Positions 1 to 64,000 of a stretch of DNA of 64,000 bases are shown here, in pieces. Every line of letters begins with the position of its first letter. Position 1 is the stretch's first letter. The position numbers and the translations under genes were made by a program. The notes beneath the pieces were generated by a model that saw nothing but the letters and a program-made list of their open reading frames with translations, searched no databases and was not told where the DNA came from. The DNA comes from Anaerolineaceae bacterium (GTDB taxonomy: Bacteria; Chloroflexota; Anaerolineae; Anaerolineales; Anaerolineaceae): contig JARKPB010000010.1 of assembly GCA_029975475.1 (NCBI GenBank), forward strand, positions 124,001 through 188,000, given 5' to 3'.

Positions 1-108
1 CTCCCGGTCGTAATCGCTCTGCGGGGCGGCCTTCGCCACCGGCGCCTGCGGCAGCAGCGAGACGGCCAGAACAAATACAATCACAATCGACAGCCAGCGA
101 ATTTTCAT
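1..108 (-). CDS. Secreted protein, N-terminal part only (runs off the window edge)
   Basis: The first 36 codons of a leftward gene are visible. They begin with ATG after a strong AGGAGG ribosome-binding site (about 113-118, minus strand). The visible peptide has a positive N-terminus (MKIRW), a hydrophobic core (LSIVIVFVLAVSLLP) and a likely signal peptidase site around VAKAA, so the product is exported. The mature part lies outside the window and the function cannot be told. Confidence 0.75.
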   Translation of the reverse strand, partial: MKIRWLSIVIVFVLAVSLLPQAPVAKAAPQSDYDRE

Positions 109-137
109 GGATATACCTCCTGAGAAACGAACGGCCG

Positions 138-196
138 GGCAGGGGTGCGGCGGAGCATACGGCCAAGGCAGGGCGTTTTAGGCACCCTGCCCCTAC
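138..196. repeat. GC-rich imperfect palindrome
   Basis: GGCAGGG (167-173) and CCCTGCC (185-191) form an inverted repeat. A second GGGCAGGGGTGC-like arm near 138-149 could pair with the right arm and its GCCCCTAC extension with one bulge. It lies between divergent genes and has no T-tract, so it does not look like a simple terminator. It resembles a dispersed intergenic palindrome, but copies elsewhere cannot be checked here. Confidence 0.35.
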
Positions 197-306
197 ATGA
201 TTGTAACAAATTAATACCTGTGTTTAGTTTACAAATGGTTGACAATGGATTAATCACGGCAGCCAAATTCCGATAGAAATAGGGGGATATGAAGCCGGGA
301 ACCTGA

Positions 307-312
307 TATAAT
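307..312 (+). promoter_or_regulatory. -10 box (TATAAT) of miaB, probably leaderless
   Basis: A perfect TATAAT ends 7 nt before the miaB ATG and no Shine-Dalgarno sequence intervenes. A transcript from this box would begin at or next to the start codon. Confidence 0.55.
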
Positions 313-319
313 CGGGGCG

Positions 320-1633
320 ATGAAGTACCATATATGGACCGAAGGCTGTCAGATGAATGTGGCCGATTCTCAGCGGGTGGCCAGCGCCCTGGAGAAACTG
401 GGGTACGAGCACACCGCCCGCCCGGATGAGGCTGACGTGGTCGTTTTGAACACCTGCGTGGTGCGCCAGAGCGCCGAGGACAAGGCTTACGGGCGGTTGC
501 AGTCGCTCAAGCCGATGAAAGCCGCGCGCCCGGAGATGGTAATTAACCTCATGGGCTGCCTGGTGGGGGTTAAAGACAACCCGCGTTTGCGCCAGCGTCT
601 GCCGTTTGTGGATGTTTTCTCCGCGCCGTCCGATCCCGCGCCGCTGATTGCTCACCTGATGCAAAAAGAGGGGCGTCAGGCCGAACTGGAAGAAACCAGC
701 GCGCGCTACGCGCTGATGGATGAAGAGTTGACCCTGCCCGCGCGCGAACGCGGCAAACTGATCTCCGCGCACGTGCCGGTGGTGCTCGGCTGTTCGCACG
801 CCTGTACCTACTGCATCATCCCCTACCGCCGCGGAGTCGAACGCAGCCGCCCGCCGCAGGAGATTCTGGCGGAAGCGCGCGCGCTGGCCGCCCAGGGCGT
901 GCGCGAGATTACCCTGCTGGGGCAAATCGTCGACCGCTACGGGAAGGATGAGCCTTCGTACCCAACTCTGGCCGGGCTGCTGGAGCAGGTCAGCGCGGTG
1001 GATGGGATTGAGCGCATTCGCTTTTTGACCTCACACCCGAACTGGATGAACGATGAACTGCTCGACGCGGTCGCCGGGCTGCCCAAGGTGATGCCGCATA
1101 TCGAGGTGCCGATCCAGGCTGGCAGCGACCGCGTGCTGGAAGCGATGAAACGCGGTTACACGGCGGAAGATTACCGCCGGTTGATCGCCCGCATCCGCGC
1201 GCGCATCCCGGGCGTTTCCATCGCCACGGATATCATCGTCGGTTTTCCCGGCGAAAGCGAAGATGATTTTAACCAGACCTATCATCTGCTGGAAGAATTG
1301 AAACTGGATGTCGCCCATCTGGCGCGCTATTCTCCTCGGGAAGGCACAGTCTCCGCGCGGCGCATGACCGACGACGTGCCGGAAAGCGAAAAATGGCGGC
1401 GCTTCCGCCTGCTGGAGGAACTGCAGGAGGGAATTGCGGCGGAAATACATGCCGCCTATCTGGGCCAGACCGTCCCGGTGCTGTTTGAAGCCAAAGTTAA
1501 ACAGCGCTGGCGCGGACGCACGCCGACCAACAAACTGGTGTTCGTCGAAGCCGGACGCGATCTGCGCGGGGTTACCGCCGCGGTGAAGATCCACTGGACC
1601 GGCCCGTGGTCAATGATCGGCGAACTGGCCTGA
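320..1633 (+). CDS. miaB: tRNA-2-methylthio-N6-dimethylallyladenosine synthase (MiaB family)
   Basis: A radical-SAM methylthiotransferase that adds the 2-methylthio group to i6A37 of tRNAs. At 437 aa it has the usual family length and order. The N-terminal UPF0004 domain (TEGCQMN with Cys10, then NTC and MGC) holds the auxiliary cluster cysteines. The radical-SAM motif CSHACTYC has its cysteines at 158, 162 and 165. The SAM barrel follows, and a C-terminal TRAM-like region starts near residue 370. RimO and MtaB are relatives; the i6A-type N-terminus and overall pattern favour MiaB. It is followed at once by an M23 peptidase gene. The start has a TATAAT 7 nt upstream and no ribosome-binding site. 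Confidence 0.9.
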   Translation: MKYHIWTEGCQMNVADSQRVASALEKLGYEHTARPDEADVVVLNTCVVRQSAEDKAYGRLQSLKPMKAARPEMVINLMGCLVGVKDNPRLRQRLPFVDVFSAPSDPAPLIAHLMQKEGRQAELEETSARYALMDEELTLPARERGKLISAHVPVVLGCSHACTYCIIPYRRGVERSRPPQEILAEARALAAQGVREITLLGQIVDRYGKDEPSYPTLAGLLEQVSAVDGIERIRFLTSHPNWMNDELLDAVAGLPKVMPHIEVPIQAGSDRVLEAMKRGYTAEDYRRLIARIRARIPGVSIATDIIVGFPGESEDDFNQTYHLLEELKLDVAHLARYSPREGTVSARRMTDDVPESEKWRRFRLLEELQEGIAAEIHAAYLGQTVPVLFEAKVKQRWRGRTPTNKLVFVEAGRDLRGVTAAVKIHWTGPWSMIGELA

Positions 1634-1653
1634 AGACGCTTCCCACCGGGGAG

Positions 1654-1659
1654 TATAAT
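1654..1659 (+). promoter_or_regulatory. -10 box (TATAAT) of the M23 peptidase gene
   Basis: A perfect TATAAT sits 9 nt before the ATG at 1669, just after the miaB stop codon, with no Shine-Dalgarno sequence. A leaderless or very short leader mRNA is likely. Confidence 0.5.
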
Positions 1660-1668
1660 CAATCAAGA

Positions 1669-2385
1669 ATGGTTAAAAAGAAGGCTTTACTGGTCTTTGT
1701 CCCTCTGGCGGCGCTGGCTGGCGGACTGATTTTCTTCTGGCTGTTCGGGCCTGCGGCGCGTACCATGCCGCGCAACCGCATGGTGATGGATTTTATCCGC
1801 CGTCCGCAAGATCACCCGGACTGGGTGATCCCGGCTGGCCAGCGCTGCGGGGATGCGCCGTTCCAGATGCCGGCGCGCGGTTTTATCGGCTATTTATGGG
1901 ATGACTCCTGGCGTCCGGGACACCGCCATCAGGGGGTGGATATCTTTGGCGGCACCCCGCCCGGCGAGACACCGGTCTTCGCGGCCTATGACGGTTACCT
2001 GACCCGACTGCCGGACTGGAAATCCTCACTGATCATCCGCATCCCCAGCGACCCGCTGATGCCGGGCCGGCAGATTTGGACCTACTACACCCACCTGGCA
2101 AGCCCGGAGGGTGACTCTTACATTGACGCCGCCTTTCCGCCTGGAACAAACGAAGTTTTCGTAAAAGCCGGCACGCTGCTGGGTTACATGGGCAATTACT
2201 CCGGCACGCCGGGCAAGCCTACCGGCGTGCATCTGCATTTTTCGATTGTGCTGGACGACGGGAAAGGGAAATTCCGCAACGAGCTGGAGATCACCAACAC
2301 CCTCGATCCTTCGCCGTATTTTAACCTACCCCTCAACGCGCACAGCAACCGCGGGGCGGTTCCGTTGTGTGAAGGGAGGCCGTGA
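1669..2385 (+). CDS. Membrane-anchored M23 family metallopeptidase
   Basis: Zinc endopeptidase of the LytM/lysostaphin type, expected to cut peptidoglycan cross-bridges outside the membrane. The 238-aa product starts with a Lys-rich N-terminus and one transmembrane segment (about residues 6-27), so it is probably a signal anchor. The M23 zinc ligands appear as H87-x3-D91 (HQGVDIFGG) and the HLH motif near residue 197. An in-frame ATG lies 63 nt upstream inside miaB; the start at 1669 is preferred because it directly precedes the signal anchor and follows the TATAAT. The stop overlaps the next start (TGATG), implying translational coupling. Confidence 0.85.
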   Translation: MVKKKALLVFVPLAALAGGLIFFWLFGPAARTMPRNRMVMDFIRRPQDHPDWVIPAGQRCGDAPFQMPARGFIGYLWDDSWRPGHRHQGVDIFGGTPPGETPVFAAYDGYLTRLPDWKSSLIIRIPSDPLMPGRQIWTYYTHLASPEGDSYIDAAFPPGTNEVFVKAGTLLGYMGNYSGTPGKPTGVHLHFSIVLDDGKGKFRNELEITNTLDPSPYFNLPLNAHSNRGAVPLCEGRP

Positions 2386-3098
2386 TGGAGCAGGTCGCCG
2401 ATCCCTTAAAAGGCCGGCGCGCGCTGGTGACCGGCGCGGGGCGCATGCCGGGGCGGTTCCTTGCCCGCCTGCTGGCGGCTGCCGGCGCGGAGATGCTGCT
2501 GCAGGACCTGGCGCCGCAGGAACTGGAAGAAACCGCGGTGAAGATCCGCCAGGCGGGGGGCAAAGCCCGAACCCTGACCGCGGATATCGGCAAGGGGCTG
2601 CCGCTGGCAGCCATGCTGGATGGAGCCGGCGGCGAGGCAGATATTCTCGTCCATGCCCTGCAGGTGCAGCCGGGCAGACGGCTGGCCGCGCTGGACGAAT
2701 GGGAATGGCAGCGCTGTCTGGAATTGAACTTAAGCAGCGCATTTTTGCTGATTCAGGCGTTGAGCACCAGCATGAAAGCCGCCGGACGCGGCAGCGTGGT
2801 GATCGTGCTGCGTGAAAGTCCTCTGGCGGAAGACCCGGCTTACGCGGCTGCGCTGGGCGGTTTAACCGGACTGCTGCGCGCCTGTTCGGCGGATTTACGC
2901 GAACACGGCGTGGGAGTCTTCGGGGTTACGCTGGGGGAAGATGTCCTGGAGATGCTGGAAAGCCCAGCCCCGCAAGAAGAAGACCCGGCACGGCGCCGGC
3001 GCATCCTGGAAGGGCTGCGCGACCTGCTGCTTTACCTGTGCAGCCCGCAGGCGCTGGACGTCAGCGGTCAGATTCTGGAAGTCAGCGGGGTGGAATGA
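2385..3098 (+). CDS. Short-chain dehydrogenase-like protein with degenerate active site
   Basis: A Rossmann-fold protein of 237 aa that aligns with the SDR family: an N-terminal VTGAGRMPG loop, an NLSSAF stretch at the usual place of the structural Asn, and a C-terminal 'DVSGQILEVSGVE' end. The nucleotide loop lacks the standard TGxxxGxG spacing. The catalytic YxxxK is reduced to YAAAL, so the essential Lys is missing. It may bind a nucleotide or a partner without oxidoreductase activity. A GGGAGG ribosome-binding site lies 5 nt before the ATG. It overlaps the upstream M23 gene by one base and is adjacent to the AAC(3)-like gene. Confidence 0.7.
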   Translation: MEQVADPLKGRRALVTGAGRMPGRFLARLLAAAGAEMLLQDLAPQELEETAVKIRQAGGKARTLTADIGKGLPLAAMLDGAGGEADILVHALQVQPGRRLAALDEWEWQRCLELNLSSAFLLIQALSTSMKAAGRGSVVIVLRESPLAEDPAYAAALGGLTGLLRACSADLREHGVGVFGVTLGEDVLEMLESPAPQEEDPARRRRILEGLRDLLLYLCSPQALDVSGQILEVSGVE

Positions 3099-3899
3099 GT
3101 GATCGCCGGGGTTGAGCGGCTGACCGCCAGCGATATCTTCAACGCGCTTCGCCCGCTGGATTTACCCCCTGACCGGCCGGTGATCGCTCACGCTTCTTTG
3201 AGCGCGTTCGGACAGGTGGAAGGCGGCGCGGAAGCGCTGCTGGAGGCTGTGCTTGGAGTCGCGCCGCGGTTGATGATGCCAGCCTTCACGTACAAAACCA
3301 TGATTATCCCGCCCTGCGGGCCGGAAAAAAACGGTCTGACCTACGGCAGCGGACGCGAGAGCAACCGTCTGGCTGAATTTTTCCGGGCCGGTATGCCCGC
3401 TGACCGCTTGATGGGCGCGGCCGCGGAAGCGTTGCGCCGCCGGCCAGGCACACAGCGGTCGCTGCATCCCATCCTGTCGTTCTGCGGGGTGGGAGTCGCC
3501 GAAGCCCTGGCCAGCCAGACCCTGAAGGAACCGCTCGCGCCGGTGGGGGTTCTGGCTGAACAGGGCGGCTGGGTGCTGCTGCTGGGGGTCGATCACACCG
3601 TCAATACCAGCCTTCACTACGCGGAGGCGCAGGCCGGGCGCAGACAGTTTACCCGCTGGGCGCTGACCCTTTCTGGAATCTACGAGTGTCCCAACTTCCC
3701 GGGTTGTTCTCAGGGCTTTCAGGAAATTGAAACATACAGCCGGCCGTTCGCCCGCACGGTGCGGGTTGGCTGGGCAAAGGTCACCGCGCTTCCGCTCCAA
3801 CCGCTGCTGCGCACCGCGACAGCGCTGATCCGCTCCAATCCGCGGGCACTGCTGTGCCGCAACCCCGCCTGCGAGCTGTGCGCCTGCGCTGTGGAATAA
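3099..3899 (+). CDS. AAC(3)-like N-acetyltransferase (Antibiotic_NAT family)
   Basis: A 266-aa member of the family typified by aminoglycoside 3-N-acetyltransferases and YokD. It shows VIAHASLSAFGQVEGG near the N-terminus, MMPAFTYK, SLHPILSF and LLLGVDHTVNTSLHYAE, the usual acetyl-CoA and catalytic-site landmarks. It begins with GTG immediately after the SDR-like stop codon. The C-terminus is unusually Cys-rich (CRNPACELCAC). Many chromosomal members act on unknown substrates, so the sequence alone does not predict resistance. A second, divergent member lies at 48288-49112. Confidence 0.8.
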   Translation: MIAGVERLTASDIFNALRPLDLPPDRPVIAHASLSAFGQVEGGAEALLEAVLGVAPRLMMPAFTYKTMIIPPCGPEKNGLTYGSGRESNRLAEFFRAGMPADRLMGAAAEALRRRPGTQRSLHPILSFCGVGVAEALASQTLKEPLAPVGVLAEQGGWVLLLGVDHTVNTSLHYAEAQAGRRQFTRWALTLSGIYECPNFPGCSQGFQEIETYSRPFARTVRVGWAKVTALPLQPLLRTATALIRSNPRALLCRNPACELCACAVE

Positions 3900-3919
3900 A
3901 CCTCAACCGGCAAGTATGA

Positions 3920-3925
3920 TATACT
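3920..3925 (+). promoter_or_regulatory. -10 box (TATACT) of thrC, probably leaderless
   Basis: TATACT (overlapping TATGAT at 3915-3920) ends 7 nt before the thrC ATG and no ribosome-binding site intervenes. Confidence 0.5.
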
Positions 3926-3932
3926 GACGAAC

Positions 3933-5102
3933 ATGCAAACGCACGCAGAAAGTTGCCTGAGCGAACTGGAGTGCCCCGAATGCAGCCAGCGGCTATCCGC
4001 CGACCGGCTGCAAACTTTTTGTGAGCAGTGCAAATCGCCGCTGCTGGCGCGCTACGATCTGGACCGGGTGCTGGCGACAGTCAGCCCGCAGGAAATCACC
4101 CGCCGTCCGCGCGGCCTGTGGCGCTGGGCTGAATTGCTGCCGGTGCGCAACCCGGCCCTGCGCATCACGCTGGGCGAAGGCGACACGCCGCTGCTTCCGC
4201 TCGAACGGCTGGGGCGCGGCCTGGGGATGTCTGCGCTGTGGGTGAAAGATGAATCCTTTAACCCAACCGCCTCGTTTAAAGCCCGCGGGCTGGGAGTGGC
4301 GGTGGCGCGCGCCCTGGAACTGGGCGTTCGCGAGTTTGTCATCCCCACGGCCGGCAACGCCGGCGGGGCTCTGGCCGCTTACGCTGCCCGAGGCGGGGCG
4401 AAAGCGCACGTCTTCATGCCGGCTGACGCGCCGCATCCCAATCAGGAAGAGGTGCGCATCCTGGGCGCGGATTGTCACCTGGTAGAGGGGTTAATCAGCG
4501 ACGCGGGGCGGCTGGCTGCCGAACAGGCGCGTGAGAAGGGCTGGTTTGATGTTTCCACTTTTAAGGAGCCTTACCGCGCCGAGGGTAAGAAAACCATGGG
4601 CCTGGAGCTGGCGGAAGCCTTTGGCTGGCAGCTGCCGGATGTGATCCTCTATCCCACCGGCGGCGGTACCGGCCTGGTGGGTATGTGGAAAGCCTTTGCC
4701 GAACTGGAGGCGCTGGGGTGGATTGACCGCCGCCGCCCCCGGATGATCAGTGTGCAGGCCGAGGGCTGCGCGCCGGTGGTGCGCGCGTTTTCTCAACACG
4801 CCGAACGAGTCGAATTCTGGCAAAACGCCAGCACTCTGGCTTCTGGGCTGCGCGTGCCCGGTCCTTTCGCCGACCGGTTAATCCTGCGCGCGCTGCGCGA
4901 AAGCGGCGGCACAGCCGTCGCGGTCAGCGACGAGCAGATCACCGCCGCCCAGAAACGCTGGGCGGCTGCGGAAGGGATGTTCACCGCCCCGGAAGGAGCA
5001 GCCTGCCTTGCCGCTCTGGAAATCCTGCTGGAGACAGGGCAGATCGGGCGCAGGGAAAGCGTGGTGTTATTTAACACCGGCAGCGGGCTAAAATATATAT
5101 AA
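3933..5102 (+). CDS. thrC: Threonine synthase with N-terminal zinc ribbon
   Basis: PLP-dependent enzyme that converts O-phosphohomoserine to threonine, the last step of threonine synthesis. The 389-aa protein begins with a CxxC...CxxC ribbon (CPEC, then CEQC) that is common in this ThrC subgroup. The fold-type II Schiff-base Lys is K116 in TASFKARG. TAGNAGG and the Gly-rich PTGGGTGLVGMW loop bind the cofactor phosphate. A related function such as threonine dehydratase is less likely, given the ribbon and the overall pattern. It is monocistronic in appearance, with its own near-start -10 box. Confidence 0.88.
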   Translation: MQTHAESCLSELECPECSQRLSADRLQTFCEQCKSPLLARYDLDRVLATVSPQEITRRPRGLWRWAELLPVRNPALRITLGEGDTPLLPLERLGRGLGMSALWVKDESFNPTASFKARGLGVAVARALELGVREFVIPTAGNAGGALAAYAARGGAKAHVFMPADAPHPNQEEVRILGADCHLVEGLISDAGRLAAEQAREKGWFDVSTFKEPYRAEGKKTMGLELAEAFGWQLPDVILYPTGGGTGLVGMWKAFAELEALGWIDRRRPRMISVQAEGCAPVVRAFSQHAERVEFWQNASTLASGLRVPGPFADRLILRALRESGGTAVAVSDEQITAAQKRWAAAEGMFTAPEGAACLAALEILLETGQIGRRESVVLFNTGSGLKYI

Positions 5103-5127
5103 TTAAACGAAACTGGAACACCCGTTT

Positions 5128-6702
5128 ATGAGCCTGACCGACACGCGCGCTTCTCTCGAACTGCTGCTCAAAATCAGTCGTGAACTGGCAACCACGCTGG
5201 ACCTGAGGACCGTTCTTTCGCGCGTGCTGTTCCTCTCGCTGGAGAATGTCAAAGCCGAACGCGGCAGCCTGGTGGTGCTGGATGAAAACGCGCACCCGGT
5301 CGAAGCCGCGATCGTCTACGGCCAGCAGCTGCACGCCCACACGCTCGATCAACTGCAGCTGGTTGTTGAACAGGGGCTGGCCGGCTGGGTCTTGCAGCAC
5401 CAGCAGAGCGTGTTGATCACCGATACCAGTCAGGATGACCGCTGGCTGCGGCGTCCGGATGATTCGGTAGATAAAAGCGGGGCAAAATCGGCCATTTGCG
5501 TGCCGTTAAAAGCGCGCGAGCGCCTGGTCGGCATCCTGACGATTGTACACCCGGTGCCCGGCTTCTTCACCGCCGAACACCTCTCGCTGCTGCAGGCAAT
5601 TGGCGATATTGCCGGTATCGCCGTCCATAACGCGCAGCTCTACGATTCACTCGATCAAGCCCACCGCCGCTATCTGGAACTGTTTGAAGACAGCATTGAC
5701 CCGATTGTGCTGACCGATTGGGACGGACAGATTTTAGAAGCAAACCGCAAAGCGGCGGATACAACCGGGATCAGCGCGGCCGGCCTGCAAAACCGCACCG
5801 TGTTTCAAATCCATGAAGTCCACATGGACCGCGTCGGAGAAAAATTCGCCAACCTGCGCAGCGGTGAAACAGTTGTTTATGAGTCAAAATTAAACCGCCT
5901 GAATGCCCCGCCGCTGCCGGTGGAAGTCAACGTTCGGAAAGTGCGCGTCGGCGGCAGTGAAAGTCTGCAGTGGATTCTGCGCAGCATCGCGGAACGCAAA
6001 GAACTGGATGCGCTGCGCGATGACCTGGCGGCAATGATTTATCACGACCTGCGCTCTCCTCTTTCTAACATTGTCTCCAGCCTGGATATTTTGAATGTCA
6101 TGCTGCCTGTGGATACCAATCCATCTTTGAAATCCGTGTTGAGCATCGCCACGCGCTCGACAGACCGTTTACAGCGCCTGATTTCTTCGCTGCTGGATAT
6201 CAACCGGCTTGAAACCGGCCAGCCGATCACCAACCGCCAGGAAATCAAGGTCGCGGATCTGATCAACGAAGCGGTGGAAGCGGTCAGCCCCATTCTGGAA
6301 TCCAAACAGCAGCGGCTCAAGCAGAAAATTGCCAAAGATCTGCCCACACTTTCGGTGGATGTTGATATGATCCGGCGCGTATTGATCAACCTGCTGGAAA
6401 ACGCCACCAAATACTCTCCGAGCGCCGGAAAACTGCAGGTTGGAGCCGACCAGGAGGACAGCGAAATTCATATCTGGGTTCAGGACAGCGGGCCGGGCAT
6501 TCCCGAGGACGCCCGGGAAAGTATTTTTGAGAAATTTACCCGTCTGGAAGTCGAACACGCGCCGAAAGGGCTTGGACTGGGGCTGGCGTTCTGCCGCCTG
6601 GCGGTCAACGCCCATCACGGCCGCATCTGGGTAGACAACCTTGCTGAAGGCGGCAGCCGGTTTACATTCACCCTGCCAGTCCACCAGCAGGAGAAAGCCT
6701 AA
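5128..6702 (+). CDS. Cytoplasmic sensor histidine kinase (GAF-PAS-HisKA-HATPase)
   Basis: A 524-aa two-component kinase with no transmembrane segment. Domains in order: GAF (about 15-170), PAS (about 175-295, starting RRYLELFEDSIDPIVLTD), HisKA with phospho-acceptor His306 in IYHDLRSPLSN, and HATPase_c with the N box NLLENATKYSP and G boxes DSGPGIPE and GLGLGLAFC. The GAF domain would sense a small ligand or redox state; which one is not evident. No response regulator gene is adjacent, so this is an orphan kinase within the window. An MBL-fold gene follows. Confidence 0.88.
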   Translation: MSLTDTRASLELLLKISRELATTLDLRTVLSRVLFLSLENVKAERGSLVVLDENAHPVEAAIVYGQQLHAHTLDQLQLVVEQGLAGWVLQHQQSVLITDTSQDDRWLRRPDDSVDKSGAKSAICVPLKARERLVGILTIVHPVPGFFTAEHLSLLQAIGDIAGIAVHNAQLYDSLDQAHRRYLELFEDSIDPIVLTDWDGQILEANRKAADTTGISAAGLQNRTVFQIHEVHMDRVGEKFANLRSGETVVYESKLNRLNAPPLPVEVNVRKVRVGGSESLQWILRSIAERKELDALRDDLAAMIYHDLRSPLSNIVSSLDILNVMLPVDTNPSLKSVLSIATRSTDRLQRLISSLLDINRLETGQPITNRQEIKVADLINEAVEAVSPILESKQQRLKQKIAKDLPTLSVDVDMIRRVLINLLENATKYSPSAGKLQVGADQEDSEIHIWVQDSGPGIPEDARESIFEKFTRLEVEHAPKGLGLGLAFCRLAVNAHHGRIWVDNLAEGGSRFTFTLPVHQQEKA

Positions 6703-6724
6703 CCTTATTGTTTCAGGACCCGCC

Positions 6725-7585
6725 ATGCAGGAAATTGCCCCCCACATCTATATTGAAAACGGCTACCCGGGTGTAACCCTGGGAGCGATTAATTATCAAC
6801 ACGGTCTGGTTTTACTGGACGCTCCTTTTCGCCCGGAAGATGCCCGTTCATGGCGGGCGGGGTTGCTGAATCTCGGCGGCGGGGTTGACCGGCTCTTGAT
6901 CAACCTGGACGCCCACTATGACCGCACACTGGGGGCGCGGGCGATGGAATGCACCCTGGTCGGGCACGAGCGCATCGTACAGGCTTTCCGTACCCGTCCG
7001 GTGACGTTCAAAACCCAGTCGCCAGAAACCGGCGCAGCCTGGGAGCTGCACAGCCCGGCGCTCAGTTCCGTCCGCTGGCTTCCGCCAGAAATCACCTTCA
7101 GCCATCAAATGTATATTCACTGGGATGACAATCCCATCCTGCTGGAAAGCCATCCCGGGCCCAGCCCAAGCGCGATCTGGACCGTCCTGCCCGATCAGGG
7201 CATTGTCTTTGTGGGCGACTGCGTGGTCTTGAATCAACCGCCGTTTCTGGCAAATGCCAGCCTGGAGGAGTGGATCGCGGCGCTGGAGCTGCTGGGCAGT
7301 CCGCAGTATAAAAATTATCTGGTGGTCAGCGGCCGCGGCGGACTGGCGGTCAGCGAACAGATTAAAGACCAGTTGAGCTTCTTAAAGAAAGTTCAGAGTC
7401 AGATCAACGAGCTGGCGGAAACCAAAGCCGCCTCCGAAGAGACCGAAAAGCTTGTCGGCGGGCTGCTCAAGCCCTTCAAAGGAGACAGCGAGCTGGAAGG
7501 GTTGTACCGGCAGCGCCTGCGCTGGGGGCTGTATCAGTATTACGCCCGCCGCTTCCGTCCCGCCAGCGCCTCCGCGGAAGAGTAA
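6725..7585 (+). CDS. MBL-fold protein with altered metal-binding motif
   Basis: A 286-aa protein with the metallo-beta-lactamase fold pattern: an opening strand with YIENGYPGVTLGAI, the central motif region, and VFVGDCVV near residue 163. The hallmark HxHxDH is replaced by DAHYDR, so only one His and one Asp remain and metal binding may be changed or lost. The C-terminal third is helical and charged. The start at 6725 is chosen because the upstream in-frame extension lies inside the histidine kinase gene. It lies 22 bp after the kinase gene and just before nth. Confidence 0.65.
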   Translation: MQEIAPHIYIENGYPGVTLGAINYQHGLVLLDAPFRPEDARSWRAGLLNLGGGVDRLLINLDAHYDRTLGARAMECTLVGHERIVQAFRTRPVTFKTQSPETGAAWELHSPALSSVRWLPPEITFSHQMYIHWDDNPILLESHPGPSPSAIWTVLPDQGIVFVGDCVVLNQPPFLANASLEEWIAALELLGSPQYKNYLVVSGRGGLAVSEQIKDQLSFLKKVQSQINELAETKAASEETEKLVGGLLKPFKGDSELEGLYRQRLRWGLYQYYARRFRPASASAEE

Positions 7586-7588
7586 TTC

Positions 7589-8281
7589 GTGGCCGGGTCT
7601 GACGCTGCCGATCTGCCTGCCCTGCGGCGGCTGGCCGGTGAAATTTACACCCGATTAATCCAGTTTTTTGGACTGCCAGAGTGGCGCAACCCGCTGCCAG
7701 CGCTGGATGAACTGGTCTCAACCATCCTCTCGCAAAACACCAACGACCGCAACCGCGACCTGGCGTTTGACTCGCTGCGCGCTGCCCTGCCCACCTGGGA
7801 AGAGGTGCGCGATGCCGATCCGGCGGTCGTGATCCGCGCCATCCGCACGGCCGGGCTGGCCAACCAGAAAGGCCCGCGCATCCAGGCGGTGCTGCGCCAG
7901 ATCACGGCTGAGCGCGGCAGCCTGAATCTGGATTTTCTCAAAGACATGCCCGCCGAAGAAGCGCTGAACTGGCTGATGCGCTTCAAGGGGGTTGGGCCTA
8001 AAACGGCCGCCATTGTGCTGGTCTTCTCGCTTGGAAAACCGGCATTCCCGGTGGATACACACATTTACCGGGTAAGCGGGCGGCTGGGTTTGCGTCCTGA
8101 AAAGATGAGCGTGGAAGACGCTCACCCGCACCTGGCGAGCCTGTTTGCCCCGGAGACATACGGCCCGGCGCATCTCAACCTGATTCGCCTGGGGCGAGAA
8201 ATCTGCCTGGCGCGAAAGCCAAACTGCCCGGCCTGCCCGGTGAGCAGCCTGTGCGCTTATTTTCGGGTTTCGAGCGGCTGA
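7589..8281 (+). CDS. nth: Endonuclease III-like DNA glycosylase/AP lyase
   Basis: Base-excision repair enzyme of the HhH-GPD superfamily, 230 aa. The helix-hairpin-helix FKGVGPKTAA carries the catalytic Lys (K138), and the catalytic Asp is D156 in VDTHIYRV. The C-terminal 4Fe-4S loop has exact C-x6-C-x2-C-x5-C spacing. It starts with GTG three bases after the MBL gene stop, so it is probably cotranscribed. Its 3' end overlaps the convergent GNAT gene by 25 bp. Confidence 0.88.
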   Translation: MAGSDAADLPALRRLAGEIYTRLIQFFGLPEWRNPLPALDELVSTILSQNTNDRNRDLAFDSLRAALPTWEEVRDADPAVVIRAIRTAGLANQKGPRIQAVLRQITAERGSLNLDFLKDMPAEEALNWLMRFKGVGPKTAAIVLVFSLGKPAFPVDTHIYRVSGRLGLRPEKMSVEDAHPHLASLFAPETYGPAHLNLIRLGREICLARKPNCPACPVSSLCAYFRVSSG

Positions 8282-8832
8282 GGCCGCCCCGGCCTGACCA
8301 TCAACCAGGAATCTTCCATGCGGCCCTCGTGCAGTTCGTGGGCCGGCAGGTATTTCACCTTCGCGAACCCGCATTTTTCGTAACAGCGGATCGCGCGCAG
8401 GTTTCCGGCGTGCGGGTCAAGGGTCAGCCAGTCCGGGGCGTATTTCGCCGACAGGTATGCGCTGATCAGCTCCACCGCGCGGCTGCCCAGCCCCTGACCC
8501 CACAATTCCGGCTCGCCGATAAACAGATCCAGGCCCATGACGCGCTCCCCGGAGGCGAAGCCGTACTCAGCCAATTCTTCCCCTTCAATGAAAGAAAATT
8601 GCAGATATCCCACCGCGCGCCCCTGCCATTCGATAATGCAGGCGGTGGTGAGCGGATCAGCCGCCAGGAAATTATCGCGCACCATTTGCAGGCTGTGCGG
8701 GCGGTCGCGGCCTTCGTAAAATTCGAGCACGCGCGGGTCGTTCAGCCAGCGATGCAGCGCGGCCAGATCGGCGGGTGAGTCCTGCGCGGGCCGGAGGATC
8801 AACCCCTCCCGTGCGATGAGCGCATCAGACAT
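8257..8832 (-). CDS. GNAT acetyltransferase, AAC(6')-like
   Basis: A 191-aa GNAT protein resembling the aminoglycoside 6'-N-acetyltransferase branch: WLNDPRVLEFYEG, then GLDLFIGEPELWGQGLGSRA (acetyl-CoA loop QGLGSRA) and TLDPHAGNLRAIRCYEKCGF. The reading frame extends upstream to 9288, but that part is antisense-frame noise over the Nudix gene. The ATG at 8832 fits the family N-terminus and overlaps the Nudix stop region by 8 bp. The true substrate is unknown and resistance is not implied. It is the last gene of the dppA-Nudix-GNAT group. Confidence 0.8.
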   Translation of the reverse strand: MSDALIAREGLILRPAQDSPADLAALHRWLNDPRVLEFYEGRDRPHSLQMVRDNFLAADPLTTACIIEWQGRAVGYLQFSFIEGEELAEYGFASGERVMGLDLFIGEPELWGQGLGSRAVELISAYLSAKYAPDWLTLDPHAGNLRAIRCYEKCGFAKVKYLPAHELHEGRMEDSWLMVRPGRPQPLETRK

Positions 8833-9451
8833 GCTTGAGGTAATCCAGCCAGGCGCGTTGAGGTTCGACGATCGGCGGCGGCGGCTGCAGCGGCAGCCAG
8901 GTCGGTTGAAAGCGGTGATCCAGGTCGCCGTCCACTTCCCAGCGGTCCGGACCGTCAGAAGGGGCATGGAACAGAAAGAAGTCGCGCACCAGACGGCGGC
9001 CGAGATTTTCGGTTGGAACCCAGCCGTCCACCCGGCGCCTGATCGGGCGTTCCGGCAAAGTGAAATCGCGTTCCACAAAAGCCGCCAGGGTAAAACCATT
9101 GCGCTGATCCTGAGCTTCAACATACAACCCGCGCGTGAGGATGAAGGGAGCTGCGGGAGGAGCCAGCAGATTGGGAGCGGACAGCATGGGCATACGCCGC
9201 AGGCAAACAAAATGGACGCCTTCCAGAACCGTCTCTTGCCGCCCGAGATGGCGCAGCGGCAGGCCGCAATCCAGCCCGGTCTCCTCAATCAATTCTCGCC
9301 GCGCCGCTTCTGGCAGGGGTTCGCCAGGTTCAACAGTTCCAGCCGGGATTTGATACCCGCCCAGCGGGTGGAGGTAGGTTAACAGCTGCAGGCCATCAGG
9401 TGCCTGGCGCAGCACCAGGCAGGTTACCTTCCCGACAACAGGCTGCCTCAT
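8825..9451 (-). CDS. Nudix hydrolase
   Basis: A 208-aa protein with a complete Nudix box, GTVEPGEPLPEAARRELIEE followed by TGLD, matching GX5EX7REUXEEXGU. It therefore should hydrolyse a nucleoside diphosphate linked to another moiety. The substrate is not apparent. The C-terminal 80 residues are outside the core fold. Its ATG overlaps the end of the M55 peptidase gene (ATGA) and its end overlaps the GNAT start, so the three genes form a translationally coupled unit. Confidence 0.85.
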   Translation of the reverse strand: MRQPVVGKVTCLVLRQAPDGLQLLTYLHPLGGYQIPAGTVEPGEPLPEAARRELIEETGLDCGLPLRHLGRQETVLEGVHFVCLRRMPMLSAPNLLAPPAAPFILTRGLYVEAQDQRNGFTLAAFVERDFTLPERPIRRRVDGWVPTENLGRRLVRDFFLFHAPSDGPDRWEVDGDLDHRFQPTWLPLQPPPPIVEPQRAWLDYLKHV

Positions 9452-10272
9452 ATACTGACCAGATTAACGGCGGCGCGGAAGGCGCGGAAACCGGAAACGA
9501 TATCCTCGGCACTGAATTCGATCCGCCGCCCGTCCAGGCGTTTTACACCCGGCATCAGACTAGCGCTGTCAGCCATGACGGTATAAAAATATTCAATGGT
9601 AAAAGTAACCGGCGCGCCCAGCTGAAGCGGGGCGGGCGCTTTGCCTTCAAAGAAACGGCGCACGGCCGCCTCTGCCCCGGCGCGGATCTTTTCCTGCGCC
9701 ACCGCTGGCGGCAGCACGCTGGCCGATTCGCGCCCGCTGGCCCGCTTGACCTGCACGGTTTCAATTTCCCCCACCCATTCGCGGGCTTCAGCGCAAACGC
9801 TCTGATCGCCGCTGATCAGCAGAGCGGGCACGCCGTAATGACCGCATACCGCCGCATTTAACCCAAATTCGCCGGTCAGGCGCCCGTTAATCCACAGGTT
9901 GGCGACCCTGCGGCTGGACCAGGTGTGATCGAGCACGGCGTTGGGGGTCCCAATTCGGGCATGGTATCCGATAAAAAAAGCCGCGTCCACCCCGGCATCC
10001 GCGCCGGAAGCCATAGACATGGGCGAGGGCGAACCGCAATTCAACACCGCCCGGGGGTCGAGTTCTTCCACCAGGATATTGGAACCGCTCCAGTGTCCGT
10101 CGGTTACCAGAAATTCGGTCGCGCCGGCAGCCGCGGCCCCGGCGATCGCCGCGTTGACATCCTGGGTCATAATGCGGCGGAAGCGCTGATACTCGGCGTG
10201 GCCCGGAGTCACATGATCCCAGTTGACAACCCCGGAAATACCCTCCATATCACAGGCGATTAAGAGCTTCAT
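9448..10272 (-). CDS. dppA: M55 family D-aminopeptidase (DppA-like)
   Basis: Zinc-dependent D-aminopeptidase of the DppA family, which releases D-amino acids from short peptides and is thought to help reuse cell-wall D-peptides. At 274 aa it has the typical length. Landmarks are CDMEGISGV at the N-terminus, VTDGHWSGSNI, and FIGYHAR, which carry the family's metal ligands. A GGAGG ribosome-binding site sits upstream of the ATG. It heads the group with the Nudix and GNAT genes. Confidence 0.85.
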   Translation of the reverse strand: MKLLIACDMEGISGVVNWDHVTPGHAEYQRFRRIMTQDVNAAIAGAAAAGATEFLVTDGHWSGSNILVEELDPRAVLNCGSPSPMSMASGADAGVDAAFFIGYHARIGTPNAVLDHTWSSRRVANLWINGRLTGEFGLNAAVCGHYGVPALLISGDQSVCAEAREWVGEIETVQVKRASGRESASVLPPAVAQEKIRAGAEAAVRRFFEGKAPAPLQLGAPVTFTIEYFYTVMADSASLMPGVKRLDGRRIEFSAEDIVSGFRAFRAAVNLVSI

Positions 10273-10312
10273 TGAAAAACCTCCAGATTAAGTTGGGAGA
10301 CCAGCGTGCAAA

Positions 10313-10762
10313 TCACTGGGCAGCGGCCCAGACGGTCAGAGCGGTAAACAGACCCAGCAACACTCCGGCGATGACTTCCAGCGGGGAGTGGCCGAGAACT
10401 TCTTTGAGGCGGTTGCGGTCAAACGTCTGGCCGGGAAAGAGCTCTTCAACCAGACGGTTAATCATGCGCGCGTGCATGCCCGCCTGGCGGCGAACCCCGG
10501 CAGCATCATAAACAATTATCATGGATACCGCAAGGCCAAGAGCAAACAGGGGGGTGTTAAATCCTTCAAACAGTCCAATCGCCAGCGTGGTGGCGGTGAT
10601 CAGCGAGGAGTGGGAAGAGGGCATCCCGCCGGTGGTAAACATTACCCGCCAGTCCCAACGTTTATCCACCAGCCGGCTGATGGGCAGTTTTAAGAACTGG
10701 CCCAGCGCCCAGGCAATCAGCCCGGAAGCCAGCACTGGATTATTGAGCAATTCGGGAATCAC
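10313..10762 (-). CDS. Divergent PAP2 family (DUF212/YuiD-like) membrane protein
   Basis: A small integral membrane protein of 149 aa with about four hydrophobic segments. The DUF212 signature is clear: GGMPSSHSS, VYDAAGVRRQAG and LGHSPLEVIAGVLLG, which correspond to degenerate acid-phosphatase (PAP2) motifs. Phosphatase activity is uncertain because the motifs diverge from true PAP2 enzymes. Its start lies 3 bp from the xseB stop, so it is the last gene of the xseA-xseB transcript. Confidence 0.82.
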   Translation of the reverse strand: MIPELLNNPVLASGLIAWALGQFLKLPISRLVDKRWDWRVMFTTGGMPSSHSSLITATTLAIGLFEGFNTPLFALGLAVSMIIVYDAAGVRRQAGMHARMINRLVEELFPGQTFDRNRLKEVLGHSPLEVIAGVLLGLFTALTVWAAAQ

Positions 10763-10765
10763 GTC

Positions 10766-10975
10766 TCACTCCTCACCGGTCAGCTGGCGAATTTTCAGTT
10801 CAGCCTGTTCCAGCAGCGCGGAACAGCGCTGGCTGAGAGCCTGACCGCGCTCAAACAGCGCCATCGACTCCTCCAGCGGCTGTTCGCCGCTTTCCAGGCG
10901 GGCGACGATCGCTTCCAGTTCGGAAAAAGCCTCTTCATAAGTAAGTTGGTTAATATCCTTCTGATCAGCTTTCAT
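10766..10975 (-). CDS. xseB: Exodeoxyribonuclease VII small subunit
   Basis: A 69-aa coiled-coil subunit of exonuclease VII, which degrades single-stranded DNA with XseA. The hallmark LTYEEAFSELEAIVARLESG is followed by PLEESMALFERGQALSQRC. The start codon overlaps the end of xseA (10972-10975), the usual arrangement for this pair. Confidence 0.92.
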   Translation of the reverse strand: MKADQKDINQLTYEEAFSELEAIVARLESGEQPLEESMALFERGQALSQRCSALLEQAELKIRQLTGEE

Positions 10976-12219
10976 TCCAAGCTCCTTTGCGGCCGGTCGC
11001 GTGAATCCGGACCGATGACCTCGACTCCAAGCGCGCCGTCGCGCAGCCGGGCGCTGAGGCGGTCGCCTGAATTCACCCCGCTGACGCTCGTTACCAGGCT
11101 GCCGTCCGCGCGGCTGAGCAAAGCGTAACCGCGATTCAGCACGTTGAACGGGTTGAGGGCGGCCAGACCGCCCTGCAAGCGTGCCAGGCGCGACGATTCC
11201 AGGCGGATGCGGTGCGCCGCGCTCTGGGCAAGGCGGGCAGCCAGTCCATCCAGAGCCTGACGGCCTGAACGGATTTTCCAGGCCGGGGACGCGTGCGCCA
11301 GTCGTAAAGCCAGCGAGTCAAGCCTGGCGCGCGGCAGACCCGCGGCGGCCAGAGCAGCCTGAAGCAGCCGGCGGTTGAGCTGGCTCAACTCCGCCTGCAG
11401 ATCCTGGACATCCGGCGTGGAGAGAACCGCCGCGGCGGTGGGGGTAGGCGCGCGCAGGTCGGCGGCGAAATCCACCAGGGTGAAATCGGTCTCGTGGCCG
11501 ACCCCGCTCACCACGGGCGCGCGCGAGGCAGCCACAGCCCTTACCAGGTTTTCATCATTAAACGCCCACAGGTCTTCAAGAGAACCGCCCCCGCGCGCCA
11601 GTAAAATCACCTCAACGCGCGGATCTCGGTTCAAGCGCTCCAGCGCCGCAATCAGCTCTGAAGGCGCGCTTTCTCCCTGCACAGCCGCGGGCGCCAGCCA
11701 GACTTCGGCCAGCGGATAGCGCCGGGAAAGGGTGTTCAGCATATCCTGCAGCGCCGCCCCGGTAGCCGAGGTTACAATGCCGATCACTTTCGGCCGCGGC
11801 GGGAGGGGGCGCTTGCGAGATGGATCAAACAATCCTTCCGCTTCTAAGCGGGCTTTTAGCCGTAAAAACTGCTGGTACAGATAGCCCTCGCCCGCCGGGC
11901 GCAGGCTGTCTACATACAATTGATAGGTGCCGTCGCGCTCGTATACGCTGACCGCACCGTGCGCCTCCACAGCCTGCCCGTTCTGAAGAATGCCCAGCAG
12001 CCTGGCAGCGGCATTACGCCAGATCACGCAGCGTAAAGCAGCGAATTCATCTTTCAGGGAAAAGTACACATGCCCGGACGCCGGTCGGGAGAGATTGGAG
12101 ATTTCACCGCGCACCCAGACATCCTGCAGAATGTCATCTGCTTCCAGAACCTGACGTAAGTGGCGGGTGAGTTCTGCCACTGACAGAGAGAGGCTGGAAA
12201 ACAGGGGGATTTGTTCCAT
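10972..12219 (-). CDS. xseA: Exodeoxyribonuclease VII large subunit
   Basis: Catalytic subunit of exonuclease VII, 415 aa from the chosen start. An N-terminal OB-fold (SVAELTRHLRQVLEAD, then VRGEISNLSRPASGHVYFSL) precedes the nuclease domain with IGIVTSATGAALQDML and LARGGGSLEDLWAFNDE. The open frame extends to 12540, but that extension is a shadow of the divergent HIT gene. The ATG at 12219 matches the family start and lies 6 nt from a consensus promoter with no ribosome-binding site, so it is probably leaderless. Confidence 0.92.
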   Translation of the reverse strand: MEQIPLFSSLSLSVAELTRHLRQVLEADDILQDVWVRGEISNLSRPASGHVYFSLKDEFAALRCVIWRNAAARLLGILQNGQAVEAHGAVSVYERDGTYQLYVDSLRPAGEGYLYQQFLRLKARLEAEGLFDPSRKRPLPPRPKVIGIVTSATGAALQDMLNTLSRRYPLAEVWLAPAAVQGESAPSELIAALERLNRDPRVEVILLARGGGSLEDLWAFNDENLVRAVAASRAPVVSGVGHETDFTLVDFAADLRAPTPTAAAVLSTPDVQDLQAELSQLNRRLLQAALAAAGLPRARLDSLALRLAHASPAWKIRSGRQALDGLAARLAQSAAHRIRLESSRLARLQGGLAALNPFNVLNRGYALLSRADGSLVTSVSGVNSGDRLSARLRDGALGVEVIGPDSRDRPQRSLE

Positions 12220-12225
12220 CCCTTT

Positions 12226-12254
12226 AGGATACCCCGCAAGAGATGGACTGTCAA
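12226..12254 (-). promoter_or_regulatory. Consensus sigma-70 type promoter of xseA (leaderless)
   Basis: On the minus strand, TTGACA (12254-12249) and TATCCT (12231-12226) are separated by exactly 17 bp. The -10 box ends 6 nt before the xseA ATG, so transcription should start at the A of the start codon. This is the best-formed leaderless promoter in the window. Confidence 0.75.
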
Positions 12255-12335
12255 CTTTGACGCCTGATTCAGATTTCTTTGCTACAATAAGAAATACCGC
12301 GGCAGGCAGGCGGAAAAACAGATTCAGGCGGTTGA

Positions 12336-12815
12336 ATGAAGCGCATTTTTTCCCCGTGGCGCATGAAATACATTGAAAAAACCGAGCCGGTTCAGGGCTG
12401 CGTCTTCTGCAGCGGATTGAGCCTACCCGACGGACCGGAGAACCTGATCCTGGCCCGCGGCGAGCGCGTCTTTGCCATGTTGAACCGTTTTCCATACACC
12501 GGCGGGCACCTGATGATTGTGCCGTACGCGCATGAATCAACCTTTGAAGTCCTGGAGCCCCAGACCCGCGCTGAAATTATGGAGTGGATTACCCGATCGA
12601 TGGGCGTGCTCCGCAAGGTGTACAACCCGCAGGCGTTCAACATTGGCGCGAACATCGGCGCGGCCGCCGGAGCGGGGATCGCCGAGCATGTCCATTTTCA
12701 TGTCGTCCCGCGCTGGGCAGGCGACAGCAACTTTATGTCAGCGGTCGCTGATACGCGCGTACTTCCCGAAGACCTGGAAGAAACCTACCGCCGCCTGAAA
12801 GCCGCCTGGGATTAG
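12336..12815 (+). CDS. HIT family hydrolase/phosphorylase (Ap4A-type)
   Basis: A 159-aa histidine-triad protein. The catalytic HVHFH has its histidines at 118, 120 and 122, and the core begins with CVFC, a pair of cysteines seen in many bacterial HIT proteins. It probably hydrolyses or phosphorolyses dinucleoside polyphosphates or AMP-amidates. The ATG at 12336 is used; an in-frame ATG at 12363 (MKYIEK) is a plausible alternative. It is divergent from xseA and convergent with the DUF5667 gene. Confidence 0.85.
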   Translation: MKRIFSPWRMKYIEKTEPVQGCVFCSGLSLPDGPENLILARGERVFAMLNRFPYTGGHLMIVPYAHESTFEVLEPQTRAEIMEWITRSMGVLRKVYNPQAFNIGANIGAAAGAGIAEHVHFHVVPRWAGDSNFMSAVADTRVLPEDLEETYRRLKAAWD

Positions 12816-12825
12816 CCGGCCCGGC

Positions 12826-13989
12826 TTATGGCGTGGGACCCGGCGGCGGATCCGTCGGATCTTCAACCGTCGGCTCTTCGCTGGGGGTTGGTTCCAGCGT
12901 GCAGACCGGTTCCGGTGTAGGGGTGGGCTTTGGTTTCTTGACCCCCACGGACGGTGTGTCGGTGCGAATCGCCGGGTTTTCTTCCCCGCGCCATGGGTCC
13001 CGAATCACGGGCGTCTGTGGGGTCGCCTCCAGAGTTTCCACGATTCGGGTTCTGGCTTGGTTCTTCGACTCCGCATCCGCAGGGGGAATCGTCAGCGCCG
13101 GAGCTCCTGTCCCGTTCAACGCTTCGGCGGTCAACGCAAAAAGCTGCCCGTTCTGGTAACGGATGGCCAGAATTCGCAGCGGTTCTGATACTTTAGGCAC
13201 ACCGACCACCAGAGTGCTTGCATCGAAAGCAATCCGCTCATCCCCAATAATCCAGCCGCCGTCGCCGATGAACTCAAGGCGGCCTTCGATTTTAAAGAGC
13301 TTATACCGGATGTCCTTCAGCTGCACCATTTGGGTTGGCAGGGTTCTACCCGCTACGCGGACATACACATCCTTAAGATTCTCGAGCGGCGGCACCTGGC
13401 TGGCATCAAACGTCAACGGAATCCGGCCCACCTGCCAGCCTGCAGGGGTCTGAACCAGAAAACCGTAAAAGACCACGTCCGCCTCACGCCCCAGGGCGAT
13501 CAGCTGTTCAACCTCCTGGTAGCGGCGCTGTTCCAGCAGGCTCTCCCAGCCGGGAAGGCGATCGGCGGGCGTGAAGAGCGACTCGGCAGACTCGATGCCC
13601 AGTTTGAGCGGATAGAGAAAGTCGCCGGGCAAGGCGCTGGCCGAAGCGAACCCGACCCCAAGCAGGCTGCCAGCCAGCGCGATCACCACCAGCAAAGCAG
13701 CCGGGAGCGAACGGAAGGTCTTCAGCCATCCTGGCCAAGCGGTTACGGATTGTTTTTGCCCGCGCAGCTGAGATGCGGCGCTGAGAAAGGCCGCCCGCGC
13801 CTGGCTTTGCCGTTGAGGCGGCAAAACCGCGGCTGAAGCGGGTACCGCCGCCAGACGGGCCGCCTGGAACAGATCGCGCAGGATCTCCGCCGATTGCGGA
13901 TCTTCTCGCAGGATCTCGTCCTCAGGTTGACCGGCGCGAATGCGCTCTAATCCATCGGCTAACAGATGACTCAATTCACGCTCATTCAT
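12826..13989 (-). CDS. DUF5667 membrane protein, likely regulator of the adjacent ECF sigma factor
   Basis: A 387-aa protein: a cytoplasmic N-terminal helical region (about 1-90), one transmembrane segment (about 95-117), then the DUF5667 motif ALPGDFLYPLKLGIESAE, an extracytoplasmic middle, and a Pro/Thr/Glu-rich tail (PKPTPTPEP). The start overlaps the ECF sigma gene by 8 bp. That coupling and the one-pass topology fit an anti-sigma or stress-sensing partner, but no zinc anti-sigma motif is visible, so the role is inferred from context. Confidence 0.72.
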   Translation of the reverse strand: MNERELSHLLADGLERIRAGQPEDEILREDPQSAEILRDLFQAARLAAVPASAAVLPPQRQSQARAAFLSAASQLRGQKQSVTAWPGWLKTFRSLPAALLVVIALAGSLLGVGFASASALPGDFLYPLKLGIESAESLFTPADRLPGWESLLEQRRYQEVEQLIALGREADVVFYGFLVQTPAGWQVGRIPLTFDASQVPPLENLKDVYVRVAGRTLPTQMVQLKDIRYKLFKIEGRLEFIGDGGWIIGDERIAFDASTLVVGVPKVSEPLRILAIRYQNGQLFALTAEALNGTGAPALTIPPADAESKNQARTRIVETLEATPQTPVIRDPWRGEENPAIRTDTPSVGVKKPKPTPTPEPVCTLEPTPSEEPTVEDPTDPPPGPTP

Positions 13990-14530
13990 CGTAACTCGCA
14001 GTTGTCATTTTCTGGCGCAGCGCCTGTAAGGCACGGAATTGAAGGACTTTTACAGCGTTGACATTTTTACCCATCAAGGCCGCCGTTTCTTCCAGTGAAA
14101 GATCCTGGCTGAAACGCAAAGCCAGCACATGCTGCTGATCGGGAGACAGGGTCCTGATGGCCCGGCGGACCTCCTCCCGGGAAGCGCGGTCCGCCACCTC
14201 GTGCTCAGGAGCCGCCTCGCCTTCGGCAGTATGATGATCTTCCAGCGCTTCTTTGGGGTTGCGGTATTTTTCGCGGTAATAATCCTGAACCAGGTGAAAA
14301 GCGGTTCCAAACAACCAGGAGCGAATATCTTTGATACGTGCATTCGGCTTTCGCAGCGCGTGCAGCAATCTCAAGAAGGTTTCACCAGCCGCATCTTCGG
14401 CAGCCTGATCGCTATCCAGGCGGTAACGCGCGTAGCGGTACACCTTTGGATAATAAGCGTCGTGCAAGGCGGCCAGAGCCTGACCATCCAGCCGGTGAAT
14501 TTTTTCAAGAAATTGCTCGCTCTCACGCAT
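13982..14530 (-). CDS. ECF (sigma-70 family) RNA polymerase sigma factor
   Basis: A 182-aa group IV sigma factor. Region 2 (DAYYPKVYRYARYRLDSDQA, then AGETFLRLL and IRSWLFGTAFHLVQDYYR) binds core polymerase and the -10 element. Region 4 (RTLSPDQQHVLALRFSQDLS, then EETAALMGKNVNAVKVLQFR) is the helix-turn-helix for the -35. The gene overlaps the downstream DUF5667 gene. Four similar ECF-type promoter sequences in this window (15335, 26222, 57811, 63045) are candidate targets. Its own upstream region does not carry the same motif at the right spacing. Confidence 0.92.
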   Translation of the reverse strand: MRESEQFLEKIHRLDGQALAALHDAYYPKVYRYARYRLDSDQAAEDAAGETFLRLLHALRKPNARIKDIRSWLFGTAFHLVQDYYREKYRNPKEALEDHHTAEGEAAPEHEVADRASREEVRRAIRTLSPDQQHVLALRFSQDLSLEETAALMGKNVNAVKVLQFRALQALRQKMTTASYDE

Positions 14531-14594
14531 ACATTGTTAGCTTATCGAAAAACAAGCGGTAACACAACCTGGATGACAATCTTTGAAGGCCGCT

Positions 14595-14632
14595 GTCTGG
14601 CAGGCTGGATCCGGTTGAACCGCCTGCCAGAC
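14595..14632. terminator. Long GC-rich hairpin between DUF5666 and sigma genes
   Basis: GTCTGGCAGGC (14595-14605) and GCCTGCCAGAC (14622-14632) form a perfect 11-bp stem with a 16-nt loop, just after the DUF5666 stop codon and before the sigma gene. It has no T-tract, so it may be a weak terminator or a 3'-end stabiliser. Confidence 0.45.
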
Positions 14633-14662
14633 CACCACGCATCCGCATTGCGCATTAATCCA

Positions 14663-15301
14663 TCACGGCGCCGCGGAACCTGAACCGCTGCCCTCTTCAG
14701 GACAATCCTCCCCGCTGTCAGGCGGGTCCTCTTCGGGACAGTTCGTTCCACCGGGCGGATCCTGCGGGACGGGATCAGTGCATTCCTCCTCAGAGCGGCT
14801 GTCATCAGAAGCGCCGCTGGAAGAAAACGCCTGCTTCGGCTGCGCTGGTCGAGCCTCGGGCGTCCGGTCTTTGGGTAAGCCGGAGACGACCCCGGGCAGA
14901 ACGGCTGAAGCGGAAGATTGCTCGTCGCATTCGACTGCCAAAGAAGAGACCGGCCCGTCTATCCGAGCCGCCGCTGCCGGAGGCGACTTGACCAGCAGCG
15001 CCAGGAAAGTGCCGTCGGCCAGCGCCAGGGCTTCAACTTCCACCGGCGCGCCATCCCTGACGCTTAACTCAAAGCGGGTGATCGCGTCAATGCGAACCAC
15101 CTTTCCGCCGACCACAAAGGTATCGGCGGTCATTTCGCTTAGAATGCCGCTGAGCCGCACTTTTTCGATCACCGGCCGAACATCCAGCGCCAGGGGGCCG
15201 CTGCGAGCGTCGGCGGCCTGCACCATACCGCTCAAATGGAAGGCGGCGGCTGACAGCACAACCAGAACAAGAATTGGAACCCAGAGCGATTTTTTGAGCA
15301 T
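14663..15301 (-). CDS. Secreted DUF5666-like protein with Asp/Glu/Pro-rich tail
   Basis: A 212-aa exported protein. Residues 1-29 form a signal peptide (LWVPILVLVVLSAAAFHLSG). A beta-rich domain follows with VRLSGILSEMTADTFVVGG and KVVRIDAITRFEL, the short repeat pattern of DUF5666 domains. The last 80 residues are low-complexity and acidic with several Cys. A Shine-Dalgarno AGGAGG lies before the ATG. An ECF-type promoter (15335-15360) precedes it, so it is a likely target of the neighbouring sigma factor. Function unknown. Confidence 0.7.
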   Translation of the reverse strand: MLKKSLWVPILVLVVLSAAAFHLSGMVQAADARSGPLALDVRPVIEKVRLSGILSEMTADTFVVGGKVVRIDAITRFELSVRDGAPVEVEALALADGTFLALLVKSPPAAAARIDGPVSSLAVECDEQSSASAVLPGVVSGLPKDRTPEARPAQPKQAFSSSGASDDSRSEEECTDPVPQDPPGGTNCPEEDPPDSGEDCPEEGSGSGSAAP

Positions 15302-15334
15302 GGCAACCTCCTGAACTGTAAATTCACAAGGTAT

Positions 15335-15360
15335 GTCGTTTTACGCTCAAAAAAGTTACA
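15335..15360 (-). promoter_or_regulatory. ECF-type promoter (TGTAAC-N16-CGAC) of the DUF5666 gene
   Basis: On the minus strand TGTAAC (15360-15355), a 16-bp spacer beginning TTTTTT, and CGAC (15338-15335) form a typical ECF sigma promoter. It shares AACTTTTTT and the same spacing with the SIMPL gene promoter at 63045-63070. Confidence 0.65.
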
Positions 15361-15371
15361 CGAATTTCGCC

Positions 15372-15809
15372 TCAAATTTCCTTTTTGACCATCACCAGCG
15401 GACCGCCCGGCGCGCCCAGCCAGCGCAGCAGGGTAAACAGCCGTAAAATCCGCCGGAAATAAGGCGGCAGTTCCCCGGCCCCCGCCGTACGAAAACCAAA
15501 ACGAGCGTACAGGCCTTCCAGCTCGGGCCGGCACATCAGATACAGCGGGCGCTGCGAACGTTCCAGCCAGTATTCGATCAATCGGCGCGCCAGTCCGCGC
15601 CCGCGCATCCCGGGCACAACCGCCAGCGAAGCCAGCTCGAGCGCCGCGCCGTGCGGTTTCACCTGGGCGCAGGCAAGCACCCGTCCCTGCTCATCCGCAA
15701 TCACCGCAAAGCGCCGCCAGTCTAAGCCGGTCGGGTTAAGGTGGTTGCTGTTGATCAGAGCACGGATGGCCGGAAAATCCTCTTTTTTGGCAGGTCGTAA
15801 TTGTTCCAT
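15372..15809 (-). CDS. GNAT family N-acetyltransferase
   Basis: A 145-aa GNAT domain protein. The N-terminus (MEQLRPAKKEDFPAIRALI) and the acetyl-CoA motif VVPGMRGRGLARRLIEYWL are clear, followed by LEGLYARFGFRTAG. The substrate is unknown. The frame is open further upstream, but that part overlaps the gatB end and the hairpin; the ATG at 15809 fits the family. It lies downstream of gatB on the same strand. Confidence 0.75.
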   Translation of the reverse strand: MEQLRPAKKEDFPAIRALINSNHLNPTGLDWRRFAVIADEQGRVLACAQVKPHGAALELASLAVVPGMRGRGLARRLIEYWLERSQRPLYLMCRPELEGLYARFGFRTAGAGELPPYFRRILRLFTLLRWLGAPGGPLVMVKKEI

Positions 15810-15823
15810 GCAGTTAACCCAAA

Positions 15824-15845
15824 CGGGGCGGATTGCTCCGCCCCG
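15824..15845 (-). terminator. Hairpin after gatB
   Basis: A perfect 9-bp stem (CGGGGCGGA / TCCGCCCCG) with a TTGC/GCAA loop lies between gatB and the downstream GNAT gene. On the minus strand it is followed by GTTTGGGTT, only a weak T-run. It may partly terminate the gatCAB transcript. Confidence 0.5.
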
Positions 15846-15873
15846 GATATTTATATTGTAACCCGCTTTGGGT

Positions 15874-17328
15874 TTATTGCAACAGTTCTTCCAGGATTTG
15901 GCGCGCCAGGTTGGGATCTGCCTTGCCACGCATTTTGCGCATCACCTGGCCCACAAACCAGCCCATCAGCGTGAGCTTGCCGCCCTTATAAGAGGCGACC
16001 TCGGCCGGGCTTTCCGCCAGAACTTCCTCCACCACCGCGCGGATGGCGCTGTCATCGCTGACCAGCCCCAGCCCTTCGGCTTCCACAATCGCGGCGGGGG
16101 ATTTACCGCTTTCCTGCACTTTACCTAGCAGGGCCTTGCCGGTGGTGATGTTGATCTTACCGCTGTCAACCAGTTTCAGCAGCTCAGCCAGGTGAGCGGG
16201 GGTCAGCTTTAGGTCCTCGGCTTTCAGGCCGGCGTCGTTAAGCATGCGCAGGACATCATTCATCAGCCAGTTGGATACTTTCTTGGGGTCGCCGCCGTAA
16301 GCTTTAACCGCCGCTTCGTAATAATCACTCAGGCTGCGCTCAGCGGTGAGGATATCGGCATCGTATTCGGGCAGCCCGTACTGGGCGACAAAACGAGCCC
16401 GGCGTTCCAGCGGCAGTTCGGGCAGGTCCCGCAGGATGGCCTGTTTCCAGGCGTCATCCAGACGCACAGCCAGCAGGTCCGGCTCGCGGAAGTAGCGGTA
16501 ATCCGCCTCGGTCTCTTTGGAGCGCATCTTGCGCAGCACGCCGGCATCCTCATCCCATTCCAGCGTCCAGGCTTCGATTTTACGCCCGGCTTCGGTTTCG
16601 TGGATCTGGCGCGCAATCTCTTTCTCAATCGCTTCGCGAACCGCGTCAATCGAATTGACATTTTTAATTTCTGTCTTGGGGTTGAGCCCGGTTTCGCCTT
16701 TAAGGCGGATGGAAACGTTGGCGTCGCAGCGCAGATGCCCTTTTTCCATATCCGCTTCCGAGACCCCCAACCAGCGCAGCAGCTGGCGCAGCCGGATCAG
16801 ATACTGAGCGGCTTCGTCCGCGCTGCGCAGATCAGGCCCGGTAACCATTTCAATCAAGGGCACACCGCAGCGGTTGAAATCCACAAAACGCCGCCCGCCG
16901 GCATTTTTGGTCTTTCCGGCGTCCTCTTCCATATGAAGCTTGGTGATGCTTACCCGCCGGGTATAAGCCTGCTTATCCGCGGCGCTGGCGGCCGGGATGG
17001 GCAGATCCAGATAGCCGCCCTTGCCGATGGATTGATCAAATTGAGAGATTTGATACCCCTTGGGTAAATCAGGGTAAAAGTAATTTTTGCGGTCAAAATA
17101 GGAAACCGGGCGGATCTCAGCATGCATGGCGGCAGCCAACAAGACCGCTTTTTCTACCACGGCGCGGTTTAAGACCGGCAGCACCCCCGGCAGCCCGGTG
17201 CAGACCGGGCAGATATTGGTATTGGGCGGGTCGAACCAGGAGTCGGCTTTGCAGCCGCAAAAGATCTTGGTGGTGGTGTTGAGCTGGATGTGGGTTTCCA
17301 GGCCAATAACGGCTTCGTATTCGGGCAT
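15874..17328 (-). CDS. gatB: Asp-tRNA(Asn)/Glu-tRNA(Gln) amidotransferase subunit B
   Basis: Kinase/tRNA-binding subunit of the GatCAB amidotransferase, 484 aa. It opens with YEAVIGLETHIQLNT and shows the zinc cysteines CGC and CPVC, the LPKGYQISQFDQ motif, FNRCGVPLIEMVT, and the C-terminal YqeY-like tail (KMRGKADPNLARQIL). It phosphorylates the mischarged tRNA-bound Glu or Asp. An AAGGAT ribosome-binding site precedes the ATG. It is separated from gatA by a CAP-domain gene. Confidence 0.95.
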   Translation of the reverse strand: MPEYEAVIGLETHIQLNTTTKIFCGCKADSWFDPPNTNICPVCTGLPGVLPVLNRAVVEKAVLLAAAMHAEIRPVSYFDRKNYFYPDLPKGYQISQFDQSIGKGGYLDLPIPAASAADKQAYTRRVSITKLHMEEDAGKTKNAGGRRFVDFNRCGVPLIEMVTGPDLRSADEAAQYLIRLRQLLRWLGVSEADMEKGHLRCDANVSIRLKGETGLNPKTEIKNVNSIDAVREAIEKEIARQIHETEAGRKIEAWTLEWDEDAGVLRKMRSKETEADYRYFREPDLLAVRLDDAWKQAILRDLPELPLERRARFVAQYGLPEYDADILTAERSLSDYYEAAVKAYGGDPKKVSNWLMNDVLRMLNDAGLKAEDLKLTPAHLAELLKLVDSGKINITTGKALLGKVQESGKSPAAIVEAEGLGLVSDDSAIRAVVEEVLAESPAEVASYKGGKLTLMGWFVGQVMRKMRGKADPNLARQILEELLQ

Positions 17329-17355
17329 TGCGCGCGATCCTTTCCGTTCAGGGGA

Positions 17356-18015
17356 TCAATCTAAACCAAAATCAAGGGTGAAGTAGCCGCCGTACGGGCT
17401 GCCTTGCTGATATTCATAGCTGATGCCGATATCCTCAAACTTCGGGTTGAGGATGTTGGCGCGGTGGCCGGCGCTGTTCATCATCGCGTTGAAAGCCGCT
17501 TCGGGAGTGTGCGGCGGACCGGCGTAGATGTTCTCGCCGTAATATTTCCACTGGTATCCCTGCGCCAGCATGCGATCCTGCGGGCCGGAGCCGTCGCGCC
17601 CGGTGTGGCTGACATAACCGGTGCAGATCATCTCGCGGGTGTGCAGCCGCGCAGCGGTATCCAGACGGGAATCTTGCGCCAGAGCCGGCAGGCCGGCTTC
17701 AGCGCGGGCCTGGTTGACCAGTTCGAGCATGCGGGCGATATAGGCCTGGTCGCCGGTCGTCAGACAGTCGGGAAAAGCATCCGCAGGTGGTTGGGCGGGC
17801 GCCGGTAAGGTTGACTGCGCGGCTTCCCCTGGCGGCTCTCCGGAAACAGCCTCGGGCAGATGGACCGCCTGACCCAGCGTGATTTCAGCTTCGGTGGGGG
17901 CGGGACCTAACAGCTGGGGCATAGGCAGCGCGCCGGTCACCACGACCAGAGCTGCCAGGCCGGTTATCCCCAGCAGTAAAACCAGGATGATCAGAATCCG
18001 TTTCCAGACAGCCAT
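17356..18015 (-). CDS. Secreted CAP/SCP domain protein
   Basis: A 219-aa exported protein: an N-terminal transmembrane or signal segment (about 6-30), a Pro-rich linker, and a CAP (SCP/PR1) domain from about residue 85 with LELVNQARAEAGLPAL, HTREMICTGYVSHTG and MMNSAGHRANILNPKFEDIG. CAP proteins in bacteria are extracytoplasmic and of varied or unknown function. It lies between gatA and gatB; its ATG overlaps the gatA stop (TGATG), so it is translated from the same mRNA as the tRNA amidotransferase. Confidence 0.85.
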   Translation of the reverse strand: MAVWKRILIILVLLLGITGLAALVVVTGALPMPQLLGPAPTEAEITLGQAVHLPEAVSGEPPGEAAQSTLPAPAQPPADAFPDCLTTGDQAYIARMLELVNQARAEAGLPALAQDSRLDTAARLHTREMICTGYVSHTGRDGSGPQDRMLAQGYQWKYYGENIYAGPPHTPEAAFNAMMNSAGHRANILNPKFEDIGISYEYQQGSPYGGYFTLDFGLD

Positions 18016-19607
18016 CAGCGCTCCCTTAATACCAGGGGTTTCACCTGACGCCAGGCTTCGCCGGCGGTGCCAACCTCGAAGGCGCGGCCAATTCGCAGCA
18101 GCTCGGCTTCGCTGAAATCGGGGCCCAGCAGTTGAATGCCAACCGGCAGACCGTCCGCGGCGATACCGCCCGGCAGGGAAATCCCCGGCACGCCGGCATG
18201 ATTGGCCGGAACGGTGAGCTGATCGGCGTACTGCATTAAGACCGAGTCGCCGTAGACCGCATCCATTTCGAAGGCGGTCGTGGGGGTGGTCGGAGTCAGG
18301 AGCGCGTTCAGGCGGTATTTTCCCGAGGGATCAAACGCCCGGTCAAAATCATTCCGGATCATGGCGCGCACTTTCAGAGCGCGGTTGTAGTACTGTTCGC
18401 TGTACTGGGCCGCGCTGACGTACATCCCCATCAGGATGCGCAGTTTTGGCTGCGGTCCAAATCCCTCGGCGCGGGTTTTTCGATAGAGGTCGCGCAAATC
18501 AGCCGGCTTGCGGCGGGTGCGGTAGCCGTATTTGACCCCATCGTAGCGGTGCAGGTTGCTGGCGGCTTCCACCCGGCTGATAACAAAGTAAGCCGGGATG
18601 CCATAACGCGTGGCTGGCATGGGAACATCTTCGATAATCTCCGCGCCCATTCCGGCCAGCACTTCCGCAGCGTGCAGCACGGCAGCGCGCATCTCTTCCG
18701 GCAGCGCTTGCTGGCGGATTTCGCCGGTTTGCGGGTCGGGGAAGGTGAGCTGGAAATAGTCCGGCGACAGGCCAATCCGCATGCCCTTGACGCCTTTTTC
18801 CAGTTCGGCGAGATAATCCGGCACCGGCACAGCGGCCGAGGTGGCATCCCGTGGGTCTGGGCCAGCGATGGCCTGCAGCATCAGCGCGGCATCGGCGCTG
18901 CTGCGCGCCAGCGGACCGGGACAGTCCAGAGAGGAAGCAAAGGCGATCAGCCCGTAGCGGCTGACCCGCCCGTACGTGGGCTTCATTCCGACCACGCCGC
19001 AAAATGCGGCCGGCTGGCGGATGGAACCGGCTGTATCCGTGCCCAGTGAGAGCGGGGCTTCGCCGGCCGCCACACTGGCAGCGCTGCCGCCGGATGAACC
19101 GCCCGGCACGCGCTCTGGATTCCAGGGATTGCGCGGAGCAGGTTGAAAAGCGGAGGATTCGTTCGAAGACCCGTAGGTAAATTCATCCAGATTGACCTTG
19201 CCGATCATCACCGCGCCGGCGGCTTCCATCCGTTCTACCGGGGTGGCAGTGTAAGGCGCAGTGAAACTGGCCAATATGCGCGAAGCCGCCGTGGAGGGCG
19301 TCCCTTTGACGCAAAAAATGTCCTTGACCGTTACCGGAATGCCGGCCAGCGGCCCGGGATCTTCCCCAGCGGCCAACCTGCGGTCAACGGCTTCCGCCTG
19401 CGCGCGGGCGCGGGCATCTGTGCGGGTAATCAGGGCGTGGACTTTTCGGCGGTCTTCATCCGTCAGCGGGGCGCTATCCAGCGTCCCCGGGCGGCCGTCA
19501 ACCGCGTCAATGCGGCGCAGGTGAGCATCCAGCACTTCCACAGCGGATACTTCCTTGCGGCGCAGGAGATTTCGCAATTCCAGCGCAGAAAGATCGCAAA
19601 GTTCCAT
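18015..19607 (-). CDS. gatA: Asp-tRNA(Asn)/Glu-tRNA(Gln) amidotransferase subunit A
   Basis: Glutaminase subunit that supplies ammonia for tRNA-dependent amidation, 530 aa (long for GatA, usually about 485). The amidase-signature triad is visible: K95 in VTVKDIF, cis-Ser S171 in GGSSGGSAAS and nucleophile S195 in DTAGSIRQP. Extra length lies in the N-terminal region and in the middle (about 310-420). It follows gatC after 3 bp. Confidence 0.93.
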   Translation of the reverse strand: MELCDLSALELRNLLRRKEVSAVEVLDAHLRRIDAVDGRPGTLDSAPLTDEDRRKVHALITRTDARARAQAEAVDRRLAAGEDPGPLAGIPVTVKDIFCVKGTPSTAASRILASFTAPYTATPVERMEAAGAVMIGKVNLDEFTYGSSNESSAFQPAPRNPWNPERVPGGSSGGSAASVAAGEAPLSLGTDTAGSIRQPAAFCGVVGMKPTYGRVSRYGLIAFASSLDCPGPLARSSADAALMLQAIAGPDPRDATSAAVPVPDYLAELEKGVKGMRIGLSPDYFQLTFPDPQTGEIRQQALPEEMRAAVLHAAEVLAGMGAEIIEDVPMPATRYGIPAYFVISRVEAASNLHRYDGVKYGYRTRRKPADLRDLYRKTRAEGFGPQPKLRILMGMYVSAAQYSEQYYNRALKVRAMIRNDFDRAFDPSGKYRLNALLTPTTPTTAFEMDAVYGDSVLMQYADQLTVPANHAGVPGISLPGGIAADGLPVGIQLLGPDFSEAELLRIGRAFEVGTAGEAWRQVKPLVLRER

Positions 19608-19610
19608 GGG

Positions 19611-19931
19611 CTATTCCAATGTAGTGTGAGGGATATCCGGCACGACAACCAGGCGCTCTTCCACTTCTGGCACCTGTCCCAAAATCTCTTCAGGGGCAGG
19701 ATATGGCTGCCAGACATCAGCCCGCGGCGGCTGGCTGATTTGGGGGGAGAAACGCACCCCGTGCAGAGTAATTTCCGCTTCAGCATCCAGCGGAATCGCC
19801 TCCAGCTCGCGGATGGCTTTCAATTGATTGTTTAATTGCCTGCGGATGTATTCAGCTTCTTTTTCATCCAGTTCCAGGGCGGCCAGAGCCACCAGGTGGT
19901 TAAAAATGTCAGGGGTAATCGGATCGGTCAT
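19611..19931 (-). CDS. gatC: Asp-tRNA(Asn)/Glu-tRNA(Gln) amidotransferase subunit C
   Basis: Small scaffold subunit that wraps GatA and GatB, 106 aa. The family pattern is present: VALAALELDEKEAEYI, then LNNQLKAIRELEAIPLD and the C-terminal region with ADVWQPYP. First gene of the gatC-gatA-CAP-gatB run. The Shine-Dalgarno sequence is weak. Confidence 0.9.
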   Translation of the reverse strand: MTDPITPDIFNHLVALAALELDEKEAEYIRRQLNNQLKAIRELEAIPLDAEAEITLHGVRFSPQISQPPRADVWQPYPAPEEILGQVPEVEERLVVVPDIPHTTLE

Positions 19932-19949
19932 CAGGAAAGGCAGCCTCTT

Positions 19950-20375
19950 TTATTCCGGGGTTGGACTGGGTACGGTCGTCGAAGTGTTGGTCGGTTTCGG
20001 CGTGTTGGTCGGTTTTGGTGTATTGGTAATGGTCGGCGTATTGGTTACGGTCGGTGTGTTGGTCGGGGTGGCGGTTGAAGTGGGCGTCGGTGTGAACGTG
20101 TTTAAGACCACGCCGGTCGCGGTAGGCGGCAGTGTGGATGAGGGTTTAAGGGTCGGCGCGTTGATCCCGCTGCCGCCGGTGGGGGTCCAGGTAGGCGGCA
20201 ACAGAAAAGGCGTATTGGTATGGGTCGGCAGCACAACGGTACCAGGCAGAGTGGGAGCCCGCAGCGGGTTGAGGCTGGAATCCGGGTTGAGCAGGATTTG
20301 CAGAAAGATCACGCCGATCACCAGCGTTGCCAGAAGCAGGAGTATCGCCAGCACATCCCATGTAGACAGTTTCAT
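19950..20375 (-). CDS. Single-pass membrane protein with Thr/Pro/Asn repeat tail
   Basis: A 141-aa protein with one transmembrane segment near the N-terminus (about 7-28) and an extracytoplasmic tail made of TNTPT-type hexapeptide repeats. GGGAGG precedes the chosen ATG, and a consensus promoter lies at 20422-20449. The tail probably acts as a flexible wall-spanning spacer. There is no catalytic domain, so the function is unknown. It ends 18 bp before gatC. Confidence 0.7.
   Translation of the reverse strand: MKLSTWDVLAILLLLATLVIGVIFLQILLNPDSSLNPLRAPTLPGTVVLPTHTNTPFLLPPTWTPTGGSGINAPTLKPSSTLPPTATGVVLNTFTPTPTSTATPTNTPTVTNTPTITNTPKPTNTPKPTNTSTTVPSPTPE
19984..20073. repeat. Five 18-bp tandem repeats coding NTPT-type hexapeptides
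   Basis: Five consecutive 18-bp units starting GTGTTGGT or GTATTGGT (plus strand) encode six-residue repeats in the minus-strand protein. The first two units differ at two positions; the others are more diverged. Confidence 0.8.
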
Positions 20376-20421
20376 GGTACCTCCCTCCCATGCTGCGCTT
20401 CCATTCAGAAGCATTTCAGTC

Positions 20422-20449
20422 AGTATATCCGACTTTTGGCTTGTGTCAA
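20422..20449 (-). promoter_or_regulatory. Sigma-70 type promoter of the Thr/Pro-repeat protein
   Basis: On the minus strand TTGACA (20449-20444) and TATACT (20427-20422) are 16 bp apart, about 46 bp before the ATG, which has its own GGGAGG ribosome-binding site. Confidence 0.65.
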
Positions 20450-20513
20450 GAACGGCGGTACAGGGCTAAAAATCAGTGAAAAGGGTATAGCAAGATTATT
20501 CAAACTGACAACA

Positions 20514-20603
20514 TTATACAAAAACGCTATATAAAGTTGATTATCTTTATACATAACCTTATACTTGAATTGTAGAACGTTATCCAAAACCTTACAGGTA
20601 TAA
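20514..20603 (+). promoter_or_regulatory. AT-rich control region with TTATAC repeats before the fasciclin gene
   Basis: TTATAC occurs at 20514, 20547 and 20559 (12 bp apart for the last two) and inverted as GTATAA at 20598. The 12-mer CTTTATACATAA (20545-20556) and the 10-mer AACCTTATAC (20555-20564) both recur before the heliorhodopsin gene (the 12-mer inverted). It probably holds the promoter and a regulator site. Confidence 0.45.
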
Positions 20604-20619
20604 CCAAAGGAGATAAGAG

Positions 20620-21558
20620 ATGAAACTTTTCCGTTTTGTGAGTGTCTTGCTGCTGGTCGCAATCGCCGCGGCTGCCTGCGCCCCAGCCGCACCGGCTACC
20701 GAGGCGCCCAAGCCTACCGAGATGCCAACCGAAGCCCCGGCCATGACCGAGGAGCCGAAGACCATCGTTGATATCGCTGTGGCTGACGGCCGCTTCAAGA
20801 CCCTGGTGACAGCCCTGGAAGCCGCTGACCTGGTGGATGTGCTCAAAGGGGAAGGTCCCTTCACGGTCTTTGCCCCTACGGACGATGCCTTCGCCAAGAT
20901 TCCGGCCGAGACCCTGAACGCGCTGCTGGCTGATAAAGCTGCGCTTTCCGAGATTTTGCTCTACCATGTGGTCCCGGGTGATGTGAAGGCCGCGGATGTG
21001 GTCAAGCTCAATGAAGCTGAAACCGCCGCAGGTAAGAAAGTCATGATCAAAGTGGAAGGCGATAAAGTTTTCGTCAACGATGCCCAGGTGATCATCACCG
21101 ATATCGCTGCCTCAAACGGCACCATCCATGTGATTGACACCGTCTTAATCCCGATGAAGGATATTGTCGAGACGGCTGTTGCCGACGGGCGCTTCAAGAC
21201 CCTGGTTACCGCGCTGGAAGCCGCTGACCTGGTCCAGACCCTGAAAGGGGAAGGCCCCTTCACCGTCTTCGCGCCCACGGATGATGCCTTCGCCAAACTG
21301 CCCGCCGGCACGATTGAAAAATTGCTGGGCGACATCCCGACCCTGAAGAATATTCTGCTCTACCACGTGGTAGCTGGCAATGTCCTGGCTGAGGATGTGG
21401 TCAAGCTGAGCGAAGCTGAAACGGCTCTCGGGCAAAAAGTTGCCATCAAGGTTGTGGACGGCAAGGTCTTTATCAACGACGCGCAGGTGGTCATCACCGA
21501 CATTAAGACCGCTAACGGCACGATCCACGTGATTGACACGGTATTGCTGCCCAAATAA
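20620..21558 (+). CDS. Lipoprotein with two fasciclin (FAS1) domains
   Basis: A 312-aa surface lipoprotein: signal peptide with lipobox Cys20 (IAAAAC), a Pro/Thr/Glu linker to about residue 46, and two FAS1 domains (about 47-178 and 180-312). Each carries [28 protein letters not shown] and ILLYHVV. The repeats are nearly identical, with a 133-codon period, so the duplication is recent or homogenised. FAS1 domains mediate adhesion. AAAGGAG precedes the ATG and a strong terminator follows, so the gene is monocistronic. Confidence 0.9.
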
Positions 21559-21575
21559 TCGATTTGCCAGGAATC

Positions 21576-21613
21576 AATAATCCCCGGAATTCGCTCTCCG
21601 GGGATTATTTTTT
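21576..21613 (+). terminator. Rho-independent terminator of the fasciclin gene
   Basis: A 13-bp stem (AATAATCCCCGGA / TCCGGGGATTATT) with an 8-nt loop followed by a T-run. Confidence 0.9.
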
Positions 21614-21630
21614 CATTTTTCAAACTGCGT

Positions 21631-21876
21631 CTAAAGGGAAACCGGTTCGCCGGCGACCATCCCTTCCAGCAAAATTTCCAGCGCAATGGTATGGCTGCAG
21701 CGTCCGCGCGTTTGAAAGAAAGTGCAGTCGCAGTTCCACTCGCCGGCTTTATAGGTAACCGTGTGAGCGTTGTTCTCCCCCTTCATCGTTACCGAGAAGT
21801 CGTTAAACAGAAAACGGCTGCGTTCCTGGGCATAGCGTTTGGCTTTTTCAATCTTACCGATCATGCCGTAATCCAT
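21631..21876 (-). CDS. Small SWIM zinc-finger protein
   Basis: An 81-aa protein with a SWIM motif: CDC, then CSH at the CxCx(n)CxH spacing, in WNCDCTFFQTRGRCSHTIAL. SWIM domains bind DNA or proteins. The upstream open frame is ignored because ATG 21876 (MDYGMIGK) has a better context (AGGAGC before it). It stands alone and its role is unknown. Confidence 0.7.
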   Translation of the reverse strand: MDYGMIGKIEKAKRYAQERSRFLFNDFSVTMKGENNAHTVTYKAGEWNCDCTFFQTRGRCSHTIALEILLEGMVAGEPVSL

Positions 21877-21976
21877 GGCTGCTCCTTTTCGTGCAAAGAT
21901 AAAAAAAACAGACACGCACAATACCACGTGTCTGTTAGCTCACCTCTGAAATGTGGTTAAAAACTCGCATGGCGGT

Positions 21977-22483
21977 TCACCGATTCACTTTCGTTCCATC
22001 ATAATATACCGAGTCAGCGGGAATGTCAATCTGTTTTTCCAACACCAGGGCATCTTCGCCCCCGGCGTAATACCGCGGCCAGAGATCCACCCGGTAATAC
22101 CCGAACTTCCGGTATAACCGAATGGCTTCTTCATTGCTGACGCGCACCGAAAGGCGCATGCGCGGCAGGCCAGCCCTGGCTTCACAGGCGCGCAGCAGGG
22201 CAGAAGCGACCCCCATGCGGCGGTAGGCCGCGCTGACCCCGATGGTGGCCACCCAGACCACCCCTTCCTGCGGATCGCGGTGGCAGGCGGCGAAGCCGAT
22301 CATCTGACCATCCGGCCGCACCGCTTTCAGGCGGATGACCCCGGGGATGGTCAACGCGCCAATTAAGTCAATCAGCGGCCAGGCGTCTGCGCCGAAACAT
22401 TCCTGCTCCAGCTGGCGCAGCGGGCCCAGGTCGCGCAACCCGGCGGTTTGAATTTCAAAAGATTGGGAGGAATTGTGGTTCAA
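21977..22483 (-). CDS. RimI-like GNAT acetyltransferase
   Basis: A 168-aa GNAT protein similar to ribosomal-protein-alanine N-acetyltransferases: LRQLEQECFGADAWP, the acetyl-CoA loop VSAAYRRMGVASALL, and LSVRVSNEEAIRLYRKFGY. RimI-type activity is plausible, but many paralogues exist. It lies downstream of the stomatin gene on the same strand. Confidence 0.75.
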   Translation of the reverse strand: MNHNSSQSFEIQTAGLRDLGPLRQLEQECFGADAWPLIDLIGALTIPGVIRLKAVRPDGQMIGFAACHRDPQEGVVWVATIGVSAAYRRMGVASALLRACEARAGLPRMRLSVRVSNEEAIRLYRKFGYYRVDLWPRYYAGGEDALVLEKQIDIPADSVYYDGTKVNR

Positions 22484-22540
22484 GCGTTCCTGCCAAAAGC
22501 GGGGGCAGATCCATTCTGCCCCCGCTCACCAAGCAGCGAT

Positions 22541-23443
22541 TTATTTGCGATCTTTGACGAAATTGCTCAACAGGCTGGTGAACTCCATCGGGAAAATATA
22601 TTTCGTAGACGGGTTGGAAGCCATATTCTTGAGCGTATCAAAGTACTGCAGCGTCACCGTGTTGACATCCAGCGTTCGGGCGACTTCGGTGATTTTTTCC
22701 AGCGCGCGGGCGTAACCTTCGGCGCGCAGCAGCTGCGCCTGCTTTTCACCCTCAGCCTTCAAAATAGCGGCCTGCTTCTCCCCTTCAGCCTTCAAAATCG
22801 CCGATTGTTTCTCGCCTTCAGCCACATTAATGGCCGCTTCGCGGGTGCCGGTGGATTCGGTCACCACGGCGCGGCGGTTGCGTTCCGCGGATAACTGGCG
22901 GTTCATGGCATCCTGAACATCCCGCGGCGGGATGATTTCGCGGATTTCAACATTGGTCACCTTGACGCCCCAGCGCTCGGTTACTTCATCCAGGCGAGCG
23001 CGCAGCGAGTTATTAATCTGCTCGCGTTCAGAGAGGACGCCGTCCAGCATGATGCCGCCAATCACCGAGCGCAGTGTGGTGGTGGCAATACCCTGGGCAG
23101 CCAGTTCAAAATTGCCCACCTGCAAAACAGACTGCACCGGGTCAAAAACTTTGTAGTACCACAGAAAGTCGATCGATATCGGCGCGTTGTCTTTGGTGAT
23201 CGAGGTTTGGGCCGGAATTTCGCGCACCTGTTCGCGCAGATCGACCCGGTTGGCCGTATCTACAAACGGGATCAGCAAGACCAGACCGGGGCCGCGCGAG
23301 CCGATGCAGCGGCCGAGGCGGAAAACCACCAGGCGCTGATACTCCGGGATGATGCGGATGGCCAGCGACAGGAAAATGATGACCAGGAATCCGATCCCAC
23401 CGATCAGAAGCCAGGTTTCTACGGTTGAAACAAATTGGTCCAT
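22541..23443 (-). CDS. Stomatin/slipin-type SPFH protein
   Basis: A 300-aa membrane scaffold protein: one N-terminal transmembrane segment (about 10-31), an SPFH/band-7 domain (RIIPEYQRLVVFRLGR, then GPGLVLLIPFVD and REIIPPRDVQDAM), and a coiled-coil tail containing AILKAEGEKQA repeats of 11 residues. Such proteins organise membrane microdomains and pair with NfeD. The NfeD gene lies directly upstream, forming the usual two-gene unit. The start at 23443 precedes the membrane segment directly. Confidence 0.9.
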   Translation of the reverse strand: MDQFVSTVETWLLIGGIGFLVIIFLSLAIRIIPEYQRLVVFRLGRCIGSRGPGLVLLIPFVDTANRVDLREQVREIPAQTSITKDNAPISIDFLWYYKVFDPVQSVLQVGNFELAAQGIATTTLRSVIGGIMLDGVLSEREQINNSLRARLDEVTERWGVKVTNVEIREIIPPRDVQDAMNRQLSAERNRRAVVTESTGTREAAINVAEGEKQSAILKAEGEKQAAILKAEGEKQAQLLRAEGYARALEKITEVARTLDVNTVTLQYFDTLKNMASNPSTKYIFPMEFTSLLSNFVKDRK

Positions 23444-23497
23444 GGGTACTCCTCCAGTGCTTGAGTGGGACAATCCAGCCCGTCCCGGGCTGGCGGG

Positions 23498-24100
23498 TTA
23501 TTCAGCAGGGGGAACTTCTTCCACCAGCAGGGTTAACCCTTCACGTTTAAGGACACGAACGGCAGCGCCGGCGCGGATGAGCTTCTTGCTGCGCGCGCTC
23601 CATTCTTCTCCGGCGACATACACGCTGCCTTCGTTGCTGATATCCGTGCGGGCTTCTCCGATCTGACCGCGCAGGGCATCGTAATCCACATGCGGGCGCA
23701 GGCGCAGCGCTTCGATTCCCTTGCGGCCCACAACCCACAACAACCCGCCGGCTGCCAGCGATGCCGCTGCCGCGGCAAACGGATTGATCGCCGGGCCGTT
23801 CTCACCGCCGATTAAAAAGATTGAACCGACCGTCAGAATCGCAACAGCCAGGAGAAAGAAGGCCGGTGATTTTTTGCGGCGGCGGATCCCCAGCCAGAAC
23901 GGCACCACGCTCACCAGAATCACCGCCAGCGCCCAAAGGTTGAGCGGTTGATTGGCCAGCCCGACACCGGCGATGACCAGCATGATCAAGCCGGCTACTT
24001 CGAGCAGCCCTGTACCGGGTGTAATCATCGCCAGCAGAGCGATCACAAACCCGATCATAAATAACAGATAGGCAATGTTTGGGTCAAAGAAAAAGGTCAT
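23498..24100 (-). CDS. NfeD-like membrane protein
   Basis: A 200-aa short-form NfeD: four hydrophobic segments (about 10-120) and a C-terminal OB-fold (LRGQIGEARTDISNEGSVYV, then RAGAAVRVLKREGLTLLVE). It lacks the ClpP-like protease domain of long NfeD proteins. It is the partner of the downstream slipin gene, with which it probably forms a membrane complex. Confidence 0.88.
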   Translation of the reverse strand: MTFFFDPNIAYLLFMIGFVIALLAMITPGTGLLEVAGLIMLVIAGVGLANQPLNLWALAVILVSVVPFWLGIRRRKKSPAFFLLAVAILTVGSIFLIGGENGPAINPFAAAAASLAAGGLLWVVGRKGIEALRLRPHVDYDALRGQIGEARTDISNEGSVYVAGEEWSARSKKLIRAGAAVRVLKREGLTLLVEEVPPAE

Positions 24101-24158
24101 GATTGTCTCGCCGCACCCGGGATGGTCTGAGCCGGAAGGGCGAATCACCTCAAATTAA

Positions 24159-24186
24159 ATTATACCCGTTTCAGACCGGCGGGCAA
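24159..24186 (-). promoter_or_regulatory. Promoter of the NfeD-slipin operon
   Basis: On the minus strand TTGCCC (24186-24181) and a perfect TATAAT (24164-24159) are 16 bp apart, about 60 bp before the NfeD ATG. Confidence 0.55.
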
Positions 24187-24279
24187 CCGGACGCACAACC
24201 TATCCGGCTTAAGCGGAGCGCGCAGGTGGTCCGGCGGACAATTTTTAATCCTGTCTGACAAACTTCCGCCCGGATGGGA

Positions 24280-24285
24280 TATAAT
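24280..24285 (+). promoter_or_regulatory. -10 box (TATAAT) of the trans-sulfuration gene
   Basis: A perfect TATAAT lies 39 nt before the ATG. CTGACA at 24255-24260 is a possible -35 with a long 19-bp spacer. The gene has its own AGGAG ribosome-binding site. I see no SAM riboswitch motif. Confidence 0.5.
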
Positions 24286-24324
24286 ACTGTTTCGCAGGGC
24301 AGGCTATATTCTCAGGAGATCCAA

Positions 24325-25560
24325 ATGGAACCGATTAATCCCACTGTTGGTCTAAGCACGCTGGTGAACCACGCGGGCGAAGGCCACAACCCGCACCACG
24401 CGCACGTTACCCCGATTTACCAGACATCTACCTTTAGTTTTCCAGATGTCGCTACCGGAGCGGCTATTTTCAAAGGGGAAACGCCGGGGTATGTCTACAC
24501 GCGCATCGGGAACCCCAACCTTGACCAGCTGGCCGCCAAGTACGCCGCCCTGGAAGGACTGGATCTGCTGCGCGCCCAGCCGGACGCCCGGCCCGGGGAT
24601 GTGGTGGAAGCGCTGGTATTTTCGACTGGCATGGCTGCGATCAGCGCCGCGGTGCTCGGCCGGGTGCGGGCCGGTCAGACGATCATCGCCCAGGAAGCCA
24701 TCTACGGGGCGACTTTTGTGCTGTTGAACAATTTGGCACCCCGATTTGGGATTAAGGTTGTCTTCCTGAAAGACGTCAGCCTGGCAGCCTGGGAAAAGGC
24801 TTTCGCGGAGAATCCGGAAGCGGTTCTGGCTTACGCCGAGTCGCCGGCCAACCCGACCATGTCGCTGGTAGACCTGCAGGCGTTATCCGAGATTGCCCAC
24901 CGCCATGGCGCCTGGTTAATGGTGGATAATACTTTCGCCACACCCTACTGCCAGCGCCCGCTGACCATCGGCGCAGACGCGGTCATTCATTCCACCACCA
25001 AGTACCTTTCCGGCCACGGCCTGATTGTGGGCGGCACGGTGATCAGCCGCCACCCGGAATGGGTGCGCACAGAGCTGACCGCGATGCTGAAAAATCTGGG
25101 GGGCTCGCCCAGCCCGTTTGACTGCTGGCTGGCCAATATCGGGCTGAAGACCTTTGAACTGCGCATGCAGCGCCACTGCGAAAACGGCCTGCAGATGGCG
25201 CGCTACCTGGAAAACCACCCGGCGGTCGAGCGGGTGTATTACCCCGGGCTGGAAAGCCACCCGGATCACGCCCTGGCGAAACGCCAGATGAGCGATTTTG
25301 GCGGAATGATCGCTTTTGAGTTGAAAGGCGGGCTGCAGGCTGGCGAACGGTTGATGAACCGGGTTAAGGTGATGACCCTGGCGGTCAGCCTGGGTAATGT
25401 GGACACGCTCATCCAGCACCCCGCCAGCATGACCCACAGCGGCATGCCGAGCGAGGTTCGCCTTCAGGCCGGCATCAGCGACGGGCTGGTGCGCCTCTCT
25501 CTGGGCATCGAAAACATTGACGATCTGATCGCGGATATGGATCAGGCTCTGAGCGCCTGA
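24325..25560 (+). CDS. Cys/Met metabolism PLP-dependent enzyme (trans-sulfuration family)
   Basis: A 411-aa fold-type I PLP enzyme of the cystathionine gamma-synthase / cystathionine gamma-lyase / O-acetylhomoserine sulfhydrylase / methionine gamma-lyase family. Schiff-base Lys is K226 in HSTTKYLSGHG; VDNTFATPY and STGMAAISAA are cofactor contacts. The 'IYGATF' segment has Ala where methionine gamma-lyases typically have Cys, which argues against that activity. The exact reaction cannot be fixed from sequence. Start at 24325 is chosen for its AGGAG ribosome-binding site. Confidence 0.85.
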   Translation: MEPINPTVGLSTLVNHAGEGHNPHHAHVTPIYQTSTFSFPDVATGAAIFKGETPGYVYTRIGNPNLDQLAAKYAALEGLDLLRAQPDARPGDVVEALVFSTGMAAISAAVLGRVRAGQTIIAQEAIYGATFVLLNNLAPRFGIKVVFLKDVSLAAWEKAFAENPEAVLAYAESPANPTMSLVDLQALSEIAHRHGAWLMVDNTFATPYCQRPLTIGADAVIHSTTKYLSGHGLIVGGTVISRHPEWVRTELTAMLKNLGGSPSPFDCWLANIGLKTFELRMQRHCENGLQMARYLENHPAVERVYYPGLESHPDHALAKRQMSDFGGMIAFELKGGLQAGERLMNRVKVMTLAVSLGNVDTLIQHPASMTHSGMPSEVRLQAGISDGLVRLSLGIENIDDLIADMDQALSA

Positions 25561-25577
25561 AAAGATAGCTGGCAAGA

Positions 25578-25611
25578 ATCAGGGCTGCTGACGCAGCCCT
25601 GATATTTTTTT
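25578..25611 (+). terminator. Rho-independent terminator
   Basis: An 11-bp stem (ATCAGGGCTGC / GCAGCCCTGAT) with a TGAC loop, followed by ATTTTTTTA. It ends the trans-sulfuration gene just before the convergent DUF4126 stop codon. Confidence 0.9.
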
Positions 25612-26200
25612 AATCCTCCCGCGCGGGCGCGGCAGGGCGGTCTGCCCTTCGGCGCGAACGCCACACCAGAAAAGTAACCAGCCAGACCGCCAGCAGCACG
25701 GTCACCGCCGCCGCGGCAATCGGGACGACGACCGCCAGGACGGAAACCGAAACAGAAACCACATCTTCCATCGCACTGACAGCCGCGTTGGCTGTTCCGC
25801 CGGTGGTCGCGGTAACCACCGGGCGCACCACCAGCGCCTTGGTCCCGTGAACCGCGCCGGCGACCAGCAGCCCCAGGCCCATCGCCAGCACCGGGTGGAT
25901 CTCGGTGATGACCCTGGCCGAAGCGGCAAAAACAATCGCACCCGCCGCCGGGCGGATAAAGGTCTGAATGATGTCGTTGATATGGTTGACCGCCGGGATT
26001 TTATCGGCGAAGAACTCGATTAAGGACAGCACCACCAGCAGGCCGATGATCCACCAGCTGGTCAGCGCGCTCCAGGGTTCATCCAGTTTGATCAGCGTGG
26101 TGAACTTCGCCAGCAGGGCCACAGTCAGCAGGGGGATGTAAGCGTTCAGCCCGGCGCTGGCGGACAGCCCAAATGCGGAAAAAATACCCAGAACGTCCAA
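25610..26200 (-). CDS. DUF4126 membrane protein
   Basis: A 196-aa integral membrane protein with about five hydrophobic segments and the DUF4126 pattern: AFGLSASAGLNAYIPLLTVA, then FFADKIPAVNHINDIIQTFI and AGAVHGTKALVVRPV. It starts with TTG, set by an AAGGAG ribosome-binding site 6 nt away. An ECF-type promoter (26222-26246) precedes it. Function unknown; the gene is divergent from heliorhodopsin. Confidence 0.8.
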   Translation of the reverse strand: MDVLGIFSAFGLSASAGLNAYIPLLTVALLAKFTTLIKLDEPWSALTSWWIIGLLVVLSLIEFFADKIPAVNHINDIIQTFIRPAAGAIVFAASARVITEIHPVLAMGLGLLVAGAVHGTKALVVRPVVTATTGGTANAAVSAMEDVVSVSVSVLAVVVPIAAAAVTVLLAVWLVTFLVWRSRRRADRPAAPARED

Positions 26201-26221
26201 TGGTTTCTCCTTCTGTCTATA

Positions 26222-26246
26222 TACGGATTATAGCGCGAAACGTTGC
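26222..26246 (-). promoter_or_regulatory. ECF-type promoter (GCAAC-N16-CGTA) of DUF4126
   Basis: On the minus strand GCAACGTTT (from 26246) and CGTATAT (from 26225) are spaced exactly as in the LiaF/PspC operon promoter at 57811-57835, with which it shares both half-sites. Confidence 0.6.
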
Positions 26247-26363
26247 CCGAAAATCAGGCGCGGTAAGCGAATACCGGTCAATCAGGCGCGAATCATCCGC
26301 CCGTCTCACGGATCAAGCGGCGGGCAAATGTATTTCACCCTTCCGGCTGCCATTAACCTGCTA

Positions 26364-26398
26364 AACCTTATACAAATTATCCCATTTTATGTATAAAG
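26364..26398 (+). promoter_or_regulatory. AT-rich control region of heliorhodopsin with TTATAC elements
   Basis: AACCTTATAC (26364-26373) and the inverted element TTATGTATAAAG (26387-26398) both match sequences before the fasciclin gene at 20545-20564. They sit 42-76 bp before the heliorhodopsin start and may bind a common regulator. Confidence 0.45.
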
Positions 26399-26439
26399 AT
26401 TGCATAATGTATGTATCAATCATATTAAAGAGAGGAAAC

Positions 26440-27237
26440 ATGAACCCAGAAACTGTAACCCCCGAAGCCGTGATGGAAAAGAAATTCAAAGGCCTGCGGC
26501 GCTTCAACCTGATCATGGGCTTTCTGCACCTGATCCAGGGCGTTTTTATGATTTTGGTCAGCAATGACACCACCTACCCGATCTTCACCAACTACCTGAA
26601 CTTTGACATCGCCACCCGTTCGCTGTCGCCCAACCCCCAGCTGCTGCTCGACCTGCGCTTTGGCCCGGCGGTGGCCGCCTTTCTGCTGATCTCCGCGGTA
26701 GCGCACTTCTACCTGGCGACCATCGGCTACAAACCCTATGTTGAAAAGCTGAAGAAAGGCATGAACCCGATCCGTTTCTATGAATATGCCTTCAGCTCTT
26801 CACTGATGATTGTGCTGATCGGCATGCTCACCGGCCTGTGGGACCTGGGCGCGATCATCCTGATCTTTTTCCTGAATGCCACGATGAACCTGTTCGGGAT
26901 CATGATGGAATACCACAATCAGTACACCCAGAAGACCGACTGGACCGCCTTTATCTATGGCTCCATCGCTGGGTTCGTGCCGTGGGTGGTGATCATGCTC
27001 TATTTTGTCGGCGCGGTGAATTCCGGCGACGCCAAACCTCCCGCCTTCGTCTACGCCATCATCCCGACCCTGTTCGTCTTCTTCAACATCTTCGCCATCA
27101 ATATGGTGCTGCAGTACAAGAAAGTCGGCCCGTGGAAAGACTACCTCTTCGGCGAGCGCTTCTACATCGTCCTCAGCCTGGCTGCCAAAACGGTGCTTGC
27201 CTGGTTAATCTTCGCCGGCACGCTGGCGCCCGTGTAA
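26440..27237 (+). CDS. Heliorhodopsin
   Basis: A 265-aa seven-transmembrane retinal protein of the heliorhodopsin family. Diagnostic stretches are FYEYAFSSSLMIVLIGMLTG with Glu115 as the likely counter-ion, NATMNLFGIMMEYHNQ, IAGFVPWVVIMLYF, and SLAAKTVLAWLIFAGTL with Lys250 as the retinal Schiff-base Lys. Heliorhodopsins do not match type-1 pump motifs and are thought to be light sensors or regulators with slow photocycles. The start at 26440 follows an AGAGAGGAAAC ribosome-binding site; the frame is open 51 nt further upstream. A terminator follows, so it is transcribed alone. No retinal synthesis gene (carotenoid oxygenase) lies in the window. Confidence 0.93.
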   Translation: MNPETVTPEAVMEKKFKGLRRFNLIMGFLHLIQGVFMILVSNDTTYPIFTNYLNFDIATRSLSPNPQLLLDLRFGPAVAAFLLISAVAHFYLATIGYKPYVEKLKKGMNPIRFYEYAFSSSLMIVLIGMLTGLWDLGAIILIFFLNATMNLFGIMMEYHNQYTQKTDWTAFIYGSIAGFVPWVVIMLYFVGAVNSGDAKPPAFVYAIIPTLFVFFNIFAINMVLQYKKVGPWKDYLFGERFYIVLSLAAKTVLAWLIFAGTLAPV

Positions 27238-27255
27238 TCCTTCTCCTCCCTGAAC

Positions 27256-27287
27256 TCAGGCGCCCTGCGGGGCGCCTGATGCTTTTT
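27256..27287 (+). terminator. Rho-independent terminator of heliorhodopsin
   Basis: A 10-bp stem (TCAGGCGCCC / GGGCGCCTGA) with a TGCG loop followed by TGCTTTTTC. Confidence 0.88.
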
Positions 27288-27342
27288 CCCGGGCTGCTTT
27301 TTACCATCAATCGGGTCTATAATAAAATGGAAAGGAGGCGCG

Positions 27343-27774
27343 ATGAGCAAGCCGCCTGTCCTTACCCGCATCCTGGCTGTTACCGGCGCAGTCCTGACTG
27401 GCCTTCCGCTGCTGTTGCCGGTCGTGTTCGGGTTGACACACCTGTTTGAAACAGGGACATTCCTGCTGGATTATCTCATGCCGGCGGAACTTTTCTTCCT
27501 AACCCTGGCCGGCGGCGCTGCGCTGATTTGGGCCGCGGCGCGCCAGCGCGCCCTGCTGCGTCCGATGATCGCATGGCTGGCCGCATCGGCTGGTTTTCTG
27601 GTTATCAGCCAGATCGCGGCTGTGGTCACCGGACTGGCATCCAGCCCGGCGGAAGTCGCTGACTGGCGCATGACCCTGGTGACGGCGCTGCTGGCGGTCT
27701 TCATCTTTTGCAGCCTTGGCCTGTTCGCGGCGGGGATCCGGCTGGCGATAATCACCTTTCGCAACCGCCAGTAA
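27343..27774 (+). CDS. Small four-helix membrane protein, unknown
   Basis: A 143-aa hydrophobic protein with four predicted membrane segments (about 10-30, 45-65, 77-100, 112-135) and a basic C-terminus. An AAAGGAGG ribosome-binding site and a TATAAT about 20 nt upstream support the start. No family recognised. Confidence 0.65.
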   Translation: MSKPPVLTRILAVTGAVLTGLPLLLPVVFGLTHLFETGTFLLDYLMPAELFFLTLAGGAALIWAAARQRALLRPMIAWLAASAGFLVISQIAAVVTGLASSPAEVADWRMTLVTALLAVFIFCSLGLFAAGIRLAIITFRNRQ

Positions 27775-27834
27775 AACCGGACCCTGAAACACCCCGGGGC
27801 GTTCCGCCACGACTCAATATGCACCGCAGAATCA

Positions 27835-28812
27835 ATGCCCGATAACGACTCGTTCTGGAAGTTTTACTGGGAAACCCGTCTGCAGCCGATGGAAACCCTC
27901 GGTAAGCGGGAAGCCATCCTGGAGGCTTCCCGGCTGATCCGCGAACGCGCGCTCGAGAATAAACGACCGCTGCGCCTGCTGGAGCTGGGCTGCGGCGAGG
28001 GTCAGGTGATTGGCAGTTTGCTGGACGCGCACAGCCAGCAGTGCGACCTGGGCGGCTCGCTGGGGGTGGATTACCACGCCCCCTCGCTGGATCGCTGCCG
28101 TAGAGATTACCCCGGCTTACCCTGCCTGCAGGGCGATTTCACCGATCCGGTTTTGATCAACCGACTGGGATCTTTCGACCTGCTACTGCTGGTCAACGCG
28201 CTGCATGAAGTTTTTTCCGACGCGCTGGCTGATGGAGGAAAAAGTCCCGATATCCCCGGTGCCCAGGAAAAAGTACGCGCCGCGCTTGCGCTGGCGGCGG
28301 AACACCTTGCCCCCGACGGCTGGCTGGTGTTGTTTGACGGACTTGAACCAGAGGGCGATTTATCCGAGCCGATAACGGTCCGCTTTTTATCCCGCCAGGC
28401 GCGCCGCAATTTTGAATCATTCTCCCGACAATACCGGCCGTTAAAGATCGTTTACCGGCAGGAACAAGATCCCCTGGTGGTTACCCTTTCGCGCCGGGAT
28501 TTTACCCGCTACATCACCAAGTCAATTTTTCTGGGTAAAAAACTCTGGGAAAGCGAGCGGCTTCAAAGTTACCAGTATTTCACCGCGACCCAGCACCGCG
28601 CAGCGGTGGAAAGCTGCGGTTTATACATTGAAACGCTGCGCACACTGACCATAAACGCGGGAAAATGGCAGCAGCAGGTCGAAATTTTGACCCCCGGGGA
28701 GGGTTTCCCGGCGGAGCACATTCTGATCTGCGCCCACAAGCCGGCGGAAGCGAAACGGCGCGAACCGACCCCCGCCGGGCATCTGCAGCCAGAGCCGCCT
28801 GGAGATGATTAA
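27835..28812 (+). CDS. SAM-dependent methyltransferase-like protein
   Basis: A 325-aa protein with a class I methyltransferase domain: motif I LRLLELGCGEGQVIGSLL (about 41-58), acidic LGVDYHAPSLD, motif II/III LQGDFTDP and FDLLLLVNALHEVFSD, and the motif after PDGWLVLFDGLEPEGD. The C-terminal third (about 210-325) is a separate region without a recognised motif. The substrate is unknown. No clear ribosome-binding site is visible at the ATG. Confidence 0.75.
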   Translation: MPDNDSFWKFYWETRLQPMETLGKREAILEASRLIRERALENKRPLRLLELGCGEGQVIGSLLDAHSQQCDLGGSLGVDYHAPSLDRCRRDYPGLPCLQGDFTDPVLINRLGSFDLLLLVNALHEVFSDALADGGKSPDIPGAQEKVRAALALAAEHLAPDGWLVLFDGLEPEGDLSEPITVRFLSRQARRNFESFSRQYRPLKIVYRQEQDPLVVTLSRRDFTRYITKSIFLGKKLWESERLQSYQYFTATQHRAAVESCGLYIETLRTLTINAGKWQQQVEILTPGEGFPAEHILICAHKPAEAKRREPTPAGHLQPEPPGDD

Positions 28813-28826
28813 TTTAGCAGCTTAAT

Positions 28827-28862
28827 TTGCTTTTCAGATAATTAATCTCTATAATAGATTAA
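28827..28862 (+). promoter_or_regulatory. Promoter with 21-bp palindromic operator before DUF3597
   Basis: TTGCTT (28827-28832), 17 bp, and TATAAT (28850-28855) form the promoter. TTAATCT (28842-28848) and AGATTAA (28856-28862) are perfect inverted repeats that flank the -10 box, as expected for a repressor site. Confidence 0.6.
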
Positions 28863-28909
28863 GATCGTATTCAGATCAAACCACGGATCATTCAGGAAAG
28901 GAAAACATC

Positions 28910-29338
28910 ATGGGACTGTTAGACAAAATTATGGATAAACTGGGCGTGAAGAAAGCCACCGCTCCCGCGCCCAGCGACGCTTTCAAAGCATCGCAGGTGA
29001 AAGTGGATCTGGATGGCGAACGCGCCGGTATCTACAGCAAAGCGATGGCAGAAGAAGCCAAACCAGCCGAGATCCCGATGGTGGATGTCATGAGCAAGCT
29101 CAAGGCGATGGCCAAAGCCAACCCGGAACAGCTGGACTGGAAAGTCTCGATCGTTGACCTGCTTAAACTGCTCGGTCTGGACAGCAGCCTGGAAGCCCGG
29201 AAAGAGCTGGCGGTCGAGCTCGGCTGCCCGCCGGAGAAAATGGACGGCGGCGCTGCCATGAACATGTGGCTGCACAAAGAGGTGCTCCGCCAGCTGGCGA
29301 AAAATGGCGGCAACATCCCCAAGGAAATGCTGGACTGA
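28910..29338 (+). CDS. DUF3597 family protein
   Basis: A 142-aa soluble protein with the DUF3597 core: LDWKVSIVDLLKLLGLDSSL, then ARKELAVELGCP and MNMWLHKEVLRQLAKNGGNI. DUF3597 proteins resemble peptidoglycan-associated LysM-linked proteins by annotation in other species, but their function is unknown. A GGAAAGG ribosome-binding site precedes the ATG. The gene has its own promoter, operator and terminator. Confidence 0.85.
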   Translation: MGLLDKIMDKLGVKKATAPAPSDAFKASQVKVDLDGERAGIYSKAMAEEAKPAEIPMVDVMSKLKAMAKANPEQLDWKVSIVDLLKLLGLDSSLEARKELAVELGCPPEKMDGGAAMNMWLHKEVLRQLAKNGGNIPKEMLD

Positions 29339-29357
29339 CGCCGATCTGTCAGGCATG

Positions 29358-29385
29358 ACCGCCCTGCGCGACAGGGCGGTTTTTG
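29358..29385 (+). terminator. Rho-independent terminator of DUF3597 gene
   Basis: A 9-bp stem (ACCGCCCTG / CAGGGCGGT) with a CGCGA loop followed by TTTTTG. Confidence 0.88.
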
Positions 29386-29719
29386 TTATTAATCGTCATA
29401 ATACCCGGCTGCGCGGCGGATTAGGCTTCCGTCCCCCATGGTTCGCCCGAACCTCCCCCGTTGGCCCGGGCAGTTCCGCTTCCGGCAGGTTGAAACACCG
29501 CAACCGGCATTGAAAAATCAACCGCGGCAGAAGGCGGACGGCATAACCGCAACCGATTTTCGGAAGAAATAATTCCGGCGCGCCGCCAGGCCGTTCAGCG
29601 GAGAAAACTTTCCGACGCGGATGCACCGCTCTTTCATTCACCGAACGATTAAACTGGTAAAAATCGAAGAGTTGTGGTAAAATATTTCCATCTTATTAAC
29701 AGATTTGCGCTCGTTTGTG
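29386..29719. other. Intergenic stretch without a recognisable gene
   Basis: About 330 bp between the DUF3597 terminator and the leader of the RNA-binding protein gene. No frame with coding character, no tRNA and no long hairpin is seen. The last 60 bp are AT-rich (TAAAAT and TATTTCC runs) and probably hold the promoter of the RNA-binding protein gene. Confidence 0.5.
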
Positions 29720-29752
29720 CCGCCATTCCGGTTATAAGGATGGCGGTTTTTT
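29720..29752 (+). terminator. Terminator-like hairpin in the 5' leader of the RRM gene
   Basis: CCGCCAT (29720-29726) and ATGGCGG (29740-29746) pair around a 13-nt loop and are followed by TTTTTTAT. It lies about 40 bp before the RRM start codon, so it could be an attenuator or the terminator of a short leader RNA. Confidence 0.6.
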
Positions 29753-29791
29753 ATTCGACGCAAGTCCGCAAACACAAAAGAAGAGGATCAA

Positions 29792-30109
29792 TTGGAAGTC
29801 AAGCTTTACGTAGGCAACATGTCGTACCAGACCACCGAAAATGAACTGCGCAGCCTTTTCGCCGAAGCGGGCGAAGTGCTGACTGTGGACGTGATCATGG
29901 ACCGTTATTCGGGTTCGCCCAAGGGGTTCGCCTTTATTACTATGGGGAATCAGGCCGATGCGAACAAAGCCATCAGCATCTTTAACGGCAAAGAAGTTGG
30001 CGGACGCCCGCTGACCGTCAATGTCGCCCGGCCGCGCGAAGAACGCGCCCCCGGCGGCGGCCGTTCTTATAACGGTTCCGGCCGCGGCAATTCTAACCGC
30101 CGCTTCTAA
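29792..30109 (+). CDS. RRM-domain RNA-binding protein with Gly/Arg tail
   Basis: A 105-aa single RRM protein: RNP2 LYVGNM (about 5-10) and RNP1 KGFAFITM (about 44-51), followed by a Gly/Arg/Ser/Asn-rich tail. Proteins of this type in cyanobacteria and other bacteria are often cold-induced RNA chaperones. The start is TTG, with AGAGGA 6 nt before it; no ATG fits the conserved N-terminus (EVKLYVGN). Confidence 0.9.
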   Translation: MEVKLYVGNMSYQTTENELRSLFAEAGEVLTVDVIMDRYSGSPKGFAFITMGNQADANKAISIFNGKEVGGRPLTVNVARPREERAPGGGRSYNGSGRGNSNRRF

Positions 30110-30126
30110 CCCGGTAGATGCACGCT

Positions 30127-30157
30127 AACCCCGCCTGAACACGGCGGGGTTTTTTTA
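30127..30157 (+). terminator. Rho-independent terminator of the RRM gene
   Basis: A 9-bp stem (AACCCCGCC / GGCGGGGTT) with a 7-nt loop and a T7 tract. Confidence 0.92.
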
Positions 30158-30273
30158 TGCTGATACAGACAAACCGCATGGCTGCGGAGATGTGGCATAA
30201 TTGCGAAAGCAGCAGCGATCCCCGGGTTGATCTTTGGGCTTTCGGCTTTCGTGCAAAGATTGAAGAAGGAAAA

Positions 30274-31191
30274 ATGAGCGAACCCTTAAAGTTGATCTTC
30301 ACGACTCTTTTTTGGACGCTTGGTGTGTCCGCCGCTGCGCTTGTCGTGATTGGCGGGGTGTACTACCTCCAGACCAGCCGCTACGACCGCAGTCTGGTGT
30401 CATCCGGTGAGCGGCGCGGCTACCTGCTGCATATTCCCCCGGGTTACGAAGGCAGCCAGCCGGTTCCGCTGGTGATCAGCATCCACGGTTTTGCCGGCTG
30501 GCCGGAAAACCAGAGCCAGATCAGCCGCTGGAATCGGCTGGCGGATCAGGAGGGCTTCCTGGTGGTTTACCCGCGCGGAACGGGTTTCCCGCTGCGCTGG
30601 CGGACCGGGGATCAACCCGGCGCGGACCAGGATATCCAGTTTATTGTTGACCTTATCCATGAGCTGGAAGCGCACTATGCCATTGACCCGCGGCGAATTT
30701 ACGTCAACGGAATCTCAAACGGCGGCGGGATGTCCTTCGCCCTTTCCTGCAAATTATCCGGACGCATCGCCGCGTTTGGCAGCGTGGCCGGCGCTTACCT
30801 GCTGCCCTGGGATGCGTGCGCGCCCGAGCGGCCGGTGCCGGCGATGTTATTCCACGGCACAGCGGACGCCGTTGTCCCCTATCTGGGCGGTCCTTCGCGC
30901 AATTTTGACCTGCCTTTCCCAAATATCCCGGAATGGGCCGCTGAACTGGCCCGGCGAAACGGCTGCACGATCACAGAATCTTTGCCTTCCCAGGGCGAAG
31001 TAAGCGGGGTGCGCTACAGCGGCTGTGCGGAAGGCGCAGAGGTAATTTTATACACTATCACGGGCGGCGGTCATTCCTGGCCTGGCGGCGGCTGGCTGCC
31101 GCGCATCATCGTGGGTAAAATCAGCCGGGATATAGATGCCACCCGCGCCCTCTGGGAGTTTTTCCAGCGCCATCCCTTGAGGGAACCGTGA
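30274..31191 (+). CDS. Membrane-anchored PHB-depolymerase/feruloyl-esterase-like hydrolase (LpqC type)
   Basis: A 305-aa alpha/beta hydrolase with an N-terminal transmembrane anchor (about 7-30). The nucleophile elbow is GISNGGG, the acid is in HGTADAVVPY, and the His is in GGGHSWPGGG, so the triad is complete. The SIHGFAGWPENQ segment forms the oxyanion region. It belongs to the esterase PHB-depolymerase/LpqC group; the natural ester is unknown. GAAGGA precedes the chosen ATG. The stop overlaps the next start (GTGA). Confidence 0.85.
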   Translation: MSEPLKLIFTTLFWTLGVSAAALVVIGGVYYLQTSRYDRSLVSSGERRGYLLHIPPGYEGSQPVPLVISIHGFAGWPENQSQISRWNRLADQEGFLVVYPRGTGFPLRWRTGDQPGADQDIQFIVDLIHELEAHYAIDPRRIYVNGISNGGGMSFALSCKLSGRIAAFGSVAGAYLLPWDACAPERPVPAMLFHGTADAVVPYLGGPSRNFDLPFPNIPEWAAELARRNGCTITESLPSQGEVSGVRYSGCAEGAEVILYTITGGGHSWPGGGWLPRIIVGKISRDIDATRALWEFFQRHPLREP

Positions 31192-31598
31192 AACGCGCTG
31201 TCTTTATCAGTCTGGGAGGCCTGTTCACCCTGCTGGGCGCGCTGGGGGTTTTTCTGCCGCTGCTGCCGGCCACGCCGTTTTTACTGCTGGCCGCCTTCTT
31301 CTTCGCGCGCAGTTCCGCACGGTTTTACCGCTGGTTAACCCACAACCAGCTCTTTGGACCCTACATCCGCGCATACCGCCAGGGCGAGGGCCTGCCGCTG
31401 GCGCGGAAATTAAGCGCCATGCTGCTTCTATGGGCAGCCATCGGTTCCAGCGCGTATTTTGCGGTCGAATCGATGCCGGTCAAGATCGCCCTGCTGTGCC
31501 TGGCGCTGGGGGTCAGTATTCACCTGCTGCGCATGAAATCTTCCCGGCGCCCCGCCGAACAGCCCGATCCTCGAGCAGCCAATCCTGGCCTGGAATGA
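31188..31598 (+). CDS. DUF454 (YbaN-like) membrane protein
   Basis: A 136-aa inner-membrane protein with the DUF454 signature: LGALGVFLPLLPATPFLLLA, then FARSSARFYRWLTHNQLFGP. Two to four membrane segments; function unknown. It starts with GTG inside the esterase stop codon, so it is translationally coupled. Confidence 0.85.
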   Translation: MKRAVFISLGGLFTLLGALGVFLPLLPATPFLLLAAFFFARSSARFYRWLTHNQLFGPYIRAYRQGEGLPLARKLSAMLLLWAAIGSSAYFAVESMPVKIALLCLALGVSIHLLRMKSSRRPAEQPDPRAANPGLE

Positions 31599-31820
31599 CC
31601 CGCCGGGAACTGGTTCCAGCCGCCAGCGGGCGGGCGAGGTCGGGGCAGCGCTCGCGCAGCCTTCAAATCCAAACTTTCATCCCAAACAGCGGATACACCA
31701 CAAAAACGAGCGGGCGCCGGAGGCGGCATGCCCAGAAAATATTGAGACAAACGAAGCGCGCGGCCGGAACCGGGTGCGCGCGATCATGGTTCAGGGGATT
31801 AAATCATTCCAATTTGCGAA

Positions 31821-32126
31821 TTACGGCACCCATTCGCCAATATCAGCCCAGGCATAAGAAAGGTGCACCGCCAGACTGGCGTTTAATTTTGAGCGCACCC
31901 GCTTCATCACATAAGTCATAACCTCAACTCCGCCAATCTGATACAGGCGGGTGCCAATTTCGCGGGTGCGGATATGCCGGCACTGGCCGTTAAAGCCCGC
32001 GCCGGGCCTTTCGGAAAGAAAATCATCCCGGCGGCCAATCTGCACCAGCTCTTCGATCATGGCATCCACATCCCGGCGGAACTCGGCAGGCACAGGTGAA
32101 AAAAACAGGTTGCGCAAGAAGTCCAT
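31821..32126 (-). CDS. Conserved-looking hypothetical protein
   Basis: A 101-aa soluble, charged protein starting MDFLRNLFFSPVP and ending ADIGEWVP, with no motif I recognise. A GAGGTGA ribosome-binding site lies 5 nt before the ATG, supporting a real gene. It is divergent from the PIG-L-type gene. The 222 bp between DUF454 and this gene hold nothing recognisable. Confidence 0.6.
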   Translation of the reverse strand: MDFLRNLFFSPVPAEFRRDVDAMIEELVQIGRRDDFLSERPGAGFNGQCRHIRTREIGTRLYQIGGVEVMTYVMKRVRSKLNASLAVHLSYAWADIGEWVP

Positions 32127-32151
32127 CGATTCACCTCACACAGACAGCAGG

Positions 32152-32157
32152 TATGAT
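32152..32157 (+). promoter_or_regulatory. -10 box (TATGAT) of the PIG-L gene
   Basis: TATGAT lies 11 nt before the ATG and no Shine-Dalgarno sequence follows it, so the mRNA leader would be only a few bases. Confidence 0.45.
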
Positions 32158-32168
32158 AAGATTTTATC

Positions 32169-32915
32169 ATGCCTGATCGCTACAGCCAGCCGCTTTTCAT
32201 TTACCTTTCGCCGCACCTGGATGATGCGGTTTTTTCCTGCGGCGGATTCATCTACCAGCAGGTCCATCAGGGCAGCCGGGTGGAGATCTGGACCATTTGC
32301 GCCGGGGACGCTCCCCCGGAAGGGGAGCTGCCGTCGTTTGCGCGAAGCCTGCACGACCGCTGGCAGGCCGGCGGGAACCCGGCCGCTGCGCGCCGGCAGG
32401 AAGATCTGCTGGCCTGCGGGCTGGTGGGCGCCGTACCTGTCCACCACGATCTACCCGATTGCATCTACCGCCGGCTGCCTGACGGAAGCCCTTTGATATT
32501 GAATGAAGCCGACCTGTTTCAACCCCTGCCGCCTTCTGAACTGCAAACCGCTCAAAGCCTGGCGGATGAATTACGCCGGCAGCTTCCAGACGCTGCAATT
32601 TTAATCAGTCCGCTGGGGCTGGGCGGGCACATTGACCACCGCCTGGTGCGCCACGCGGCAGAGGTGCTCGGACGGCCGCTGCTCTACTACGCGGATTTTC
32701 CCTACGCGCTGCGCCAGCCGCCCAATCTGGCCGGCCTGGCAGCGGCCATTCATGCGGACCTGTCCGCTGAAGCGCTCACCGCCTGGCAGGACGGAATCGC
32801 CGCCTATGGCTCGCAGCTCAGCTCTTTCTGGCCCACGCCGGAGGCCATGCGCGCCGCGGTTAGCGGTTACGCCGCTTCGGGCGGCGGATCAACCCTGTGG
32901 CAGGTGACCGGCTGA
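32169..32915 (+). CDS. PIG-L family N-deacetylase
   Basis: A 248-aa protein of the LmbE/PIG-L zinc deacetylase family. The first metal motif is SPHLDDAVFSCGG (PHxDD) and the later His pair is GLGGHIDHRLVRHAA, both complete. Such enzymes deacetylate N-acetylglucosamine-linked lipids or thiols. The exact substrate is unknown; no glycosyltransferase is adjacent. Confidence 0.85.
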   Translation: MPDRYSQPLFIYLSPHLDDAVFSCGGFIYQQVHQGSRVEIWTICAGDAPPEGELPSFARSLHDRWQAGGNPAAARRQEDLLACGLVGAVPVHHDLPDCIYRRLPDGSPLILNEADLFQPLPPSELQTAQSLADELRRQLPDAAILISPLGLGGHIDHRLVRHAAEVLGRPLLYYADFPYALRQPPNLAGLAAAIHADLSAEALTAWQDGIAAYGSQLSSFWPTPEAMRAAVSGYAASGGGSTLWQVTG

Positions 32916-33004
32916 AAGCTGGATCCAGCGCCTGACCGCTGGCCCGCGCCGGTCAGCGGCGCGCCCGGACGGGCAGGCGCGGAATGACACCCGATGATTT
33001 GTGC

Positions 33005-33010
33005 TATACT
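33005..33010 (+). promoter_or_regulatory. -10 box (TATACT) of the eight-gene operon
   Basis: TATACT ends 6 nt before the ATG of the first operon gene, with no Shine-Dalgarno sequence. ATGACA at 32984-32989 is a possible -35 with a short 15-bp spacer. Confidence 0.5.
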
Positions 33011-33016
33011 CACAAT

Positions 33017-33265
33017 ATGGATGAGGAGCGCCGTTACTGGGCAGAATGGGCACAGGCCTTGCAACGCTGGAATCTGGAAGGCTTGATTGGTTTTTTTCTG
33101 CGCGCGGTCGGGCCACTTGGCCTCATCCTGGCTCAGGCGGTGTATATTGGCCAGCCGATCTTTTCAACGGGCACCGGTGAAAGCTGGCAGGCAGCAGCCC
33201 GCTTGCTGGAAGACCGCAGCGCTCGGGACGATTTTCTAGAACTATTGCAGGAGGCGCGCAGATAA
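33017..33265 (+). CDS. Small hypothetical protein, first gene of the unknown operon
   Basis: An 82-aa protein: a Trp-rich N-terminus (RRYWAEWAQALQRW), one hydrophobic stretch (about 28-47, LEGLIGFFLRAVGPLGLILA), and a charged C-terminus. It could be membrane-associated. The start at 33017 is preferred to the upstream in-frame ATG at 32984 because the TATACT lies directly before it. No family recognised. It is followed after 2 bp by the DUF6754 gene. Confidence 0.6.
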   Translation: MDEERRYWAEWAQALQRWNLEGLIGFFLRAVGPLGLILAQAVYIGQPIFSTGTGESWQAAARLLEDRSARDDFLELLQEARR

Positions 33266-33267
33266 GC

Positions 33268-34017
33268 TTGGACGCCAACACGCTGATTGGCCTTGGGTTC
33301 ACCCTGCTGGCAGCAGCGCTGATCTTGCTCTTCTGGCTGCGGCGGAATAAACAGGCACGGCCGATCCTGCGGCCCATCCGCGCGATCCAGGGCATGCGCC
33401 GTGCGGTAGGCCAGGCAGTTGAGGCTGGAACGCGTCTTCACCTCAGCGCCGGCCGCGGCAGCCTGCTGTCGCCAGATGCCGCCTCCGCCCTGGTCAGCCT
33501 GAGTGTTCTGGAACGAATCGCCTTGCTGAGTTCGGTTTCTGATCTGCCCCCGCTGGCGACCAGCGGAGACCCGGCTGTCGCCATCCTGACTCAGGACACA
33601 CTGCGCGGCGCTTACCGCAGCGTCAATGCGCTCGAACTGTACAGTCTGGAGCGCGGTCAGCTGACCGGCCTCAGCCCCTTCTCCTACGCAGCCGGGACCA
33701 TCCCCGTTATTCGCAATCAACAGGTGTCCGCCAGTATTCTGGTCGGCCATTTTGGCGTGGAAGTCGGGCTGATCGCTGACGCCTCGCGCCAGGAGGATCA
33801 TTTTACCCTTGGTGCCAGCGATTCGCTCACGGCGCAGGCCGCTTTATTCGCGATAACACCGGACACGCTGATCGGCGAGGAATTGTACGCGCTCCCGGCT
33901 TACACCGGTTCGAATCCCGTACATTCCGCCAGCCTGAAAGCGCAGGATGTGCTGCGCTGGCTGGTGATCTTCCTTTTATTTGCCGGAGCAGTGCTTGGCA
34001 TCCTGGGGGTGCTATGA
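33268..34017 (+). CDS. DUF6754-like membrane protein
   Basis: A 249-aa protein with a transmembrane segment at each end (about 4-24 and 227-248) and a soluble middle. Characteristic stretches are AVEAGTRLHLSAGRG, VGHFGVEVGLIAD and LIGEELYALPAY...SLKAQDVLRW, which match my memory of DUF6754. It starts with TTG; GGAGG lies about 13 nt before it. Function unknown. The stop overlaps the next ATG by 4 bp. Confidence 0.72.
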   Translation: MDANTLIGLGFTLLAAALILLFWLRRNKQARPILRPIRAIQGMRRAVGQAVEAGTRLHLSAGRGSLLSPDAASALVSLSVLERIALLSSVSDLPPLATSGDPAVAILTQDTLRGAYRSVNALELYSLERGQLTGLSPFSYAAGTIPVIRNQQVSASILVGHFGVEVGLIADASRQEDHFTLGASDSLTAQAALFAITPDTLIGEELYALPAYTGSNPVHSASLKAQDVLRWLVIFLLFAGAVLGILGVL

Positions 34018-34631
34018 AAAGGCCGCTTAGCGTGGCTGTCGCCATTCTTTCCGGATTGTTGATCCTGCTGGGTTACTTTTTACCAGAGAACTTCAGCGCT
34101 CTGCGCAGTCTGCAAACCCTGTTGCTGGGCTGGGCCGCGCTGGTGGCTGCCGCGGCGGTTCTGGTCGGGATTATCAACCTGGTTTTCGGCGTGCACTGGA
34201 AACGGCTGCGCGCCGCGCAAAACAAAGATTATTACAGTCCTTTCCTTATTCTCGCGTTTCTGGTAACCGCAGGTCTGGGACTGGCTTTCGGGCCAGACCA
34301 TCCGCAATTCCAGCAGGTTGTCCTTTCGATTCAGGCTCCGGTAGAGACCAGTTTGCTGGCGATGCTGGCTGTCAGCCTGGTATTCGCGGCTTTTCGCCTG
34401 TTTCGCCAGCGGCGCGGTTGGATCGGGTGGGCTTTCATCCTGTCAGCAGTATTTTTCATCGCTGCCAGCAGCGTGGTTTTACTCGGCGACCCCGCGCTGG
34501 CACCGCTGCAAGTCTTATATCAACTCTTTCCGGCTGCCGGCGCGCGCGGCTTGCTGATCGGTATCGCCCTCGGCAGCCTGACCGCCGGCCTGCGCGTGCT
34601 GTTTGGCGCTGACCGGCCGTACAGCGGGTAA
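34014..34631 (+). CDS. Six-helix membrane protein, unknown
   Basis: A 205-aa strongly hydrophobic protein with about six membrane segments (around 5-22, 37-60, 75-92, 108-127, 136-156, 174-197). No family recognised. The start codon overlaps the DUF6754 stop (ATGA), and the next gene begins 2 bp after its stop, so all three are coupled. Confidence 0.65.
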   Translation: MKRPLSVAVAILSGLLILLGYFLPENFSALRSLQTLLLGWAALVAAAAVLVGIINLVFGVHWKRLRAAQNKDYYSPFLILAFLVTAGLGLAFGPDHPQFQQVVLSIQAPVETSLLAMLAVSLVFAAFRLFRQRRGWIGWAFILSAVFFIAASSVVLLGDPALAPLQVLYQLFPAAGARGLLIGIALGSLTAGLRVLFGADRPYSG

Positions 34632-34633
34632 CC

Positions 34634-37336
34634 ATGGCCGATTTTCCCTGCCCATCATGCGGAAAATTGAACCCGGCAGAAGCTGAAACCTGCTGGTTCT
34701 GTCAGGCCGGGCTGCCCGGGATGGCCGCCGGCGCATCGCCTGCCAAAGGTGAAAGTTTACTGACCAAATACCGTCCCAAAGGGACGGAATCTGCCGCTGA
34801 GGGCGCGCAGCAGCCAGACAGCCCGGCGCCAGACTGGCTGGAACGCATTCGCCAGAAAGCGAAAGAGGACCGGGACGGTCTGAGCGGTATATTCTCTGCG
34901 GATGAAGGCGAAGAAGACGAGACCCCGGACTGGCTGGAGGCGATTAAGAGCGATACCCCGCTCGATCAGTCCGCGCTAACCGCGCCGGCTCAACTATCTG
35001 AAACGAAACCCGAACCGGGCGCTCAGAAGGAAGAAGAAATCCCCAGCTGGAGCGGCGAGGCGCAGCTTCCGCCGCAGGACGACGACGACACAGAAGCATG
35101 GCTCAAATCGCTGGAAGCCGCCGCAGCCCCGGTCCAATGGAAGGCTCCCTCCGGGTTTGAGACGCTGCCCGCCGGGGAAGAGGCCAGTGAAGAAGAACCC
35201 GGCGGATGGATACCGGCGTCTGATCTCGAAAGTTCCCTGGAACCTGCGCCTGCTGAGGAATCAAGCGGAGCTATCCCGGACTGGCTGGCCGGACTGGAGG
35301 ACGAAACCGCCGCGGCGCAGGCGCAAGAAAGCGGCCTGACAGACGAAGAGCAGCCGGAAGCAGCGGCCGAACCGGCCGATGAATTGCCAGACTGGCTGGC
35401 CGGTCTGGAGGACGAAACTCCCGCGGCGCAGGCGCAAGAAAGTGGGCTGACGGACGAAGAGCAGCCGGAAGCAGGAGCCGCGCCGGCCGATGAATTGCCA
35501 GACTGGCTGGCCGGTCTGGAAGGCGAAACTGCCGCGGCGCAGCAGCCCGCGCCTGCCGCAGAGATCCCGGACTGGATCAACCGCACTCTGCTGGGAGGCG
35601 AAGAAGCCGCCGCGGAAGAAGACCGGACCAGCCTGGAAGAGCTGAAGCAGGAGCTGCCCGAATGGCTGAAAGGAAAGCAGCTGGAAACCGACAGCGAGAA
35701 CGACCAGACGGTCAGCAGCTGGCTGGATTCTTTCCGGGAAACATCAGGTCAAGAAGAAACCCCGCCGCTTAACCCAGCCGCGGCGCCGTATCCCGAATCC
35801 CCGGGACCTGCGGCAGAAGAAGCCGCCGAAGGAGCCAGCGCCCAGGCTGGTGACAGCGGAACGGAAGCGCAGGGCGGCTGGCTGGCCGGGTTTATCCCGA
35901 TTGATGAAACACCGGCAGGCAGCAAATCCGACGATGAAAGCGATTTCTGGCGCGGCCTTGGAAAAAGCCAGCCCGCCCCCGAAGCGCCGCCGGATCTCTC
36001 AATTGCCAGATTGAGCGATTCCTTTGATCCGCTGGCGGAATTTTCGGAAGAAACAACTTCCGAAGGCGAAGAAGCCGTGGGCGGCGAACCAGGCGAACCG
36101 GGCGAAAGCGGCGGTATCGAAGAAACAGCGACCAGCGCTCCATTTGTCTCACCCTTTACCGCCTCTGACTTACCGGAATGGCTGACCGGCGTTCCCCACC
36201 CGGCAGAGAACGGCGAAACGGCTGAAACAGGCGACCTGGCTCCGGCCGATTTGCCCGACTGGTTAAAAGCCATGCGGCCGGTTGAGTCGATCTCTCCAGC
36301 CAGCGAGAGTCAAGAGGAAGTGGCTAAAAGCGGTCCGCTGGCTGGCTTGCAGGGAGTGCTGCCGGGGGAAAAGTTTGTCCTTTCCTATGGTAAGCCGCCG
36401 GTCTATTCCGCGCGGTTAAAGGTGAGCGAACGCCAGCGGGCGCAGGCCAATCTGCTGGAGACCATGCTGGCCCAGCTGCAGCGGCCGGTGGCAGCCGCCG
36501 GCACGCAAACACCGCTTGGTCTGCGGCTAGGACGCATGGCCGCCGGTCTGGTCTTGCTGCTGGTCGTTGTGGTGATGAATTTGCTGCCGGGCAGCCTGTT
36601 TCCCCCGCCCAGCGCTATTCCTGCCGCGGCTGCGGATTTTCATAATCAAATGGAAAACCTGCCGGCTGGCGGCACCCTGCTGCTGGTCATTGATTACGAC
36701 CCATCCTTTGCCGGAGAACTGCCCCTCGCCGCCCGACCGGTGATCGAACGCCTGATGGCGCGTGAGATGCGCCTGGCGGTCGTCAGCGCCAATCCTTCCG
36801 GTCAGGCGCTGGCAGAAGACCTGCTGGCCAGGGCGGCCGCGGTAACCCCGGGGTTTGACCCCGACAGCCAGATCTTCTGGCTGGGTTACCTCCCGGGCGG
36901 CGCAACGGGTATTCGGCAGTTCGCTGACCGGCCGCGCAGCGTGAACAGCCCGAACAACGCCTGGCTCTCTCCGGCTTTGAGCACCATCAACCGTCTGGAA
37001 GATTTTTCCGCCGTGCTGCTGCTCACTGACAGTCTGGAAGGGGCGCAAAAGTGGATTGAACAGACCAGCGGCAAACTGGGAAGTGCGCCGTTCCTGGCAG
37101 TCACTTCAGCCCAGGCAGCGCCGGTGCTCAGCGCGTACTACCGCGCCGGCCAGCTGAATGGAATGCTGGAAGGGATCCCGGCAGCCGCCGCTTACGGGAT
37201 CTTGATCGGAAGGCCGGTAACCAGCGCGGCCTGGTGGAATTCTTATCAGGCCGGGCTGCTGGTGATGCTGGCGGCTGTGGCTCTGGGCGGGCTTTGGCAG
37301 CTGCTTTCGCGGCTGACGAAAAAGAAGGCCTCATGA
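34634..37336 (+). CDS. Large zinc-ribbon protein with repeated P(D/E)WL motifs and C-terminal membrane anchor
   Basis: A 900-aa protein. Residues 5-30 form a zinc ribbon (CPSC, then CWFC). Residues about 40-560 are acidic, low-complexity and contain at least seven (I/L/T)P(D/E)WL motifs (near residues 97, 214, 251, 288, 340, 513, 539) plus other WL variants. A first transmembrane segment lies near 636-655, then an extracytoplasmic globular part (about 665-860), and a second membrane segment near 868-890 with a basic tail. No enzyme motif is seen. It looks like a membrane-bound scaffold whose cytoplasmic arm displays short linear motifs. Confidence 0.7.
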   Translation: MADFPCPSCGKLNPAEAETCWFCQAGLPGMAAGASPAKGESLLTKYRPKGTESAAEGAQQPDSPAPDWLERIRQKAKEDRDGLSGIFSADEGEEDETPDWLEAIKSDTPLDQSALTAPAQLSETKPEPGAQKEEEIPSWSGEAQLPPQDDDDTEAWLKSLEAAAAPVQWKAPSGFETLPAGEEASEEEPGGWIPASDLESSLEPAPAEESSGAIPDWLAGLEDETAAAQAQESGLTDEEQPEAAAEPADELPDWLAGLEDETPAAQAQESGLTDEEQPEAGAAPADELPDWLAGLEGETAAAQQPAPAAEIPDWINRTLLGGEEAAAEEDRTSLEELKQELPEWLKGKQLETDSENDQTVSSWLDSFRETSGQEETPPLNPAAAPYPESPGPAAEEAAEGASAQAGDSGTEAQGGWLAGFIPIDETPAGSKSDDESDFWRGLGKSQPAPEAPPDLSIARLSDSFDPLAEFSEETTSEGEEAVGGEPGEPGESGGIEETATSAPFVSPFTASDLPEWLTGVPHPAENGETAETGDLAPADLPDWLKAMRPVESISPASESQEEVAKSGPLAGLQGVLPGEKFVLSYGKPPVYSARLKVSERQRAQANLLETMLAQLQRPVAAAGTQTPLGLRLGRMAAGLVLLLVVVVMNLLPGSLFPPPSAIPAAAADFHNQMENLPAGGTLLLVIDYDPSFAGELPLAARPVIERLMAREMRLAVVSANPSGQALAEDLLARAAAVTPGFDPDSQIFWLGYLPGGATGIRQFADRPRSVNSPNNAWLSPALSTINRLEDFSAVLLLTDSLEGAQKWIEQTSGKLGSAPFLAVTSAQAAPVLSAYYRAGQLNGMLEGIPAAAAYGILIGRPVTSAAWWNSYQAGLLVMLAAVALGGLWQLLSRLTKKKAS
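35273..35535. repeat. Tandem 111-bp repeats inside the WL-motif gene
   Basis: Units beginning at 35273, 35384 and 35495 are exactly 111 bp (37 codons) apart and each codes (I/L)PDWLAGLE followed by a Glu/Ala/Gln-rich stretch; the third unit diverges after about 45 bp. Confidence 0.85.
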
Positions 37337-37348
37337 GGAACCCTGCGC

Positions 37349-38017
37349 ATGGAAGTTGACCTGATCTGGACCCTGGTTGGTTTTATCCTCACACTGCTGG
37401 TGTTCAGTTACCTGTTCGGCGATAACCCGCTCTTTCGTCTGGTAACCTATCTTTTTATCGGGGTGGTTGCCGGTTATGTCTTCACCATCACCATTTACCA
37501 GATTATTCTGCCAAGATTAATCCTGCCGCTCACCGGCGGCACGGGCAGCGAACGCATCCTGACCTTGATCCCGCTGGCGCTGAGCGGCTTGCTGCTGACC
37601 AAATTATCCCCGCGCCTGGCCGTTATCGGCAACCTTCCGGTCGCTTTTCTCACCGGCGCATCCGCGGCAGTCGTGGTGGGCGGTGCTGTAACCGGCACGT
37701 TAATTAACCAGATTGGCGCGACCATCCATCTATTTAACCTTTCAGAGCCAACCGCTGAACCGGGTTTGCGCCTGCTCGAAGGAATCCTGACCCTGACCGG
37801 CGCGGTGACCACCCTGGCTTACTTCCAGTTCAGCGCCAGAACACGCGCTGATCAAAGCATTCGCCGCTCCGCCATCGTAGAAGCAGCCGCGGCGGTTGGT
37901 CAGGTCTTTATTGGCATCACGCTCGGCGCGCTCTTTGCCGGCATTTTTACCTCCGCCCTGTCCGCCCTGATTGACCGGGTGGGTTTCCTGAAAGATGTAC
38001 TCATCAGTCTTTTCTAA
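37349..38017 (+). CDS. Polytopic membrane protein, unknown
   Basis: A 222-aa membrane protein with about six hydrophobic segments (near 7-24, 30-52, 68-82, 90-110, 143-160, 185-205). No recognised family. Part of the same tight gene run (12 bp from the upstream gene, 12 bp to the next). Confidence 0.65.
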   Translation: MEVDLIWTLVGFILTLLVFSYLFGDNPLFRLVTYLFIGVVAGYVFTITIYQIILPRLILPLTGGTGSERILTLIPLALSGLLLTKLSPRLAVIGNLPVAFLTGASAAVVVGGAVTGTLINQIGATIHLFNLSEPTAEPGLRLLEGILTLTGAVTTLAYFQFSARTRADQSIRRSAIVEAAAAVGQVFIGITLGALFAGIFTSALSALIDRVGFLKDVLISLF

Positions 38018-38029
38018 AAGCAGACCGCT

Positions 38030-39772
38030 ATGACTACTTCGATCGTAGATGCTGAATCTTTACTGGCCATTGATATCGGATCGGTTAACACCCGCGCCCT
38101 GCTGTTTGATGTCGCCGACGGGGAGTACCGTTTCATCGCATCTGCGGTCGCGCCCACCACACTGGCAGCCCCGCTGGCAGATGTTTCCGAAGGCGCGCAA
38201 AGCGCTCTGGAAAAACTGGAACGGGTTTCCGGCCGCCGGCTGGTGGACAAAGACTACCACCTGATCATCCCGGCTCAGGTGGACGGCAGCGGTGTTGACC
38301 GCATGGTCATCACCTTTTCTGCGGGTCGTGAACTGCGGGTGATTACGGCAGCTCTGCTGCCAGATGTCTCGCTGGAAAGCGCGAACCGCCTGGCCGCCAG
38401 CACGTATGGGCGGGTGGTGGAAGCCATTGGGCTGACCGACAACCGCCGGCCCGGCCAGCAGGTAGATGCGATTTTGCGCGCCGGAGCGGATTTAATCATT
38501 CTGGCGGGAGGCACAGACCAAGGAGCCACCCGCTCGATCATGCGTCTGGCCGAGATAATTTCCCTGGCCTGCCGGGTGATGCCCAGCGATCGAGTTCCGC
38601 AGGTGCTTTACGCGGGGAATGCTGCCCTGGCGCAAAAACTGCGCGACACGCTGGCCTGGTATCAGATAAAGGTGCACGCCGCCCCCAATATCCGCCCGGA
38701 TATCGACACGGAAGATCTGGTTCCCGCGCAAGAATTGCTGGCACAGGTAGTGGGAAAAATCCGCTCGCGCCAGCTGGGCGGGCTGGGAAACCTTGCCGCG
38801 CACGCCGGTCAGGTGCCGCTGCCAACCTCGCACGCGCTCGGGCGGATCATCCGCTTCTTAAGCCAGATCTATGACCCGGTCAAGGGTGTCCTGGGGGTTG
38901 ACCTGGGCGCGTCCTGGACCGTCATGGCCGCCGGAGTGGCCGGCAGCCTGACCCAGCGGGTTGAAGCATTTGGACTGGGGAGCGGAATTACCCAGGTCTT
39001 AAAGCAGTTTTCGCTGGAAGAGATTTCGCGCTGGTTCTCCCTGAACATCCCGGCTGGGGTTGTGCGCGATTACCTGTTCCAAAAAACGCTGACACCCGAA
39101 AGCCTGCCTATTGACGAAGAAAGCCTGCAGATTGAGCTGGGGGCAGCGCGCCAGATCCTTCGGTATGTTTCCCAGGATCTGCTTGAATCGCTGCCGGGCG
39201 TGCCGCTCTCCTTTGAACCCATCCTGGTTGGCGGCGCCGCGCTCTGTCAGGCGCCAAACCCTCAAACAGCGCTGTTAACCCTGCTCGATGGGCTGCAGCC
39301 GGTTGGCATCACCACCCTGATCCTCGACCCCTACGGTCTGACGCCAGCGCTGGGAGCCGCAGCCGGGGTAAACACGCTGCTGCCGGTGCAGGTGTTTGAA
39401 TCCAGCGCGTATTTGAACCTCGCCACGGTGATCAGCCCGTTCAGCCAGGCGCGCTTCGGCACGCCGGTGTTGCGGGCCATTCTGGAAGATGAAACCGGCG
39501 CGCGAACCACCACTGAAGTAAAGCAGGGATCTCTGGCTTTGCTGCCGCTGCACCACGGACAGGTGGGTAAAGTGTATCTTGAACCGCTGCGCGGCAGCGT
39601 GATTGACCCGCGCCGCAAGCAGGTGCGCAGTTTCAAGATCACCGGCGGTATTCTGGGGGTGGTGATTGATGCCCGCGGACGACCGCTGACCTTACCCGCG
39701 GACGCCGGCCGGCGGCGCGAATTGCTGGCAAAATGGGCAGCCAGCCTGAATCCCGCGAAAGTGGTACGATAG
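38030..39772 (+). CDS. MutL/GlmL-like ASKHA ATPase
   Basis: A 580-aa actin/HSP70-fold protein of the glutamate mutase L (MutL/GlmL) family. The phosphate-1 loop is AIDIGSVNTRALLFDV (about 13-28), the second phosphate loop is VLGVDLGASWTVMA near residue 289, and LVGGAALCQAP is the adenosine motif. The canonical role is as an accessory of cobalamin-dependent glutamate mutase, but no mutase gene is nearby. Within this membrane-protein operon it more likely energises or organises the complex, like FtsA/PilM relatives. That role is inference. Confidence 0.75.
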   Translation: MTTSIVDAESLLAIDIGSVNTRALLFDVADGEYRFIASAVAPTTLAAPLADVSEGAQSALEKLERVSGRRLVDKDYHLIIPAQVDGSGVDRMVITFSAGRELRVITAALLPDVSLESANRLAASTYGRVVEAIGLTDNRRPGQQVDAILRAGADLIILAGGTDQGATRSIMRLAEIISLACRVMPSDRVPQVLYAGNAALAQKLRDTLAWYQIKVHAAPNIRPDIDTEDLVPAQELLAQVVGKIRSRQLGGLGNLAAHAGQVPLPTSHALGRIIRFLSQIYDPVKGVLGVDLGASWTVMAAGVAGSLTQRVEAFGLGSGITQVLKQFSLEEISRWFSLNIPAGVVRDYLFQKTLTPESLPIDEESLQIELGAARQILRYVSQDLLESLPGVPLSFEPILVGGAALCQAPNPQTALLTLLDGLQPVGITTLILDPYGLTPALGAAAGVNTLLPVQVFESSAYLNLATVISPFSQARFGTPVLRAILEDETGARTTTEVKQGSLALLPLHHGQVGKVYLEPLRGSVIDPRRKQVRSFKITGGILGVVIDARGRPLTLPADAGRRRELLAKWAASLNPAKVVR

Positions 39773-39800
39773 TTGCACCCAATTTAACAAGAGCGCAGCC

Positions 39801-40853
39801 ATGCAAATTCCTGTTACCCATACCACCCCTCTGGCCACCATCCGGCGCACGCGCATGCTGCCGGAAGCCGGGCGCATCCTGGTGCGGGCTGGCCAGAAAG
39901 TAGCGGCGACCGAAGCAGTGGCTGAATCGCCGGGCAACCGCCAGCACATTCTGGTGGATGTGCGCCGCGCTTTGGGACTGCGCAGCACAGAAGAAGCAGA
40001 CCGGTTGATCCTGCGCAAGGTTGGTGAAGTGCTTGAAAAAGGAGATGTCATCGCCGAATCAAAAGGGTTGTTCACCCGGCTGGTTCGCGCTCCGCAGGAA
40101 AGCACGCTGGTCGCCGCGGTTAACGGGCAGGTGCTGCTGCGTGTCGAAGGCGCGCCGCGTCCAATCCTGGCGGGGTTGAGCGCACAGGTGGTTGAAGTGA
40201 TCCCCGAGCACGGGGTGATCCTTGAAAACTGCGGCGCTCTGGTTCAAGGAATGTGGGGCAACGAACGCGTGGATCAAGGAATGTTGGTCTCGCTTTCCGA
40301 CCGACCGCAAGATGAGCTCACGACCGCCGCCCTGGATATCAGCATGCGCGGAGCAGTCCTCCTCGGGGGCATCTGCACCAGCGCTGAAACGCTGCGCGCG
40401 GCCGCAGACATGAGCCTGCGCGGCATGATCCTGGCCAGCATGCCGGCTGAACTGGTGCCGGCTGCCCGCGCCCTTCCTTTCCCGCTCATTCTGGTGGAAG
40501 GGTTTGGCCAGGCACCGATGAATCAGACGGCATTTAAGTTATTAAAGAGCAACGAGCGCCGCGAGGTGTGTTTGAATGCAGAACGGATGGACCCGTTGAG
40601 CGGAACGCGGCCGGAGATATTCATCCCGCTCAATTCCGGCGCTGCGCTTGCCCCGGAAACTGCTGACCTGGTTCCCGGGAAGACGGTCCGAATTAAGACC
40701 CGGCCGTATCAAGGTCACACCGGCACAGTCGTGAAGATCCACGATCAGGCAGTCGCCCTAAATGGTGGACTGCGTTCTCAGGCAGTCGTGCTAAAATTAG
40801 AAAATCAAGAGCAGGTGACCGTCCCGCTGAAGAACATTGACCTGCTCGAGTAA
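39801..40853 (+). CDS. Barrel-sandwich (lipoyl-like) protein, unknown
   Basis: A 350-aa soluble protein. The N-terminal half has RnfC/HlyD-like barrel-sandwich features (GRILVRAGQKVAATEAVAES, then EVLEKGDVIAESKG and APQESTLVAAVNGQV). A central part (about 170-250) resembles an alpha/beta domain. The C-terminus ends in a KOW-like beta stretch (GKTVRIKTRPYQGHTGTVVK). No catalytic residue pattern is seen. It follows the ASKHA gene by 28 bp. Confidence 0.6.
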   Translation: MQIPVTHTTPLATIRRTRMLPEAGRILVRAGQKVAATEAVAESPGNRQHILVDVRRALGLRSTEEADRLILRKVGEVLEKGDVIAESKGLFTRLVRAPQESTLVAAVNGQVLLRVEGAPRPILAGLSAQVVEVIPEHGVILENCGALVQGMWGNERVDQGMLVSLSDRPQDELTTAALDISMRGAVLLGGICTSAETLRAAADMSLRGMILASMPAELVPAARALPFPLILVEGFGQAPMNQTAFKLLKSNERREVCLNAERMDPLSGTRPEIFIPLNSGAALAPETADLVPGKTVRIKTRPYQGHTGTVVKIHDQAVALNGGLRSQAVVLKLENQEQVTVPLKNIDLLE

Positions 40854-40873
40854 GCGAGAAGAGGAGAGGCGCC

Positions 40874-41482
40874 ATGGCATTCACAAATGATCCTAACCCG
40901 TTCCAGGATTTTGGCGAAGAAGAATTTCTTCCCCCCGAGGAATCGATTGCTCCGAGCGGAGGCGGCGGAAACCGGAATTTCCTGATCGGCATCATCATCA
41001 TCGCGGTTGTCTTTGTCCTGGCCGTAGGCGGTCTGGTCGCCTATGTGCTGCTGATTCAAGGTCCAAACCGCGCCAGCCAGCAGGCTACCGCAGCCTATAT
41101 TTACGCTCAAAACACCCAGATCGTGGTGGAAGCCACCAATCAGGCAGCCACCGCGTTTGCCCTGCTGACGCCCTCTGCCACCCTCTTTATGACCAGCACG
41201 CCTGTGCTGGTGCAGCCAACCGCCACAGCCACGCCGGAACCCACAACGCCGGCCGTTTCTGAAGAAGAAGCGGCGCGTACAGCGACCGTGGCAGCCTTTC
41301 TAACCCAGGTGGCTTCCGGCGGTACCGGCGGCGGAGAAGGCACGGTTACCCCGACAACCACCGCGCTCCCCAATACCGGAGTCATGGATGAAGTTGGATT
41401 CCCGTCGCTGATCGGCATGGCCCTGGTGCTCATCGCCGTGATCATCTTTGCCCGCCGCGCGCGCCTCTCGCGCCAGGGATAA
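40874..41482 (+). CDS. Surface protein with signal anchor, Thr/Pro stalk and LPNTG sorting-like tail
   Basis: A 202-aa protein: acidic cytoplasmic N-terminus, a transmembrane segment (about 36-59), a Thr/Pro/Ala-rich extracytoplasmic stretch (about 90-150), and a C-terminus with LPNTG, a hydrophobic segment and the basic tail RRARLSRQG. That arrangement is the classic sortase sorting signal. No sortase gene is in the window. Last gene of the operon; GAGGAGAGG precedes its ATG and a terminator follows. Confidence 0.7.
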   Translation: MAFTNDPNPFQDFGEEEFLPPEESIAPSGGGGNRNFLIGIIIIAVVFVLAVGGLVAYVLLIQGPNRASQQATAAYIYAQNTQIVVEATNQAATAFALLTPSATLFMTSTPVLVQPTATATPEPTTPAVSEEEAARTATVAAFLTQVASGGTGGGEGTVTPTTTALPNTGVMDEVGFPSLIGMALVLIAVIIFARRARLSRQG

Positions 41483-41500
41483 GCGCGCTCTTGCGATCAA

Positions 41501-41543
41501 AAAACCCGGGTGCAGTACTCGCAAGCGCCCGGGTTTTGTTTTA
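41501..41543 (+). terminator. Rho-independent terminator ending the unknown operon (bidirectional)
   Basis: AAAACCCGGG (41501-41510) pairs with CCCGGGTTTT (41528-41537), followed by GTTTTAAT. The A-rich left flank lets it also serve the convergent phosphohexomutase gene. Confidence 0.85.
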
Positions 41544-41554
41544 ATCACAGAAAA

Positions 41555-43015
41555 TCAGACGATGCTGTTGGCGATCGTCTGGCCAAATTCCATCAGCGCC
41601 GTGACCATCTCGCGGGTGCGGCCTTCGGCATAGACGCGCAGCACCGGTTCGGTGCCAGAAGGCCGGATCAGCAGCCAGGAATCATCACCAAGGATGTACT
41701 TCACCCCGTCCTGTGTGCTGATTTCCACAATTTTCTCTCCGCCCAGGGCAGCAGGTGCTTCGGTTTCCAGGCGGCGGGTCATCTGTTCCTTTGCCACTGG
41801 GTGGCGCAGGCGCAGGTCTTTTCGCTCATAAAATGCAGGGCCGACATCTTTAAGCAGATCTTCCACCAAATCATACAGGCTGGTGCGGTAAGCAGCCACC
41901 ATCTCAACGATCAGCAGTCCCAGCAAGACCCCATCACCTTCCGGAATATGGCCTTTAAAACTGATTCCGCCAGATTCTTCTCCGCCGATGAGCACATCTT
42001 CATGCAGCATGTGATCGGCGATGTGATTAAAGCCGACCGGCGTTTCATACAGCGGCACGTTGTAGCGCTTTGCCAGACGGTCAATCATGCGCGTGGTTGA
42101 AACCGTGCGCACCACCGCGCCGCTCAACCCGCGCTTATCCGCCAGGTAACGCAGCGCCAGCGCCATAATTTTATGCGGGTCAACAAAATTGCCCCGTTCA
42201 TCCATCGCGCCGATGCGGTCCGCGTCTCCATCGGTGGCCAGACCGAAAGAACCCAGCCCGGTGGAAATCGCCCCGGCCAGAGCGCCCAGATACTGACCAA
42301 TCGGTTCGGGGTGCACACCCCCGAAACCCGGGTTCATCTCCCCGCGGATTTCAGTGACTTCGCAGCCTGTTCCCTGCAGCAGGGTGCGGATGACTCCCCG
42401 GCCTGAGCCGTACATTGAATCCACCACAATCCGCTGTGGGTTTTCAGCGATCAGATCAAAATTGATCAATCTGCGCAAATGTTCAGAATACGCCAGGATG
42501 GGATTAAAACGCTGAATTTTCTCTTTTTCCCTGGCCAGGTCAAAATCCATCAGGTTCGGGCCGCGTCCGCGGGCTTCATTATCATTCAGGTACACTTCCA
42601 CATTTTTACACTGCTGGGGAGAAGCCGAACCGCCAAAAGCCGCTTTTAACTTGACGCCGTTGTAGCGGGGCGCATTGTGCGAGGCGGTGATCATCACGCC
42701 GCCAATCGCGTTTAACTGGCGCACGGCGTAGGAAATCGCCGGGGTCGGAGCATCCGCGGCAGCCAGGTAAACGGTGAAATCATTGGCAGCCAGCACGCGG
42801 GCAACTTCTTTCGCGTAGCGGTCCGATAAAAAGCGCGTGTCAAACCCCACGACCATTTTACCGGGGTCAACCGGTTGGTCCAGCGGCGTGCCGTTTAACC
42901 AGTTTTCCGATTTCACCGCATCTGCGATCGCCTGTGTCACCAGGCGCAGATTGGTAAATGTGAAGGTGTCGGAAATGACGGCGCGCCAGCCGTCTGTCCC
43001 AAAATGAATTGTCAT
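41555..43015 (-). CDS. Phosphoglucomutase/phosphomannomutase family protein
   Basis: Alpha-D-phosphohexomutase, 486 aa, interconverting hexose 1- and 6-phosphates. All four family motifs are intact: the phospho-Ser loop ITASHNAPRYNG, the metal loop TDGDADRIG, the sugar loop GGEESGG, and the phosphate loop RPSGTEPVLR. Whether glucose or mannose phosphates are preferred cannot be told. It probably feeds cell-envelope sugar synthesis. Confidence 0.92.
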   Translation of the reverse strand: MTIHFGTDGWRAVISDTFTFTNLRLVTQAIADAVKSENWLNGTPLDQPVDPGKMVVGFDTRFLSDRYAKEVARVLAANDFTVYLAAADAPTPAISYAVRQLNAIGGVMITASHNAPRYNGVKLKAAFGGSASPQQCKNVEVYLNDNEARGRGPNLMDFDLAREKEKIQRFNPILAYSEHLRRLINFDLIAENPQRIVVDSMYGSGRGVIRTLLQGTGCEVTEIRGEMNPGFGGVHPEPIGQYLGALAGAISTGLGSFGLATDGDADRIGAMDERGNFVDPHKIMALALRYLADKRGLSGAVVRTVSTTRMIDRLAKRYNVPLYETPVGFNHIADHMLHEDVLIGGEESGGISFKGHIPEGDGVLLGLLIVEMVAAYRTSLYDLVEDLLKDVGPAFYERKDLRLRHPVAKEQMTRRLETEAPAALGGEKIVEISTQDGVKYILGDDSWLLIRPSGTEPVLRVYAEGRTREMVTALMEFGQTIANSIV

Positions 43016-43092
43016 TCAATCGCTCCTCGAAGTGAATTTGCGGGCATCAATTACCGATTTGTCTAGAAGGATTTTTTTTTGAAATCGTATCT

Positions 43093-44304
43093 TTACCAGT
43101 TCGGCGCAGGTGTGGCGGTGATGAGCAGGGTCTGCACCATCCACCCCTCAATATTTTCCGGCGGAATGCGCACATTTACCCAGACCGTTTGTCCAATTTT
43201 CGTGGTGGCGGGCAATACCTCCACCAGGTCGCCGTTGTCGACAATTTTGATCACCTTGCTGTCAAAGCCTGGCTCGGCGCGCACCACCGCGCCGTCAAAT
43301 TCCGGGGCGTAAACCCTGGCCCAGACCGGGGTCGGCGCCAGGGTGATCGTCACTGTCGGGGTCGGGCTGGGAGGCAGAGAGGCGGTAAAGGTGGGCCGCG
43401 CGGAGGGAGTAACCGTTGGACTGACCTGAGCCACGGGCGGCGCGGCTGTCGGGAGCGTGGTTTCCTGCGGCACGGCCGGGGATTGGGCTGCCGGCGATTC
43501 CGGCGAGCCGCCCGCCAGCATCGCCCCTACCCCGCTTAACAGCACCGCAGCGACAATTCCCACCAGGGCGATGGTCGAAGCCAGAGTATAACCGAAAAGA
43601 GTCAAGGGGCGCAGACCCAGCAAAGCCAGCACCACCGTGCCGATCAAAGCAACCCAGCCGAGATGGACGGCAAAAACAATCAATCCATCCGGCCATAACC
43701 CAGGAACGCCGCTGGTCAGCCCGTACCCGGCCACCCCTACCGGCAGGTATAGTTCATACGCCAGGGCGACACTGGTCACCAGCGGACGGGATTGCGGCGC
43801 GCGGACCAGCAGTAATGTGGTCAGCGCAGCCCCAAGAGTGAGCAGCAAAAAATCAGGCCAGGAAAAATAGGTATGAAAGATGGTTTGCTGATAGGTCAAC
43901 CCGGGCAGAAAACTGGCAGCCACTCCGCCCAGTAAACCAAACAGAAAAACGAAGAACGCCCCGATTAGAATACTGGCCAGGGTTTCAAAAAAATAGCGAA
44001 AGGAACCGACCACTGTCGCCAGGCTCAAGCCCACGGCTGGTGCCATAAAAGGCGCCAGCAACGCCGCCAGGATGTACATCGCCGGGGTATCCAGCAAGAT
44101 TGCCACAGCGGCCACAGCGCCCGACGCCGCGGAAAAAAAGAAGAAGTCCGCCCCGGGAGTTAACCGCTGTGCCAGCTGACGGACGAAGGCGGAGCGTTCA
44201 TCCAGGCTGAGGTCTACCAGCGAACGGTTGCGGCGGCGGCTGCGGGCTGGCGGCAGCGGTGCGCTGCTCTGCGGTGGAATGGGCTGACTGGCGGGTAAAC
44301 TCAT
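43093..44304 (-). CDS. DUF389 membrane protein with C-terminal SH3 domain
   Basis: A 403-aa protein: a Pro/Arg-rich cytoplasmic N-terminus, a DUF389 membrane domain with about six segments (about 60-265; ILAALLAPFMAPAVGLSLA), a Pro/Thr/Ser linker (about 270-330), and a bacterial SH3-like domain (about 335-400; AVVRAEPGFDSKVIKIVDNG, then VWVNVRI). The SH3 part likely binds the cell wall. The fusion of DUF389 with SH3 is unusual. The ATG overlaps the HAD stop (ATGA). Confidence 0.78.
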   Translation of the reverse strand: MSLPASQPIPPQSSAPLPPARSRRRNRSLVDLSLDERSAFVRQLAQRLTPGADFFFFSAASGAVAAVAILLDTPAMYILAALLAPFMAPAVGLSLATVVGSFRYFFETLASILIGAFFVFLFGLLGGVAASFLPGLTYQQTIFHTYFSWPDFLLLTLGAALTTLLLVRAPQSRPLVTSVALAYELYLPVGVAGYGLTSGVPGLWPDGLIVFAVHLGWVALIGTVVLALLGLRPLTLFGYTLASTIALVGIVAAVLLSGVGAMLAGGSPESPAAQSPAVPQETTLPTAAPPVAQVSPTVTPSARPTFTASLPPSPTPTVTITLAPTPVWARVYAPEFDGAVVRAEPGFDSKVIKIVDNGDLVEVLPATTKIGQTVWVNVRIPPENIEGWMVQTLLITATPAPNW

Positions 44305-44771
44305 ATTCGCAAAGTGCCCGAAATACGCCGGGGATTGAGGAGCAGATCCAGCGCGGTGAGAATATCCGGAGCGAATAAATCAGCCGCCATCAGAGCCGGG
44401 ATCGCGGTTCCTTCCGGCGAACCAACGCAGATGCCCAGCGCGGCTGCGGATAACATCCCCACGTCATTTGCTCCCTGACCGATCGCCGCCGTTTTTTCCG
44501 CGCCCAGCATGCGCACAAACGCGGCTTTTTGCTCGATTTGACCTTCCGGAGCGAGGCGCCGCGCTTTTAAACCCAGAGTCTGGTCGATTTCTGACTGGCG
44601 TCCGTGGGTATCGGCGGTGATCATGTGTAAATTCAGCACTGTTTTTAAGAAATTTAACCGCGGGGCCACCCCGGCGATCAGGATGCCGTCTACCGCCAGG
44701 GTGCCGTTGACGTCCATCACCAGGTTTTCAAGAGTCAAAACGCCGCGGCCGGGAATTTCGATTTCGATCAT
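44301..44771 (-). CDS. Soluble HAD-fold protein (P-type ATPase-like, COG4087 type)
   Basis: A 156-aa HAD superfamily protein. The nucleophile motif reads DVNGTLAVDG, with Asn in place of the second Asp of DxDGT, which is typical of the small 'soluble P-type ATPase' group. Motif IV is GQGANDVGML. The substrate is unknown. It has a TATAAT 6 nt before its ATG and no ribosome-binding site, and is coupled to the downstream DUF389 gene. Confidence 0.78.
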   Translation of the reverse strand: MIEIEIPGRGVLTLENLVMDVNGTLAVDGILIAGVAPRLNFLKTVLNLHMITADTHGRQSEIDQTLGLKARRLAPEGQIEQKAAFVRMLGAEKTAAIGQGANDVGMLSAAALGICVGSPEGTAIPALMAADLFAPDILTALDLLLNPRRISGTLRI

Positions 44772-44777
44772 GCCGTA

Positions 44778-44783
44778 ATTATA
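44778..44783 (-). promoter_or_regulatory. -10 box (TATAAT) of the HAD gene, probably leaderless
   Basis: On the minus strand TATAAT ends 6 nt before the ATG at 44771, with no Shine-Dalgarno sequence in between. Confidence 0.55.
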
Positions 44784-44812
44784 ATACAGTCCCGTTTTCG
44801 ACCAGGTTAGGG

Positions 44813-44818
44813 TAAAAT
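44813..44818 (+). promoter_or_regulatory. -10 box (TAAAAT) of the BMP-like lipoprotein gene, probably leaderless
   Basis: TAAAAT ends 7 nt before the ATG at 44826, with no Shine-Dalgarno sequence. It is divergent from the HAD gene box only 30 bp away. Confidence 0.5.
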
Positions 44819-44825
44819 TTGGGCT

Positions 44826-45824
44826 ATGAAGCGCACCTGGATCCTCGTTGTTCTAATTCTTCTGCTGGCTGTTTTGGCGGGCTGCGGCGCACAGCCGACC
44901 GAAGCCCCGCCAGAAAACACGCCAACCCTGGCTGAACCGACCCCCAGCCCCACCCCGGCGCCGCCGCGCGCGGTACTGGTCGTCCCGGAAGGCGCTGACC
45001 CGGCCGCAGCCAGCCAGGTCAACGACAGGCTGGTTCAGTTAGGGACGGAAGCCGGACTGAGCGTTGACCGCCTGAATGCCCTGCAGCCCGGCGAGGTAAC
45101 CTCAGAAGTCAGGGTGGTGGTATTCCTCTCCCCACCAGCGGATCTGAGCGCGTTTCTCTCGTCTGCCCCGCAGACGCAGTTTATTGTCATCAGCAGCCAG
45201 GATCTGCCGCAGGCGCCAAATTTAAGCGTCATCCGCACCCGTGCCGAAGACCTGGCTTTTCTGGGCGGGTATACCGCGGCCATTCTGGCGCCGGACTGGC
45301 GGGTTTTAGCCCTGCTGGACAGCAGCGCCCCGGATGCCGCGTCTTTTCAGCAGGCGTTTAGCAACGGCTTTGCTTACTGGTGCGGGGTCTGCGTGGTCTC
45401 GAGTCCGCCTTTCATCAGTTTCCCGCTGGTCGCCAGCCAACCCGGCGGCGACCCGACCGCCTGGCAGGGCGCCGTGGATTCCCAGAAGGCGAACAACCCC
45501 ATGCTGCTCTTTCTCGGCCCGGGCGTGCTCAGCGATGACCTGGCCGCCTGGATCGCCGGGCAGAACCGGTTGATGTTCGGGGCTGGCGCGCCGCCGGAAA
45601 GCGCGCGCAGCACCTGGGCAGGCACGCTGGGATTTGACCTGGCGGCATCCCTCGCCGGCCTCTGGCCAGAGGTGCTCTCCGGAACGGGAGGAAAAACCGT
45701 ATCCGCAGCGCTGACCATCACCAACATTCAACCGGGAATTCTGACCGACGGGCGTTTCCGTCTGGTGCGCGAAATGGCAGATGAACTGGCCGCGGGACGT
45801 ATTCAACCCTTCAACGTGCCCTGA
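44826..45824 (+). CDS. BMP/PnrA-like substrate-binding lipoprotein
   Basis: A 332-aa lipoprotein: lipobox Cys20 (LAVLAGC), a Pro/Thr linker (about 22-48), and a periplasmic-binding-protein fold that resembles the BMP family (AFLGGYTAAILAPDWRVLAL, then AFSNGFAYWCGVC and AALTITNIQPGILTDGRF). No permease gene is adjacent, so it may be an orphan sensor or binding protein. A bidirectional terminator follows. Confidence 0.7.
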   Translation: MKRTWILVVLILLLAVLAGCGAQPTEAPPENTPTLAEPTPSPTPAPPRAVLVVPEGADPAAASQVNDRLVQLGTEAGLSVDRLNALQPGEVTSEVRVVVFLSPPADLSAFLSSAPQTQFIVISSQDLPQAPNLSVIRTRAEDLAFLGGYTAAILAPDWRVLALLDSSAPDAASFQQAFSNGFAYWCGVCVVSSPPFISFPLVASQPGGDPTAWQGAVDSQKANNPMLLFLGPGVLSDDLAAWIAGQNRLMFGAGAPPESARSTWAGTLGFDLAASLAGLWPEVLSGTGGKTVSAALTITNIQPGILTDGRFRLVREMADELAAGRIQPFNVP

Positions 45825-45859
45825 TCCCGCCTTGAACAGGCTCAACAGCAAGAAAAGAC

Positions 45860-45888
45860 AACCGTCCTGACTTCAGGACGGTTATTTC
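45860..45888. terminator. Bidirectional Rho-independent terminator
   Basis: A 10-bp stem (AACCGTCCTG / CAGGACGGTT) with an ACTT loop. It lies between convergent genes. On the minus strand it is followed by GTCTTTTC; on the plus strand by ATTTC. Confidence 0.75.
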
Positions 45889-46508
45889 TACCCTAAAAAT
45901 TCGCTCGCCGTTTCCTGACCGGGTTGACTGATCCCTTCGCGGCGCACCACTTTCCAGAGGGTGATTGCCAGTATTTTGATGTCCAGCCACAACGACCAGT
46001 GATCGACATACCAGACATCCAACCGGAATTTATCTTCCCAGCTTAACGCGTTGCGCCCATTCACCTGCGCCCAGCCGGTAATTCCGGGCAGGACAGCATG
46101 GCGGCGGGCCTGTTCGGGTGTGTATCGATCCAGGTATTGAACCAGCAGCGGACGCGGACCGACCAGACTCATCTCGCCCCGCAGCACATTGACCAACTCC
46201 GGCAGCTCATCCAGGCTGGACTTGCGCAGGAATCTGCCCAGCGCGGTCAGGCGTTGACCATCCGGCAGGGGCTGTCCCTGCGAGTCAAATGCGTCGCGCA
46301 TACTGCGGAATTTATAGAGGGTAAAGATTCTACCGTCTTTTCCAGGCCGCTGCTGTCGAAAGATCACCGGCCGGCCCAGGCTGACCGCGACCAGCGCCGC
46401 TGTGAGCAGCATGAGCGGCGAGATCAAAATCAGGCCCGGCAGGGTCAACAGCAAATCAAACAGGCGTTTGGCCAGCGGCACCCCGCGCGGAAACAAAGCG
46501 GCGCTCAT
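45888..46508 (-). CDS. Undecaprenyl-phosphate sugar-1-phosphate transferase
   Basis: A 206-aa bacterial sugar transferase (WcaJ/PglC small-domain type) that starts lipid-linked glycan synthesis. One N-terminal membrane segment (about 20-42) precedes the catalytic domain with FRQQRPGKDGRIFTLYKFRS, SLDELPELVNVLRGEMSLVG and PRPLLVQYL. It lacks the extra N-terminal membrane domain of long forms. TAAAAT ends 6 nt before the ATG (46515-46520) with no ribosome-binding site. Confidence 0.9.
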   Translation of the reverse strand: MSAALFPRGVPLAKRLFDLLLTLPGLILISPLMLLTAALVAVSLGRPVIFRQQRPGKDGRIFTLYKFRSMRDAFDSQGQPLPDGQRLTALGRFLRKSSLDELPELVNVLRGEMSLVGPRPLLVQYLDRYTPEQARRHAVLPGITGWAQVNGRNALSWEDKFRLDVWYVDHWSLWLDIKILAITLWKVVRREGISQPGQETASEFLG

Positions 46509-46514
46509 GGCATC

Positions 46515-46520
46515 ATTTTA
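46515..46520 (-). promoter_or_regulatory. -10 box (TAAAAT) of the sugar transferase, probably leaderless
   Basis: On the minus strand TAAAAT ends 6 nt before the ATG at 46508, with no Shine-Dalgarno sequence. Confidence 0.5.
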
Positions 46521-46575
46521 CCAGAGACTGCTCCTTCTTATCCACTCAGGCAGGTTGAAGCAGGGTTGAATCGGT

Positions 46576-46581
46576 TATAAT
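46576..46581 (+). promoter_or_regulatory. -10 box (TATAAT) of the selenoprotein-trpS-dtd operon
   Basis: A perfect TATAAT lies 28 nt before the selenoprotein ATG; TTGAAG at 46555-46560 is a possible -35. Unlike neighbours with near-start boxes, this gene has a GGAGG ribosome-binding site (46598-46602). Confidence 0.5.
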
Positions 46582-46609
46582 TTGAGAAATCATTCCTGGA
46601 GGCGCTACC

Positions 46610-46864
46610 ATGCTGCTTAAAATTTCCATTCAGTATTGCGCTGTCTGACACTATACCGACCGGGCTGTCGGTCTGGCAGCCGATCTGCTGAAAAAATTTG
46701 AGCCGGAAATTAAGGTCATTGATCTGATCCCCTCGGACGGCGGGTGTTTTGAAGTAACTGTGAACGGTAAGCTTTTATATTCCAAGCTCTCGACCGGCCG
46801 GCACGCCAACCCCGGCGAAGTGGTTGGGCTGGTAGAAAAGTATTTGAAGGACGGACCAAAATGA
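46610..46864 (+). CDS. SelW-like (Rdx family) selenoprotein with in-frame UGA selenocysteine codon
   Basis: Reading through TGA at 46646-46648 gives an 84-residue protein of the SelW/SelT/SelH (Rdx) thioredoxin-like family. The redox motif is Cys10-Ala-Val-Sec13 (CxxU) in IQYCAVUHYTDRA, followed by VIDLIPSDGGCFEVTVNG, KLLYSKLSTGRHANPGEV and a C-terminal [10 protein letters not shown]. The frame on both sides is intact and matches the family along its whole length. GGAGG lies 7 nt before the ATG. A 6-bp hairpin with a G-rich loop follows the UGA, as expected for a bacterial SECIS. The stop codon overlaps the trpS start (ATGA), so it is translated with trpS. Standard ORF calling misses it. Confidence 0.9.
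46655..46672 (+). promoter_or_regulatory. Candidate bacterial SECIS hairpin
   Basis: ACCGAC and GTCGGT form a perfect 6-bp stem with the hexaloop CGGGCT. The loop guanines lie 17-19 nt from the U of the UGA, within the spacing known for bacterial SECIS elements, which need a G early in the apical loop. Confidence 0.75.
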
Positions 46865-47850
46865 ATCCAAAAAAGAGCCGGGTTTTTTCCGGCGCGAGGC
46901 CAACCGGCAGGCAGCACCTGGGCAATTACCTGGGTGCGATTAATAATTACATCGCCCTGCAAGAGGAATACGACTGCATTTACTGCATCGTTGACCTGCA
47001 CGCGCTGACCACCATGGAAACCACGCGCGACTTAAGGCAAAACATCCTGGAAATGGCTTACGATTTTCTCGCCGCCGGGATGGACCCGCAGAAGTCCATC
47101 GTGTTCGTCCAATCGCACGTGCCGCAGCTCACCGAGCTCCACACTATCCTGTCCATGGTGACCATGCTCGGCAAGCTGACCGACCTGCCAACATTCAAAG
47201 AAAAAGCGCGTATGCAGCCGCAAAACATCAATTACGGGCTGGTGGGCTACCCGGTCTTGATGACCGCTGACATCACCCTCTACAAGGCAGAATTCGTGCC
47301 GGTTGGCATAGACCAGGCGCCGCACATTGAATTTGCCCGCGAGATTGTGCGCTCGTTTAATTACCGCTACAACACAAACTGCCTGATCGAACCGCAGATG
47401 AAAGTCACCAAAGTTCCAAAAGTTCTTGGAACGGACGGCGTTCAGAAGATGGGTAAAAGCCTGAACAACCATATCGAGCTGGCCGCCACCCCTGAAGAGA
47501 CACAACAGCGCGTGATGACCATGGTGACCGATCCGCAGCGCCAGCGCCGAAGCGACCCCGGGCGGCCGGAAGTTTGCAATGTGTTCAGCATGCACAAGGT
47601 CTTTTCCAGCCCCGAGGAAGTCGAAAGTATTGAACGCGACTGCCGTTCGGCGGGCATCGGCTGTGTGGATTGCAAGAAGCTGTTCGCCAAAAATCTGAAC
47701 GCGCATCTGGCTGGCTTCCGGCAGCGCAGGACTGAGATTGCCGCGCGGCCGGATGAGGTGATTGACATTCTGCAGGACGGCGCGAAACGAGCCCGGGTGA
47801 TTGCTGAAGCCACCATGCAGGAAGTCCGCGCCGCGGTGGGCATGCTCTGA
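46861..47850 (+). CDS. trpS: Tryptophanyl-tRNA synthetase with Fe-S cysteine motif
   Basis: Class I aminoacyl-tRNA synthetase charging tRNA(Trp), 329 aa. The HIGH motif is TGRQHLGNY (His19) and KMSKS is KMGKS (Lys196). C239-x21-C261-x6-C268-x2-C271 closely matches the 4Fe-4S site described in Thermotoga maritima TrpRS, where the first gap is 22. It overlaps the selenoprotein gene by 4 bp and dtd by one base. Confidence 0.93.
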
Positions 47851-48287
47851 TGCGGGCTGTGATCCAGCGCGCGCTGCGCGGTTCAGTGGTTGTAGACGGC
47901 GAAAAAGTTGCCGACTGCGGGGCGGGTCTGGTGATTTTGCTCGGGGTCGGCCCGGCGGATACCCGCCAGACCGCGCAAGCCCTGGCGAAAAAAATCGCCA
48001 TGATGCGCATATTTGGTGATGATCAGGGAAAGATGAACCTGTCGGTGCTGGATACCGGCGGCTCAGCCATTGTGGTTTCGCAATTTACCCTGTATGCGGA
48101 TACTCGCAAAGGACACCGGCCTTCTTTTATCGAAGCAGCGCCCCCGGACCAGGCCAGCGCCCTGTGTGATGCGTTTGTTGAGCATCTGCGCGCTCTGGGT
48201 GTCCCGACCCAGACGGGTATTTTTGGCGCGCACATGCTGGTAGAACTGGTCAATGACGGGCCGGTTACCATCTGGGTAGAGATGTAA
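47850..48287 (+). CDS. dtd: D-aminoacyl-tRNA deacylase
   Basis: A 145-aa DTD that removes D-amino acids and glycine from mischarged tRNAs. [18 protein letters not shown] and the C-terminal [10 protein letters not shown] correspond to the two cross-subunit active-site motifs (SQFT and the Gly-Pro motif). Its start overlaps the trpS stop (TGATG). It ends directly against the convergent AAC(3)-like gene. Confidence 0.93.
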
Positions 48288-49112
48288 TTATCCGCCTGCC
48301 CGGGCTTTGAGCCATTCCACACTAAAATCCACGACACCGCGCTGTGAAAACAGACGGCTTTCAGCCAGAGCAACTTTCCCCACCCGCACCGGGTGGGTTT
48401 TTTCAAAATCCGCACCAATCTGCGGGAAAATTTCCGCGTTAAGCTCCAGATCCTGATACCATTTCCACACGCGCTGACCGTTTTCAAACACTGGCGCGCC
48501 GCGGCGTTCCGGCGCCGCCAACCCGGCCCGGTTCTCCGCCAGGTGCATTGAAGTGTTGTTGCCGTGGCCCACCCCCAGCAACAGCACCCAGCCATCCAGA
48601 TCGTAAACCCGGGCAAGCGGCGAGTGTTCGCCAAAACCGTAATCCAGCCGGTGGCCGGCGACGATCCATTCTGCCTGTTTTCCCCAGGCGGCAAAAGAAT
48701 CGGAGGGATGGCCAGAACGCATTACCCCAGGGTAAGTGCGAAAGAGTTCGGCGATACGCCCGATACCGCGGGTCGGCGTGTAGCGCGGGTCATAGGCGGG
48801 CATGGCTGCGCGGATCGTCTCCACCCATTCCTGCGGCACTGGCGGGTGCTGCCAGACGGCCGGGTCTGAGAGATCGCCGCTGTGAGCGGGCATGACCAGC
48901 GTGCCTTCAGGGGTCAGCACATCCATGAGCGCCTGGATAACCGCTACCGGTCCGCCGCACACCCAGCCCATCCGGGACATGGAAGAATGCACCAGCAATG
49001 TCATCCCGGGTTGGACACCCAGCATCCGCAAATCTTCGGCCAGATTTTCGCGCGTCGCCGGGCGGGACGCGGCCTGAATCGTCTCCGCTTCGGTTATCTT
49101 TTTCTCGGTCAT
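48288..49112 (-). CDS. AAC(3)-like N-acetyltransferase (Antibiotic_NAT family), second copy
   Basis: A 274-aa protein of the aminoglycoside 3-N-acetyltransferase family with the expected landmarks: [44 protein letters not shown] and [19 protein letters not shown]. It is a different subgroup from the copy at 3099-3899. The substrate is not known and resistance should not be assumed. It may be cotranscribed with the PyrD-like gene upstream. Confidence 0.85.
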
Positions 49113-49130
49113 CTTTTTTTCCTTTTGAGA

Positions 49131-49868
49131 TTAGCCCCACAGCCAGGTGTCGACCTGAACCGCCCAGGCGCCCGCTGCCAGCAGCGCTTCGCCGTCCGCC
49201 TGACTGTACACACCGCAGGCGGCGATCAACGGCAGGCTGCTTTCGCGCAGGAGCTGCAGATGGTGCAGCACGAGCGGCAGCAAAGCCGGGCCGTATAACC
49301 TGCCTGTGAGGTAATTTCCCTGCCCGTCGGGTAACGCGCCGCGCGGCGGAGCCAGCGCCAACGCGGCTGCGCCAGCCCGGGCGAGTGTTTCAACCATCAG
49401 CGTTGAACAATCATTGAGCGCCACAACCGCGACCGCTGGTAATTCCTGCCCGGCAGCGGCGATCATTTCCGCGGCCAGATCGGGTTGAATGCCGGGCGGT
49501 AAGCCAATCTGGAAAGCCGCCAGGCCTTCCAGACCCTCCAGCATTCGGCTCATCTCGTAAATTTCTTGCGGATCCGAAGCCAGTAAATGAGCCCAGACCG
49601 GTAACGCGGACCGCGCCCAGCGCGGTCCGAAATTTTTCAGCACGGCGCGGACTCCCGGATTCGGCCAGCCGGTATGCATCAGCCAGCCGCCCGGAAAGGG
49701 AAGCAGGCCGCGGTTCTCCGCCGGACTGCGCGGCCGGCGGCTGATCGGACGGGTAACAAAACCGCCCCAGGGAAGGTCCAGCGGCCAGCGCGCAGGCGGG
49801 GCATACCCGAGACTGCCTGCGGCATTTAACCAGGGAGCGGAAAGATCCAGGCTCTGACGAGCGGTCAT
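49131..49868 (-). CDS. Dihydroorotate-dehydrogenase-like protein with degenerate active site
   Basis: A 245-aa TIM-barrel protein resembling class 1 PyrD, shorter than usual (about 300). The N-terminus SLDLSAPWLNAAGSLGYA and the C-terminal FMN-phosphate region AACGVYSQADGEALLAAGA fit the family. The class 1B stretch NxSCPN is replaced by FQIGLPPGIQPD, so the catalytic Cys and the conserved Asn are missing. The start overlaps the PyrK-like stop (ATGA). It may act on another substrate. Confidence 0.68.
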   Translation of the reverse strand: MTARQSLDLSAPWLNAAGSLGYAPPARWPLDLPWGGFVTRPISRRPRSPAENRGLLPFPGGWLMHTGWPNPGVRAVLKNFGPRWARSALPVWAHLLASDPQEIYEMSRMLEGLEGLAAFQIGLPPGIQPDLAAEMIAAAGQELPAVAVVALNDCSTLMVETLARAGAAALALAPPRGALPDGQGNYLTGRLYGPALLPLVLHHLQLLRESSLPLIAACGVYSQADGEALLAAGAWAVQVDTWLWG

Positions 49869-50554
49869 TTCTCCCCCACAAAAAGATTCAAATCAAAAAC
49901 CGGGCCATCCTTACAGGCCAGCCGCCAGCCGCGCCGGGTCTCGAGGGCGCAAAGGCCGCAATCGGCCAAGCCGCCGCAGGCCAGCGGGGTGAGCACCAGA
50001 GCCTCCGCCGGGCAGGCCAGCTGCCTGCCAGGGCGGATCGAGAGCAGGCGGGCACATTCCATTAACTGTGCAGCCTTCAGATCAACCGCCAGATAATCAG
50101 CCCAGTCAGGCGCATCAGGCAGGTCCTCGAGCGGCAGGATTTCAACCTCGGCAGGTAAATTCGCCGGGGCGCGGGCTGAAAATACCGCGATGTTCACCCC
50201 GCGCTGCAGCAAGAGCGCCATCAAAGGACGCAGGCGGTCCATCTGCCCGGAAAGCGGCACAAGCGCCGCGCGGACCGCCACAGCCGGGGGTTGAAAACCG
50301 CGCCCCAAGGGACCGCGCAGGCGAAGGGTTTGCCCCGGCAACCAGACGGAGGGCAGCGGAGCAGCCAGAGTCAATTCATCCGCAGGCAATGAGGCCGGGA
50401 ACAACGCTTCCGGCAGGGTTTGCCGAGAATTCAGCGGGCGTGCCAGCAAATATTGCCCAGGCTGAGGTTGAATCTGCCGCGGGCAGCGCAGCTGTCCCGA
50501 CAGGCCTTCTTTGCCCAGCGTGATACGGCACAATTGTCCTTCTCCCTCAGCCAT
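49865..50554 (-). CDS. PyrK-like electron-transfer subunit
   Basis: A 229-aa protein resembling the dihydroorotate dehydrogenase electron-transfer subunit. An N-terminal beta-barrel (GQLCRITLGKEGLSGQLRC) and the PLGRGF loop are followed by a C-terminal 2Fe-2S motif: C, then C-x2-C, then ACKDGPVFDL. The FAD-binding RxYS motif is not evident. A GTG 51 nt upstream is a possible start but lies in a hairpin; the ATG at 50554 has a GAGG ribosome-binding site. It forms a coupled pair with the PyrD-like gene. Confidence 0.72.
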   Translation of the reverse strand: MAEGEGQLCRITLGKEGLSGQLRCPRQIQPQPGQYLLARPLNSRQTLPEALFPASLPADELTLAAPLPSVWLPGQTLRLRGPLGRGFQPPAVAVRAALVPLSGQMDRLRPLMALLLQRGVNIAVFSARAPANLPAEVEILPLEDLPDAPDWADYLAVDLKAAQLMECARLLSIRPGRQLACPAEALVLTPLACGGLADCGLCALETRRGWRLACKDGPVFDLNLFVGEK

Positions 50555-50635
50555 CGCCTCAGCCTTTCCAAGCAGCACACACGAAGAGCGCCTGTTATTC
50601 TGCACAGGCGCCCGAAAATGATCATCCAGGCAAAC

Positions 50636-51379
50636 CTATTTGCGCTTGTAGCGCGGGTCATTCGCGGTGCGGGTTTCCCATTCATTCACCGCCGCGCGAA
50701 CGATTTGCTGAATTTCAGGATCCGGCACAGCATCGACCCCGGCGTAGCGCTCTATCCCGACCCACACCGCCACCCCCGCGGGTTCTTCGAGCAGTTTAAT
50801 CCCGCGGTTTTTGAGCGGGGAAGATTCCAGCATCTCCTGTAAAATGGCGTCAATTTGCTCGACCATCGTCTGCGGCTCAGGGGCCGTTTCTACAGTCGGC
50901 GCCCCAGGAGCCAGAATAGAGACCGGCCGAACCGGGGCGGCGGGGGGCTTGACCGCCTCGCGGGCCGGCTGCGCAGCTAAAGCTGGCGCAGGGGTTGCCG
51001 GCGGCGCGGTCTGGGCGGGCGCGGGCGCAGGAACCGGCGGCGCGGGAGCGGCAGGAGGCGGGGGAGGCGCGGCTGGCTGAATGCCAAGCCACGCACCCCA
51101 ATCTCTCAAAGCGCTGCCAGCCTGCAGCCGTTGAACATTGCTGAGCGTGGCGGCCTGCTGATGGATCTGATCGCCAATTTCAGTCAGCAGCGCGCCGCTT
51201 TTCCGGTCGCGCCACAACCGCACCACCATCTGATGCTGCTCGGGGTTCAGTCCGGGAGGATAACCGCCAGGCGGGGTTTCATCTTTCCCCTGACGGCCAA
51301 AGACCAGCGTGGCCACCAGCGCCCCGGCCAGGAAGCCAAAAACAGCAAATAAGATCGGTAAGATGACCGGGTTATTCAT
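50636..51379 (-). CDS. Single-pass membrane protein with Pro/Ala-rich linker
   Basis: A 247-aa protein: an N-terminal transmembrane segment (about 5-28), a helical charged part (about 45-95), a Pro/Ala low-complexity linker (about 100-165), and a C-terminal folded part (about 170-247) with VEQIDAILQEMLESSPLKNR and GVAVWVGIERYAGVDAVPDP. No family recognised. It lies between the PyrK-like gene and mutM. Confidence 0.65.
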   Translation of the reverse strand: MNNPVILPILFAVFGFLAGALVATLVFGRQGKDETPPGGYPPGLNPEQHQMVVRLWRDRKSGALLTEIGDQIHQQAATLSNVQRLQAGSALRDWGAWLGIQPAAPPPPPAAPAPPVPAPAPAQTAPPATPAPALAAQPAREAVKPPAAPVRPVSILAPGAPTVETAPEPQTMVEQIDAILQEMLESSPLKNRGIKLLEEPAGVAVWVGIERYAGVDAVPDPEIQQIVRAAVNEWETRTANDPRYKRK

Positions 51380-51462
51380 AACCAGCGTTCCTTGTCCCAG
51401 ATGGCTTGTTAAAATGATTATACGGCAAATTTACCAGACGCCACCCGCCGCGTGACCAGTTT

Positions 51463-52290
51463 TCAACCGGGCAGGCGCTGACAGGACGGGCAGAAATGCG
51501 TGCCGCGTTGGCCAACAATGATGCGTTCCACCGCTGCGCCGCAGGCGGGGCAAGGCTGGCCGGTGCGTTGATATACGCGGAAGTGGTTTTGAAAATCACC
51601 CCCGCGGTAAACCCAGTCAATGCTGGCGCCGTTGCTGCGGATGCCGTCTTCCAGCACATCGCGGACGGCCTGCAGCAGCGCGCGCGCCTGATCCAGGCAA
51701 ATTTGATCGGATGGAATCAGCGGATGCAGCCGGGCGAGATTCAGAGCTTCATCGGTGTAAATATTACCCAGCCCGGCGATAAAGGTCTGGTCAAGCAGCA
51801 GGGGTTTCAGCAGGCGTCTGCGCGCGGACAGCATGCGCTGAAAGCGTTCAGCGGTCAAACCCGGGTCGAAAGGCTCAGGTCCCAAATCTGCCAGCAGCCG
51901 GCCTGCATCCCGGGTATACCAGACGCGGCCAAATTTCCGCGCATCGTTGAACGCCAGCCGCCAGCCGCTCTCAAAGTTGAAAACCGCGCGGTCATGCGGC
52001 TTTGACGGGGCAGACTGGGCTTCCACGCGCAGATCCCCGCTCATTCTTAAATGGATCAACAAACTGGCCCGGGTTAACCGGAAGTGGAGATATTTTCCCC
52101 GGCGTTCCAGCCGCAGGATGGTTTGGCCGATCAGCTCTTCGGATAAAGCCCTGGGATCAGCCGGCTCAGCCAGACTGCGCGCCCAGAGCAATTTGACCCC
52201 GCTAAAAACCTGACCCGCCAGCGGCGGGGCTGCCTCACTTCCGGCTGCCAGCTGGCGGAGGATGGTTTCAACTTCCGGTAATTCGGGCAT
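51463..52290 (-). CDS. mutM: Formamidopyrimidine-DNA glycosylase
   Basis: Bifunctional glycosylase/AP lyase that removes 8-oxoguanine, 275 aa. It begins MPELPEVETI with catalytic Pro2 and Glu3, contains the H2TH region (LLLDQTFIAGLGNIYTDEAL) and the C-terminal zinc finger (CPACGAAVERI...HFCPSCQ). All key residues are present. It starts 11 bp after the prs stop codon. Confidence 0.95.
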   Translation of the reverse strand: MPELPEVETILRQLAAGSEAAPPLAGQVFSGVKLLWARSLAEPADPRALSEELIGQTILRLERRGKYLHFRLTRASLLIHLRMSGDLRVEAQSAPSKPHDRAVFNFESGWRLAFNDARKFGRVWYTRDAGRLLADLGPEPFDPGLTAERFQRMLSARRRLLKPLLLDQTFIAGLGNIYTDEALNLARLHPLIPSDQICLDQARALLQAVRDVLEDGIRSNGASIDWVYRGGDFQNHFRVYQRTGQPCPACGAAVERIIVGQRGTHFCPSCQRLPG

Positions 52291-52301
52291 CGGGCGAATG
52301 A

Positions 52302-53291
52302 TTATTCGTTGAACAACTCGCCCACGCTGCGGCCTTCGTTGGCACGGCGGATGACCTCACCCAGCAGTGGGGCGACCGATAATACGGTCAACCGATCGTT
52401 CAGAAAAACCAGTTTTTCCGAGGAGATCGGCACCGTATCGGTGGTGATAAAACGCGTCACCGGCAGCGCTCCCAGGCGCTCAGCGGCCTTACCGGAAAAG
52501 ACCGGGTGGACGAAGACCACATACACGTTTCGAGCGCCTTTTTCTTTGACCAGGGTAACCGCCTGGATAATCGAACCGCCGGTGTCCACCTCGTCATCGA
52601 CAATAATCGCGTCACGGCCGCTGACATCCCCAATCAGGGTCAAGGCTTCCGCCCGGGCATCATTCCCCGCACGGCGCTTTTCAATAAATGCCATCGGCAA
52701 ATTGAGGGCCGCGGCGTAATTGCGCGCCTTTTTGGCAAAGCCCAAATCCGCCGTTACCACCACCGGAGAGACCATGCCCGGCACCTGCGGGCGCAGGTGT
52801 TCCACCAGCATGGAAAAGGCGGAGAGGACATCGCCAGGGATGGAGAAAAACCCCTGAATCTGACCGGCGTGCAGGTCGAGGGTCATGTAGCGGTCAGCCC
52901 CGGCCACCTCGATCATGTCCGCCACCAGCCGGGCGGTAATCGGCACGCGCGGCTGGTCTTTTTTATCCGAGCGGGCATAACACAGATAGGGCACCACCGC
53001 GGTGACGCGCGCGGCTGAATCGAGCCGCAGAGTCTGCAGCAGGATCAGCAGCTCCATCAAATTGCGGTGCACGGGCGCGGATGTGGTCTGGATGACATAA
53101 CAATCCTGCCCGCGCACGCTGCTGTGCAGCTTGACAAACAGATTGTCATTGGGAAAGGTGATAATGTCGCGCTCACAGAGGGGAAGGCCGAGATATTCGA
53201 CGACTTTTCGCGCCAGGTCAGGACAGGCCGTGCCTGCGTAGACCTTGATATCGCCGTATTTCATGCGGTCGTGCCGCGCATGATTCACCAT
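52302..53291 (-). CDS. prs: Ribose-phosphate pyrophosphokinase
   Basis: PRPP synthase, 329 aa, making the precursor of nucleotides, His and Trp. The PRPP loop IIVDDEVDTGGSI, the ARSDKKDQPRVPITARLVAD segment and MTLDLHAGQIQGFF are diagnostic. The N-terminus is about ten residues longer than usual (MVNHARHDRMKYGD), but AGGAGG before the ATG at 53291 supports it. Confidence 0.94.
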   Translation of the reverse strand: MVNHARHDRMKYGDIKVYAGTACPDLARKVVEYLGLPLCERDIITFPNDNLFVKLHSSVRGQDCYVIQTTSAPVHRNLMELLILLQTLRLDSAARVTAVVPYLCYARSDKKDQPRVPITARLVADMIEVAGADRYMTLDLHAGQIQGFFSIPGDVLSAFSMLVEHLRPQVPGMVSPVVVTADLGFAKKARNYAAALNLPMAFIEKRRAGNDARAEALTLIGDVSGRDAIIVDDEVDTGGSIIQAVTLVKEKGARNVYVVFVHPVFSGKAAERLGALPVTRFITTDTVPISSEKLVFLNDRLTVLSVAPLLGEVIRRANEGRSVGELFNE

Positions 53292-53307
53292 TCAGCGCCT
53301 CCTGAAT

Positions 53308-53850
53308 TTATTCGTTCGCCCGCCATTCGGGCTGCAGGACACTCATCACCAGCACATCCTGATAACGGCCGTTTTTATACACCGCGTCCCTGAGGGTGCC
53401 TTCCGTAATGAACCCGACTTTATTATAGGAATGAATGCCGCGTTGATTTTCAGCAAACACATACAGGTAGATGCGGTGCAGATTCAGGTCGTTAAAGCCG
53501 TAGCGCAGCATCAACCGCAGCGCTTCGGTGCCGTATCCCTTTCCCCAGAAACGTTTATCCCCGATGAAGATGCCCACCTCGGCCGCGCGGTGCTGCCAGT
53601 CAACTTCGTTAAAACTGGTATTCCCCACCAGAATCCAGCCGTCAGGCGTCTCGACCTCTATGCCCTTGGGGTGTTCGGCTATCGGGCGGCCGAGCATGTT
53701 GTTGTACCAGCCTTCTTCTTCAGCCTGAGATAGAGGGTGGCTCCAGAGCAGGTATTCCGTCACCTCGCGGTCGTTCAGCCAACTGGTGAACTTTGGCAGG
53801 TCTTCCCGTTCAATCGCGCGCAAACGGACACGCTGGCCAGTGATCATCAT
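53308..53850 (-). CDS. RimJ/RimL-type GNAT acetyltransferase
   Basis: A 180-aa GNAT protein of the RimJ/RimL branch: RVRLRAIEREDLPKFTSWLN, the acetyl-CoA motif FWGKGYGTEALRLML, and LHRIYLYVFAENQRGIHSYN. The substrate is unknown. It lies between AspRS and prs on the same strand. Confidence 0.82.
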   Translation of the reverse strand: MMITGQRVRLRAIEREDLPKFTSWLNDREVTEYLLWSHPLSQAEEEGWYNNMLGRPIAEHPKGIEVETPDGWILVGNTSFNEVDWQHRAAEVGIFIGDKRFWGKGYGTEALRLMLRYGFNDLNLHRIYLYVFAENQRGIHSYNKVGFITEGTLRDAVYKNGRYQDVLVMSVLQPEWRANE

Positions 53851-53857
53851 CCCTCCA

Positions 53858-55177
53858 TTATGGTGTCAGGCGGTTGGGGCCGCGGAAGAGATAAACCGCT
53901 TCGCGGATATTGGGCAGGTTGAGCATAACCATCATCAGACGCGCCAGACCCAGCCCAAAACCGCCGTGCGGCGGGCAGCCGTAGCGGAAGAAGTTCAGGT
54001 AATCCTGGATCGGTTCAGCGTGCAGCCCTTTTTCTTCAGCCTGCCGCAGCAAGATGTCATACCGATGTTCGCGCTGCGCGCCGGTGGTGATCTCTAACCC
54101 GCTGCCAAGCAGATCAAAAGACTTGGTCAGGCCGGGGTTATCCTCATGACGCATGTGATAGAAGGGACGCACGGCAATGGGCCAGTCAATGATGAAGACA
54201 AAATCGTTGCCGTATTTCTCTTTGACATACTGACCAAGCAGGCGCTCGCCGCCGGGGTCAATATCTCCCTTCTTTTCGGGCGGCAGGGCATAATTTTGAT
54301 CCTTTAGAATCGCATAAGCCTCCGCCATGGTCAGGCGCGGGAACGGCACCTCTGGCACAACCAGGTCAACGCCAAAATATTCCTGGATCGCCTCTCCGTG
54401 GGTTTCTTTGACGCGCTTGTAAATATATTGCAGCCAGCGCTCCTGAAACGACATGACATCATCATGCGAATCGATCCAGGACATTTCCATATCGATCCCG
54501 GTGAACTCGGTCATGTGGCGCGATGTGAAGGAGGGATCTGCGCGGAAGACCGGGCCAATCTCAAAAACGCGGTCAAAACCGGCAGCCATGGCCATCTGCT
54601 TGTAGAACTGCGGCGACTGAGCCAGGTAGGCTTTGCCCTCAAAGTATTTGATTTCAAACAATTCCGCGCCGCTCTCACTCGGAGCGCCCATAATCTTGGG
54701 GGATTGGATCTCGATGAAACCGTTCTGCACCCAGTACTCGCGCATGGCCATTTCCACAGCCGTTTCAACCTGAAAGAGGGTCAGGCTCTGGCGGCGGCGC
54801 AGGTCAAGGTAACGCCAGTCCATGCGATAGTCAATGGACGGCAGCGTTTCGGCGGTTGGATCCAGCGGGAGGGGGGCTTCAGCCAGATTATTGACCAACA
54901 GGCTTTCCAGTTGAATTTCGAGCCCGCCCAGTTTGACAATCGGGTTATCCACCACCGTGCCAAAAATCGTCAGGGCTGATTCAGGGGTCAGGGCAGAGAT
55001 CTGATTGGCCAGGTCTTCATTTGCCGGACGGTAATGGGCTACCTGCACCATCCCGGTCGTGTCGCGCAGCACCAGAAATTGCATCTTCTTCTGGTCGCGC
55101 AGCACATGCAGAAACCCCTGAACTTTCACTTTTTGCCCGATTGCCTGCCTTAAGTTACCGATCAACGTGCGTTCCAT
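53858..55177 (-). CDS. aspS: Archaeal-type aspartyl-tRNA synthetase (probably non-discriminating)
   Basis: Class IIb synthetase of 439 aa, the length of the archaeal/short AspRS rather than the bacterial type (about 590 with a GAD insertion). An N-terminal OB-fold (KVKVQGFLHVLRDQKKMQFL) precedes motif 1, motif 2 (PVFRADPSFTSRHMTEFTGI) and motif 3 (GFGLGLARLMM). AsnRS is the close alternative. With GatCAB encoded in the same region, a non-discriminating AspRS that makes Asp-tRNA(Asn) is plausible. AAGGAGATGG precedes the ATG. Confidence 0.85.
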   Translation of the reverse strand: MERTLIGNLRQAIGQKVKVQGFLHVLRDQKKMQFLVLRDTTGMVQVAHYRPANEDLANQISALTPESALTIFGTVVDNPIVKLGGLEIQLESLLVNNLAEAPLPLDPTAETLPSIDYRMDWRYLDLRRRQSLTLFQVETAVEMAMREYWVQNGFIEIQSPKIMGAPSESGAELFEIKYFEGKAYLAQSPQFYKQMAMAAGFDRVFEIGPVFRADPSFTSRHMTEFTGIDMEMSWIDSHDDVMSFQERWLQYIYKRVKETHGEAIQEYFGVDLVVPEVPFPRLTMAEAYAILKDQNYALPPEKKGDIDPGGERLLGQYVKEKYGNDFVFIIDWPIAVRPFYHMRHEDNPGLTKSFDLLGSGLEITTGAQREHRYDILLRQAEEKGLHAEPIQDYLNFFRYGCPPHGGFGLGLARLMMVMLNLPNIREAVYLFRGPNRLTP

Positions 55178-55273
55178 GCCATCTCCTTCAAAAAAAGTGC
55201 TTTTTACCAATGCAGAATGATTGCAGTGTATTTTACCTTAAAGCCGCCGCTTCTGCCGCTGCAGGACGGCAGG

Positions 55274-55303
55274 CAAAAAAAAAGCCCGTCCTGCGACGGG
55301 CTT
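55274..55303 (-). terminator. Rho-independent terminator of cysK-cysE
   Basis: On the minus strand AAGCCCGTC and GACGGGCTT form a 9-bp stem with a GCAG loop, followed by a T9 tract. Confidence 0.93.
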
Positions 55304-55317
55304 GACCCGGCGGAGGG

Positions 55318-56049
55318 TCAAATCATAAAATCTTCACCCCGCCAGACACCGGCGACGGGAGCGTGAACCAGCACCGGCTGGCTGCCGTTGCCGTTGACGG
55401 TATTATGTTCAAAGACGTGGATATCCAGCGCCTCTTCAACCTTCTGCAGGCGGCGCATCACCGAAGCCAGCGACGCGCCGATCGTATCCGGAAGGCGGTC
55501 GTGGTCCAGGTCAGGGCCGATATGGTGTTCGCTGCGCATGACGATCTGCCCCGGGACGCCTACCACGACCGCTTCGGGGGGAACTGGTTTGACCACCACC
55601 GCATTCGCGCCAATCCGCGCGCCCGCGCCAACCTCGATCGCCCCCAACACCTTGGCGCCGGCGCCGATGGTTACATCGGAAGCGATGGTCGGGTGGCGCT
55701 TGCCCTTATGGAGGCTGACCCCGCCCAGCGTAACGCCGTGGTAGATGGTAACATTGTCTCCGATCTCGGCGGTTTCACCGATTACCACGCCCATGCCGTG
55801 ATCAATAAACAATCCGCGCCCAATTTTGGCGGCCGGATGAATTTCAATCCCGGTAAAAAAGCGCACCAGCGTGCTGATCCAGCGCGCCAGCAGGCGCAAA
55901 CCGCGCTTCCATAACCAGTGCGACAGGCGGTATCCCCAGACGGCGTGCACCCCTGGATAGGTAAGCAGCACTTCCAGTGTGGTGCGGGCGGCCGGGTCGC
56001 GCTCAAAGACGGCGCGAACATCGGAACGCATTTTCTCAAAGGCTGTCAT
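55318..56049 (-). CDS. cysE: Serine O-acetyltransferase
   Basis: Left-handed beta-helix acetyltransferase making O-acetylserine, 243 aa. An N-terminal helical region with [20 protein letters not shown] precedes the hexapeptide repeats, with [19 protein letters not shown] and IYHGVTLGG. The start at 56049 is chosen for the GAGGG ribosome-binding site. It follows cysK by 20 bp, giving a cysK-cysE operon that makes cysteine. Confidence 0.94.
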
Positions 56050-56069
56050 GATTCCCTCCCCCTGACGGT

Positions 56070-57002
56070 TCACTCCGCCAGATCGGCGAAAAGCGCAGTA
56101 CTAAGGTACCGCTCGCCAAAGGACGGGATGATGACTACAATGCGTTTCCCGGCGCTTTCAGCGCGCCGCCCTACCTGTAAAGCGGCCCAGACCGCCGCGC
56201 CGGATGAAATTCCCACCAGAATGCCCTCCTGCCGCGCCATCGCGCGGGCTGTGCTGAAGGCGTCCTCCGCTTTAACGCGGATGATTTCATCATAGACGGC
56301 CGTATTGAGAATATCCGGCACAAAACCGGCGCCGATGCCCTGAATGGGATGCGGACCTTTCGCCCCGCCAGACAGCACGGGAGAGGCATCCGGCTCGACC
56401 GCCACCACCTTGAAATCGGGCCTGCGCGCTTTAATCACCTCCCCCACGCCGGTGATGGTCCCGCCCGTGCCAACTCCGGCGACCAGATAATCCACCTGGC
56501 CTTCGGTGTCCCGCCAGATCTCTTCAGCAGTGGTCAGGCGGTGAATTTCAGGGTTGGCGGGATTCTTGAATTGCTGGGGCATAAAGTACCGCGGATCGCT
56601 GGCCGCGATTTCCTCCGCCCGGCGGATCGCTCCGCCCATACCCTCGCTGCCCGGGGTGAGGATTAATTCTGCGCCGTATGCGCGCAGCAGCATGCGCCGT
56701 TCCTTGCTCATGGTTTCCGGCATCACCAGAACGCAGCGGTACCCGCGCGCCGCGGCCACAAAAGCCAGGGCAATGCCAGTGTTGCCGCTGGTTGGTTCAA
56801 TGATGATCGTATCGGCTTTCAAAAGGCCGGCTTTCTCCGCCGCGTCGATCATGGCGACCCCAATGCGGTCTTTGACCGAATGAGCCGGATTGTAAAATTC
56901 CAGTTTCGCGACGATTTCAGACTTTAACCCTTCGGTCAGGCGGTTCAGGCGAACCAGGGGGGTATTCCCGACCAGATCGGTGACATTTTTAGCGATGTTC
57001 AT
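56070..57002 (-). CDS. cysK: Cysteine synthase (O-acetylserine sulfhydrylase)
   Basis: PLP enzyme that makes cysteine from O-acetylserine and sulfide, 310 aa. Schiff-base Lys44 is in [19 protein letters not shown] and [13 protein letters not shown] bind the substrate and the cofactor phosphate. The frame extends upstream to 57077, but AGGAG 8 nt before the ATG at 57002 and the family alignment fix the start. A long leader with a Cys-codon peptide precedes it. Confidence 0.94.
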
Positions 57003-57026
57003 AAAGCACTCCTGAAGATTGATTAA

Positions 57027-57121
57027 TAAAAAAGCCGGCAGACAAACGAAAAGCAGCGGAGCCTCCGCGCACAACATCGAAAGGGTTGCGGGGCGGGTTG
57101 CTCGCTGCCTGGTCTACCGGC
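57027..57121 (-). terminator. Possible attenuator helix in the cysK leader
   Basis: On the minus strand GCCGGTAG (57121-57114) can pair with CTGCCGGC (57041-57034; one G-U pair), directly followed by a T6 run. The helix encloses about 72 nt that hold a small GC hairpin. The geometry is unusual for a terminator, so this is tentative. Confidence 0.35.
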
Positions 57122-57148
57122 GAAAGGTTTTTTTCAATCAGGCGGCGG

Positions 57149-57187
57149 CTACAACGCTCCCCGCCGTTTACAGATGCAATTCAGCAT
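57149..57187 (-). CDS. Candidate cysteine leader peptide (12 aa)
   Basis: A short frame, MLNCICKRRGAL, starts with ATG 7 nt after a GGAG ribosome-binding site and has two Cys codons in three, at positions 4 and 6. It lies between a consensus promoter and cysK, and its stop falls in a GGCGG/CCGCC hairpin. This is the layout of a ribosome-mediated attenuator that senses charged tRNA(Cys). Known analogues are the Cys-rich upstream peptides before sulfur genes in mycobacteria. Confidence 0.55.
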   Translation of the reverse strand: MLNCICKRRGAL

Positions 57188-57220
57188 AAAAAAGCTCCGA
57201 ATAATTATGATATTTATTAT

Positions 57221-57230
57221 CTAAATTTAG
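57221..57230. promoter_or_regulatory. Palindrome CTAAATTTAG at the predicted cysK transcription start
   Basis: A perfect 10-bp palindrome at about +1 of the cysK promoter, within an AT-rich stretch. It could be a repressor half-site, although AT-rich DNA makes chance occurrence possible. Confidence 0.35.
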
Positions 57231-57234
57231 TGTT

Positions 57235-57262
57235 ATTATAAAGCAGGGCGGACATTTGTCAA
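57235..57262 (-). promoter_or_regulatory. Consensus promoter of cysK-cysE
   Basis: On the minus strand TTGACA (57262-57257) and TATAAT (57240-57235) are both perfect and are separated by 16 bp. Transcription from here gives a leader of about 225 nt before cysK. Confidence 0.75.
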
Positions 57263-57303
57263 GCCCGTTTATACTGTACAAAGGTGGTTGATGGAGATTC
57301 GAT

Positions 57304-57798
57304 ATGGATGATGATTCTACCCCGGCAACCCGCTATCTGGACGCGCTCAATCTGCCGTACCGCCTCTTCAAGCATCCCGGTCCGATCCTGTCGCTGGAAC
57401 AGGCGGCTGCCGAACGCGGTCAAAGCCCGCAGCAGGTGGTGCGCAGCATTCTCTTTCGCTTGAACGAAGCGGCTTATGTGATGGTGCTGGCCGCCGGGCC
57501 GGGACAGCTGCCCTGGCAGGCGCTGCGCCGGTATTTTGGCACATCGCGCATGAGCATGGCGGATCCGCAGACTGTGTTGGAACTGACCGGGTATGAATCC
57601 GGCACAGTCAATCCATTCACGGCCAGCGCGGTCCCCGGAAAACCGCTGCCGATCCCGGTGGTGGTCGAAGCGGGGGTGCTGAAACAAAGCGAGCTTTCGA
57701 TTGGCTCCGGCGTGCGCGGACTGGCCATCATTTTACCCCTTCCGTCGCTGCTGGCAGGGCTGGGGGAATACCGGACGGCAGCGTTCTTTAAAGCCTAG
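57304..57798 (+). CDS. YbaK/EbsC family aminoacyl-tRNA deacylase
   Basis: A 164-aa protein with the YbaK/ProX fold: a cis-editing domain that hydrolyses mischarged tRNAs. LPYRLFKHPGPILSLEQAAA and the conserved Lys/Gly region (TGYESGTVNPFTA) fit, although the central segment lacks the usual KxxF Lys (FRLNEAAYVMVLA), so activity is uncertain. GGAG lies before the ATG. It is divergent from cysK. Confidence 0.75.
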   Translation: MDDDSTPATRYLDALNLPYRLFKHPGPILSLEQAAAERGQSPQQVVRSILFRLNEAAYVMVLAAGPGQLPWQALRRYFGTSRMSMADPQTVLELTGYESGTVNPFTASAVPGKPLPIPVVVEAGVLKQSELSIGSGVRGLAIILPLPSLLAGLGEYRTAAFFKA

Positions 57799-57810
57799 CA
57801 GCCGGCGGCT

Positions 57811-57835
57811 GCAACGTTTTTCATTTCCAAGCGTA
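57811..57835 (+). promoter_or_regulatory. ECF-type promoter (GCAAC-N16-CGTA) of the LiaF/PspC operon
   Basis: GCAACGTTT and CGTATAT are separated exactly as at 26222-26246 before the DUF4126 gene, and resemble ECF consensus sequences such as TGAAAC-N16-CGTA. Confidence 0.6.
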
Positions 57836-57850
57836 TATTAGTTAACGCTT
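57829..57850. promoter_or_regulatory. Inverted repeat AAGCGT-N10-ACGCTT
   Basis: Two perfect 6-bp arms overlap the -10 part of the ECF-type promoter and could be an operator for the envelope operon. Confidence 0.35.
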
Positions 57851-57898
57851 GCGCGCGATTTTTCCCTGCACGCGATTCTAAAATTGGGAGGTATCACC

Positions 57899-58423
57899 AT
57901 GGATTCATCTAAACGTTCCAGCATGGCTTTTGGCATTCTGCTGGTGCTGGCGGGGGGTCTTTTTCTGGCCGCACAGCTTTACGAACCCTTTGGAAAGTGG
58001 GTTGAAGCCAACCTTGCCTGGCCCTTCATTATCATTGGCGCCGGGGCTGCCATGTTTTTACTCGGGCTGGTTTTCCGCCAGCCAGACCTGCTGGTATCGG
58101 CCTGCGTGGTCGGCGGTATCGGCGGGCTGCTCTACTGGCAAAACAGCACCGGAAACTGGGCATCCTGGGCGTACGCCTGGGCGCTGATCCCCGGGTTTGC
58201 CGGCATCGGCAATCTGCTTTCCAGCCCGCTGCGCGCTTCGCCGGGCAAGGCGATCAACGAAGGGATCGACTCCATTGTCGCCAGCGCGGTGCTCTTCACC
58301 ATCTTCAGTTCCTTCCTTGGCGGGCGCAATATCCTCGGTGTTTACTGGCCGCTGGTGCTGGTCGGCGCGGGTCTGCTGCTCATCCTGCGGTCGCTGGTCT
58401 TCAAACGGCCCGGCGCCAACTAA
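57899..58423 (+). CDS. LiaF-like/DUF5668-type membrane protein (1)
   Basis: A 174-aa membrane protein with about six hydrophobic segments. The first helix pair (AFGILLVLAGGLFLAAQLYE, then ANLAWPFIIIGAGAAMFLLG) follows the LiaI/LiaF-type pattern 'GxxLxxxGxxxL...WPxxxIxxG'. GGGAGGT precedes the start at 57899; the frame also has an ATG 15 nt upstream. First gene of a five-gene operon. Confidence 0.72.
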   Translation: MDSSKRSSMAFGILLVLAGGLFLAAQLYEPFGKWVEANLAWPFIIIGAGAAMFLLGLVFRQPDLLVSACVVGGIGGLLYWQNSTGNWASWAYAWALIPGFAGIGNLLSSPLRASPGKAINEGIDSIVASAVLFTIFSSFLGGRNILGVYWPLVLVGAGLLLILRSLVFKRPGAN

Positions 58424-58444
58424 CCAGAACAGAGGAATATAAAC

Positions 58445-59245
58445 ATGAAACGAAGTGGAATTTTCTGGGGAACGGTGGTGATTCTGGCCGGCGTGATCTT
58501 GCTGGCGTTCAACCTGAACATCATCCAGTTTAATGTCTGGAAGGTGCTGTTCCCGGCATTTATCATCCTTTTGGGTCTGTGGTTTCTGCTCGGTCCCACA
58601 CTGTTTAAGTCTGAAACCACCACTCAGGAACTCTCGCTGCTCCTGCAAGGCGCGCGGGAAGCCCAGATCACCCTGGCTCACGGCGCGGGCCGCCTGGATA
58701 TCACCGGCCCGGCTGCTGCGGGGCAGCTGCTGACGGGCACGTTTGTTGGCGGTGTGCGCCATTTCCTCGAGACGCTGCCTGAGGGCGGGGTCAAAGTCAA
58801 AATTGAAGCGCCTTCGGATGTGCTTATGGCTTTCCCCTGGGGAATTTCCCAGCACGGTCTGACCTGGGCGGTCCGATTAAGCGAGGAAATCCCGCTGCGG
58901 CTGAAGGTGGCCAGCGGAGCAAGCGAAACGAGCCTGAATCTGCGCGACCTGCGCATCAGCGATTTGAGGATTGAAACTGGCGCGAGCAGCACACTGGTTA
59001 CCCTGCCAGCCAATGCCGGTTTCACCAGCGTCCGGGTGGAGGCCGGCGCGGCTTCGGTCAACATTGTCGTTCCGCAGGAAGTGGCTGCGCGGATTATTTA
59101 CAAAAGCGGTCTTTCGAGCCTCAAAGTCGATCCAACCCGCTTCAACCGCATCGGTGATTTCTATGAATCACCCGATTACGCCACCGCCGCTAACCGGGCT
59201 GAACTCTACCTGGAATCCGGCCTGGGCTCCTTTGAAATTCGTTGA
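58445..59245 (+). CDS. LiaF-like envelope-stress protein (2)
   Basis: A 266-aa protein: two transmembrane segments (about 6-24 and 32-50), then a beta-helical extracytoplasmic domain of the DUF2154/DUF4097 type with LRDLRISDLRIETGASSTLV and SVRVEAGAASVNIVVP, where repeated 'GA(S/G)' turns are seen. LiaF proteins inhibit or sense envelope stress through LiaRS-like systems. No kinase or regulator is adjacent here. Confidence 0.75.
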   Translation: MKRSGIFWGTVVILAGVILLAFNLNIIQFNVWKVLFPAFIILLGLWFLLGPTLFKSETTTQELSLLLQGAREAQITLAHGAGRLDITGPAAAGQLLTGTFVGGVRHFLETLPEGGVKVKIEAPSDVLMAFPWGISQHGLTWAVRLSEEIPLRLKVASGASETSLNLRDLRISDLRIETGASSTLVTLPANAGFTSVRVEAGAASVNIVVPQEVAARIIYKSGLSSLKVDPTRFNRIGDFYESPDYATAANRAELYLESGLGSFEIR

Positions 59246-59271
59246 ATCATTACCGGGAGGGTAAGGTACAA

Positions 59272-59916
59272 ATGGAAAATCGAAATCGCAATCTCTTCAT
59301 CGGTGCTTTAATGATCGTAGCAGGCATACTCTTTGCCCTGCAGACTATCTTTAATATTGATCTGAGCAGCACCATCATCGCCACCCTGTTTGTGCTGGGC
59401 GGCGCGGCCTTCCTGTGGGTGCTCGCCACCCGACCGCAGACCAACTGGTGGGCGGCCATCCCCGGGATGACCCTGATCGGCCTGGGCGCGCTGATCGGCC
59501 TGCCGGCTTTGATCGGCGAAGCCGTGATCAGCCAATGGGGCGGGACTCTTTTTCTCGGCATGATCAGCCTGAGTTTCGTGATGATCTATTTTCTGCGGCG
59601 CGAGTTCTGGTGGGCTGTCATCCCCGCCGGAACCCTCTTAACGCTCGCGCTGGTTGCCGGTCTGTCAGACAGCAGCAGCACGGGATTTGACACTGGCGCG
59701 CTCTTTTTCGTCGGTCTTGGACTGACCTTCGGCATCCTCGGGCTGCTGCCCGAAGGGCGCAAGATGCGCTGGCCGTGGATTCCAGCCACGATCCTGCTGA
59801 TCATGGGCGGACTGGTGGCCCTCGGGTCTGAAACCTACCTTAAGTTCCTTTTCCCCGCGGCCTTGATTTTGGCGGGCGTCTTCTTCTTATTCCGCTCATT
59901 TCAGACCAAACCATAA
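59272..59916 (+). CDS. Polytopic membrane protein of the LiaF/PspC operon (3)
   Basis: A 214-aa protein with about seven hydrophobic segments (LFIGALMIVAGILFALQ, then IIATLFVLGGAAFLWVL and others). No catalytic motif. The ATG at 59272 is chosen because GGGAGGG lies upstream; the frame is open 30 nt earlier. Confidence 0.7.
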   Translation: MENRNRNLFIGALMIVAGILFALQTIFNIDLSSTIIATLFVLGGAAFLWVLATRPQTNWWAAIPGMTLIGLGALIGLPALIGEAVISQWGGTLFLGMISLSFVMIYFLRREFWWAVIPAGTLLTLALVAGLSDSSSTGFDTGALFFVGLGLTFGILGLLPEGRKMRWPWIPATILLIMGGLVALGSETYLKFLFPAALILAGVFFLFRSFQTKP

Positions 59917-59931
59917 CCTGGAGAAACCCTT

Positions 59932-60384
59932 ATGACAACACGATTAATGCGCAGCAGAAGCGATTCTATGCTTGGCGGCGTTTGCGGCGGCCTGGGAAAA
60001 TATCTAAATATTGATTCGACCCTGGTGCGCCTGTTCTTCCTGATCTTTACCCTGGCCGGCGGCGCGGGCGTCCTGATCTATCTCATCCTCTGGATTATCC
60101 TGCCGCGCGACGACATGGATTTCATCGCCGGGATGCCCAACACTGGCCAGGAATTCAAAGAGCGCGCCGGACAGATACGGGATGAATTTAACGAAGCCAT
60201 TCGCAAACCGAATGCCAGCGCCCCAAAACTGATTGGCATCGCCCTGATTGTTACCGGCGGCTTTCTCTTTTTGCGCCAGCTGAATATCCCCTGGCTGAAC
60301 TGGCTGCACGGAGACATCATCTGGCCGATCCTGCTGGTGCTGGGCGGCGCTGCCCTGCTCATTCGCGCAGTACGAGGAGAGTAA
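59932..60384 (+). CDS. PspC domain protein (4)
   Basis: A 150-aa protein whose first 60 residues are a clear PspC domain: RSRSDSMLGGVCGGLGKYLN, then STLVRLFFLIFTLAGGAGVL and YLILWIILPRD. A second hydrophobic part (about 98-148) repeats the LiaF-type pattern. PspC-type proteins take part in envelope-stress responses. Confidence 0.88.
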   Translation: MTTRLMRSRSDSMLGGVCGGLGKYLNIDSTLVRLFFLIFTLAGGAGVLIYLILWIILPRDDMDFIAGMPNTGQEFKERAGQIRDEFNEAIRKPNASAPKLIGIALIVTGGFLFLRQLNIPWLNWLHGDIIWPILLVLGGAALLIRAVRGE

Positions 60385-60387
60385 ACC

Positions 60388-61458
60388 ATGAGTGAATTGA
60401 AACCGCAACACGAGCATCGGCGGGGTTTTTTCTTCCCCCTCCTGCTGATCGCGATCGGCATTGTGCTGTTCCTGACCAACACCGGCGCGGTTGAAGGTTC
60501 TGCCTGGGAATTGTTCAGCACCTACTGGCCGGTCCTGATCATCCTGATGGGGCTGGACGGGTTTATCAAACAGGAAGGCTGGGTATGGCCAACCTTCTTG
60601 CTGGGCCTTGGCACGGTATTGCTGCTTGGCAATCTCGAACTGCTGCCGCTTTCCGCGGGGCAAATGCTGATGCGCTTCTGGCCGGTACTGCTGGTCGCCC
60701 TCGGCCTGGACATCGCCTTTGGACGGCGCGGTTCTACCGGCAGCGTGATCGCCCGCTATTTCCTGGGGCTGCTGCTGATCGCGGCGATCCTTTTCCTGGC
60801 ATTTTTCGCGGTTGATCAAAATCTGGTCACGGAAACGCTTGCTCAAAAACTGGATACCGCCGCCCAGCGGCTCGAACTGGTGATTGAACAACCTGTCGGA
60901 CGCCAGCTTGTTACCGCCGGTCAGCCCGGAATGGCGGAGCTGTACACCGCCAGCATCCGCCGGCTGGAAAACGAAGCCGTCCAAAGCAGCAGCCAGGTGA
61001 GCGGCAGCGACATGAGCGCGCGGGTCGCCGCGAAGCAGCCGGTGGTTGGAACCTGGAGGACCACCAACAACACGCAGCGCTGGGAGTTCAGCGTTAACCC
61101 GGATTTTCCGCTTGTGCTCAACGCGAAACTGGGAGTGGGTGATCAGGATATCAATTTAACCGCAGCCCAGCCCGAGCGCATCAAGATCGAGACGGCCGTG
61201 GGCCGCTTGATTGTGCGCCTTCCGAATCGGCCGCTGGAAGGTGAACTCAACCTGGCGATCGGTGAGATGACGGTTTATGTTCCCAAAGGCGCGGCCGTGC
61301 GCATCGAGCGCGAGGGCGGCATCAGCGCGACCAGCCTGCCCGCGGACTGGAACAACCAGGACGGGATCATCACCTCGCCCGCCGCCGGCAGCAACCCGAC
61401 CATCAACCTGAAAATTTCTCAGGCGATTGGCGCTGTCCAGATTCGAGTGATGCCCTGA
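60388..61458 (+). CDS. LiaF-like envelope protein (5)
   Basis: A 356-aa protein: about five transmembrane segments (about 13-32, 40-57, 63-80, 90-106, 118-140) then an extracytoplasmic beta-helical domain (about 210-356) with the LiaF C-terminal pattern VGDQDINLTAAQPERIKIET and IGEMTVYVPKGAAVRIE. Starts 3 bp after PspC. A strong terminator closes the operon. Confidence 0.78.
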   Translation: MSELKPQHEHRRGFFFPLLLIAIGIVLFLTNTGAVEGSAWELFSTYWPVLIILMGLDGFIKQEGWVWPTFLLGLGTVLLLGNLELLPLSAGQMLMRFWPVLLVALGLDIAFGRRGSTGSVIARYFLGLLLIAAILFLAFFAVDQNLVTETLAQKLDTAAQRLELVIEQPVGRQLVTAGQPGMAELYTASIRRLENEAVQSSSQVSGSDMSARVAAKQPVVGTWRTTNNTQRWEFSVNPDFPLVLNAKLGVGDQDINLTAAQPERIKIETAVGRLIVRLPNRPLEGELNLAIGEMTVYVPKGAAVRIEREGGISATSLPADWNNQDGIITSPAAGSNPTINLKISQAIGAVQIRVMP

Positions 61459-61468
61459 TTTTTCAGGC

Positions 61469-61509
61469 GAAAAAAAAAACCGGAGCAACTGCGCTCCGGT
61501 TTTTTTTTG
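61469..61509. terminator. Bidirectional Rho-independent terminator
   Basis: ACCGGAGC (61479-61486) and GCTCCGGT (61493-61500) pair, with a long A-run before and a T-run after, so it serves both the LiaF/PspC operon and the convergent MFS gene. Confidence 0.92.
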
Positions 61510-61635
61510 AAAAAAGCGCCCCCATCCGGTTGAGGGGGGCAACCGAACAGGGGCATCCTTAATGTAACATTTTCTGTTGATTTATGCAAGCGCAAGGGAC
61601 AGCCAGATGGATCATCCGGCACTGCCCGCAGACGC

Positions 61636-62949
61636 TCAGGCGCCGCTTGCGGCCTGCTGGCGCATTTTCTCTTCATGGGCGCGGTCTTTCACCTTGAACA
61701 TGGCCAGCAGCGCCAGGAATAGGAAAAACGCGCCAAACAGGAAGAGCACCCGGTAGGAGTAACCGATGTTCTCCACCAGCAGCCCGCCCAGGGTGGGGCC
61801 AAGCACCGCCGCGGTCTGTGAGGCAAAGTAGTACAGCCCGGTGAACGCGCCAATGCGCTGTTCGCCGCCGTGGTCATAAACCAGCGGAAGGCTGTTGACG
61901 TTCACCCAGGCCCAGAAGAAACCCACCAGCACCAGGGCGATGATCAGGGTCACGACTGTGCTGACCAGCAGGTTGCTGAGCAGGAAGACCGGGATCAAGC
62001 CCAGCAGGCCGTAGATGATCGTCTTGCGGCGGCCAAATTTCCCGGCCAGGAAACCGGAAGGAATGGCGAAGGCGATAAAGGACAGATTGGCGATTGATGC
62101 CACAATCGAAGCCGTACCAGGTTTTATCCCCAGTTCAAAAACAGCGAATGAGGACAGGCCAGTTTCCACAGCGTTAAACCCGGTGAACCAGCAAAAGATC
62201 GCCAGCAGAATAAACAAACCGGAGCGGTCTTTATTGGAGAATATCTCTTTTAGATTGGGAATCAGTCCCTTCACGCTTTCATTTGGGTCAGCGGTAGACT
62301 GCTGCTCTTTATGTTCTTTGACAAAAAGGATCACCACCACCATCGCCACGGCCAGGGCGATTGCGCCGGCGAAGAATGGGCCGCTGCGGCCAAAGGCGTT
62401 GAAAATCGCCCCGCCGCCCACATAAGCCAGCACACCGCCAACCCCGCCCATCAGGTTGATCACCCCGTTGGCTTTACTGCGTTCTTCCGGCTTGAACAGG
62501 TCGCCCAGCCAGGCGATCACCGGCGAACGGAACAGAGCCATACCAAAATTGGTGATCAGGATAAAGACAGCCACAGCCAGGACCGACTGCGCCAGGGGAA
62601 TGGAGATGAAGCCCACCAAGGCAATCGGCAGCCCCAGCAGAATCCACCCCTTGCGGCGGCCGAAGCGGTTCCAGGTGCGGTCGCTGCGCGCGCCCACCCA
62701 GGGTTGAACAAAAATATTAATAATGTTATCCCAGGTCATGATAAACATCGCCAGGGAAGGAGCCAGAGCAAAACCAGCCAGCTTGGGCAGTTCCTTCCCC
62801 TCCGCCAGCAGGCGCTGAGTAAATTCAGGGTTCCCGGCCTGCAGGATCAACGGAACCCACTGGTTGAAAATTGGCCAGAGGATGCTGATGCCCAGAAAGC
62901 CAAAACCGATCAGAAAGGTGCGGCCCCAGGGAAATGCTTTTTTCTCCAT
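61636..62949 (-). CDS. MFS sugar transporter of the GPH/SLC45-like type
   Basis: A 437-aa twelve-helix major facilitator. The N-terminal part (FNQWVPLIL, FVQPWVGARSDRTWNRFGRR KGW) carries the loop 2-3 motif in the form seen in GPH and SLC45-like carriers (QPxxGxxSDRxxxRxGRR), and the second half repeats it as LAGKFGRRKT. Substrate is probably a sugar or glycoside; ions cannot be told. AGGAG precedes the ATG, and TATAAT lies about 40 nt upstream. Confidence 0.85.
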   Translation of the reverse strand: MEKKAFPWGRTFLIGFGFLGISILWPIFNQWVPLILQAGNPEFTQRLLAEGKELPKLAGFALAPSLAMFIMTWDNIINIFVQPWVGARSDRTWNRFGRRKGWILLGLPIALVGFISIPLAQSVLAVAVFILITNFGMALFRSPVIAWLGDLFKPEERSKANGVINLMGGVGGVLAYVGGGAIFNAFGRSGPFFAGAIALAVAMVVVILFVKEHKEQQSTADPNESVKGLIPNLKEIFSNKDRSGLFILLAIFCWFTGFNAVETGLSSFAVFELGIKPGTASIVASIANLSFIAFAIPSGFLAGKFGRRKTIIYGLLGLIPVFLLSNLLVSTVVTLIIALVLVGFFWAWVNVNSLPLVYDHGGEQRIGAFTGLYYFASQTAAVLGPTLGGLLVENIGYSYRVLFLFGAFFLFLALLAMFKVKDRAHEEKMRQQAASGA

Positions 62950-62988
62950 TTGTATTCTCCTATGAATGATTCTCGCGGGTCAGGGTTA

Positions 62989-62994
62989 ATTATA
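62989..62994 (-). promoter_or_regulatory. -10 box (TATAAT) of the MFS gene
   Basis: A perfect TATAAT on the minus strand lies 39 nt before the ATG, with no clear -35 at the standard spacing. Confidence 0.45.
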
Positions 62995-63044
62995 GCCAGG
63001 AAGCAGAAGCAGACCTTCAACCGCAGGGATTCACTTTCTTTTTC

Positions 63045-63070
63045 GGGAACTTTTTTCGCCGGTCATCGTC
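63045..63070 (+). promoter_or_regulatory. ECF-type promoter (GGGAAC-N16-CGTC) of the SIMPL gene
   Basis: GGGAAC, a 16-bp spacer starting TTTTTT, and CGTC make a classical ECF promoter. AACTTTTTT and the spacing match the DUF5666 promoter at 15335-15360. Confidence 0.7.
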
Positions 63071-63106
63071 TACTGCAATAGTTCAACAAAAAAGAGGAGC
63101 GACCCT

Positions 63107-63826
63107 ATGAACAAGAAACATCTTTTAACCCTGGTGATCGGCTTTGTGCTGGTCTCGCTTTTAAGCGCCTGCGCTGGTCAGGTGGCAGCCGTTCCCGGGC
63201 AGCAGCCTAACGTGCGCACCATCTCGGTCAGCGGTTATGGCGAAGTGCATATTGTGCCGGATATCGCCTACATCAATATTGGTGTTCAGACCCGCTCTGA
63301 AACCGTCAAAGATGCCATCAGCATTAACAACGCTCAGGCGAGAGCCATCGCGGACGCGCTGGCAAAACTCGGTGTGGAAGCCAAAGACATCCAGACCTCG
63401 AGTTTTAACGTGTACCCGATGCAGGAATACGGGCCGAACGGTGAAGTGCTGCGCACCGTGTATGTGGTCGATAATATCGTCTACGTGACCGTGCGCGATC
63501 TGCAAAAACTGGGCGAAATCCTTGATCAGGTGGTGCAAAACGGCGCCAATACCATCAACGGCATCTCTTTCGATGTACTGAACAAGGAAGAGGCTCAGTC
63601 CAAAGCCCGCGATCTGGCAATCGCTGACGCGCGCAAGCAGGCAGAAGAAATCGCCGCCGCCGCTGGCGTCAAACTTGGCAACATCACCAACATCAGCGTC
63701 TACGGGAATTACAACCCGGTCCCGACCTACGATGGCAAAGGCGGCAACTTCGCGGCATCCGTGCCCGTTTCCGCCGGCCAGCTGGTCTTGAGCATGACCG
63801 CTTCGATCACTTACGAGATCAAGTAA
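63107..63826 (+). CDS. SIMPL-domain (DUF541) lipoprotein
   Basis: A 239-aa exported protein: signal peptide with lipobox Cys22 (LLSAC) and a SIMPL/DUF541 domain (about 36-239) with TISVSGYGEVHIVPDIAYIN, VKDAISINNAQARAIADALA and the later AEEIAAAAGVKLGNITNIS. Family members are oligomeric outer or surface proteins of unclear role, sometimes stress-linked. An ECF-type promoter precedes it. GAGGAG lies before the ATG. Confidence 0.9.
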   Translation: MNKKHLLTLVIGFVLVSLLSACAGQVAAVPGQQPNVRTISVSGYGEVHIVPDIAYINIGVQTRSETVKDAISINNAQARAIADALAKLGVEAKDIQTSSFNVYPMQEYGPNGEVLRTVYVVDNIVYVTVRDLQKLGEILDQVVQNGANTINGISFDVLNKEEAQSKARDLAIADARKQAEEIAAAAGVKLGNITNISVYGNYNPVPTYDGKGGNFAASVPVSAGQLVLSMTASITYEIK

Positions 63827-63869
63827 CGGTTCCCCTCTGCCGTACGTCCCTGGTGAATCGGCAGAACGC

Positions 63870-63902
63870 AAGCGCCCGGAATACCTCCGGGCGCTTTTTT
63901 TA
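63870..63902 (+). terminator. Rho-independent terminator of the SIMPL gene
   Basis: An 11-bp stem (AAGCGCCCGGA / TCCGGGCGCTT) with an ATACC loop and a T7 tract. Confidence 0.92.
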
Positions 63903-63916
63903 CGCTTCTTTTCGGG

Positions 63917-64000
63917 TTAATACGGGATCACGCTGATCTGCGAGAGTTTATTCAGGCGGTGGGTGGCTTTAATCCGCCGGACCGTACCGGTCAGGCCGCG
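63917..64000 (-). CDS. C-terminal end of an unidentified protein (runs off the window edge)
   Basis: The last 27 codons of a leftward frame ending in TAA are visible: RGLTGTVRRIKATHRLNKLS followed by QISVIPY. The frame is open to the edge and lies directly beyond a terminator, as expected for a convergent gene. I do not recognise the family. Confidence 0.55.
   Translation of the reverse strand, partial: RGLTGTVRRIKATHRLNKLSQISVIPY

Follow-up and report, generated by a model that had tools for sequence, protein, structure and literature searches.

We conclude from sequence comparisons that a short gene lying directly upstream of the genes for tryptophan-tRNA ligase (trpS) and D-aminoacyl-tRNA deacylase (dtd) in an Anaerolineaceae genome genuinely encodes a SelW-like selenoprotein and belongs to a conserved gene order, selW-trpS-dtd, because it matches the SelW family, carries a conserved in-frame UGA followed by a covarying hairpin, is accompanied by selenocysteine (Sec) genes in the same genome and keeps its gene order in relatives. 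All of these features were observed, as were the gene itself and a cysteine form at the same locus in a relative. Very probably its product is a SelW-like (Rdx) thiol oxidoreductase containing selenocysteine, with a SelB-hairpin mode of Sec insertion at codon 13 and a single transcript shared with trpS and dtd. We propose that SelB, loaded with Sec-tRNA(Sec), would recognize the hairpin just 3' of the UGA, that Sec would thereby be put in at codon 13, yielding a protein of 84 residues whose redox centre is Cys-x-x-Sec, and that this protein, expressed together with translation genes, would have redox activity, most economically in general thiol redox work. Counted against this explanation are the folding energy of the hairpin, the fold preferred by the window's own sequence, two genomes with the UGA gene in which selC and SelB were not found (G036 and G038), the presence of just two hairpin pairs changed on both sides, and the gene order in two further genomes (G026 and G045). 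The core of the first-pass annotation, that a SelW-like gene decoded with Sec lies in a trpS-dtd operon, withstood both of the tests that it had named for its own refutation, namely a genome without selC or selB, and close homologues showing Trp or a sequencing error at the UGA codon.

The selW-like gene and its immediate locus

The window, by which we mean the whole analysed stretch of 64,000 nucleotides, contains on its forward strand a reading frame of 84 codons plus a TGA stop (46610-46864) with a single in-frame TGA at codon 13 (46646-46648), which is predicted to be read as selenocysteine and which completes a CxxU redox motif, Cys10-Ala-Val-Sec13 (46637-46648). Frame, length and motif are thus all as first described, and so is the ribosome-binding site, for which we read the Shine-Dalgarno sequence TGGAGG at 46597-46602 on the same strand, 7 nt before the ATG. 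A perfect TATAAT (46576-46581, forward strand) lies 29 nt 5' of the selW ATG, with TTGAAG 15 nt further upstream, and is a possible -10 element of a transcript on which selW, trpS and dtd would lie together; a consensus promoter scan did not include this TATAAT in its list. The sugar transferase gene 5' of selW is on the opposite strand. An Rfam scan of 45800-48800 recovered no T-box or riboswitch, its sole match at E up to 1 falling below the gathering score.

Downstream on the same strand follow trpS (46861-47850; TIGR00233, 297.8 bits against a cut-off of 176.75) and dtd (47850-48287; TIGR00256, 170.6 bits against a cut-off of 101.5). The selW stop overlaps the trpS start in the four bases ATGA (46861-46864), as had been claimed, and trpS and dtd share one base (47850). 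The description of selW as fused into a trpS-dtd operon is accurate as to adjacency and not as to fusion, there being only this four-base overlap between the genes, and the distance from the UGA to the trpS ATG, put earlier at about 215 nt, measures 212 nt. Inside selW, on the forward strand, a Shine-Dalgarno-like word of trpS, AAGGA, occupies 46847-46851, 9 nt before the trpS ATG.

With Sec written as C the predicted protein, of roughly 9 kDa, scores 71.4 bits with the Pfam Rdx profile (PF10262, cut-off 22.6) over profile positions 1-73 of 74, and 60.6 bits with TIGR02174 (cut-off 34.2). These nearly full-length matches above the cut-offs bear out the earlier assignment to the SelW/Rdx family along the length of the protein. 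The best NCBIfam match, NF041051 (SelTWH_Campy), reaches 75.2 bits, which is under its curated cut-off of 88, and membership of that family was not assigned. The CxxU motif characteristic of the family lies near the N-terminus as C10-A-V-U13, and C10 and U13, together with Y9, are among 13 columns that are invariant in an alignment of 30 homologues. We predict that the protein assumes a thioredoxin-like fold and functions as a thiol redox protein.

Predicted selenocysteine decoding of the UGA codon

We compared 61 genomes, comprising the window's own, 36 of its family and 24 of its order, and detected a homologue in 35 of them at E <= 0.001. One in-frame TGA occurs in 34 of these homologues, in every case at the CxxU codon; the residue at codon 13 is accordingly U in 34, C in one and Trp in none. 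Hence the prospect that close homologues would show Trp or an error at this position did not materialize. The single Cys form, in G016, reads C-V-P-C and also lies directly before trpS and dtd (L226, 1119-1352), and both selC and SelB are present in its genome. Two irregular loci were seen outside this pattern: in L119 (near 238) the selW frame stops early, after 34 residues, and in L101 (near 7700-8000) a stretch of the SelW-like frame is repeated and runs off the locus, each of which may represent assembly error or decay.

These data bear on two other readings of the codon. In one, the gene is decayed or misread, its UGA being either a real stop or an error of sequencing. Ordinary ORF calling indeed ends at the UGA, leaving no selW ORF of at least 60 aa in the ORF list, and one relative, L119, has the further early stop just mentioned; against this, 34 of the 35 homologues, which are 35-72% identical, share the UGA at this position, the family match extends on both sides of it, and the hairpin behind it is kept by codon choice. 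As a general explanation this reading is ruled out by the conserved UGA, and we give it a negligible probability; the gene was rather missed by ordinary gene finding because an internal stop codon is read as selenocysteine. The other reading, in which a changed genetic code has UGA specify another amino acid such as Trp, accounts for the open frame and for nothing beyond it, and is contradicted by the Cys, not Trp, of the UGA-free homologue, by the TGA stops with which both trpS and selW end in the window, and by a tRNA-Sec with anticodon TCA alongside all the sel genes. We consider its chances to be vanishingly small.

The machinery expected for Sec decoding was found in the window's genome (3.15 Mb, 20 contigs, 98.9% complete): selC scores 69.5 bits with the Rfam tRNA-Sec model and is called tRNA-SeC with anticodon TCA by ARAGORN, while selB (329.8 bits, cut-off 242), selA (521.5 bits, cut-off 268) and selD (358.8 bits, cut-off 125) all exceed their thresholds. 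All four genes that the first-pass annotation had proposed to look for are therefore present, and the objection from a missing selC or selB falls away. A single in-frame TGA, in the context NCAG-U-ASK, makes selD a UGA gene as well (L053, G000:C10:43190-44125). The one formate dehydrogenase over the cut-off in this genome lacks a UGA and reads TRLCHAAS (L231, G000:C18:416381-418453); SelD and the SelW-like protein are therefore the only products of UGA genes seen among the genes examined in this genome.

Across the comparison set a genome was scored as having Sec genes if selC reached at least 50 bits, if SelB was over its cut-off, or if selC was cut by a contig end (G005). By this rule Sec genes were seen in 50 of the 61 genomes, and a SelW-UGA gene occurs in 32 of these 50 versus 2 of the 11 in which none were found (Fisher 0.008, with genomes counted as independent); if the cut-off selC of G005 is not counted, the figures are 32 of 49 versus 2 of 12 (Fisher 0.003, again treating genomes as independent). 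A previous tabulation (34/18 versus 0/9, Fisher 0.0003) was discarded, having counted G036 and G038 as Sec-gene-positive. These are SelW-UGA genomes in which neither selC nor SelB over the cut-off was found, the former being 77% complete and the latter 93% complete in about 640 contigs. A full selC is lacking in seven of the SelW-UGA genomes: the assembly interrupts the gene in G025 and G037, and in the remaining five it was not found. The gene is truncated at a contig end in G025 (L208, 1480-1554) and in G005 (L210, 1490-1526), and adjoins a run of N in G037 (L215, 1490-1530); assemblies seem to break inside selC, and such genomes therefore look Sec-less. A selC model built from 21 relatives revealed no intact selC in the 18 genomes without one by Rfam, the ten matches of this model listed there being tRNA-Ser by ARAGORN. 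A selC near-match in G023 proved to be a tRNA-Gly.

Downstream of the UGA we identified a SECIS-type hairpin, GCUGUC-GGUCU-GGCAGC (46664-46680, forward strand), with a stem of six pairs (46664-46669/46675-46680) and a loop, GGUCU, that starts 21 nt after the UGA. The first-pass annotation had placed a hairpin with a G-rich loop 17-19 nt from the UGA; this detail differs, as it is the loop at 21 nt that belongs to the covarying hairpin. In 30 relatives 91.1% of the cells of this stem are paired versus 85.0 +/- 1.1 in shuffles, none of 500 being as high, and at most 62.8% are paired if the stem is slid by 1-3 columns. The covariation score is likewise elevated (0.386 versus 0.244 +/- 0.025, reached by 0 of 500 shuffles). 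Only two pairs changed on both sides in these relatives, a number also reached in 432 of 500 shuffles, and the hairpin signal therefore lies in the paired cells and in the score. Some of the changes in the hairpin alter the protein, as in L018, L029, L035 and L044, where V-to-I before the loop accompanies A-to-M after it.

In a control that kept each protein and dealt its synonymous codons anew, full stems in the covarying register were found in 18 of the 30 sequences versus a mean of 12.2 and a maximum of 15 in 200 shuffles, and the mean folding energy of the stretch was weakly lower than in the synonymous shuffles (-12.4 versus -11.8 +/- 0.35 for the same 30 sequences). A larger set of 102 distinct sequences, obtained by pooling the 30 with 79 listed loci described below and merging identical 48-mers, could be assigned to two registers, with no sequence forming fewer than 5 of the 6 pairs: 47 sequences are of the GGUCU type, and 55 of an upstream-shifted type with the loop CGUGA 17 nt after the UGA. 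Shuffles of synonymous codons have all six pairs in either register in 53.0 +/- 3.25 of the 102 (maximum 65 in 500 shuffles), versus 83 for the real sequences. The CGUGA register takes all 43 sequences with a GTG codon before the loop and has 52 full stems among the 102 sequences, compared with 39.3 in shuffles (maximum 47); taken as a whole, the 30-sequence set gave no covariation in this register. It may be a second form of the element, resting on less than the GGUCU register and having been found on the same data on which it was tested.

The bSECIS model, as given in the excerpted part of PMC13188914, specifies a stem of 4-16 bp, a loop of 3-9 nt with G in its first two positions, a distance of 16-37 nt from the UGA and an energy of at most -7.5 kcal/mol. 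The covarying hairpin conforms to this geometry (6 bp, GGUCU, 21 nt); its energy is -7.4 kcal/mol for the 17 nt alone, slightly short of the -7.5 of the model, whereas a 45-nt stretch reaches -14.6 by adopting a different fold. The most stable hairpin of the window in this region (46656-46676, -9.7 kcal/mol), whose loop begins about 15 nt after the UGA, competes with the covarying one; it was rejected as the SECIS element, with 64.6% of its cells paired versus a shuffle mean of 64.5%.

The selW-trpS-dtd gene order

In 30 loci of the related genomes the next gene on the same strand is trpS in 26 and dtd in four. Among the 26 the trpS ATG lies at -4 in 12, and a start candidate is found within 18 nt in 22. 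As for the other five homologues, trpS is next in G016 and G056, the contig ends in G059, neither trpS nor dtd lies within about 1.5 kb of selW in G026, and in G045 the nearby trpS is divergent and on the other strand. A pattern scan of the DNA of named genomes, requiring TGA and HYT, gave at least 118 matching stretches, 80 of which were listed as loci; given these requirements, the scan covers the UGA forms. After removal of a chance match in a Kangiellaceae record (L100), 79 loci remain, and they partly overlap with the 30. All carry names that we take, from genus placement, to be of Chloroflexota or Anaerolineae; one of them, L104, is from the cultured strain Thermanaerothrix daxensis GNS-1. 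Within 250 nt the next gene among these 79 listed loci is trpS in 69 and dtd in three, while five loci end and two (L099 and L105) have neither; the 69 include L119, with its early-stop selW, and L145 and L153, with divergent TrpRS. Where there is enough sequence, dtd follows trpS in 52 of 55 listed loci. In L230 a divergent TrpRS, likewise 33-35% identical to that of the window, is encoded on the opposite strand from selW.

This conserved gene order is, as far as we searched, undescribed. Literature searches for a link of selW with trpS or dtd, and for Anaerolineae selenoproteins and Thermanaerothrix selenocysteine, returned no paper describing such a link among those listed, which for one search were 20 of 161, at the level of titles and the opening lines of abstracts. 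A study by Haft and Tolstoy in 2025 is said to deal with selenoprotein neighbourhoods and may contain the selW-trpS link. The excerpted text of PMC1794560 and of PMC4607533 does not mention trpS.

The overlap of selW with trpS had led to the claim that Sec insertion controls the coupling of translation into trpS. According to this proposal the gene would act as a switch besides encoding a protein: failed Sec insertion would end translation 212 nt before trpS and lower TrpRS, so that selenium would tune tryptophan charging. The ATGA overlap in the window, the ATG at -4 in 12 of 26 trpS-next loci and an overlap of the two genes in 17 of the 69 listed trpS-next loci are all in its favour. However, the spacing in these 69 is variable (17 overlaps, 26 gaps of 0-20 nt, 16 of 21-60 nt and 10 of more than 60 nt), with 26 of them thus having gaps above 20 nt and gaps in relatives reaching more than 200 nt; trpS has a Shine-Dalgarno-like word of its own in the window and, by raw counts, in all 17 of the overlapping listed loci and 46 of the 48 with a gap, four further listed loci lacking an ATG at the expected place; and dtd stands in place of trpS in four of the 30 loci. 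Furthermore, the window's genome yielded only this one trpS, and strict Sec dependence would therefore be lethal without selenium. Sec control of trpS as a rule is thus unlikely, the claim is not upheld, and a switch operating alongside the protein seems to us improbable, while a weaker polar effect on trpS under selenium shortage may occur.

The gene order also raises the possibility that the SelW-like protein works specifically with TrpRS or DTD, as a dedicated partner that might, for instance, keep the TrpRS cysteines or an Fe-S cluster reduced. It would fit such a role that trpS or dtd is next in 72 of the 79 listed loci, with five of the other seven cut off, that in G016 the Cys form, too, stands at this position, and that a four-Cys motif, C-x(18-26)-C-x6-C-x2-C, occurs in 87 of 91 full-length TrpRS from the two overlapping sets of loci. 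The remaining cases point the other way: L145 and L153 keep the order behind selW with a divergent TrpRS that is 33-35% identical to the window's and lacks the motif, L025 and L083 are also without it as scored, four of 30 loci have dtd and not trpS next, the order is not kept in G026 and G045, and of the 49 genomes scored as having Sec genes 17 do not contain the SelW-UGA gene. Joint expression could by itself be enough to account for the gene order. A dedicated partnership is therefore rather doubtful in our view, and we retain general thiol redox work, carried out by a Sec-containing protein that would be expressed together with translation genes, as the favoured reading. An extension of the partnership, to which we attach only a small likelihood, is that in Anaerolineae a Sec redox protein is a standing partner of trpS/dtd that would protect or repair Fe-S-type TrpRS (or DTD), tying the supply of selenium to translation fidelity, and that together with SelD it is perhaps a main reason for some of these bacteria to retain Sec decoding despite a Cys formate dehydrogenase.

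The conserved neighbourhood in any case provides a concrete lead on SelW-like function, namely TrpRS and DTD. In Anaerolineales that lack a Sec formate dehydrogenase, the protein also offers the Sec machinery a client, and in many genomes annotation can now include a gene missed by standard ORF calling.

Relation to known systems

In the tryptophanyl-tRNA synthetase of Thermotoga maritima a four-Cys motif binds a [4Fe-4S] cluster. We take the motif of this Fe-S type to be C-x~22-C-x6-C-x2-C, with a first spacing of 22 in the Thermotoga enzyme. The window's TrpRS resembles it in having the motif, as C-x21-C-x6-C-x2-C, and in its best solved match, 2g36 (280 bits), and differs in its first spacing of 21. 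The earlier designation of this TrpRS as Fe-S type is thus supported at the motif level, at which the cluster itself is a prediction.

Anaerolinea thermophila UNI-1, according to the excerpted text of PMC4959059, encodes a Sec elongation factor and has no dehydrogenase annotated with Sec, which is comparable to the window's genome with its Sec genes but non-UGA formate dehydrogenase.

SelW-like selenoproteins are an established bacterial family in the sections available of four reports (PMC1088965, PMC1794560, PMC2398784, PMC13188914): they are the most abundant selenoproteins of the Sargasso set, with 48 genes (PMC1088965), number 427 genes in GOS (PMC2398784) and 10 in a 2006 survey (PMC1794560), and are listed under PF10262 with CxxU in a 2026 review (PMC13188914). 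The function of the bacterial proteins is called unclear in the excerpted part of PMC1088965. The family itself is therefore known, and the operon link with trpS-dtd is the new part. Near-full-length profile matches to solved Rdx structures, including 2fa8 (Atu0228), 3dex (SAV_2001), 2p0g and 2npb (SelW), span E-values of 2e-16 to 9e-6 over 8 distinct chains, and in the alignments shown 2fa8 and 3dex have Cys where the window protein has Sec. SelTWH_Campy, the SelW of Epsilonproteobacteria, is similar both in being the best NCBIfam match and in that its genes have likewise been overlooked by annotation, as stated in the excerpted text of PMC4607533, and differs in that the window protein scores below the family's cut-off. 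With bacterial SelW-like selenoproteins at large (PF10262, TIGR02174, CxxU) the window protein shares the near-full-length profile, the Sec as second residue of the CxxU pair and the UGA followed by a hairpin; unlike anything we found reported for them, the type of gene found in the window sits directly before trpS or dtd in most of the loci read.
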